Positions 1 through 34,620 of a DNA stretch of 34,620 bases are shown in pieces. Each line of letters starts with the position of its first letter. Positions within the stretch are counted from its first letter, which is position 1. The DNA comes from Desulfobacterales bacterium (lineage in GTDB: Bacteria; Desulfobacterota; Desulfobacteria; Desulfobacterales; SpSt-501): NCBI GenBank assembly GCA_025454255.1, contig JALOOU010000057.1, positions 1 to 34,620 of the forward strand. The letters are read 5' to 3'. The notes beneath the pieces were generated by a model. It was not told where the DNA came from and ran no database searches. It saw nothing but the letters and a program-made list of their open reading frames with translations. The position numbers and the translations under genes are program-made.

Positions 1-567
<567 letters not shown>

Positions 568-607
568 TATCGCCTCCTCATTGCGGCTTCGCAGGGTCGG
601 TTTAAGA

Positions 608-691
608 CCAATCCCCCCGGCCCTCTTTGCCAAAGGGGGGGCAATGGAGTTTCCGGAGCATCCCCGCTTGAAAAAGGGGGTTGGGGGGAGT
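608..691. repeat. C/G-run inverted-repeat element between kinase and regulator
   Basis: Two short hairpins sit side by side: CCCTCTTTG facing CAAAGGGGG at about 621-639, and CCCCGCTT facing AAGGGGG at about 662-680. An outer pairing of ATCCCCCC (611-618) with TTGGGGGGA (681-689) could enclose both. It has the look of a dispersed intergenic repeat. It lies in the 185-bp gap between two genes of one likely operon, so it could shape transcript stability between them. No function is shown. Confidence 0.5.
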
Positions 692-752
692 TAGGCACCG
701 GCGTTGCAGCGACGCTGCTGAACGTACGTGAGCGCGTTGTATCATCCGGTCC

Positions 753-2909
753 TCACGTTTTTGCCGATTCTTCTTTTGAGCCGGTGGGCAGCTTGACCGT
801 GAAGGTGGTCCCGCGCTGCTTGCCGAGGGCGGTGGCCGGGGCGCTGGCGCACTCGATGGTGCCCCCGAAGCTGCTGACGATCCCGTAGCTCACGAACAGC
901 CCCAGGCCGGTGCCTTGGCCCTCGGGCTTGGTGGTGAAAAAGGGCTCGAAGATCCGGTCCATGTGCTCGGGCGGTATCCCGGACCCCGTGTCCTGGAACT
1001 GCACCACCACCCGCCGGGGGTTGCGCTCCAGCAGGCTGCGGATGGTCAGACTGCCTCCGGCTTCCATGGCGGCCATGGCGTTGGTGATCAGGTTGAGAAA
1101 GACCTGCTGCAGCTGGCGGGTGTCGGCCCGCGCCGGGGGCAGGGGGTCGGCGAGCTGGACGTTCAGCTCGACCTGTTTCTTCGCGAGCAGATGCCGCATG
1201 ATCTTGACGATGGCCTCGATGCAGCGGTTGACATCGGCCTGCGCCATCGGCTGGTTCTCGGCACGGGCGAAGGAGAGCAGGTTTTCGACCGTCTCCTTGC
1301 AGAGCAGTCCCTGGCGCTCGATGGTCTTGAGGTCCTCGAACTGCTGGGAGCCGGGCTCGGCCTTGTGCAGCAGCAGTTCGCAGAAGCCCAGGATGACGCC
1401 GAGCGGGTTGTTGATCTCGTGGGCCACCCCGGCGGCGAGCGTGCCCAGGCTGGCGAGCTTCTCGGCGTTCACGAGCTGCCGCTGCAGATTTTTGTTCTCG
1501 GTGACGTCGCGCGCGATGCAGAGCACGGCGCCGGTTTCGCCGCCCTCGGTCCGGATCGGCATGAAGTTGGCGCTGAGCCAGAGCGGCGGGTCCCCCAGCG
1601 GCAACTCGATCTCCTGGCGCAGGCTCTTGCCGGTGCGGTGCACCTGCTCGATGATGGCCGCCTGCTGGCCGGCGGCCGGTTCGGAAAAGGCGCTGGCGAT
1701 GTGCCGGCCGATGAAGGCCTCCGGCGTGCCGCCGAAAAAGGTGGCCGTGAAGGTATTCACGGACTGGAAGCGGCCCTCGCGGTCGACGGTGAAGATCAGG
1801 TCCTCGGCGCTCTCGACCAGGGAGCGGTATTTCTCCTCCGATTTGGCCAGGGCCTCGGTCTTCGCGAGCACCCGGGACTCCAGCACTTTAGACCAGCGGT
1901 TTTCCAGCCAGATGATCGTTCCGGCCCCCAGCATGACCGACAGCAGGATCCACCCCATCAGCAGGATCAGCTGCAGGGTGCCTTTTCGCAACGCCGCCTC
2001 CACCTCGGATTGGGGGGCGATCACGGCCACCGACCAAAACTGGGGGGGGTGGTTCGCCACCTCAACCGGGGTGTAGGCGATGAGCTTTTTCATCGGGCTC
2101 ACGATCCCCCGGTGCCAGGGGGAGTAATACCACCCGGTGCCCTGCTCGCCTTTCAGCATCCGCTCCTGCTGAATGAAGTTGATGCGCTCGTAGGAGACGA
2201 GCGGAAGCCGTTCTTCGCGCACGGTGAAGGCGTTGCCGCCGATGAAGTCCGGGTTGGGGTGGTAGAGGAAGGTGCCGCTTGCGTCGATCAGCCAGGCATA
2301 TCCGCTCGCCCCGGAGCGGATGGACTTCAACAGCCCGGATACCAGCGCATCGACGTTGATGCGGAAAGCGAGCAGGCGGGAGCCATCCGCAGTGATCGGG
2401 GTGGCCGCCAGCATTTCAGCGGCGGCCCCGCTTCTCTCGACCGCAGAGACCCAGAGGGCGGGCGACTCCCCGGCCGGAAAAAGGACGGATCTCTCCGGCG
2501 CGTCCGTCGGCAGCGGCTGTTCACCCCATTGGCCGGCAGGGGTGAGAAGCAGGACGCGGTCGTGGGTCAGGTCGACGACATCGATTCGGCGCACGCCGCT
2601 GTCGGCGGTGCGCTCGAGCCCCTGGCGCAGGATGGCTCTGCCCTCGGTGGATTCGGCGGAGACCGACCGCAGGCTGAGAGCCAGGTGCAGGAGTTCGCGG
2701 ATGATCCCGCCGATCTCCCGTTCGATGCGCGCCTTGGCGGTCTGGGCGATGACCATCTGCTGGGCGTTGAACTGATCGGTCACGACCGTGCGCATCTCCC
2801 GCAGGGACCAGAGGCCGACCAGGATCCCTCCGGCCGTGATCAGGATGACGGCCAGGTAGACGACGGTGACGATGATGCGCCCGGATCTGGTTTGCTTGGT
2901 AATCGACAT
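753..2909 (-). CDS. Membrane histidine kinase with Cache-type sensor and PAS domain
   Basis: 718 residues. A first membrane helix (about 12-34) and a second (about 311-334) bracket a ~275-residue extracytoplasmic sensor region with the look of a double-Cache ligand-binding domain (SGYAWLIDASGTFLYHP near 202-218). A PAS domain covers about 360-475. The HisKA helix carries the phospho-accepting H497 (AGVAHEINNPLG), and a HATPase domain follows with the N-box (NLITNAMAAM), G1 box (DTGSGIPPEH) and G2 box (GTGLGLF). There is no receiver in this protein; the partner is probably the NtrC-type regulator 185 bp downstream. The ligand cannot be told from sequence. The ATG at 2907-2909 has a weak ribosome site, but a promoter lies a suitable distance upstream. 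Confidence 0.93.
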   Translation of the reverse strand: MSITKQTRSGRIIVTVVYLAVILITAGGILVGLWSLREMRTVVTDQFNAQQMVIAQTAKARIEREIGGIIRELLHLALSLRSVSAESTEGRAILRQGLERTADSGVRRIDVVDLTHDRVLLLTPAGQWGEQPLPTDAPERSVLFPAGESPALWVSAVERSGAAAEMLAATPITADGSRLLAFRINVDALVSGLLKSIRSGASGYAWLIDASGTFLYHPNPDFIGGNAFTVREERLPLVSYERINFIQQERMLKGEQGTGWYYSPWHRGIVSPMKKLIAYTPVEVANHPPQFWSVAVIAPQSEVEAALRKGTLQLILLMGWILLSVMLGAGTIIWLENRWSKVLESRVLAKTEALAKSEEKYRSLVESAEDLIFTVDREGRFQSVNTFTATFFGGTPEAFIGRHIASAFSEPAAGQQAAIIEQVHRTGKSLRQEIELPLGDPPLWLSANFMPIRTEGGETGAVLCIARDVTENKNLQRQLVNAEKLASLGTLAAGVAHEINNPLGVILGFCELLLHKAEPGSQQFEDLKTIERQGLLCKETVENLLSFARAENQPMAQADVNRCIEAIVKIMRHLLAKKQVELNVQLADPLPPARADTRQLQQVFLNLITNAMAAMEAGGSLTIRSLLERNPRRVVVQFQDTGSGIPPEHMDRIFEPFFTTKPEGQGTGLGLFVSYGIVSSFGGTIECASAPATALGKQRGTTFTVKLPTGSKEESAKT

Positions 2910-2962
2910 GGCCCGTTGTCGCCGCAGGAACCCAGTGCCGCCGTTGGCTGCGGATCGTGCGC

Positions 2963-2990
2963 ATCATAGCCGATTTTGGGGAAATCTCAA
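2963..2990 (-). promoter_or_regulatory. Candidate sigma-70 promoter of the Cache/PAS kinase
   Basis: On the minus strand, TTGAGA (2985-2990) and TATGAT (2963-2968) are separated by 16 bp and each matches consensus at 5 of 6 bases. Transcription would begin about 45 bp before the kinase ATG. The rest of the gap up to 3186 is GC-rich and holds nothing I can name. Confidence 0.6.
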
Positions 2991-3186
2991 GCCGCGGGCC
3001 GGCGTGGGGGGGTGGGGCCGAGGGCGATCGGGCCATGGGCGGCGGGCGCTGCCCGGGTTCGACCGATGCGGGCCAACGGCTGCGCGGCAGCCCTGCGGCT
3101 GCCGGATCGCATCGTTTCCGACGGGCTTCCGTCGGGCCGTCCTCGGCCGGCGCGGGAAGCCTCGGCGCAGCGGAGAGGGTTTCGGT

Positions 3187-3741
3187 TCAGATCCTGCACG
3201 CGGTAATCATGCCGCAGACTTTGCTGAAGACATCCGTCAGGCGCAAAATGCCCACGATGTCAGACCTGCGGCAGACCAGCAGCGACTGGTGGTTGCCCAT
3301 GATCAGCTGATGGATGGCCTCCTGGAGCGAGGCCTCCTCCGCGATGCACTCCTTTTCGGTCGGCGTGTACATGATGTCCTTGACTTTATAGTTCGCCGCC
3401 GTTTTGCAGATGTCGTCCAGGGGGCTTTTCCAAAGCCCGTAATCCCGGATCATCTTGCGGAGGTAATCGTCGCTGAGGCCGAAACGCGTCAAGTCCTTGA
3501 GCTCGCCGATGCCCTTGTACTTGGGCTCGAGGCTGCGGATCACATCCAGTTGGCTCAGTTTGCCCACGATGCGGCGCTGGGCGTCATAGACCAGGACGGC
3601 CCGGTGCCGATAGGCGTGGCGGCTGTATTTCTCGCGTGCCTCTTCCAGCGCCCGCACGGCTTCGTAGAGGTCCGCCTCCTCCGAAACCGTGGCGTACTCC
3701 TCCAGCGGGACCATCATCTCTTTTACCAGGATCGACGTCAT
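3187..3741 (-). CDS. CBS-domain pair protein
   Basis: 184 residues with two CBS modules. The first is about 4-75 (VKEMMVPLEEYATVSE to VGKLSQLDVIRSLEP). The second is about 119-178 (VKDIMYTPTEKECIAEE to VGILRLTDVFSKV). A ~45-residue linker rich in charged residues joins them. CBS pairs usually bind adenine nucleotides and act as energy or redox sensors. There is no fused effector domain, so the target is unknown. The reading frame is open upstream to 3888, but the ATG at 3739-3741 is preceded by GGGAGGGG and starts exactly at the CBS fold, so it was chosen. The gene follows the cytidylate-kinase-like gene after 154 bp and appears to have its own promoter. Confidence 0.88.
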   Translation of the reverse strand: MTSILVKEMMVPLEEYATVSEEADLYEAVRALEEAREKYSRHAYRHRAVLVYDAQRRIVGKLSQLDVIRSLEPKYKGIGELKDLTRFGLSDDYLRKMIRDYGLWKSPLDDICKTAANYKVKDIMYTPTEKECIAEEASLQEAIHQLIMGNHQSLLVCRRSDIVGILRLTDVFSKVCGMITACRI

Positions 3742-3798
3742 CAACCCCTCCCTTTCCCCGGATTCGATACCGCCTGCGCGCGGCAGCTTGGATGGCGT

Positions 3799-3827
3799 CG
3801 AATACCCAATGCGGCTGGCGTTGTCAA
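3799..3827 (-). promoter_or_regulatory. Candidate promoter of the CBS-pair gene
   Basis: Minus strand: a perfect TTGACA at 3822-3827, 17 bp spacing, and TATTCG at 3799-3804 (a weaker -10). The -35 region and the bases just after it closely match the promoter candidate in front of dsrC. Its presence suggests the CBS gene is not transcribed only from the hydrogenase operon. Confidence 0.5.
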
Positions 3828-3895
3828 TACGGCCCCGAGCCGCCGGACCGGCGGCGGCGCGGTCGCCGGCAGCCGGGACCGATTGCATCCGGGCT

Positions 3896-4648
3896 TCAGT
3901 GGTTCAGCTCCCCGGCGAATTTTTTCCGATAGGCCCGGGAGACCAGCTCCGCCGCGAGGGAGGGGGAGGCCAGGTGGTCGCAGTTGATGACCATGTCGAA
4001 CTCGTAGGGGCTGGCGTCCCTCTTGCCGAAGGCTTTTTGGAAAAAGGCGCGCTGCTCCCGGTCGATCTTGGCCAGGGTGGCGGCGGCCTCCGCCTCGCCG
4101 ATATGCAGCAGGGAGGCCAGGCGCCGGATCCGGAATTCGTCGGAGCAGATGAAGCGCACCGCCAGCACGCGCGCGCGGGGCAGGATCAAATGCGTCCCGC
4201 GGCCGACGAAGATCGTCGACTCCGTGGCGGCCAGCGCCAGCACCGCGCTGACCAGGCTGCGCAGGTAGTCGCTCATGACAAAGGATTTTTTCCCGAAGAT
4301 CATGGCCGACAGCTCGACGGTCTTGCCGGGGTAGATTTCGTCGAAGAACTGGACGGTCTCCGGGTCCAGGCCGCCTTCGCCGCTCATGCGCTCGAGAATC
4401 TCGCGGTCGGCGACCCGCAGGCGGGTCCTGCGGGCGAGCAGATCGGCGATCTCCAGCGCGCCCACCCCGATCTTGCGCGAAAAGCAGATGCAGGGGGGGA
4501 TCTGCAGGGGGGCGCCCTTCAGTTGGGCCAGCTTCCGGCGGCGCGCCTCCCACTCGCGCGCATAGCGGGAGACCAGTTCGCCGGCCTCGGGGCGTTTTTT
4601 GGCATAGGTGCCGGGGACGTACGGGGTCACCGTCTTGAGGATCGCCAT
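3896..4648 (-). CDS. Cytidylate-kinase-like family protein
   Basis: 250 residues resembling the cytidylate-kinase-like (Cytidylate_kin2) family. The landmarks are an ISRxxGSGG-type N-terminal loop seen here as CFSRKIGVGALEIADLLA, then DREILERMS, VGRGTHLIL, the FICSDEFRIRRL helix and a DREQRAFFQKAFG segment that corresponds to the lid. An extra ~50 residues precede the nucleotide-binding loop. The loop has GVGA in place of GSGG and no lysine, so normal CMP kinase activity is doubtful; this subfamily may be regulatory. The ATG follows the TGA of the hydrogenase protease by one base, and the ribosome site GAGGGAGG lies within the end of that gene, so translation is probably coupled. Its role beside a hydrogenase is unknown. 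Confidence 0.8.
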   Translation of the reverse strand: MAILKTVTPYVPGTYAKKRPEAGELVSRYAREWEARRRKLAQLKGAPLQIPPCICFSRKIGVGALEIADLLARRTRLRVADREILERMSGEGGLDPETVQFFDEIYPGKTVELSAMIFGKKSFVMSDYLRSLVSAVLALAATESTIFVGRGTHLILPRARVLAVRFICSDEFRIRRLASLLHIGEAEAAATLAKIDREQRAFFQKAFGKRDASPYEFDMVINCDHLASPSLAAELVSRAYRKKFAGELNH

Positions 4649-4649
4649 G

Positions 4650-5177
4650 TCACACCTCCCTCGGGTGATCGGTGAGAAAACGATGGTCGGCGTTCGGCCG
4701 GATCAGGTTGAGGACGACGCCGGCGGCGGGGTCGACGAGAGCGGCCGGCGTCGGCGACAGCTTCCGGGTGAAATCGAAGCGCTCGCCCCTCACTGAGACC
4801 AGAAAGCTCTCCGGCGCCCGGCCGGCGAACGCCTGCAGCAACCAGAGAAACCCCTCCGGCGGCAGGGCGTGCGTGAGCCCCGGGGCCCAACGTGCTTGCG
4901 GGCCGATGCGCGAGCAGACGATCGCACGGGGCTCGGCCGGCACATGGGCGTCGACGAAGACCAGCCGGCTGCATCCGCCGACGTCCAGCACGAGCTCCGG
5001 CACCAGCTGGCGGAAGAAGAGCACCGCCGCCTCCGCCGCGGCTGCGCCCAACCCGGTGTCGCCGTCGTCGAGGGGGGGCGCCCCCAGCCGGCGGCGCAGC
5101 CGGTTGACGACGTGGAAAGCGACGCCGTCGTCCCCGCGGTCGGGGTTGCCCAGCCCCATCACCACCGCGCGTGTCAT
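4650..5177 (-). CDS. hoxW: Hydrogenase maturation protease (HoxW/HyaD family)
   Basis: 175 residues. The N-terminal GLGNPDRGDDGVAFHVV is the family signature. D16, D76 (VFVDAHV) and H103 (THALPPEGF) fit the three nickel-sensing residues known in this family (Glu/Asp, Asp, His). The enzyme removes the C-terminal tail of the [NiFe] large subunit once nickel is in place. The frame is open to 5207, but the ATG at 5175-5177 has GGAGG at good spacing and begins at the family start. It lies 19 bp after the large-subunit gene, its likely substrate, and its stop touches the next start. The family is certain; that it serves this hydrogenase follows from position. Confidence 0.92.
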   Translation of the reverse strand: MTRAVVMGLGNPDRGDDGVAFHVVNRLRRRLGAPPLDDGDTGLGAAAAEAAVLFFRQLVPELVLDVGGCSRLVFVDAHVPAEPRAIVCSRIGPQARWAPGLTHALPPEGFLWLLQAFAGRAPESFLVSVRGERFDFTRKLSPTPAALVDPAAGVVLNLIRPNADHRFLTDHPREV

Positions 5178-5196
5178 CTCCGGGACCTCCGCAACG

Positions 5197-6624
5197 TCAG
5201 CGTGCAAGCCGGCCCAGCACCCGGCCGTCCGGCCCTATCAGCGTCAGCTCAAGCGGCATGCGCCCGATCGCGTGCGTGGAGCAGGAAAAACACGGGTCGT
5301 AGCAGCGCACCGCGGCCTCCACCCGGTTGAGCATCCCCTCGGCCACCGCCGGGCCGTGCACGAAGGACTTGGCGACGCTCTCCACCGCCCGGTTCATGGC
5401 CCAGTTGTTGTGTCCGGTGGCGACGATCAGGTTGGCCCGGGCGATCAGCCCGTTGGCATCCACGCTGTAGTCGTGCACGAGGGTGCCGCGCGGGGCCTCG
5501 ATGGCGGCGATCCCGCGGCACCTGGGTTCGGCCGGCCCGCAGGCCCGGGTGTCTAAAGCGAGGATCTCAGGCTCTGCGAGCAGCTGGTCGATGCGCTCGA
5601 GGGCGTAAATCAGCTCGATCAGCCGCGCATAGTGGTAGAAGAGCGAACCCTCCACCGGCCGCCCGTCGGCGATCTGCCGGAAGCGCTTGAACTCCTCCTG
5701 GGCCAGGGGGGTGGGGATGGCGTCGATCACGTTCAGCCGGCCCAGGGGCCCCACGCGGTAGGAGCCCTGCGGCCAGCCCTGCTTGCGGTAGTGCGGGAAC
5801 TTCAAGAACGACCAGGGCTCCACGTGCTCGGCCACATGGTCGAGGTAGTCGCGGGGGTGGAACTGCTCGAGCCGCCTGCCGGCGGGGTCGCAGATGCGGA
5901 TCTCGCCGTCGTAAAGGGCGAGCCGGCCGGCGGCGTCGACCATGCCCATGTAGTTGGAAGGGAACGAGGCGAAGCGCAGCGCGAGGTCGCGGTTCTTCTC
6001 CACCCAGCCGTTCAGCAGGCCGACCCCCTCCAGCGCCGTACCGATCTGGGTTTCGATCTCGCCGGAAATGGCGTCGCGGTCCTGGATGCTGAGCGGGGCG
6101 TTCACTCCGCCGGGGACGGCAAAATTGGGGTGGACCCGCTTGCCGCCGAGCCGCTCGATGATCTGCTGGCCGAAGCGCCTCAGCCCCACCGCCTTGAGGG
6201 CGAGCTGCGGGTCGGCCTCGATGAGGCCGAAGACGTTGCGCACGGCGGGGTCTGCATCGAAGCCCAGCACCAGGTCCGGCCCGGCGAGGTAGAAGAAGTG
6301 CATCCCGTGGGACTGCACGAACTGGCCCATGTGCAAGAGCTCGCGCAGCAGGAGGGCCGCCCGCGGCGGCTCCACCCCCATGATCGCATCGCAGCTCTTG
6401 GCCGAGGCCAGGTGGTGGCTGACCGGGCAGATCCCGCAGATGCGCTGGGTGATCTGCGGCATTTCGAAGTGCGGGCGGCCTTCGCTGAATTTCTCCAGCC
6501 CGCGGAACTCGTCGACGTGCAGGAAGGAGCGCTCCACCGCGCCCGAGTCGTCCAGGTGAATCGTGATGCGGGCGTGGCCCTCGATGCGGGTGACAGGCTC
6601 GATGGTGATCTTCTGGGCGGTCAT
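5197..6624 (-). CDS. hoxH: Group 3 [NiFe] hydrogenase large subunit (HoxH/HydL-like)
   Basis: 475 residues. The N-terminal EPVTRIEGHARI is the large-subunit signature. The nickel ligands are present as C63/C66 in RICGICPVSH and C445/C448 in DPCFSCSTH. The 24-residue tail after H451 is what the maturation protease should cut off. Similarity is to soluble NAD(P)-linked (group 3) enzymes rather than membrane-bound uptake hydrogenases, and there is no signal peptide partner. Both nickel-binding pairs use cysteine, so this is not a selenohydrogenase. The frame opens upstream to 6684, but the ATG at 6622-6624 follows GGAGGCG and begins five residues before the conserved motif. It is the catalytic subunit of the cluster that also encodes NuoE-, NuoF- and NuoG-like subunits. 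Confidence 0.95.
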   Translation of the reverse strand: MTAQKITIEPVTRIEGHARITIHLDDSGAVERSFLHVDEFRGLEKFSEGRPHFEMPQITQRICGICPVSHHLASAKSCDAIMGVEPPRAALLLRELLHMGQFVQSHGMHFFYLAGPDLVLGFDADPAVRNVFGLIEADPQLALKAVGLRRFGQQIIERLGGKRVHPNFAVPGGVNAPLSIQDRDAISGEIETQIGTALEGVGLLNGWVEKNRDLALRFASFPSNYMGMVDAAGRLALYDGEIRICDPAGRRLEQFHPRDYLDHVAEHVEPWSFLKFPHYRKQGWPQGSYRVGPLGRLNVIDAIPTPLAQEEFKRFRQIADGRPVEGSLFYHYARLIELIYALERIDQLLAEPEILALDTRACGPAEPRCRGIAAIEAPRGTLVHDYSVDANGLIARANLIVATGHNNWAMNRAVESVAKSFVHGPAVAEGMLNRVEAAVRCYDPCFSCSTHAIGRMPLELTLIGPDGRVLGRLAR

Positions 6625-6671
6625 GTTCGCCTCCAAGATGTGAAGTGCAGCAGCGAGTTGTGAGCCCTTAC

Positions 6672-6784
6672 AGAAAGGGTTCAAGGGGTCCGGGGTTCAA
6701 GCAAAACGCGCTCGTCTTCAAACATGCCCCATTTCGTTATCGGTTTACCCGAACCCCCGGCCCCTTGGCCTCTCGAACCCTTCT
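6672..6784. repeat. GGGTTC-type intergenic inverted repeat
   Basis: The left arm (6672-6699) holds GGGTTC, AAGGGG and CCGGGGTTC blocks. The right arm (6750-6784) holds their complements GAACCCCCGG, CCCCTT and GAACCC in reverse order, so a long imperfect hairpin is possible. It fills the 163-bp gap between the large- and small-subunit genes. Similar GGGTTC/GAACCC elements occur near 12.4, 24.1 and 27.4 kb. Confidence 0.55.
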
Positions 6785-6787
6785 TTT

Positions 6788-7333
6788 TCAATCGTACCTC
6801 AAATGCTCGCGCGGCAGGCAGGTCGGGATCCGGCCGGCCAGCAGCTCCGAGAAGAGGTAGTGGAAGTCGTCGGCCCGCGGCGGGCATCCGGGCAGAAAGA
6901 TGTCCACCTTGACCACGTCGCCCACACCGGTCACGGTCTCCAGCGGCCGGCCCAGCTCCGGCGAGTCCGGAATGAGCCCGTCGACCGTGCTTTCGGTTTC
7001 CAGGTAGGCGCGCCGCAGCGCCGCCTGGGTGCCGGCCAGGTTGCGGGCCGCGACGATGCCGCCGAAGGTTGCGCAGTCCCCCACTGCGACGAGGTAGCGG
7101 CAGCGCGCGCGCATGCGCCGGGCGACCTCGACGTTGTGGGTGTTGCTCACCGCGCCGGTGAGGATGCCGACCGTCACCCCGGCGGGCGGCGGGTGCTTGA
7201 GATCGGTGACCGGGCTTGCGGTGAACGCCACGTGATGCAGGAGCGCGACGATGCGCTCGTCCAAATCCAGCAGCGACATGTGGCATCCGGCGCAGGCGGC
7301 CAGCCAGTCGGTGGCGATCAGGACCTTTGCCAT
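6788..7333 (-). CDS. hoxY: [NiFe] hydrogenase small subunit (HoxY/HydS-like)
   Basis: 181 residues, the short form typical of cytoplasmic group 3 enzymes with only the proximal [4Fe-4S] cluster. The four likely ligands are C14 and C17 (CAGCHMS), C87 (GDCATFGG) and C150 (LPGCPPRAD). There is no twin-arginine signal, so the enzyme is cytoplasmic. It passes electrons between the nickel site in the large subunit and the iron-sulfur chain of the NuoG-like subunit. The start ATG at 7331-7333 begins at the family N-terminus (KVLIATDWLAACAGC). The preceding gene ends 15 bp upstream, so the two are co-transcribed. Confidence 0.94.
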   Translation of the reverse strand: MAKVLIATDWLAACAGCHMSLLDLDERIVALLHHVAFTASPVTDLKHPPPAGVTVGILTGAVSNTHNVEVARRMRARCRYLVAVGDCATFGGIVAARNLAGTQAALRRAYLETESTVDGLIPDSPELGRPLETVTGVGDVVKVDIFLPGCPPRADDFHYLFSELLAGRIPTCLPREHLRYD

Positions 7334-7348
7334 GGCAGCGTCTCCTTT

Positions 7349-9130
7349 TCAGGGCGTCCGACGGGTGCGCCGTTCGGGCCGCTTCAGGCCGGGGTCGTCC
7401 TCCAGACCGAGCGTCTCGGCCAGACGGCCCAGGATGTCCCAGTCGGGGCGGGACTGGCCGGAGGGCGGCAGGGCGGCATGGGCCCGGCACAGGCTCCCTT
7501 CGGTGTTGGTGAGGGTCCCGGAGCGCTCCAGCCAGGTCGCCATGGGCAGGAGCAGGTCGGCCCGGGCGGCCAGGGGCGAATCGTAGCAGGCCTGGGCGAT
7601 GACGAAGGACCGGCGGTCGATCCCGGCCGCGAGCGCCTCCATGGTTCCGTTCTCCTCCCCGGCGATCACAAAAAGCGTGTCGCAGCCGGTCGGCTCCAGG
7701 GTGCCGTTCACGTCTACAGCGGACGCGGTGCGCGTGTTGACACCGGGCTGGAGCGCGAGGAAGCGCGCCCTGCCGGCCAGACGCTGCAGGGTGCGGCGGT
7801 CGGCTTTCTTCAGCCCGCTGCCGTAGACGACCATCGGGCGGGCGGCCGCCAAGAGCGCATCCACGGCGACCTCGAGCTGCCGGGGCACGACGTGCATTTC
7901 GGCGAAGGCCGCCAGCTCCCCCGGGCGCTTTCCGGCCGTGATCAGTCGCGCGCCGCGATCCACGGCGCGCTTGATTAGAAAGGCGGCCACCGGCTGATCG
8001 GCGCTGGGGTCCGTGCCGGCCAGAAGGATGGCGTCGCTTGCGCACAGATCGGCCAGCCGGCCTCTCTCCGCTGTCGGAAATGTGGCGCAGACTCCGTCGA
8101 CCATGCCCCTCTGGCCGGCGTTGAGCGTGTCGAGGAAGATTTTCTTCGCGAGCATGAGCGCCTCGTTGGTCATCCGGGTGGAGGCCATCAGCCCCAGGCG
8201 CAGGGGGTCGGTGGCCTGCAGTCGGGCGGCCGCCTCGGCCAGCGCTTTTTCCCAGCTCACGGGAAGCCGTTCGCCCCCGTCGTTGAGCATCGGCGCCAGG
8301 ATCCGCGGGCGGTGGTCCTCCAGCGCCTCGAAGCGTCCCCGGCGGCAGAGCAGGCCGCGGTTGACCGGCGCCTCCCACAGGCTCTCCAGCCGGAGCACCT
8401 GGCCGCGGTGCATGGCCACGTTCAGCCCGCAGCCGAGGCTGCATTGACTGCAGGTCGTGGCGATGCGTTCGAGCTCGGCCGGCCGGGCCATGAAGGCGCT
8501 GCGTTTTTCGATCAACGCCCCGGTCGGGCACACCTCGACGCAGGTGCCGCAGCCGACGCAGGTGGACTCTGCCAACGGCACGTCCATGTCGGCGCACAAC
8601 ATGGTCTGCGCCCCGCGCTGCCGAAGATCCAGCGTGTGGTTGCCGACCAGCTCGGCACAGGCCCGGACGCAGCGCCGGCAGAGCACGCAGCGGTTGTGGT
8701 CCAGCAGGTGGTGCGCGGGCGAGGCGTCCACGGCAAACCGGTGTTCATAGGTCGGGTAGACCCAGTGGTCCAGGCCGTAGCGGTAGCCGAGCTCCTGCAG
8801 CTGGCAGTCGCCGCTCATGGGGCAGGTCATGCAGAAATGGTTGCGCTCGGAGAAGATCAGCTCCAGCACGAACCGGCGGGCCGCGACCACCTTGGCGGAC
8901 TCGGTTTGAACCTCCATGCGCTCGGTCGCCGGAAAGGTGCACGCGGGTTGGAGGGTCCGCTGCCCGCTCACTTCCACCAGGCATACGCGGCAGGCGCCCG
9001 CGGGGGCGAGCGCGGGGTGGTGGCAGAGGGTCGGGATGTCGATGCCGGCCCCCCGGGCGGCTTCGAGAACGGTCTGTCCGGCGTGTGCTGAAACCTTCTG
9101 CCCATTGATCGTGATCGTCACCGTGCCCAT
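7349..9130 (-). CDS. NuoG-like iron-sulfur subunit of the hydrogenase (HydA/HoxU-like, no H-cluster)
   Basis: 593 residues. The ligands visible are a [2Fe-2S] set (C36, C47, C50, C64), a His-Cys [4Fe-4S] set (H98, C100, C103, C109), two ferredoxin-type [4Fe-4S] sets (C148/151/154/158 and C191/194/197/201), and an N7-type set (C227, C230, C234, C263). A shortened molybdopterin-oxidoreductase-like domain follows, with no sign of a metal-cofactor ligand. HoxU of NAD-linked hydrogenases stops at about 240 residues, so this protein is HoxU plus a NuoG-like tail. It should be the electron wire, and perhaps the ferredoxin docking site, of the complex. The frame is open far upstream because of GC content; the ATG at 9128-9130 with GGGAGGG before it is the real start. 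Confidence 0.92.
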   Translation of the reverse strand: MGTVTITINGQKVSAHAGQTVLEAARGAGIDIPTLCHHPALAPAGACRVCLVEVSGQRTLQPACTFPATERMEVQTESAKVVAARRFVLELIFSERNHFCMTCPMSGDCQLQELGYRYGLDHWVYPTYEHRFAVDASPAHHLLDHNRCVLCRRCVRACAELVGNHTLDLRQRGAQTMLCADMDVPLAESTCVGCGTCVEVCPTGALIEKRSAFMARPAELERIATTCSQCSLGCGLNVAMHRGQVLRLESLWEAPVNRGLLCRRGRFEALEDHRPRILAPMLNDGGERLPVSWEKALAEAAARLQATDPLRLGLMASTRMTNEALMLAKKIFLDTLNAGQRGMVDGVCATFPTAERGRLADLCASDAILLAGTDPSADQPVAAFLIKRAVDRGARLITAGKRPGELAAFAEMHVVPRQLEVAVDALLAAARPMVVYGSGLKKADRRTLQRLAGRARFLALQPGVNTRTASAVDVNGTLEPTGCDTLFVIAGEENGTMEALAAGIDRRSFVIAQACYDSPLAARADLLLPMATWLERSGTLTNTEGSLCRAHAALPPSGQSRPDWDILGRLAETLGLEDDPGLKRPERRTRRTP

Positions 9131-9180
9131 GGGGTGCCCTCCCTTCGGGATGGCGATGGTTGACAGGCGGCTGCGGTTTC

Positions 9181-12100
9181 CTAAACCCGGGCGGCCGCGG
9201 CCTCCAGTTCCTCCGGTTGCCTTTTTATCCGGCCTTGCAGCAGCCCCCACTCCAGATCGCAGCGCAGGCAGCGCCGGCACTCGGTGTGCACGTCGGCCTC
9301 CGCTGCGGTCCGCTCCACTTCGCTGAAATTGCGCCTGCGCCCGCTCACCGGGAGGGTTGCCGGCCGCACGCGCGGCGCGTCGCCGTACTGCGCCATGTTC
9401 CAGGTCAACGGCGGCAGGTGCACCTCGAGCGCCGCCCCGGCCGCGGCCGGCTGTCCCGTGCGCAGGTAGCTGTCCACTTCCCGGGCGACGCGGTTGCCCT
9501 GGGCCACGGCCTCGATCACCGAGGCCGGGCCGCTCACGGCATCTCCGGCCGCGAACACCCCGGGACGGCTGGTGTCGAGCGCCGGCCCGACCTTCAGCGT
9601 CGATCCCCGGCGCGTCTCCAGGCCCGAGTTCAGGAGACAGAGCGTGTCCGGTTCCTGGCCGACGGCCGGGATGACGAGGTCGACCGCCAGCTGCTCTAAA
9701 GCCCCCGGCACCGGCACCGGCCGCCGGCGGCCGCCGGCGTCGAACTCCGCCAGCTTCTGGCGCTGGATCTCGAGCGCCGCCGTCGGGAGAATGCGGACGG
9801 GGGCCGCCAGGAAATGGAACACCACCCCCTCCTCCCGGGCGGCCTCGATCTCCTCGGGATAGGCCGGCATGTCGGGCTGGGTGCGGCGGTAGACCAGGTG
9901 GACCTCGGCCGCCCCCAGCCGCCAGGCGGTGCGGGCGGCGTCCACCGCTGCATTGCCGCCGCCGATGACGGCGACCCGCCGGCCCGCGACGGCGGGCGCC
10001 GCGCCGAGCGCCACGTGGCGCAGGAAGTGGATTCCGGGCAGAACGTTGGGCCCCTCCTCGCCCGGGATGCCCAGGCGCAGGCTCCGGTGGGCGCCGATGG
10101 CCAGGACCGCCGCGCGGAAGCCCTGGGTTTCGAAGATCTCCTCCAGGGTGAAGTCCCGGCCGAGCGCCCGGTTGCAGATGATGTCCACCCCAGCGTGCCG
10201 AACATGGTCGACCTCCTTCTGCAGGATCTCGCGCGGCAGGCGGTATTCCGGGATCCCGACCGCCATCATGCCGCCCGGCACCGGCAGCGCCTCGAAGACG
10301 GTCGTCGGGTACCCCATCTGGGACAGCCGCAGCGCGGCCGTCAGTCCGGCCGGCCCCGAACCGATGACCGCCACCGGGTCGGTTCGGTCCGGCGGGGCCT
10401 TGACCGGCACCCAGGGGGCGGCCAGCTCGTGATCGGCCATGAAGCGTTTGACGGCGCGGATGGCGACCGGCGCGTCGATGTCGCCCCGGCGGCAGTGCTG
10501 TTCGCAAAACGCCGGGCAGACGCGCCCGCAGACGAGGGCGAAGGGGTTGCGTTCGCGGTGCACGGCGAGCGCCTCGGCGTAGCGGCCCTCCGCGGCGAGG
10601 CTGACGTAGGCCGGCACGTCCACCCCGGCCGGGCAGGCGTTCATGCAGCGCGCCGGGGTCAGCTCCTTGCAGGCCCCGGCCGGGCAGCGGTGCTCCTCGA
10701 TGTGGGCGATGAACTCGTGCTCGAAGTAGCGCAGGGCCGCCATCACGGGCCCCGGCGTGAGCTGGCCCAGCGCGCAGAGGCTGGCCGTCTCCATGCCCGC
10801 GGCGATCGCGCGGATGCGGTCGAGGTCCTCGCGGCGGCCCTCCCCGGCGCAGATCCGGCTCAGCACCTCGAGCATGCGTCGGCCGCCGGCGCGGCAGGGG
10901 ATGCACTTGCCGCAGCTCTCCGCCGTCGCGAAGGTCAGGAAGAACTTGGCGAACTCCACCATGCAGGTCTCCTCGTCCACCACGATCATGCCGCCCGAGC
11001 CCATGACGGCCCCCACATCGCGCAGGGAGTCGAAGTCCACCCTGACGTTCAGGTGGGCCGGCGGGATGCACCCGCCGAGCGGCCCGCCGGTCTGGACGGC
11101 CTTGAACCGCCGCCCGCCGGCGATCCCGCCGCCGATGTCGAAGATGATCTCCCCGAGCGGGATCCCCATGGGGACCTCCACGAGCCCGGTGCGGCGCACC
11201 TTGCCGGTCAGGGCGAAGATGGCGGTGCCGGGGCTTTTCGGCGAACCGATCGCTGCGAACCACTCCGCGCCGTCGAGGATGATCCGGGGGGTGAGCGCAT
11301 AGCTCTTGACGTTGTTCAAGGTGGTGGGTTTGCCCCACAGCCCCGCCACGGCCGGAAACGGCGGCCGCGGGCGCGGCTCGCCCCGGCGGCCCTCGATCGA
11401 GGCCAGGAGAGCCGTCTCCTCGCCGCACACGAAGGCCCCGGCCCCCTCCTTGACCTCGAGCTCGAAGCTGAACCCGGTGCCGAGGATCTGCTCGCCGAGC
11501 AGCCCGAGGTCGCGCGCCTGGTCGATGGCCGTGTGCAAACGCTTCAGCGCCAGCGGGTACTCCGCGCGGCAGTAGACGTAGCCGCGCGCCGCGCCGATGG
11601 CATAGGCCGCGATGGCCATGCCTTCGATCAGGCTGTGGGGGTCGCCTTCGATGATGCTGCGGTCCATGAAGGCCCCCGGGTCGCCCTCGTCGGCGTTGCA
11701 GACCACGTACTTGGGCTCGCCTTTGGAGAAGCTGGTGAACTCCCACTTCAGGCCGGTGGGAAACCCGGCGCCGCCCCGTCCCCGCAGTCCGGAGGCCTTC
11801 ATTTCGGCCAGCACGCGGCGCGGGCTCATCTCCCTCAGCACCCGGGCCAGGGCGGTGTAGCCGTCGCGGGCAATGGCCTCCCGGATCTCCTCCGGGTCGA
11901 TCAGGCCGCAGTTGCGAAGGGCGAGGCGCTGCTGCTTGCGGTAGAACGGCAGCTCCTCGTAACGCGGGACGGCGTCGTGGTCCGCCGGCGGCGGGTGCGG
12001 CGGGGAGGTTTCCGCCGGCAGGCGGCCGACGGCCCACTCGCGCACCACGCGGCCTCCGATCAGGTGCTCCTCGATCAGGCGCGGGATCATCTCGGGCCGG

Positions 12101-12381
12101 ACGGGACCGTAGGTGATGCGCCCCGCACCCATCCGGTCGATGTCGACCAGCGGCTCGCGGGAGCACATGCCGATGCAGCCGACGCCGAAGAGTCGAGCGC
12201 CCACCCCCCGCGCCCGGATCTCGGCTGCGATGGCCTGGTAGGTCTCCCGGGCGCCGGCGGCGATCCCGCAGGTCCCCAAGCCGACGATGATCCGCGCGTC
12301 GGACCTCGCAGAGTCGGCGGCGGAACGGCGGGACTCTTCCCGCAGGTTCATGAAGGCCTCTATGCTCGTGAGTTTCGGCAT
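9181..12381 (-). CDS. NuoF-GltD fusion flavoprotein (diaphorase subunit of the hydrogenase)
   Basis: 1066 residues in three parts. (1) A thioredoxin-fold [2Fe-2S]-type domain, about 28-118, with C38 and the pair C69/C73. (2) A NuoF domain, about 150-560, with the FMN/NADH motifs RGRGGAGFPTGLKW and NADEGDPGAF and a [4Fe-4S] set C490/C493/C496/C536. (3) A GltD/NfnB-like module, about 565-1000, with two cysteine groups (C566/571/579/583 and C618/622/626/630), an FAD loop GSGPAG at 674-679 and an NAD(P) loop GGGNAA at 807-812 followed by YRR, which in GltD proteins favours NADP(H). The usual ferredoxin tail of hydrogenase NuoF subunits is replaced by the GltD part. It is the pyridine-nucleotide end of the hydrogenase, with two candidate flavin/nucleotide sites. 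The ATG is preceded by AGAGGA. Confidence 0.93.
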   Translation of the reverse strand: MPKLTSIEAFMNLREESRRSAADSARSDARIIVGLGTCGIAAGARETYQAIAAEIRARGVGARLFGVGCIGMCSREPLVDIDRMGAGRITYGPVRPEMIPRLIEEHLIGGRVVREWAVGRLPAETSPPHPPPADHDAVPRYEELPFYRKQQRLALRNCGLIDPEEIREAIARDGYTALARVLREMSPRRVLAEMKASGLRGRGGAGFPTGLKWEFTSFSKGEPKYVVCNADEGDPGAFMDRSIIEGDPHSLIEGMAIAAYAIGAARGYVYCRAEYPLALKRLHTAIDQARDLGLLGEQILGTGFSFELEVKEGAGAFVCGEETALLASIEGRRGEPRPRPPFPAVAGLWGKPTTLNNVKSYALTPRIILDGAEWFAAIGSPKSPGTAIFALTGKVRRTGLVEVPMGIPLGEIIFDIGGGIAGGRRFKAVQTGGPLGGCIPPAHLNVRVDFDSLRDVGAVMGSGGMIVVDEETCMVEFAKFFLTFATAESCGKCIPCRAGGRRMLEVLSRICAGEGRREDLDRIRAIAAGMETASLCALGQLTPGPVMAALRYFEHEFIAHIEEHRCPAGACKELTPARCMNACPAGVDVPAYVSLAAEGRYAEALAVHRERNPFALVCGRVCPAFCEQHCRRGDIDAPVAIRAVKRFMADHELAAPWVPVKAPPDRTDPVAVIGSGPAGLTAALRLSQMGYPTTVFEALPVPGGMMAVGIPEYRLPREILQKEVDHVRHAGVDIICNRALGRDFTLEEIFETQGFRAAVLAIGAHRSLRLGIPGEEGPNVLPGIHFLRHVALGAAPAVAGRRVAVIGGGNAAVDAARTAWRLGAAEVHLVYRRTQPDMPAYPEEIEAAREEGVVFHFLAAPVRILPTAALEIQRQKLAEFDAGGRRRPVPVPGALEQLAVDLVIPAVGQEPDTLCLLNSGLETRRGSTLKVGPALDTSRPGVFAAGDAVSGPASVIEAVAQGNRVAREVDSYLRTGQPAAAGAALEVHLPPLTWNMAQYGDAPRVRPATLPVSGRRRNFSEVERTAAEADVHTECRRCLRCDLEWGLLQGRIKRQPEELEAAAARV

Positions 12382-12412
12382 GGTGTCCTCTGCGCTAAGG
12401 GGTCAACGGTTC

Positions 12413-12500
12413 ACGGTTCAGCGGATTAACCTGTCAGCAGCTTTTACAACCCTGAACCATTCATCCGGAACCTATATCGGGTTTTCAACCGCTGAACCGT
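12413..12500. repeat. 12-bp perfect inverted repeat in the NuoE-NuoF gap
   Basis: ACGGTTCAGCGG at 12413-12424 is the exact reverse complement of CCGCTGAACCGT at 12489-12500. Between them are further GAACC-type blocks. The element occupies the 140-bp gap between the broken NuoE gene and the NuoF-GltD gene. It may form a processing or attenuation hairpin in the operon transcript. It belongs to the GGGTTC/GAACCC type seen elsewhere in the window. Confidence 0.5.
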
Positions 12501-12521
12501 GCACCCGGCAACCTGTTTTTT

Positions 12522-12916
12522 TCATTCCAGAGCCCTCAACATCGCGGCCATCCTCTCGGGTACGATTTTACCGATCGTCTGCTCGTCGACCACGGCCACC
12601 GGCGCCAGCCCGCAGGAGCCCACGCAGTAGACCACCTCGCAGGTGACGCGGTAGTCCGGCGGCGCACGATGTGCCGGCCGCGCCGGGTCAGGTAGAACTG
12701 GGAGTAAAAGGTCGCCACGCCGAACACCCGGCCGAGCGGCGCCCTCAAGCCGGTTGCCACGCGCCGCAGCACCTCGGGCGGCAGATAGCCGAAAATCGCC
12801 TGCGCGCGCTGGAGCACCGGGATGACGGCGCCTTTCCGGCCGCGCCACTCCTCGAGCACGGCATCGAGCCGCGTCCATTCGGGTCCCGCTTCCGCTGTGA
12901 TCTCCAAGGCGTTCAT
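12522..12916 (-). pseudogene. NuoE-like [2Fe-2S] subunit, interrupted by an internal deletion/frameshift
   Basis: The N-terminal half is normal for NuoE/HydC: residues 1-85, running through VIPVLQRAQAIFGYLP and VFGVATFYSQFYL to GRHIVR. Near 12662 the frame breaks. The C-terminal part continues in another frame from PDYRVTCEVVYCVGSCGLAP to the end at 12522. Compared with the family, about 35 residues are missing at the junction. They include the first cysteine pair (the C-x4-C of a CxGTACH-type motif); only the second pair (YCVGSC) remains. A [2Fe-2S] cluster could not form as read. Either the gene is broken or the assembly has lost about 100 bases. The start overlaps the stop of the upstream kinase (ATGA), so it belongs to the same operon. 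Confidence 0.85.
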
Positions 12917-14784
12917 CTCTTCTCCTCCCCGGCGGCGGCCGGCAGGTGGACCACGAAGAGAGTACCGGCGCCCTCCTCGCTCTCCACGACGATGCGGCCG
13001 CCGAGTTTGTCGATGTTCTCCTTGACGATGGCCAGGCCGAGCCCCGTGCCCACCACCTCCATCGCTCGGGCGTTTTCCGCGCGGAAAAACTCGGTGAAGA
13101 GCCGGGGCCGGTCTTGGTGGGGTATGCCGATGCCGGTGTCGCCGACTTCGATGCGCACGGTGCCGTCGGCTTTCGAGAACCGGACCGCGACCGACCCCTC
13201 GTCGGGGGTGTACTTTACGGCGTTGGACACGAGGTTCTCCAGGATCTGCTCGATGGTCTCCAGCGGGCCGCGGATCGGCGGCAGCTCCTCCGCCGGGAGC
13301 TCGACGCGAAAGGCCAGCCGCTTCTCGGCCGCCCGGTCCTGAAAAGTGCGCTGGACCCGGCGCGCGAGGTCCGCCGGCACGGTCGAACCGCCGAGGGCCT
13401 CCTGCCGTCGATCCCGGTTGCGGCTGAGGGTCAGCAGCTCGTTGATCATCGAGAGCATGGTCCGGGCGCGGCGGTCGAGCCGGCGCAGGTATTCGTCCTG
13501 GTCGTCGGTGAGCCCGCCCAGGTACCTGCCCCGCACCACGTCGAGAATGCTCACCATGCCCGCCAGCGGCGCCCGCAGGTTGTGGGCCACCTTCATCATG
13601 AACCAGTTGCGCTCGTTGCTGAGCGTCTTGACCGCGTCGTAGGCGCGGGCGTTTTCCAGGGCGATCGCAACGATCTTGGCTGCCAGCCGAAAAAACGCCA
13701 CGTCATCGGCGCTGAAGCGGTCGGGTTTGGCGCAGTAGGCCCCCAGGATTCCGATCACCCGACCGTCGACCTTCAGCGGCAGGAAGAGCACCGACTGGAT
13801 CTGCGCCTCGCTGAGCGCCTCGCCGAACTGGAAGCTCTCCCTCTCGGCGAGCCGGCCGGTGACGAAGGGCTCGCCCTCGATGATGCGCCGGTTGAGCGGG
13901 CTGCGGGCCACTTCGACCCGATTTTCGCCGATGACGTGCTCCGGCAGGCCGAAGGCCGCGGCGTAGCGCAGGAATCTGCCGTCTTCGCTGAGCAGCTTGA
14001 CCGAAATCCCCTTGACGTGCATCACCCGCGCCGTTTCGGCCGTGGCGGTCTCCAGCACCTGCTCCAGGGTGTGCGTGGAGCCGATGGTCTCCAGGATCGA
14101 AAAGAGCGTTTGCAGCTGGTGATGGAACCGGGCTTGCGCTTCGCGCTCGCGCTCCAGGGCCGCCAGGCGCCGCTGCAGCCTGCGCAGGATCGCCCCGGCC
14201 AGCAGGGCGATCGGCAGCCCGAAGGCGGCGAAGCGTGCCAGGGCGGCCGCCGTGCCCCAGGCGTCGGGGGCGGGGGCGAGGTCCTCGCCGCGGAAGATCA
14301 GCGGCTGGTGCGGCAGCCAGCCGGCAAGCTCCGCCAGGCCCGTCAGCGCCAGCGCGGCCAGGATGCCCGTGCCCGCGCCCCAGGCCTGCGGCGCCGGCAG
14401 GAGCAGCGCAGCGCAGCAGGCGGGGACCAGCAGGGCGAACAGGACCGGGCTGCCCAGCCCGCCGGAAAGATAGACGGCGGCCCATAGGGCGGCGCTGTCC
14501 AGCGCCACCTGCCAGCGTGCAAAACGCGCGCGGCCTTCGGGGGTGCCCAGCCGATCTCCTAGACGCTGTGACCACTGCCGGAGCCATGCATTGGCGGCGA
14601 GCAACGCGGCGGCGACCAGCAACATGCCGAAAAGGGGGAAGCTCACCCCGGCGCCCCAGGCGGCCAGCGCGGCGAATGCGATCAGCCCGGCGGCCGCCCA
14701 GCGGGCGCTCACCGGCCAGCGGACATAGGGGTCCAGCGACGGCAAGGGGGAGATGGGAGCGGTGTCGGTGACGCCTGCGGCCAT
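12913..14784 (-). CDS. Membrane histidine kinase with GAF domain
   Basis: 623 residues. The N-terminal ~200 residues are hydrophobic, with about five membrane helices between 28 and 202. A GAF domain (about 234-380) follows, then HisKA with H401 (KVAHNLRAPLAG) and a HATPase domain (NLVSNAVKYTP, DTGIGIP, GTGLGLAI). The GAF domain and the membrane sensor could read redox state, a gas or a small molecule; the signal is not evident. The frame is open to 14931, but the ATG at 14782-14784 has AGGAAGG before it and avoids overlap with the receiver gene 53 bp upstream. It is directly joined to the NuoE gene by an ATGA overlap, so it is made from the hydrogenase transcript. Confidence 0.92.
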   Translation of the reverse strand: MAAGVTDTAPISPLPSLDPYVRWPVSARWAAAGLIAFAALAAWGAGVSFPLFGMLLVAAALLAANAWLRQWSQRLGDRLGTPEGRARFARWQVALDSAALWAAVYLSGGLGSPVLFALLVPACCAALLLPAPQAWGAGTGILAALALTGLAELAGWLPHQPLIFRGEDLAPAPDAWGTAAALARFAAFGLPIALLAGAILRRLQRRLAALEREREAQARFHHQLQTLFSILETIGSTHTLEQVLETATAETARVMHVKGISVKLLSEDGRFLRYAAAFGLPEHVIGENRVEVARSPLNRRIIEGEPFVTGRLAERESFQFGEALSEAQIQSVLFLPLKVDGRVIGILGAYCAKPDRFSADDVAFFRLAAKIVAIALENARAYDAVKTLSNERNWFMMKVAHNLRAPLAGMVSILDVVRGRYLGGLTDDQDEYLRRLDRRARTMLSMINELLTLSRNRDRRQEALGGSTVPADLARRVQRTFQDRAAEKRLAFRVELPAEELPPIRGPLETIEQILENLVSNAVKYTPDEGSVAVRFSKADGTVRIEVGDTGIGIPHQDRPRLFTEFFRAENARAMEVVGTGLGLAIVKENIDKLGGRIVVESEEGAGTLFVVHLPAAAGEEKR

Positions 14785-14837
14785 GCGCCTTCCTGTCTTC
14801 TCCGCCGCGGTCCGGCCGGTGTGGACGCGAAGCCGGA

Positions 14838-15251
14838 TCAGGCGGTCTTGCGCTCTTTCAGGACCGCCGCGATCTTCGCCAGGAGCTTCTTGGCGTCGAG
14901 CGGTTTTTCGAAGAGCCACTCCACCGGCCACTGCTCGCCCAATATGAACTCGAAGGGGCCGGCGCCCTCGGTGCGGACCTTGTCGAGAAAGGCCGTCAGC
15001 ATGATGATCGGCAAATCCCTGAACCGCGGATCTTCCTTGAGCTTGAAGGCCAGGTCGAAGCCCTCGGTGTCGGTGGTCATCATGACATCCAGGAGCAGGA
15101 TGTCCGGCGTGATCCGGTCCAGCAGGCCGAGCGCCGCGGCGCCGCTCGGCGCCGTGTGGACTTCGTAGCCGTTTTTCTCAAGGATGATCCGGGTGGTGGC
15201 CACAATGTCCGGGTCGTCGTCCACCACGAGAATGAGGCCCTTGCTGTCCAT
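14838..15251 (-). CDS. Stand-alone response-regulator receiver
   Basis: 137 residues and a single receiver domain: acidic residues D11-D13, phospho-acceptor D55 (LLLDVMM), T86 and K117 (FEKP). There is no output domain, so it acts by protein contact or as a phosphate shuttle. T86 and K117 are 31 residues apart, about ten more than usual, because of an insertion containing GPFEFILGEQWPVEW near the alpha4-beta5 face, which is commonly used for partner contact. It lies between a UspA gene and the GAF kinase gene, the likely phosphate donor. The ATG at 15249-15251 gives the normal receiver N-terminus. Confidence 0.9.
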   Translation of the reverse strand: MDSKGLILVVDDDPDIVATTRIILEKNGYEVHTAPSGAAALGLLDRITPDILLLDVMMTTDTEGFDLAFKLKEDPRFRDLPIIMLTAFLDKVRTEGAGPFEFILGEQWPVEWLFEKPLDAKKLLAKIAAVLKERKTA

Positions 15252-15291
15252 GGGGAATCGCCTCCTCGGCCGGCCCGGCGGGGGACCGCCC

Positions 15292-15747
15292 TCACTCCTG
15301 GGCCGTGAAAGGGTTGACCACCATCACCGGCACGGGCGAGGACTTGACGACCCGCTCGGCAACCGAGCCGAACATGATTTTGTCGAGCCCCCGGCGGCCG
15401 TGGGTGCCCATGACGACCAGGTCGATGCCCATCGCCCCGATGTAGCTCAGGATCTCGTCGGAGGGGTCGCCGGCGGCTACCTTGACCTTGACCCCGTCGA
15501 GGCCCTTGAAGTGCTCCCCGGCGAACTCGTAGAGCCGCTTTTCGGCCCCCTCGATGACCTCCTTTTCGAACTGGCTCACCGAAGGGTGCGGCACGTACAT
15601 GCTGGTGAAGTAGTCGAACACCCGGGCCACGAACAGCAGGTGGACGCGCGCTCCGTGTTTGGAGGCCATGTTTTGCACGTACGGCACCACTTTGACGGAC
15701 GCCGGCGAAAGGTCGACCGGGAACAGGATTTTCTTGAAGTCTTTCAT
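15292..15747 (-). CDS. Universal stress protein (UspA family), single domain
   Basis: 151 residues, the normal single-Usp length. It begins KKILFPVDLSPAS and ends with the ATP-binding signature GTHGRRGLDKIMFGS followed by VAERVVKSSPVPVMVV. The glycine pattern suits an ATP-binding Usp. It is co-directional with, and 58 bp downstream of, a tandem-Usp gene, and upstream of the receiver/kinase pair. Usp proteins usually adjust physiology under energy or redox stress; its target here is unknown. Confidence 0.92.
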   Translation of the reverse strand: MKDFKKILFPVDLSPASVKVVPYVQNMASKHGARVHLLFVARVFDYFTSMYVPHPSVSQFEKEVIEGAEKRLYEFAGEHFKGLDGVKVKVAAGDPSDEILSYIGAMGIDLVVMGTHGRRGLDKIMFGSVAERVVKSSPVPVMVVNPFTAQE

Positions 15748-15805
15748 GCGTCTCCTCCCTGGTGAGTGTCAGGTGACGCCGCCAGCGTTGCTGCGACCGG
15801 CGCGT

Positions 15806-16732
15806 TCAGTGCACGATCCACACCGAGCGGTCGTGGGCCAAATGCAGCACCTTGTTGGTGACCCGCCCGATGAAAAAGTCCCGCACGCGGGACACCCCCC
15901 GCCGGCCCAGGGCGATGATGCCGATCTCCTCGGCCCGGGCGTGCTTGACGATCTCGGCCGCCCGGCTGACAGCCCCGGACACGAACCGCGTGCTGACCCG
16001 CTCGGGAGCCACCCCCAGATCGGCGAGCCGGGATTTGGCGAGGTCGAACTTGGCCATGATGTTCTCGTGCGCCGATGGTGCGTTTTCCGGGGGCGCCAGA
16101 AAGCGTCGGATACCCGGAGGGGCGTCGCTGCCGCCCCGGAAGACATGCAGCAGGCAGATGGTGACCTCCGGAAACGGTGCGACCAGGGCCCCGAGGAACC
16201 GCGTGGCCCGCAGCGCGCCGGCGGAGCCGTCGAAGCCGACCAGGATCCTCTTTCCGGGTGGTTTGCGTCCGGCGATGAGCAGGGGGGCGAAGCCCATCCC
16301 CTGCAGGAGCTTGAGCGTCACGCTGCCGATCACCATGCCCGCCAGGGGCCCCATGCCGCGGCGGCTGGCGACGACGAACTCGAAATCCCTCCGGGCCTCG
16401 CGGATGATGTCGCGGGCGACCCCGCTCTGGCGGCGCCGGATTTTGACCTCGATGCGCTCCTCCGGGAACTGCCTGGCGGTCAAGGTGCGGCGGGCCAGGC
16501 TGAAGTGCTCCTCGATCTGCCGGAGTTCCTCTGCCTGCCACCTCTGCACCCCCGTGGGGACGGTCGAGAATCTCCGGTCCAAGTCGAAACAGGCCTCCGG
16601 CGCGCCGCTGTAGACATGGAAGAGCACCGCCTTGAGGGCGTGAAACGGCTGGAAAGAGGCCACGAAGCGGCAGGTCTCCAGGGCGCGTTCGGAGCCGTCC
16701 AGGGGAACCAGGAATTGCCGTTGCTTTTTCAC
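15806..16732 (-). CDS. Tandem universal stress protein (two UspA domains)
   Basis: 308 residues with two Usp domains. Domain 1 is about 1-155 (RQFLVPLDGSERALE to GMGPLAGMVIGSVTLKLL). Domain 2 is about 160-308 (KRILVGFDGSAGALR to GRRGVSRVRDFFIGRVTNKVL). The ATP-loop glycine pattern is partly altered in both domains. The frame is open to 16846, but those upstream codons give a non-conserved, cysteine-rich stretch. The GTG at 16730-16732 lies just after AGGGGG and exactly at the Usp start, so it was chosen. It is the first gene of the run that leads into the hydrogenase genes, and a sigma-54 promoter candidate lies about 75 bp upstream. Confidence 0.9.
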   Translation of the reverse strand: MKKQRQFLVPLDGSERALETCRFVASFQPFHALKAVLFHVYSGAPEACFDLDRRFSTVPTGVQRWQAEELRQIEEHFSLARRTLTARQFPEERIEVKIRRRQSGVARDIIREARRDFEFVVASRRGMGPLAGMVIGSVTLKLLQGMGFAPLLIAGRKPPGKRILVGFDGSAGALRATRFLGALVAPFPEVTICLLHVFRGGSDAPPGIRRFLAPPENAPSAHENIMAKFDLAKSRLADLGVAPERVSTRFVSGAVSRAAEIVKHARAEEIGIIALGRRGVSRVRDFFIGRVTNKVLHLAHDRSVWIVH

Positions 16733-16806
16733 CGGCGCCCCCCTGCGAGTAGCGGGTTGCGGAGAAGGGCTCGACCCTCTCAAACCGAGGGCCCCAACCC
16801 ATACGC

Positions 16807-16822
16807 AGCAACAGGCATGCCA
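16807..16822 (-). promoter_or_regulatory. Sigma-54 (-24/-12) promoter candidate for the usp-hydrogenase operon
   Basis: The minus strand reads TGGCATGCCTGTTGCT. GG and GC are spaced 12 bases apart, as required, and the flanking TTGCT is consensus. The only clear departure from TGGCACG is one base. It points toward the tandem-Usp gene. Three sigma-54-type signalling genes or fragments in the window make this form of control plausible. Confidence 0.65.
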
Positions 16823-16843
16823 CCTGCCGGGTGCGGCCGTCTG

Positions 16844-16863
16844 CAATTCAACATTCTGAATTG
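16844..16863. promoter_or_regulatory. Inverted repeat CAATTCA-N6-TGAATTG, possible operator
   Basis: A perfect 7-bp inverted repeat in an AT-rich patch of an otherwise GC-rich genome, about 30 bp upstream of the sigma-54 promoter candidate. It has the size and symmetry of a dimeric regulator site. The regulator is unknown. Confidence 0.45.
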
Positions 16864-16929
16864 TTATTGTTTTAATGTTTGCGGGGAGGGATCGGGGACA
16901 AAGGGGCCCTTCGCCGGCCTGTCGGCTTG

Positions 16930-16946
16930 CTTTACATGATGTAAAG
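16930..16946. promoter_or_regulatory. Perfect palindrome CTTTACATGATGTAAAG, possible activator site
   Basis: Eight-base arms around a single central base. It lies about 110-130 bp upstream of the sigma-54 -12 element, the usual distance for an enhancer-binding protein. It could instead serve the 3' end of the CBS-ACT gene, but it is not followed by a T-run. Confidence 0.5.
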
Positions 16947-16950
16947 ATGC

Positions 16951-16982
16951 GCCCCGGCGGCGCGAATGCGCTGCGCCGGGGC
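16951..16982 (-). terminator. GC-rich hairpin downstream of the CBS-ACT gene
   Basis: GCCCCGGCG (16951-16959) pairs with CGCCGGGGC (16974-16982), with a further GCGC/GCGC pairing inside. It lies about 50 bp after the CBS-ACT stop. There is no strong T-run after it on the minus strand, so it is at best a weak intrinsic terminator or a transcript-end stabiliser. Confidence 0.4.
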
Positions 16983-17032
16983 CGGCGCTTTGAAAACGGC
17001 CTCCGGCGCCGCGCGTGTTCGCCGCGCCGAGT

Positions 17033-17716
17033 TCAGGCTGCAAAAATCTCCCGTCGGTTCTCGCGGTGGTCCACGAGATAGAGCAGGGTCGCCACCTGGG
17101 CGAGCTCATCCTTGAGCGCCGGCAGCTTCGCGCGGTCCAGGCCGTACATGCGGATGTAGACCTTGCGGAAGCCCTCCGGGACGTTCTCGTAGGAGGTGAG
17201 GATGCTCACCATGCGGCCTCCGTGTTTGCGGATGGGGTCGGCCAGCTCCTTGATGGAGCCCGGCCGGTCGTGGATCAGGAAGGCCATCTGGATGCCGCGT
17301 TTGCCGACGCCGGTCAGTGCGATCAGCACCCGGAAAATGTCCGTCTGGGTGATGGTGCCGACGACGGTTCCGGCGGCATCGACGACGGGGGCACCGGAGA
17401 TTTTTTTGGCGAGCAGGATCTCGGCCGTCTCCTCGGCCGTCAGATCCGGCGAGACAGTGACCGGGAACTTGGTCATGATGGACTTCACCTTGATCTTGGC
17501 GATCAGGTAGAGCATCTCGTGCACATCCAGCGTGGTGGCGTCCGAGGCCGAGGCCCGCTTCAGGTCCCGATCGGTGACGACCCCGACCAGTTTGCCGCCG
17601 CTGAGCACCGGCAGCATGCGGATCTCGTGCTGCTTCATCAGTTTGATGGCATCCTGCATGGAGTCGTTCTCGTCGATGGTGACCGGGTTGGGGCTCATCC
17701 AGTTCTTGACCAGCAT
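17033..17716 (-). CDS. AcuB-like CBS-CBS-ACT regulatory protein
   Basis: 227 residues. CBS 1 covers about 3-58 (VKNWMSPNPVTIDEND to VGVVTDRDLKRA). CBS 2 covers about 76-132 (VKSIMTKFPVTVSPD to VGTITQTDIFRVL). An ACT-like domain covers about 140-215 (IQMAFLIHDRPGSIKELADPI). This is the layout of AcuB-type proteins, which bind adenine nucleotides through the CBS pair and a small molecule through ACT. The start ATG at 17714-17716 begins at the family N-terminus (MLVKNWMS). It lies upstream of the stress-protein genes but is separated from them by 300 bp with regulatory palindromes, so it is probably a separate unit. Confidence 0.88.
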   Translation of the reverse strand: MLVKNWMSPNPVTIDENDSMQDAIKLMKQHEIRMLPVLSGGKLVGVVTDRDLKRASASDATTLDVHEMLYLIAKIKVKSIMTKFPVTVSPDLTAEETAEILLAKKISGAPVVDAAGTVVGTITQTDIFRVLIALTGVGKRGIQMAFLIHDRPGSIKELADPIRKHGGRMVSILTSYENVPEGFRKVYIRMYGLDRAKLPALKDELAQVATLLYLVDHRENRREIFAA

Positions 17717-17775
17717 GGCGACCTCCTTCGTGTGAGGGTGCGGGGGGCCTGAGCTTCAGCCATCCGGGTTGCCCC

Positions 17776-17805
17776 AGCATAGCACATCCGATTCAGCCGA
17801 TGCAA
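17776..17805 (-). promoter_or_regulatory. Candidate sigma-70 promoter of the CBS-ACT gene
   Basis: Minus strand TTGCAT (17800-17805), 18 bp, TATGCT (17776-17781). Each hexamer matches consensus at four positions. Transcription would start about 50 bp before the gene. Confidence 0.5.
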
Positions 17806-17845
17806 TCCGTTCGCGGGCGCTCCCCCGGCAGGCCCCCGGTGAGGC

Positions 17846-19282
17846 TCACCCCGGCTCGTCCTCCCCCACGGTCGTCTTCAGCTTGAGCCGGTACTTGTCG
17901 ATCTTGGAATGCAGGGTCGGCCGCGACAGGCCGAGCAGTTTGGCCGCCCGCGACCGATTGCCGTGGGTGAGCTTCAGCGCCTCGCTGATCAGCATGCTGG
18001 CGAACTGGTCCATGGCGGCGTCGAATCGATTGGGCGTCCCGCCGGCGCTCAGGCACTGGCGGATCCATCGGCGCGCGGGCGGGTCCGCCCCGCGGGGGAA
18101 GACTCCCAGGTTGGCGGCGCCCTCGACGGCGTAGGCCACCTCGGCGGCCTGGATCGGGGCCCCGCGGTTGAAGATCAGCGCCTTCTGGAGGGTATTGGCC
18201 AGTTCGCGCACATTGCCCGGCCAGCCGCAGCGGCTCAGTGCCGCCACCGCTTCCGGGTCGATTCCGGGGTTGTCCATGTCGAGCTCGGCGGCATAGCGCG
18301 CCAGAAAGTAGTCCACCAGCAGGGGGATGTCGTCCAGCCGGTCCTGCAGCGGCGGCAGTTGGATGGTCACCACCTTCAGCCGGTAGTAGAGGTCTTCGCG
18401 GAACCGGCCCGCCTGCAGGGCCTTTTCCAGGTCCCGGTTGGTGGCGGCGATGATGCGCACATCCACCGGGATCGTTTCCCTCCCGCCCAGCCGTTCGATG
18501 CTCCGCTCCTGGAGCAGCCGCAGGATTTTCGATTGGATGCCGAAGGGCATGTCGCCGATCTCGTCTAGGAAGACCGTGCCGCCGTTGGCCTGCTCGATTT
18601 TGCCCAGGCGGCGGTGGGCGGCCCCGGTGAAGGCGCCCCGCTCGTAGCCGAAGAGCTCGCTTTCGAGCAGATTTTCCGGGATGGCCACGCAGTTGATCAC
18701 CTGAAACGGCCGGTCGGCCCGCAGACTGTGGGTGTAGATCGCCCGCGCCACGAGCTCCTTGCCGGTGCCTGAGGCCCCGCGGATGAGTACCGTGGCCTCG
18801 GTGGGCGAGACCCGCCCGATGGCTTTGTAGACCTCCTGCATCGGTCGGCTGCGGCCGATGATCGCTTCGCGTCTGGCCGGGTCCGGGCCCCCGTCCATCT
18901 CCACCGGCGAGCGCATGAATCGGCCGGCCTCCAGGGCCTGGGCGATCACGGCCAGCATCGCGGGGATCTCGAACGGCTTGAGGACGTAGTCGAACGCGCC
19001 GAGCTTGGTGGCCTCGATCGCGTTTTCGGTCGTGGCATAGGCGGTCATGATGATCACCGGCAGCTTGGGGACCAGGCCGTGGATCTGGCGGAAGGTCTCC
19101 AGGCCGCTTTGCCCCGGCAGGCGCATGTCCAGGATGACGAGGTCCGGCACGCTGCGTTGGACCTTGCGCAGCGCCTCTTCGCCGGAGGCGGCGCTCGCCA
19201 CCGCGTAGCCCTCCTCGGAGAGCAGCTTCTTGAAGCTGCGCCGCAGCTGGTCGTCGTCGTCAACGATGAGAATCGTGCTCAT
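17846..19282 (-). CDS. Sigma-54-dependent response regulator (NtrC family, REC-AAA-Fis)
   Basis: 478 residues, complete. The receiver (1-120) has D9/D10 and phospho-acceptor D52 (VILDMRLPG). The AAA+ domain (about 142-380) has Walker A GASGTGKE near 169-176, the sigma-54-contacting GAFTGA at about 216-221 and Walker B-type GGTVFLDEIGDM near 234-245. The C-terminal Fis-type helix-turn-helix includes HGNRSRAAKLLGLSRPTLHSKI. The intact GAFTGA loop means it can activate sigma-54 promoters. The frame is open to 19303, but the ATG at 19280-19282 matches the receiver start and has a GGAG site before it. It overlaps the end of the kinase gene by 23 bp, so kinase and regulator are translationally coupled. 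Confidence 0.94.
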   Translation of the reverse strand: MSTILIVDDDDQLRRSFKKLLSEEGYAVASAASGEEALRKVQRSVPDLVILDMRLPGQSGLETFRQIHGLVPKLPVIIMTAYATTENAIEATKLGAFDYVLKPFEIPAMLAVIAQALEAGRFMRSPVEMDGGPDPARREAIIGRSRPMQEVYKAIGRVSPTEATVLIRGASGTGKELVARAIYTHSLRADRPFQVINCVAIPENLLESELFGYERGAFTGAAHRRLGKIEQANGGTVFLDEIGDMPFGIQSKILRLLQERSIERLGGRETIPVDVRIIAATNRDLEKALQAGRFREDLYYRLKVVTIQLPPLQDRLDDIPLLVDYFLARYAAELDMDNPGIDPEAVAALSRCGWPGNVRELANTLQKALIFNRGAPIQAAEVAYAVEGAANLGVFPRGADPPARRWIRQCLSAGGTPNRFDAAMDQFASMLISEALKLTHGNRSRAAKLLGLSRPTLHSKIDKYRLKLKTTVGEDEPG

Positions 19283-20387
19283 CTCCCGGCTCCTGGAGCG
19301 CAAGGGTGATGATGAAAGCGGTGCCGCGGCCGTCGCCGGCTTCGACGTCGATTCGTCCGCCGTGGTCGGTGATGATGCGCTGCGCGATGCTCAGGCCCAA
19401 GCCCGTGCCGTCCTCCTTCGTGGAGAAAAAGGGCTGGAAGATCTTTTCGCATACCTCGGGCGGGATGCCGGGGCCGCTGTCGTGCACCCGGAGAACGGCC
19501 GCCCGCCTCCGGTCGGGAAGAGGGGCGGTGCGCTCCTCGATGTCGATGGTCCCGCCCCGCACCATGGCCTCGCAGGCGTTGACCATGATGTTGACCAGGA
19601 CCTCCTTGAGCTGCTCGGGGTCGGCCGTCACCGCGGGCAGCGGCTCGCTGCGCCGGACCCGAACGTTCACATCGTAGGCCCGCAGGCGGTGCTCCAGCAG
19701 GCGGATGGCGGAATCCACAACGGCGCTGGGGCTGACCGGCTCCATGCGGAGCCGAGGCGGGCGGGAGAACTCGAGGAAGCTCTGCAGAATCGTGTCGATG
19801 CGGCGGATCTCCGCGGCGATCACCTCCAGATCCTCCCGCTGCGTGGGGCTGAGCTCCAGGGAGCGGCTCAGCGAAAACAGGCGCATCTGAACGGAGGTGA
19901 AGGGGTTGCGGATGCTGTGGGCCATGCTGGCGGCCAGTTTTCCCATGACGGTCATCTTCTCCGCATGGGCCAAGGTTTCGCGGCTGCGCTCCAGCTCGAC
20001 GCTGGTGTGGTCGACGTCGTGCAGGAGCACCCGCACGCGGCGGCTCAGGGCTTTGAGGTCATCTCCGGACCCGCGGGGCTCTCCGTGGCGGGTGGCCTCC
20101 GCCATGAGCCGGCGCAGCGGGACCAGCATCTGGTAGACGACCACCAGGAAAAGCAGGGTGCAGAGCAGGGCCGTGCTCAGCATGGCGATCAGCGCCGCCA
20201 GCCGCATGCGGATGGCCTGGGTGTGGATGGCGGCCTGGGCGGCGGGCAGGCTCTGCGGGGTGATCGCCGCCGCCGCTTCCTCCATGCGGTAGGTGGCGAC
20301 CATCAGCATCAGGCCGAGGCCGAAGATGATGCCGGCCAGGCCGCAGAGAATCAGGATGATTCTGGTTTTCAGGCTGATGCTGAGCAT
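19260..20387 (-). CDS. Membrane sensor histidine kinase
   Basis: 375 residues with two membrane helices (about 9-31 and 63-88) and only a ~30-residue loop between them, too short for a normal external sensor domain, so it may sense at the membrane. A HAMP-like linker leads to HisKA with H157 (ASMAHSIRNPF) and a HATPase domain (NIMVNACEAM, DSGPGIPPE, GTGLGLSI). It lacks PAS, GAF and receiver domains. The gene overlaps the sigma-54 regulator that follows, its evident partner. The signal is not evident. Confidence 0.92.
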   Translation of the reverse strand: MLSISLKTRIILILCGLAGIIFGLGLMLMVATYRMEEAAAAITPQSLPAAQAAIHTQAIRMRLAALIAMLSTALLCTLLFLVVVYQMLVPLRRLMAEATRHGEPRGSGDDLKALSRRVRVLLHDVDHTSVELERSRETLAHAEKMTVMGKLAASMAHSIRNPFTSVQMRLFSLSRSLELSPTQREDLEVIAAEIRRIDTILQSFLEFSRPPRLRMEPVSPSAVVDSAIRLLEHRLRAYDVNVRVRRSEPLPAVTADPEQLKEVLVNIMVNACEAMVRGGTIDIEERTAPLPDRRRAAVLRVHDSGPGIPPEVCEKIFQPFFSTKEDGTGLGLSIAQRIITDHGGRIDVEAGDGRGTAFIITLALQEPGDEHDSHR

Positions 20388-20702
20388 GCCAGCCTCATTG
20401 CGTCCTTGATCGCGACGGGCCGCCGGAAGGCCGGCATCTGGTTATCGGCCGGGAAACCACCTGCACAACCATCGGATATGATCCGCCATGGCCCCCCCGG
20501 CGGGGAGGCGAGAGCCGGCGGCCGCCGCCGTATCCGCGCCGATTTCATCCCGGAAGGGTGGCTGTCGGTTCAGGCCAAGGCCGCAGCGATCTTACCGCCG
20601 GAGGCCCACAGGCTCGCCGCCGAGGAAGGCGGGGAGCGGGAACGCCGGCCCGGGCCGCAAGCCGCCATTTCGGGTTGGAACGGAACGGATCGGTGCCAGG
20701 CA
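20388..20702. other. Intergenic stretch without a supportable gene
   Basis: About 315 bp between the kinase start and the 3' end of the unrecognised 265-residue protein gene. It is GC-rich with short inverted GCCGG/CCGGC blocks. No convincing promoter hexamers, sigma-54 site, RNA gene or conserved reading frame was found; the open frames crossing it are of the random kind expected at this GC content. Confidence 0.5.
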
Positions 20703-21500
20703 CTAGTTGCCCCCGGCGCGCGAGCTCAGCACCATCTGCTGGAGACGGGCGAAGACGGCGGCGCCCTCGAGCCCTGTTTTCTCCTGGCCGGAAGCGATGC
20801 GGTGCAGGCGCGGCAGGGCCTCTTTGTCGAGGGAGCCGAAGTGCTCCTCGGTAAGCCGCAGCGCGTGGTGCATGCGGTTGAAAATGACCGCCGGGCCGAG
20901 AACCTCCTCGCCGGTCGCGCGCGTGAAGACGGCGCCGAACAGGCTGCAGTGGGGCACGCGGAAGAGCCGCGGGGGCTCCCGGAAGCCCAGCAGCTCCGCA
21001 AACAGGGCCAGGCACTCGTCGACGCCTTCCGGGTAGCGGCTTTCGAGCGAGGCGATCCCGTCGCGGCGGATGTCGTTGATGTCGTCGGCGCTGAAGCTCA
21101 GGTCGATGGCGGCGATGCATTCGGCCTGCACGTCCCTGAGGGAGTCCGCCTTGCGGCTCACCTTGACGTCGGAGTCCCTCAGGATCTTCACGATATTGCG
21201 GATGTTGACCATTTCGCCGACCTCGGGGCTCTTGCGCATCGCCACATCGGCGGCCGTGGTGCGGTAGATGGGCAGCTCGTTGTCGAGCACGAGAATTTTG
21301 GGCGGCGGCGCCCCGGCCTCGCGGATGTAGAGATCCAGGTCGCGCTCGCGCCGGTAGACATAAGGGCTCAGGCCCAGCAGCTCGCGCATGGCGCCCTTGT
21401 CGAGCTTGGCATCGCCGCCCGGCGGCCCCAGGGTCGCCAGCACGCGCTCGGCCAGCCGGTCGATCCGGATTTTTGCCAGCAGGTTCTCCTTGAATCCCAT
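20703..21500 (-). CDS. Conserved-looking hypothetical protein, unrecognised family
   Basis: 265 residues, soluble, with no signal peptide or membrane helix and only a few scattered cysteines, so probably not a metal-cluster protein. It starts MGFKENLLAKIRIDRLAERV. The middle is rich in charged residues and looks mixed alpha/beta. A hydrophobic segment with PHCSLFGAVFTRATGEEVLGPAVIF lies near 190-220. I do not recognise it. The frame is open to 21536, but the ATG at 21498-21500 follows GGAGGT at good spacing. It is divergent from citrate synthase with a shared 135-bp control region, which may mean co-regulation with central carbon metabolism. That it is a real gene rests on the ribosome site, codon pattern and well-ordered protein composition. 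Confidence 0.75.
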   Translation of the reverse strand: MGFKENLLAKIRIDRLAERVLATLGPPGGDAKLDKGAMRELLGLSPYVYRRERDLDLYIREAGAPPPKILVLDNELPIYRTTAADVAMRKSPEVGEMVNIRNIVKILRDSDVKVSRKADSLRDVQAECIAAIDLSFSADDINDIRRDGIASLESRYPEGVDECLALFAELLGFREPPRLFRVPHCSLFGAVFTRATGEEVLGPAVIFNRMHHALRLTEEHFGSLDKEALPRLHRIASGQEKTGLEGAAVFARLQQMVLSSRAGGN

Positions 21501-21553
21501 TGGACCTCCTCCGATGGTGACTGTGGTGTAGCACAATCACCCGGTAGAGTAAA

Positions 21554-21582
21554 TTGACCCTCGCCGGCCGATGGTGTATAGG
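21554..21582 (+). promoter_or_regulatory. Candidate sigma-70 promoter of citrate synthase
   Basis: TTGACC (21554-21559) and TATAGG (21577-21582) with the ideal 17-bp spacing. Transcription would start near 21589, giving a leader of about 47 bases before the ATG. No good Shine-Dalgarno sequence precedes that ATG. Confidence 0.6.
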
Positions 21583-21635
21583 GCCTGGGTCGGCTCTATC
21601 CGGCGCAAACACCCAACGCGGACCCATCGGCCCCC

Positions 21636-22919
<1,284 letters not shown>

Positions 22920-22958
22920 CGACCAACGTTCAATCAACCCATCAGGAGGGAGAAGACC

Positions 22959-24089
22959 ATGATCGTCGGCGTGCTCAAGGAGATCAAGACCAAGGAGAAC
23001 CGGGTGGCCATGACGCCGGCCGGGGTGGAGCAACTGGTGGCCCACGGCCACACGGTGGGCGTCGAAACGCTCGCGGGGGAGGGCTCGGGCTTCACCGACG
23101 CCCAGTACGAGACGGCCGGGGCGCGCATCATGGCCTCGCCCAAGCAGGTCTACGGCCAATGCGCCATGGTGATGAAGGTCAAGGAGCCGCTGCCCGTCGA
23201 GTTCCCCTTGATCCGCAAGGGCCAGGTGGTGTTCACCTATTTCCACTTCGCGGCCTCCGCGGAGCTGACCCGGGCGCTGATCGCCTCCGGGGCCACGGCC
23301 GTGGCCTATGAAACCGTCGAAAAGGCGAACGGCTCCCTGCCCCTGCTGACACCGATGAGCGAGGTCGCCGGGAAGATGGCGGTGCACGAGGGCGCCAAGT
23401 ACCTAGAGAAGATCTACGGCGGCAAGGGCAAGCTGCTGGGAGGGGTGCCCGGGGTGGACTGCGGCACGGTGCTGGTCATCGGCGGCGGGATCGTCGGGGT
23501 CAACGCCGCCAAGATCGCCTGCGGCCTGGGGGCCAAGGTCTACCTGCTGGATACCAATTTGGAGCGGCTGCGCTACCTGAGCGATGTCATGCCCCCCAAC
23601 TGCTTTCCGGTGGTCTCCAGCCCGGCCAACATCCGCAAGTACCTCCAGGAGGCCGACTTGGTGGTGGGCGCGGTGCTGATTCCGGGCGCGACCGCCCCCC
23701 GGCTGGTCACGCGCGACATGCTCAAACTCATGAAGAAGGGCACGGTGATCGTCGATGTCGCCATCGACCAGGGCGGCTGCGTGGAGACCGCCCGGCCGAC
23801 CACCCACGACGACCCGATCTACGAGGTGGATGGGATCATCCACTACTGCGTGGCCAACATGCCGGGTGCGGTCTCGATGACATCCACCATCGCCCTGACC
23901 AACGCCACCCTGCCTTATGCCCTGCAGATCGCCGACAAGGGCATCGAGTCTGCCGCGCTCGAGAACCCCGAGATCGCCAAGGGGATCAACATCATGGCCG
24001 GCAAGGTGACCTACCCGGGGGTGGCCCAGGCCTTCGGCCTCAAATACACGCCCCTCGAAAAGGTGCTGGGCCGCAAGCGGCGCACCTGA
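22959..24089 (+). CDS. ald: Alanine dehydrogenase
   Basis: 376 residues, full length. It interconverts L-alanine and pyruvate plus ammonia with NAD(H). The N-terminus [20 protein letters not shown] is the family signature. Lysines K73/K75 (MKVKEP) and H96 (YFHFAAS) lie at the substrate site. A Rossmann loop [15 protein letters not shown] binds the nucleotide. The aspartate in DVAIDQGGC matches the catalytic residue near 270. AGGAGGG precedes the ATG by eight bases. Co-location with citrate synthase suggests a link between amino-acid nitrogen and pyruvate/acetyl-CoA use. Confidence 0.95.
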
Positions 24090-24123
24090 TGCCCGGGAAG
24101 CGGTCCAGAGGTCAGTGCTTGAA

Positions 24124-24220
24124 GAGAAGGGTTCAGAGTTCAGGGACTACATCCCTATCCGCGGCAGGCCCCGCCTGCCTGCTGAACCCCTGAACCCCGA
24201 ACCCTGAACCCTAAACTCTG
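24124..24220. repeat. GGGTTCA/TGAACCC intergenic inverted repeat
   Basis: The left arm holds AGGGTTCAGAGTTCAGGG. The right arm has a short tandem run of CTGAACCC-like units (24181-24214). Inside is a perfect GGCAGGC-CCC-GCCTGCC hairpin. It lies between alanine dehydrogenase and transketolase, where it could act as a transcript end. Same type as the elements near 6.7, 12.4 and 27.4 kb. Confidence 0.55.
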
Positions 24221-24257
24221 TACACTGTACCTCAACCACAGAGAGGAGTCCTGCCCC

Positions 24258-26273
24258 ATGGCGAACAGAAAGCCGTCGATCGAGGAGCTCTGCGTCAACA
24301 CGATACGCGGGCTGGCGATGGATGCCGTCGAGGCGGCCTCATCGGGGCACCCCGGCGCCCCCATGGGGTTGGCCCCGGCCGGGTTTGTGCTGTGGACCCA
24401 GGTGCTCAAGCACAACCCGGCCGATCCCGGCTGGGCCGACCGGGACCGCTTCGTGCTTTCGGGCGGACACGCCTCGGCGTTGCTCTACAGCCTGCTGCAC
24501 CTGTGCGGCTACGACCTGCCGCTGGAGGAGATCCGGCGCTTTCGGCAGTGGGGCAGCCGCACCCCGGGCCACCCGGAATTCCGGCACACGCCCGGGGTGG
24601 AGACCACCACCGGCCCCCTCGGCCAGGGGATTGCCAACGCGGTCGGCATGGCCATCGCCGAGCGGCACCTGGCCGCGCGCTTCAACCGCGGGGCGCTGAG
24701 GGTCGTCGACCACTTCACCTACGTCTTCTGCGGCGACGGGGACCTCATGGAGGGCGTCGCCTCCGAAGCGGCCTCGCTCGCCGGGCACCTGGGGCTCGCG
24801 CGGCTCATCTGCCTCTACGACGACAACCGGGTCACCATCGACGGGGGCACGCACCTGTCGTTCACGGAGAATGTGGCCCAGCGCTTCAGGGCCTACGGGT
24901 GGCAGGTGCTGCGGGTCGCTGACGGCAACGATCTGCGCGCCATTCGCCAGGCGTTCACCGCGGCGCGCGCGGAAAGCGCCAAGCCCTCGCTGATCGTCTG
25001 CCGCACCCAGATCGCCTATGGCAGCCCGAACAAACAGGGGTCCCACGAGGCCCACGGCGCCCCCCTGGGGCCGGCGGAGGTGCGCCTGGCCAAGGAGCGG
25101 CTGAACCTGCCGCCGGAGGAGTCCTTCTGGGTCCCCGCGCCCGTGCGCGCCCGATTCCAGCGCTGTCTCCAAAGCGGCGCCAAGTCCCAAGCGGCTTGGC
25201 GCCGGCGTTTCGATGCCTGGTCCCTCAAGCACCCGGAGTTGGCCGGGCAGTGGCGCCTCGCCATGGACGGGGGGCTGCCTCCCGGCTGGGATGCCGACCT
25301 GCCCGATTTCGCCGACGCCAAACCGATCGCCACGCGCTCCGCCTTCGGGCTGGCATTGAACGCCGTGGCGTCGAAGCTTCCGGCGCTCATGGGCGGCTCG
25401 GCCGACCTCACCCCCTCCAACAACACCTCGATTGCCGGCGCCCGCGATTTCCAGAAGGATGCGCCGCAGGGCCGCTATCTGCGCTTCGGAGTGCGGGAGC
25501 ACGCCATGGGCGGGGTCCTTTCCGGCCTGGCCCTGCATGGCGGCGTGCGGCCCTATGGGGGCACCTTCCTGGTCTTTGCCGACTATATGCGCCCGGCCAT
25601 GCGCCTGGCCGCTTTGATGAGGCTGCCCGTGATCTACATCTTCACCCATGACAGCATCGCCGTCGGCGAGGACGGACCCACGCACCAGCCGGTGGAGCAG
25701 TTGGCGTCGCTGCGGGCCATTCCGGGGCTGACCGTCATCCGCCCGGCGGATGCCACCGAAACCGCCGCCGCCTGGCGCCTGGCGCTGCAGAAAACCGACG
25801 GCCCCGTCGCGTTGCTCCTCAGCCGCCAGAGCCTGCCGGTGATCGATCGGCGGATCGCGCCTGCGGCCGACCTGCTGCGGCACGGGGCCTACACGCTGGC
25901 CGATCCGGCCGCCGCCCCGGCGGTCATCCTGATCGCCTCCGGCTCCGAGGTGAGCGTGGCGCTGCAGGCCCAGCGGATGCTCGCCGCACGCGGCGTCGCC
26001 GCGCGCGTGGTCAGCATGCCGAGCTGGGAGCTCTTCGAGCAGGCGCCTGCGGAGTACCGGGATTCCGTGCTGCCGCCGCGGGTGACGGCGCGGGTTGCGA
26101 TCGAGGCCGGCTCGCCCATGGGCTGGGAGCGCTACGCGCAAGCGGGGGTTTTCATGAGCGGCTTTGGGGCTTCCGCCCCCGGCGCGGCGGTGATGGAAAA
26201 ATTCGGGTTTACGGCCGAAGCGCTGGCCGCAAAGGCCTTGGCGGTGCTGGGCGGGCATGCGGCGCGTGGGTAG
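24258..26273 (+). CDS. tkt: Transketolase
   Basis: 671 residues, full length. It moves two-carbon units between sugar phosphates in the non-oxidative pentose phosphate pathway, using thiamine diphosphate and a divalent metal. Landmarks are [12 protein letters not shown] near 30-41, [35 protein letters not shown], the cofactor motif [18 protein letters not shown] with DDNRVTIDG, the pyrimidine domain [10 protein letters not shown] and [17 protein letters not shown], and [26 protein letters not shown] lies nine bases before the ATG. Nothing in it looks unusual. Confidence 0.96.
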
Positions 26274-26358
26274 CCGCCCCGGGGACGCGCCGCCGGGCGC
26301 CCCGTCCGTTCAAGGGCAAACGGCGCGGAGTTCACCCGAGAGCGCCCGGCGGCGATCG

Positions 26359-27234
26359 GTGGCCGGGGTTTTGTATGCCGGCGGCGCTTTTCTGGCGTGG
26401 GGATTCAGCCCCGTTTACTGGAAGGCCCTGCAGTCGGTGCCGGCGCTCGAGATCGTCGCCCACCGCGTGGTGTGGTCCTTCCTGTTCCTGGCGGTGTTGA
26501 TCCTGGTGCAGGGGCGCTGGTGCGAGTTTCGGTCGGCGCTGGGCAGCCCGCGGGTGCTCCTGGAGTTGTCCCTCACCACGCTGCTGGTCAGCGGCAACTG
26601 GCTGCTTTACATCTGGGCCGTCAACGCGGGCCACCTGCTCCAGGCCAGCCTGGGCTACTACATCAATCCGCTCGTGAACGTGCTGCTCGGGATGGTGTTC
26701 CTGCGGGAGCGCCTGCGCCGCCCCCAGGCGCTGGCGGTGCTTTTGGCCTGTACGGCGGTCGTGCTGCGCAGCGTTTCGTTCGGCCAGTTTCCCTGGATCG
26801 CGCTGACGCTCGGGTTCAGTTTCGGCCTGTACGGCTTGATCCGCAAGATCGCGCCGGTAGGCTCCCTGGTCGGGCTTGCCGTGGAGACGCTCCTGCTGAC
26901 GCCGATCGGCGCGGCCTACCTGGTCTACCTCGAAATGCACGGCGCCGGGGCCCTGCTGCACGGCGGCCTGGCCGTGGGCGTTCTCCTGGTGGGGACCGGG
27001 GTGTTCACCGCGGTGCCGCTGCTGCTTTTCAACCTGGGGGCGCGGCGGATCAACCTGTCGACGGTGGGCCTGATGCAGTACACGGCGCCGAGCGGCATGT
27101 TCCTGTTGGCGGTGTTCGCCTACGGCGAGCCCTTTACGGCCGTTCAGGCGTGGACCTTCGTGCTGATCTGGAGCGCGCTGGCGATCTACTCGCTCGATTC
27201 GGTCCGTGCCTTCCGGCGGGCGGTCACGCCGTGA
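26359..27234 (+). CDS. rarD: RarD-like EamA-family permease
   Basis: About 291 residues and ten predicted membrane helices in two EamA repeats. The N-terminus GVLYAGGAFLAWGFSPVYWKALQSVP matches the RarD subgroup, as do NWLLYIWAVN, SLGYYINPLVNVLLGMVFLRERL and the C-terminal LMQYTAPSGMFLLAVFAYGEPF. The transported substrate is not known for most RarD proteins. The frame opens at an ATG at 26257, inside the end of transketolase, but that would add 34 proline/arginine-rich residues not expected in the family. The GTG at 26359 gives the normal length and was chosen; neither start has a strong ribosome site. Confidence 0.88.
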   Translation: MAGVLYAGGAFLAWGFSPVYWKALQSVPALEIVAHRVVWSFLFLAVLILVQGRWCEFRSALGSPRVLLELSLTTLLVSGNWLLYIWAVNAGHLLQASLGYYINPLVNVLLGMVFLRERLRRPQALAVLLACTAVVLRSVSFGQFPWIALTLGFSFGLYGLIRKIAPVGSLVGLAVETLLLTPIGAAYLVYLEMHGAGALLHGGLAVGVLLVGTGVFTAVPLLLFNLGARRINLSTVGLMQYTAPSGMFLLAVFAYGEPFTAVQAWTFVLIWSALAIYSLDSVRAFRRAVTP

Positions 27235-27350
27235 CATTTGCGTGCGTGTTTACAAGTGCGCCCGAAGGCCATATGGTGTTGCCTGTGTGCGGGTCTGGGA
27301 CGGCTTTCCTCCCCGTTCGGCGCGGCCGCCGTTGATGGCTGTCACCGAAC

Positions 27351-27381
27351 AGAAGGGTCCAAGGGTTCGAGGGGCCGAGGG
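27351..27381. repeat. Single arm of the GGGTTC-type intergenic repeat
   Basis: AGAAGGGTCCAAGGGTTCGA and following G-rich bases match the right arm of the element at 6672-6784 in reverse complement. The complementary arm here is degraded. The rest of the 294-bp gap between the permease and the radical SAM gene (27235-27528) shows no gene and no convincing promoter. Confidence 0.4.
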
Positions 27382-27528
27382 TGAGACGGAACGCCTCGTC
27401 GAGCCTTTTTTCACGCGAGCCCATGGTTGCCCGGGCTCTTGCTCGCGCAAACCGCCGGCTCCGAACGGTGTAAGCGCGGGGCGCAGAGCGCGGGGAGACC
27501 TTCAGCGCCCGGATTCAAACCGATCTTC

Positions 27529-28737
27529 ATGAGACTGAACAACTTCTGGACATACCGCCGCATCCTGCTGACCCGGGGCTTTCTTCGTTCTCTGCGCCGT
27601 TCGCGGCAGAACCTCGAAGCATCCCGCCAGGGGGCCCCGCCGGCATACGGGCCTTTCATGGCCGAGCTGGATGTCACCTATCGCTGCAATTGCCGCTGCC
27701 GCATGTGTCAGCGCTGGCAGGACACGCGGTCCGACGGCCTCGACCTGGCGGACTACGAGCGGCTGGCCGGCGAGTTTTCCGCACTGGGGGTCTACCAGGT
27801 GAGCATCGCCGGCGGCGAGCCGCTGCTGCGCGGGGATATTTTCGAGATCATCGGGCATTTCGCCGCGCGCGGCATGTCGGTAAACCTCTGCACGAACGGG
27901 ATGCTGCTGGAGAAATACCGGCGCGAGATCGCCGCCAGCGGTGCGACCTGCGTCACGGTCAGCCTGGACGCCGCCACGGCCCAGTGCCACGACGCCATCC
28001 GCGGCCTTGCGGGCTCCTTCCGCGGCATCGCGCGCGGCATCGCCGCCTATCTCTCCCGGCGCAACGGGGCCACCGCGCCCCTGCTGCGCGTGCGCATGAC
28101 GGTCTCGGCCGCGAACACCCCGGAAATCCGGGAGTTCTGTCAGTCCTGGAGCGGGGTGGCCGACGATGTGCTGCTGCAGCCGGTTCATCGCTGCGAACCA
28201 TCCTACTATACGGGCTTGGACGAAGGCGGGCTGAGGCTGGACCCGGCCGCAATCTCCGACCAGCTTCAGGGCACGGCGATGGAAAACGACCCGTACCTGC
28301 GCCGTCTGATCGAGAGCCTATCCGCCACGGGCCGCTTCCCCTATTACCCGTGCTACGCCGGCCTGCTCATGGTGCGGATCGACCCCTGGGGCGGCGTCTA
28401 CCCCTGCCTGGAACAGCACGTGAGCGTGGGGTCCATCCGGAAGGGCGGGTTCGCCGCGGTCTGGAACTCAGCGGTTTTCGATCGGGAGCGCAAACGGCTG
28501 GGGTCGCACCGGCCGTGCCGCTGCTGGTACAACAACACCGCCATGATCGGGCATTTCGGCCGCCGCCTGGAGAAGACCCTTTTTTCAGCCGCCGCCGCCG
28601 GGCGTCTCCCGGCCGCCCGCTCCGGCGGGAGGAGCGAGACGGCCTGCTGCGCCCGGCCTGCCGACCCCGGCCCGGTGACGGGCGACGGCTTGCGGCTGAC
28701 CGCTCAAATGTCCGTGCGCCGGCGGGGCAGGAAGTAG
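27529..28737 (+). CDS. Radical SAM protein of unknown target
   Basis: 402 residues. The [4Fe-4S]/SAM motif C-x3-C-x2-C is read in TYRCNCRCRMCQRW, at about residues 49-56 from the chosen start. It is followed by the glycine-rich SIAGGEPLLRGD and LCTNGMLL, as in the standard radical SAM barrel. The C-terminal region has further cysteines (PCYAGLLMVRIDPWGGVYPC, then HRPCRCWYNN) that resemble a shortened SPASM/twitch-type auxiliary cluster. The frame is open to 27427; the ATG at 27529 starts a basic, plausible N-terminus (MRLNNFWTYRRILLTRGF) but has no clear ribosome site. It converges with, and overlaps by 34 bp, the carbon-nitrogen hydrolase gene. The substrate is unknown; peptide or cofactor modification is possible. 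Confidence 0.85.
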   Translation: MRLNNFWTYRRILLTRGFLRSLRRSRQNLEASRQGAPPAYGPFMAELDVTYRCNCRCRMCQRWQDTRSDGLDLADYERLAGEFSALGVYQVSIAGGEPLLRGDIFEIIGHFAARGMSVNLCTNGMLLEKYRREIAASGATCVTVSLDAATAQCHDAIRGLAGSFRGIARGIAAYLSRRNGATAPLLRVRMTVSAANTPEIREFCQSWSGVADDVLLQPVHRCEPSYYTGLDEGGLRLDPAAISDQLQGTAMENDPYLRRLIESLSATGRFPYYPCYAGLLMVRIDPWGGVYPCLEQHVSVGSIRKGGFAAVWNSAVFDRERKRLGSHRPCRCWYNNTAMIGHFGRRLEKTLFSAAAAGRLPAARSGGRSETACCARPADPGPVTGDGLRLTAQMSVRRRGRK

Positions 28738-29504
28738 CGCATCGGGTGGCCGCGCACGGCCGCCAGATCCTCGGCCTTCAGCTCGGCGATCAGCAACCCT
28801 TCCCGGTCGTTGACATAATCGGCCAGCACCCGCCCGTCCGGCCCGATGGCGACCGCCACGCCGGGAAACGTCATGCCCGCCCCGTTGGCCCCCGTCTGGT
28901 TGCAGGCCACGATGAAGACCCCGTTGTCGTAGGCCCGCGCCGGCATATGCCGCATCCAGGAGGAACGCTTCTCGCCAGGGGTGCCCCGCGGGGAGGCGTG
29001 GGGCATGAAAATGAGGTCGGCGCCGTCTGCGGCCATGCGGGTCGACAGGGCGGGGAAGTGGGCGTCGTAGCAGAGCTGGACGCCGAAGCGCACGCCGGCC
29101 GCCTCAAACAGGCCGGCACGATCGCCGGCCGCGAAGAGGCTCTCCTCCGGCGGCGCGATGTGCAGCTTGCGATAGACGCCGCCGACGCCCTCCGGCGACA
29201 CCACCAGGTGGCTGGCAAACGTCCTGCCGCCGGCATCCCGCTCCGCCATCCCCGCCAGGATCACTATGGCCTGCCGCCGGGCGATGTCGCAGAGGCTTTC
29301 GGTCACCGCTCCGGGGACCGGCTCGGCGACGGCCTTCACCCGCTCCGCGAGCCCGTAGCCGGTGACGTTCAGCTCGGGGAAACAGACCAAGGCGGCGCCT
29401 TCGGCGCGGGCGGCGGCCGCCCAATGCTCCGTGCGCTCGAGGTTCTCGGTGGTTTGGCCCAGCGGCGCATTGAAAACGGCGGCGGCGATGCGAACAGAGC
29501 GCAT
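28704..29504 (-). CDS. Carbon-nitrogen hydrolase (nitrilase superfamily)
   Basis: 266 residues. The Glu-Lys-Cys triad is visible: the glutamate in VCFPELNVTG, the lysine in VYRKLHIAPPEE and the cysteine in GVQLCYDAHFP. Members hydrolyse amides or nitriles; the exact substrate cannot be assigned. A TTG gives an open frame to 29540, but the ATG at 29502-29504 matches the family N-terminus (VRIAAAVFNAPLGQT). It lies 94 bp after the AhbA/B-like gene on the same strand, and its 3' end overlaps that of the radical SAM gene. Confidence 0.9.
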   Translation of the reverse strand: MRSVRIAAAVFNAPLGQTTENLERTEHWAAAARAEGAALVCFPELNVTGYGLAERVKAVAEPVPGAVTESLCDIARRQAIVILAGMAERDAGGRTFASHLVVSPEGVGGVYRKLHIAPPEESLFAAGDRAGLFEAAGVRFGVQLCYDAHFPALSTRMAADGADLIFMPHASPRGTPGEKRSSWMRHMPARAYDNGVFIVACNQTGANGAGMTFPGVAVAIGPDGRVLADYVNDREGLLIAELKAEDLAAVRGHPMRYFLPRRRTDI

Positions 29505-29598
29505 GGGGATCGACGCCCCTCCAAAGTTCAACGGTTGCAAAGGTGCAGGTGCGTTTCAGCACCGACGGGCAGCGCGGCACTCTCCGCGTTCGATGCGG

Positions 29599-30066
29599 TC
29601 ATACATCGAACTGCGCCCGGATCTTGAACACCTTCGTGGCGGGCAGGTTGAGGATTTCGCTGACACCGGTCTCTGCGGCGATTTGGCGCAGTTTGGCCTC
29701 GATCTCCGCCATGGAGGGGGCGATGAAGGTGAACCAGACGTTGAAGGCGTTGTCCCGCAGGTAGTTGTGCGTGACTCCGGGATGGCGGTTGACCGCGGCC
29801 GCGAAGCGCGCCACCTGGCCGGCCGGCACCCGGGCGGCGCACAGCGTGCTCACATAGCCGAGCTTGTCGGGTACGAAATTGCCGCCGATGCGGCGGATGA
29901 TGCCGCACTGCCGCAGGCGGGCGACGCGTTCGATGAGCTCGCGCTCCTCCAACCCCAGCTCCTCGGCCAGCACCTGATAGGGGCGCGGCGCGATGGGGAA
30001 GTCCGACTGGATCCGGTTCAGGATCGCGCGGTCGGCCTCGTCCAACTCGGCGTCATTCGCTTCCAT
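29599..30066 (-). CDS. AhbA/AhbB-type siroheme decarboxylase subunit (Lrp/AsnC fold)
   Basis: 155 residues: an AsnC/Lrp-type winged helix (about 8-65, LNRIQSDFPIAPRPYQVLAEE then GIIRRIGGNF) followed by an Lrp-like alpha/beta domain with HPGVTHNYLRDNAFNVWFTF. This layout and the QxDFP and THNYLR motifs are those of siroheme decarboxylase subunits, which turn siroheme into didecarboxysiroheme in the alternative haem pathway of sulfate reducers and archaea. The usual partner subunit is not next to it, so it may be encoded elsewhere. A simple Lrp-type regulator is the alternative. AhbA seems slightly more likely than AhbB from the HNYLR segment, but I cannot decide. Confidence 0.78.
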   Translation of the reverse strand: MEANDAELDEADRAILNRIQSDFPIAPRPYQVLAEELGLEERELIERVARLRQCGIIRRIGGNFVPDKLGYVSTLCAARVPAGQVARFAAAVNRHPGVTHNYLRDNAFNVWFTFIAPSMAEIEAKLRQIAAETGVSEILNLPATKVFKIRAQFDV

Positions 30067-30132
30067 CGTCCAAAGGGGTCCTTATCCGCAACGGCCCTCC
30101 GGCAGCGCCCCGGCCAAAGCTGTGTCGTTGCA

Positions 30133-30257
30133 GACGACGGCGTGCAAGGCCCAAGTTCAAGGCGCGCGAGTCTCGCGTAGCGAGGCGTACTGCGAGTACG
30201 CCGCAGCGACCGCGGGATGACGCGCAACGCCGAAATTGGGCGTTCCACGCCGTCGTC
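30133..30257. repeat. Copy L of a ~122-bp repeat family, bounded by 12-bp inverted ends
   Basis: It begins GACGACGGCGTG and ends with its exact reverse complement CACGCCGTCGTC. The core holds GGCCCAAGTTCAAGGCGCGC on one side and GCGCAACGCCGAAATTGGGC on the other. The reverse complement of the core aligns with the tandem copies at 30669-30912, so L is inverted relative to them. Its right end overlaps the yjbQ stop codon by two bases. No protein is supported. Confidence 0.7.
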
Positions 30258-30657
30258 AGGCCCACCGCCCCGCCAGCACCCGTACCTGCACGCTCCTGCG
30301 GCGCGGGCCGTCGAACTCGCAGAAAAAAACGCCCTGCCAGGTCCCGAGAACCAGGTCGCCCTCTTCGACGGCGATCGCCTGGGAGGCGCCCACCAGGGTC
30401 GCTTTGATATGGGCGGCAGAGTTGCCCTCCAGGTGGCGGTAGTCGGCCTTCCACGGCACCATGCGGTTGAGCGCCATGATGAGGTCCGCCGCGACGCTCG
30501 GGTCGGCGGCCTCGTTGATGGTGATGCCCGCGGTGGTGTGCGGCGCGGCCACCAGGCACAGCCCCTCCCCGACGCCGGAGGCGGCGACGGCCCGGCGCAC
30601 CTCCGCCGTGATGTCGACCAGCTCGGTTGGGGTGCGGGTATGGACCGTCAGCACCAT
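30256..30657 (-). CDS. yjbQ: YjbQ/UPF0047 family protein
   Basis: 133 residues, the family's normal size. Conserved motifs are APHTTAGITINE, a metal-binding-type histidine in YRHLEGNSAAHIKATLVG, and LGTWQGVFFCEFDGPRRR. The family has been reported to have thiamine-phosphate-synthase-like activity in some members, but the in vivo role is unsettled. The frame is open to 30738 across the neighbouring repeat; the ATG at 30655-30657 with GGAGGGG before it is the real start. Repeat copies of one family lie immediately on each side, in opposite orientations. Confidence 0.93.
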   Translation of the reverse strand: MVLTVHTRTPTELVDITAEVRRAVAASGVGEGLCLVAAPHTTAGITINEAADPSVAADLIMALNRMVPWKADYRHLEGNSAAHIKATLVGASQAIAVEEGDLVLGTWQGVFFCEFDGPRRRSVQVRVLAGRWA

Positions 30658-30668
30658 AAGCCCCTCCG

Positions 30669-30912
30669 ATGACCGGGCGGGACGCCCAATGTCGGCGTTG
30701 CGCTTCGGCCTGCGCTCGCTGCGGCGTGCCGAACGCACACCTGGCTCGGCAGGTCTCGCGCGCCTTGACCTTGGGCGTCGCGCCCGGTCATCCGCGGGGC
30801 GGGAGGCCCAATGTCGGCGTTGCGCTTCGGCCTGCGCTCGCTGCGGCGTGCCGAACGCACGCCTGGCTCGGCAGGTCTCGCGCGCCTTGACCTTGGGCGT
30901 CGCGCCCGGTCA
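30669..30912. repeat. Copies R1 and R2 of the ~122-bp repeat, in tandem
   Basis: R1 (30669-30791) begins ATGACCGGGCG and ends with the exact complement CGCCCGGTCAT. R2 follows with a period of 122 bp and is nearly identical from CCCAATGTCGGCGTTGCGC to CGCCCGGTCA, with only a few differences in the core, but its left end does not match as an inverted end. The open frames running through it are by-products of the repeat. Together with copy L it brackets yjbQ. Confidence 0.75.
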
Positions 30913-30943
30913 GCCGTGAGGGGCGGCGCCCGATGTCGTCACG

Positions 30944-30980
30944 AAAAAAGCCCTGCGCCAGACGCGCGCAGGGCTTTTTT
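30944..30980 (-). terminator. Strong intrinsic terminator of the flx-dsrC operon
   Basis: GCCCTGCGC (30950-30958) pairs perfectly with GCGCAGGGC (30966-30974), with a run of six A before and six T after. It would work on either strand. It lies 30-70 bp after the dsrC stop in the direction of transcription. Confidence 0.88.
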
Positions 30981-31011
30981 TAAAAAGCAAACGGGCGTGG
31001 ACGGCGGCGCG

Positions 31012-31329
31012 TCACACGCAGCCGGTCGGTTTGGGAAGGCCGGCCATTTTGCAGGCTCCCTTGCCGGGCCCGGAGGGGAACAGCTCGTAAATGTGCTTGA
31101 GCTTGAATCCGGTCACTTTGGAGAGCACCCGCACCATCGGAGCGATGCCGTTTTTCTCGTAGTAGTCGCGCAGCACATCGACGAGCTTCTTGTGCTCATC
31201 GGTCAGCTCGTCGATGCCCTCCTGGGCCTTGACGTACTGGACCCATTCCGGGCAATAGTTGTTGTAGGAGTCGATGAACCCGTCTTCATCCACATTGAAC
31301 GTTTTACCCATGAATTCGACTGTTGGCAT
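31012..31329 (-). CDS. dsrC: DsrC, sulfur-carrier protein of dissimilatory sulfite reduction
   Basis: 105 residues, the exact length of classical DsrC. The two redox cysteines are C93 (GACKMAGLPKP) and the penultimate C104 in the mobile C-terminal arm, so it can form the trisulfide/disulfide states used in sulfite reduction, unlike TusE, which keeps one. A GTG two codons upstream is possible, but the ATG at 31327-31329 has AAGGAGG at the best spacing. It follows flxA by 118 bp with its own promoter candidate and is closed by a strong terminator. Reduction of the DsrC trisulfide or disulfide needs a heterodisulfide-reductase-like partner; the Flx genes next to it suggest a link. Confidence 0.96.
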   Translation of the reverse strand: MPTVEFMGKTFNVDEDGFIDSYNNYCPEWVQYVKAQEGIDELTDEHKKLVDVLRDYYEKNGIAPMVRVLSKVTGFKLKHIYELFPSGPGKGACKMAGLPKPTGCV

Positions 31330-31402
31330 GTACACATCCTCCTTGTCTCTAGTGGGGTGGTTATAACTAGGCTGACCGCCTGATGTCCCTGTTGAAGTCT
31401 AC

Positions 31403-31431
31403 CCAATAAATGAAGCGGCTGAGGTTGTCAA
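31403..31431 (-). promoter_or_regulatory. Candidate sigma-70 promoter of dsrC
   Basis: Perfect TTGACA (31426-31431 on the minus strand), 17 bp, TATTGG (31403-31408). It lies in the flxA-dsrC gap about 75 bp before the dsrC ATG, so dsrC can be expressed beyond the level of the flx genes. The -35 region matches that in front of the CBS-pair gene at 3799-3827. Confidence 0.6.
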
Positions 31432-31447
31432 TACATAAATGCCCGCT

Positions 31448-32293
31448 TCAATACTCCCGCGGGGTTTTGTTGAGCTGCTCCAGGGTGAAGACCGGGCCGT
31501 CCTTGCAGACGAACTCTTTTCCGATGTTGCAGCGGCCGCACATGCCGATGCCGCATTTCATGCGGTTTTCGAGCGACATGATGATCTTGTCGTGGGCGTA
31601 CCCCAGCTTGTCGAGCACCGGCTGGGTGAACTTGATCATGATCGGCGGCCCGCAGATGATGGCGTAGGTGTCGCTGCCGGCGGGCGGGGCCTTCTTTTCC
31701 GCGATGGCCGGTACGAAGCCGACGTTGTATTTCCAGTTCGGGTCGCTGGTGGCGTCCACCGTGATGTGCATATGGATGTCGTCTCTCTGCTCCCAAGCGG
31801 CGAGCTCCTCGCGGTAGAGCAGCATCCCCGGGCTGCGGGCGCCGTAGATGACGTGGATCTCTCCGAAATTCTTGCGGTTCTCCGGCTGCAGCATGTAGAC
31901 GATGGATGAACGCAGAGTGGTGAAGGCGAACCCGCCGCCGATGATGACGACGTTTTTGCCCTGCATCTTCTCCCACGGGTACCAGTTGCCCATGGGCCCG
32001 CGCAGGCCCATGATGTCCCCGGGTTTCATGGCGTGCAGGAAGGAGGAGACCCGGCCGACCTTGTTGACCGTGAACATCACGAAGCCCTTTTCGGTCGGGG
32101 AGGAGGCGATCCCGATCGGGATCTCCCCCTGGCCGGTCACCGAGAGCTCGGCGAACTGCCCGGCCTTGTAGGCGAACTTCTGCTCATCGGCGGGGTCCAG
32201 AAACACGAACTTGAAGGTCTTGAGGTTCTTGTCCTCGGTCTCGACGGTGATGTCGTCGATGCGCACCGGGTAGGGCAGATAGGGATTTCGCAC
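31448..32293 (-). CDS. flxA: FlxA, FAD/NAD(P)-binding oxidoreductase subunit
   Basis: 281 residues of the dihydroorotate-dehydrogenase-electron-transfer/AsrB-like family. An FAD-binding barrel contains GEIPIGIASSP. The nucleotide domain begins VVIIGGGFAFTTLRSSIVYML and includes GARSPGMLLYREEL. The C-terminal cysteines (CGIGMCGRCNIGKEFVC) bind a [2Fe-2S] cluster. In Flx-Hdr complexes this subunit takes electrons from NADH. The frame starts at a TTG at 32317 overlapping flxB, but the GTG at 32291-32293 has AGAGAGG at better spacing. Translation is probably coupled to flxB either way. Confidence 0.9.
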   Translation of the reverse strand: MRNPYLPYPVRIDDITVETEDKNLKTFKFVFLDPADEQKFAYKAGQFAELSVTGQGEIPIGIASSPTEKGFVMFTVNKVGRVSSFLHAMKPGDIMGLRGPMGNWYPWEKMQGKNVVIIGGGFAFTTLRSSIVYMLQPENRKNFGEIHVIYGARSPGMLLYREELAAWEQRDDIHMHITVDATSDPNWKYNVGFVPAIAEKKAPPAGSDTYAIICGPPIMIKFTQPVLDKLGYAHDKIIMSLENRMKCGIGMCGRCNIGKEFVCKDGPVFTLEQLNKTPREY

Positions 32294-32309
32294 GGTCGAT
32301 CCTCTCTCT

Positions 32310-33377
32310 TTAGTCAATGGCGCAGGCTTCGCCGGAGGCGGCCAGGCCGTTCATCAGGCCGCACACCCGGCGGATGTCGATGTTGACCGGGCACAGCCGC
32401 ACGCAGCGGCCGCAGCCCACGCACTGGATGCCGCGGTCGTACTTGTCCACGAAATACTTGAGCTTGTGCATGAAACGCTGCCGCACGCGGTGCAGCTTCG
32501 TGCCGCGCGGGTTGTGGCCCGTCCCGTGCAGGGTGAACAACGGGTACATGCAGCTGTCCCAGTTCTTCATCCGCACGCCGGAGGTGCCCCGGGTCTCGTC
32601 CTGGATGTCGAAGCACCAGCAGGTCGGGCAGGAGTAGGTGCAGGTGCCGCAGTTGATGCAGGCAAAGGAGACCTCTTCCCAGAATCCCGCGTTGTAGAGC
32701 GCGGTGGTGTCCGCCGCTTTGAGGCTCTCGGTCTGGACCTGCGAGGCGATTTTGGCCTCGGCCGCCTGGCGCAGGTCGGCCAGGCGCCCCTCGGCCTTGG
32801 CGTCGGCGGTCTGGGTCCAACCGCCCGCCGCCACCCAGGCGGCCCCCTTCTCGGTCAAGACCTTGGCCAGGAAATGATCGCCCGCGTCGGCCAAAAGCAC
32901 GTCCAAGCCCTCCTCGTGAAAGGGGCCGCAGCCGGCCGTGGTGCAGAAGCACGAGCTGCAGGGGGAGGCGCAGCTTAAGCCCACGAAGGTTGTCGATTCG
33001 TAGGCCCTGAGCCAATAAGGGTCCTTGTAGTCGGGGGTGTCGAAATTCATCCGCACCAGCACGAAGGCCTTGGCGTCGCAGGGCCGGATGCCGAGCACCG
33101 CTCGGGGGCTCGTGTCCGCGGGGGCCTCCTTCATGATGTGGTGGTCCGGCCGGCTCTCGTCCAAACTGTAGGTCAGCATCACCTCGGACTGGGGGTAGAC
33201 CAGGTGCTTGGGCGAAAGCCGCGTGTTCTGGCAGGAGAAGTCCGGCAGCTGGCCGTTCTCCAGGCGCTTGAAGCTGTGGAACTCCTTCTCCTTCACCGGG
33301 CCGAACAGCCGGAAGCTGCCGGCGGCCTTGGCCAGGCCGGCCGGCCACTCCTTTTTCGGGATCGCGATCATCTTCAT
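32310..33377 (-). CDS. flxB: FlxB, AsrA-like iron-sulfur subunit
   Basis: 355 residues. A cysteine-rich central patch (SCASPCSSCFCTTAGCGP, near 140-155) is followed by two [4Fe-4S] ferredoxin motifs at the C-terminal end: CINCGTCTYSCPTCW (near 235-250) and CVGCGRCVRLCPVNI (near 318-332). The family is that of the anaerobic sulfite reductase A / sulfhydrogenase beta-type electron-transfer subunits. No siroheme-binding subunit follows, which argues for Flx rather than an assimilatory sulfite reductase. It should relay electrons from FlxA toward FlxC/FlxD. The gene lies 51 bp after flxC. Confidence 0.88.
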   Translation of the reverse strand: MKMIAIPKKEWPAGLAKAAGSFRLFGPVKEKEFHSFKRLENGQLPDFSCQNTRLSPKHLVYPQSEVMLTYSLDESRPDHHIMKEAPADTSPRAVLGIRPCDAKAFVLVRMNFDTPDYKDPYWLRAYESTTFVGLSCASPCSSCFCTTAGCGPFHEEGLDVLLADAGDHFLAKVLTEKGAAWVAAGGWTQTADAKAEGRLADLRQAAEAKIASQVQTESLKAADTTALYNAGFWEEVSFACINCGTCTYSCPTCWCFDIQDETRGTSGVRMKNWDSCMYPLFTLHGTGHNPRGTKLHRVRQRFMHKLKYFVDKYDRGIQCVGCGRCVRLCPVNIDIRRVCGLMNGLAASGEACAID

Positions 33378-33428
33378 TTACGGTTGCCTCTGCGTCAAAG
33401 GGGTCTGCGAGGGGCGATGGCCCCCGCG

Positions 33429-34376
33429 TTACTTGATGAAATCGTTCGGGTCCTGGGGCCGGTAGGTGTCGAGCGGCGGCCGCACCTCCAGGCTCAGGCC
33501 CGCCTCCCAGCCGAAGAGGTCCAGGCAGTCCTTCTCCAGCTTCTTGGTGAAGACGCGCATGTTGATCCCGACCGGGCAGGAGCGCTCGCAGGAGCCGCAG
33601 TCCGTGCAGCGGCCGGCGCAGTGATAGGCCCGCAGAAAGTGGAACGCGCGCACGTCCTGCGGGTCCTGGCCCTTGCCCACCCACTGGGGCCGCGCCTCGT
33701 CCACGAAGCAGGTCGGGCAGTAGCAGAGCGGGCAGGCGTTGCGGCAGGCGTAGCAGCGTACGCAGGGGGCGAGCAGCTCCTCGACGTACTTCCAGCGCTG
33801 CTCGGGGCCCATGGCCTCCAGGCTGCGCACGTCGGCGTAGCGGTCGACGCCCTGCTGCTCGGGTACCGGTTCGGCCACCAGCTCGTCGTGGATCACCGGG
33901 TTTCGGTGGATGCACAGGCTGCAGTTGTGCTGGAGCACGTCCTTTTTTTCGAAGCGCTGGCTGAAGCCGCCGCCCTTGGCCGTGACGCCGGCCTCGTCCT
34001 CGATGACCGCGGTGATCTCGCCGGGGCATTTCATCGCGATTTTGCGCTTGTCGACCATGCCTTTGCAGGGCACGCCGATAACCACCAGCTGCTCGCGTTT
34101 GATCTTGTTTTCGATGATGTGGGTGACGATGTTGCGCGAGTCGCAGCCCTTGGCCACGATGCCGATCTTTTCCTTGCGGTCGGTCAGGTAGTTGGCCAGG
34201 TTGATCCCGCAGTGGCTGTCCCAGACCAGCGCCTGCACCTGCGCCGGGGTCTTGGCGAAATGCGGCTCGTTCATCATCGGCACGGTCCCCTGGCGGAACC
34301 CGATGACCATCTCCACCGAGCCGGAGGTGAGCAGCCGGCCGGCGATTTCCCTAATTTTTTCGGCATAGCTCAGCAT
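33429..34376 (-). CDS. flxC: FlxC, iron-sulfur subunit with FrhB-like N-terminal part
   Basis: 315 residues. The N-terminal ~150 residues recall F420-hydrogenase beta-type proteins (GIVAKGCDSRNIVTHI, VVIGVPCKGMVD). A cysteine set HNCSLCIHRNP follows, then two ferredoxin-type motifs, CVRCYACRNACPLCYC and CTDCGSCERSCPVGI. The ATG follows the flxD stop by one base, so the genes are translationally coupled. Order and type match the FlxABCD sets described from Desulfovibrio and other anaerobes, where the module gives NADH electrons to HdrABC. The assignment of letters B and C between the two ferredoxin-like genes rests on order. Confidence 0.85.
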   Translation of the reverse strand: MLSYAEKIREIAGRLLTSGSVEMVIGFRQGTVPMMNEPHFAKTPAQVQALVWDSHCGINLANYLTDRKEKIGIVAKGCDSRNIVTHIIENKIKREQLVVIGVPCKGMVDKRKIAMKCPGEITAVIEDEAGVTAKGGGFSQRFEKKDVLQHNCSLCIHRNPVIHDELVAEPVPEQQGVDRYADVRSLEAMGPEQRWKYVEELLAPCVRCYACRNACPLCYCPTCFVDEARPQWVGKGQDPQDVRAFHFLRAYHCAGRCTDCGSCERSCPVGINMRVFTKKLEKDCLDLFGWEAGLSLEVRPPLDTYRPQDPNDFIK

Positions 34377-34377
34377 G

Positions 34378-34620
34378 TCAGGCCACCTCAGCCAGTTTCT
34401 TCGTGAAGTTGGAGTTCGGCCCCAGTTCCTTGATGGCCTTGGTGACCTGGGTGACCACCTCGACGAACTTGGTGGACTCGGCCGAGGAGATCCAGGAGAA
34501 CTGCAGGCGGCCGGGCTCGACCCCCATGTGCTCCATCAGGTTTTTGAACAGGGCGAATTTGCGACGGGCGTAGTAATTACCTTCCAGGTAATGGCATTCG
34601 CCGGGATGTCACCCGGAGAC
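34378..34620 (-). CDS. flxD: FlxD / MvhD-like hydrogenase-delta subunit, selenocysteine-containing (5' end outside window)
   Basis: The last 80 residues of an MvhD-family protein. It reads V-S-G, then an in-frame TGA (34609-34611), then HPGECHYLEGN, and runs on through RRKFALFKNLMEHMGVEP and FSWISSAESTKFVEVV to the stop at 34378-34380. MvhD proteins have GCHPGDCHY here, so the TGA replaces a conserved [2Fe-2S]-ligand cysteine and is best read as selenocysteine. The protein continues unbroken for 76 codons after the TGA with family-typical sequence. MvhD links an electron-input module to HdrA. HdrABC genes are expected beyond the window edge. Confidence 0.88.
34579..34611 (-). promoter_or_regulatory. 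Candidate bacterial SECIS hairpin after the in-frame TGA of flxD
   Basis: On the minus strand, 16 bases after the TGA, ATTACC is followed by a five-base loop TGGAA and then the exact complement GGTAAT. A G in the second loop position and a loop about 22 bases from the TGA fit the general rule for bacterial selenocysteine insertion elements bound by SelB. Confidence 0.75.

Follow-up and report, generated by a model that had tools for sequence, protein, structure and literature searches.

The window analyzed here, the whole 34,620-nucleotide contig JALOOU010000057.1 of a Desulfobacterales bacterium, closes on a minus-strand flxD/mvhD reading frame that is interrupted by an in-frame TGA, and the question raised by this locus is whether that codon is a stop, an error, or a site of selenocysteine (Sec) insertion. 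The TGA (34611 to 34609) is in frame with HPGECHYLEGNYYARRK...LAEVA, and the true stop lies at 34380 to 34378; our count of the codons between the two, 76, agrees with that given in an earlier note on this DNA. The last 70 bases of the window match exactly the first 70 of another contig of the same genome (C57), and the joined gene, which starts with an ATG at C57:259 and closes with that same stop, encodes 143 residues with a single internal TGA. The protein reads MSDWEPKIAAFLCNWCSY...GVWVSGUHPGECHYLEGNYY...LAEVA, with U as residue 67. The MvhD sequence expected 5' of the TGA is thus present on C57, and the joined protein belongs to the FlpD family (Pfam PF02662, 183 bits against a cutoff of 22.3, residues 8 to 130 of 143). 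Its score with the NCBIfam VhuD model NF045873 was 141.7, below the cutoff of 215, and by that model the predicted protein is a relative and not VhuD itself. The residue aligned to U67 is cysteine in the nearest solved chains (7bkb, 5odc, 9sw2, and 8rvu), in agreement with the placement of the TGA by the earlier note at the first cysteine of a family motif GCHPGDCHY; the position stands, but the aspartate does not, as the motif here is GUHPGECHY, with glutamate. From the evidence given here and below, the gene product is almost certainly FlxD/MvhD in a natural selenoprotein form; FlxD/MvhD is the small iron-sulfur subunit from which HdrA receives electrons. The features of the locus are as follows.

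Window 34378 to 34620, minus strand: 3' part of flxD/mvhD (FlpD family, PF02662); the 5' part is at C57:259-1.
Window 34609 to 34611, minus strand: in-frame TGA, read as selenocysteine, residue 67, in GUHPGECHY (from frame reading and class conservation).
Window 34576 to 34592, minus strand: candidate bacterial SECIS hairpin, 7 bp, loop GGA, UGA-to-loop distance 23 nt (from folding and published rules).
Window 34551 to 34620, no strand assigned: exact 70-base overlap with C57:1-70, with the flxD start and hdrA beyond.
C57 (locus L003) 271 to 3315, minus strand: hdrA with an in-frame TGA, 11 nt upstream of flxD.
Window 33429 to 34376, minus strand: flxC-like 4Fe-4S protein, 315 amino acids (Fer4_8 28.6 bits, barely above the cutoff of 27).
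Window 32310 to 33377, minus strand: flxB-like 4Fe-4S protein, 355 amino acids, hydrogenase/sulfhydrogenase beta-like (Fer4_22 110.4 bits; NCBIfam below cutoff).
Window 31448 to 32317, minus strand: flxA-like FAD/NAD(P)-binding oxidoreductase, 289 amino acids (NAD_binding_1 and DHODB_Fe-S_bind above cutoff; NCBIfam below cutoff).
Window 31012 to 31335, minus strand: dsrC, 107 amino acids (TIGR03342 106.8 bits against a cutoff of 53.5; PF04358 116 bits).

The first line of evidence concerns the RNA that follows the codon. The earlier note had described a perfect 6-bp hairpin with loop TGGAA beginning 16 bases past the TGA, as expected for a bacterial SECIS, and we recover it: the stem ATTACC/GGTAAT (34592 to 34587 with 34581 to 34576) lies 16 nt past the TGA and encloses TGGAA, and folding adds one U-A pair to give 7 bp and a GGA loop. 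The rules given in passages of a 2026 catalogue (PMC13188914) are a loop of 3 to 9 nt with a G within the first two loop positions, a stem of 4 to 16 bp, a loop 16 to 37 nt from the UGA, and an MFE of at most -7.5, and the window hairpin conforms to them in loop, stem, distance, and MFE (-10.5 kcal/mol for 42 nt and -11.3 kcal/mol for 47 nt). The hairpin region was ordinary in a shuffle test, with a z score of -1.39 and 20 of 200 shuffles folding equally well or better, and in isolation the hairpin is weak (-4.5 kcal/mol); we therefore dropped the folding energy of this single hairpin as evidence. An Rfam scan of the region placed the hairpin in no RNA family and returned just subthreshold snoRNA and miRNA matches.

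The putative SECIS is not significant in the window alone but is significant across homologues. We compared Sec and Cys copies sharing the CHY..GN frame, counting as conforming those hairpins that follow the published rules with a stem of at least 6 bp. For the Sec set, 150 matches at the UHPG site gave 146 that fit a longer pattern, and these together with 5 rows of this genome's own site gave 139 unique sequences; the Cys set (70 occurrences, 69 unique) consists mostly of the best-scoring FlpD places and is not a random sample. A conforming hairpin is present in 121 of the 139 Sec copies versus 2 of the 69 Cys copies, and after thinning of near-identical rows in 89 of 98 versus 2 of 63, a comparison whose P values are overstated because the rows are related by descent. 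The His and Gly codons each have a third base that pairs with an invariant base on the opposite stem arm, and these two third bases are linked in the Sec copies (both T in 92, mixed in 0 and 2, neither in 45) and unlinked in the Cys copies (9, 30, 3, and 27 in the same order; P = 0.2). Median z scores against synonymous shuffles were -0.75 for Sec and 0.29 for Cys copies. A cut of -5 on the energy of the isolated hairpin, which 30 of 139 Sec and 0 of 69 Cys copies pass, was discarded as evidence, since it loses most Sec copies, that of the window among them. The loop stands 23 nt after the UGA in most Sec copies (83 rows) and 20 nt after it in a second group of 23 rows, where CAC and AGT codons shift the register of the hairpin by one codon (3 nt) between lineages; loci with these codons and the shifted SECIS include L063, L067, and L080.

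These data also bear on an alternative, namely that the hairpin is conserved as a by-product of the CHYLEGN motif and lineage codon bias while the true SECIS lies elsewhere or is different. Seven of the 12 stem bases are indeed dictated by amino acids, and 18 of the 139 Sec copies lack a rule-fitting hairpin of 6 bp. However, Cys copies with the same frame keep the hairpin at the low frequency given above and do not show the His/Gly codon linkage, and the second Sec group forms its hairpin in the shifted register, so we regard the by-product explanation as very unlikely.

A further alternative is that the TGA is a real stop in a truncated pseudogene or an assembly error for TGC. Ten bases separate the codon from the end of the window, itself a short contig, and errors are common at contig ends; in addition, the two contigs that show it are not independent, since the same overlap is common to both. 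We scanned 389 genomes drawn from the class for the codon motif TGA-CAY-CCN-GGN-GAN-TGY-CAY-TA and found it in 273 of them, representing 111 of 148 genera; it is present in 152 of the 201 genomes with completeness of 90% or more and contamination of 5% or less, as well as in 4 of 6 same-genus relatives, and a reversed-pattern control across the class genomes gave 0 among the matches listed. At least 117 stretches in a named genome collection carry the motif, with Desulfosarcina widdelii, Desulfoluna (Desulfoluna spongiiphila among the named isolates), Desulfofundulus, Moorella stamsii, and Pelotomaculum among the carriers, and it also occurs in Dehalococcoidales, Delongbacteria, and Cloacimonadota. 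The FlpD frame continues past the TGA in 150 of 150 matches from the fetched loci, and the other potential Sec position of the family (the first site, CxxC/CxxU) is Cys in all 145 UHPG-type matches that show it, the other 5 being cut by a contig end; these 150 matches are not independent, because some loci of the two genome collections are the same contig. The read error at 34609 to 34611 (TGC) that the earlier note had raised as a concern is therefore excluded as a private event by the recurrence of the codon across the class, including its own genus. The identical codon in the isolates Desulfosarcina widdelii and Desulfoluna spongiiphila and the frame kept beyond it likewise argue against a pseudogene, and conservation refutes error or truncation as a general explanation, leaving it almost no probability at this locus. 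The same counts do not support the rarity that had been implied for Sec FlxD/MvhD: the form is widespread in the class, and this gene is a member of a widespread and already published kind of selenoprotein.

Selenocysteine insertion also agrees with the gene content of the genome (4.11 Mb, 87.3% complete, 2.83% contamination), in which all four sel genes are found above their family cutoffs: selA (622 against 267.9, on C89), selB (364.9 against 242.25, on C70), selD (376.2 against 125, on C49, itself containing an in-frame TGA), and selC, the tRNA-Sec (Infernal 74 bits against 47, C160:1-94). The tRNA gene lies at a contig edge, with anticodon TCA on the reverse strand of the printed sequence, and ARAGORN left it uncalled. 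Some bacteria reassign TGA, and cysteine would suit the aligned position, but decoding as another amino acid, such as Trp or Cys, through a variant code or a suppressor tRNA is rejected as extremely improbable in view of the complete sel set, the Cys (the usual partner of Sec) at the aligned residue of the solved homologues, and the SECIS-type hairpin downstream.

With the TGA read as Sec, flxD stands in one row of genes comprising hdrA, flxD, the flxC-, flxB-, and flxA-like genes, and dsrC, the flxC-like gene starting 1 nt beyond the flxD stop. The earlier note had placed a FlxABCD set next to dsrC; dsrC is confirmed by both family models, and the protein has both cysteines in its C terminus (CKMAGLPKPTGCV), whereas the FlxA, FlxB, and FlxC labels were assigned from the order of the genes and from general domains. 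The TGA of hdrA lies in the context TCDCAM-U-IISPKL, which is the known CxxU form, and the gene caller begins this gene late, at C57 2901. The expectation that a gene caller would miss or truncate flxD proved correct, and it extends to hdrA, both genes being cut at the UGA. Among the homologous loci fetched, hdrA is upstream in 59 of the 64 with enough sequence, and downstream we found flxC in 54, flxB in 47, flxA in 46, and dsrC in 14 of 61. A count at the HdrA site in 67 loci gave 30 with TGA, 13 with Cys, 1 with Ala, and 23 in which the motif was not found. Elsewhere on C57 (L003), 4903 to 5562 and 5896 to 6633 on the plus strand, opposite hdrA, encode a nitrate-reductase-gamma-like membrane subunit and a 4Fe-4S dicluster protein that leaves the contig. 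On the far side of dsrC, the window contains a tandem pair of 122-nt repeats, 97% alike (30675 to 30918, between dsrC and a UPF0047 gene), a siroheme decarboxylase (NirDL-like) gene (29599 to 30066), and, on the strand opposite the latter, a radical SAM/SPASM gene (27427 to 28737).

A mechanism can be proposed from this arrangement. SelB bound to the hairpin would bring Sec-tRNA to the flxD UGA, and the resulting FlxD would join HdrA and the FlxABC-like subunits in a flavin-based electron-bifurcating complex. Such a complex may take electrons from NAD(P)H and pass them to ferredoxin and a disulfide, perhaps that of oxidized DsrC, with Sec predicted to lie at or adjoining the [2Fe-2S] cluster of the FlxD subunit. 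The genome has five FlpD places (six profile rows, flxD/mvhD being split), and Sec is not confined to one position among them: the paralogs on C182 (L017) and C5 (L018) have a TGA at the first site (CCNY-U-GY and VCHW-U-AY), and those on C174 and C65 have no TGA.

A broader reading joins several of these points, namely that the FlxD/MvhD proteins whose sole Sec is that of UHPGxC form a positional subfamily in their own right, widespread in the class (273 of 389 genomes) and without an entry of its own in the 2026 catalogue; that the SECIS has moved 3 nt between lineages within an unchanged protein motif; and that selenium is a natural [2Fe-2S] ligand in an HdrA(Sec)-FlxD(Sec)-FlxABC complex serving DsrC. 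As a whole we consider this proposal rather unlikely. If selenium does bind the cluster, a genome whose paralogs differ in which of two cysteines is replaced by Sec would allow the effect of selenium at each site to be compared in a natural setting. The significance of the locus lies mainly in the annotation of UGA-containing flxD and hdrA; since gene callers cut both at the UGA, many relatives seem to lack an intact electron-bifurcating complex.

The statement of the earlier note that Sec forms of MvhD/FrhD are known from some deltaproteobacteria agrees with passages of three papers. Those of PMC1794560 (2006) report 19 bacterial FrhD selenoproteins (in Syntrophobacter, Syntrophus, Desulfotalea, Moorella, Desulfotomaculum, and others) and hdrA-frhD-frhG-frhA operons in some deltaproteobacteria, so that Sec FrhD/MvhD has been in print for deltaproteobacteria and Clostridia since 2006, in some cases clustered with Sec HdrA. 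Passages of PMC2702500 describe four Sec mvhD genes in Desulfobacterium autotrophicum, together with Sec forms of hdrA and hdrL, and place dsrA, dsrB, and dsrC after one of the hdrL-mvhD pairs; a passage of PMC5109826 gives one Sec mvhD and one Sec hdrA for Desulfococcus multivorans. Compared by description, all of these proteins are of the same family as the one studied here. A passage of PMC13188914, citing the 2007 Olavius paper, mentions at least 57 selenoprotein genes. Our literature searches returned nothing relevant on the letters UHPG and nothing on point for Sec as an iron-sulfur ligand among the matches listed, no match for an MvhD structure, and, for FlxABCD with selenocysteine, a paper whose matching passages contain no description of a Sec FlxD. 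The present analysis contributes the comparison of hairpins between Sec and Cys copies, the Sec HdrA encoded upstream, and the paralogs whose Sec occupies the other site.

The position of Sec sets this protein apart from the catalogue entry for the family and from VhuD. The family entry in passages of PMC13188914 stands under the motif CxxU, with a representative that has two Sec residues, whereas here UHPGEC, the second site, holds the sole Sec and the first-site CxxC stays Cys. The vhuD gene of Methanococcus maripaludis has two TGA codons according to a legend in PMC9622424. In the PDB, the VhuD chain 9sfi_K/9t1s shows the nonstandard residue X at the CxxU site (CYQX) as well as at the site described here (GXKPNEC). 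This X is most likely Sec, and Sec at the second site is accordingly not new; VhuD apparently has Sec at both sites, in contrast to one here. In gene order, the locus resembles the hdrA-frhD operon of methanogens, Asgard archaea, and deltaproteobacteria, in which a Sec HdrA (CxxU) is likewise beside a Sec MvhD (as described in passages of PMC1794560, PMC11227280, and PMC13188914). In the known operon, however, the frhG-frhA hydrogenase genes follow, while here the flxC-, flxB-, and flxA-like genes and dsrC do. The FlxABCD-HdrABC system of Desulfovibrio vulgaris differs in its HdrB and HdrC, for which no genes were seen in the stretch examined here, but it has the same kinds of subunits, and DsrC is its proposed disulfide partner (passages of PMC6687939, citing Ramos 2015 and Meyer 2013).
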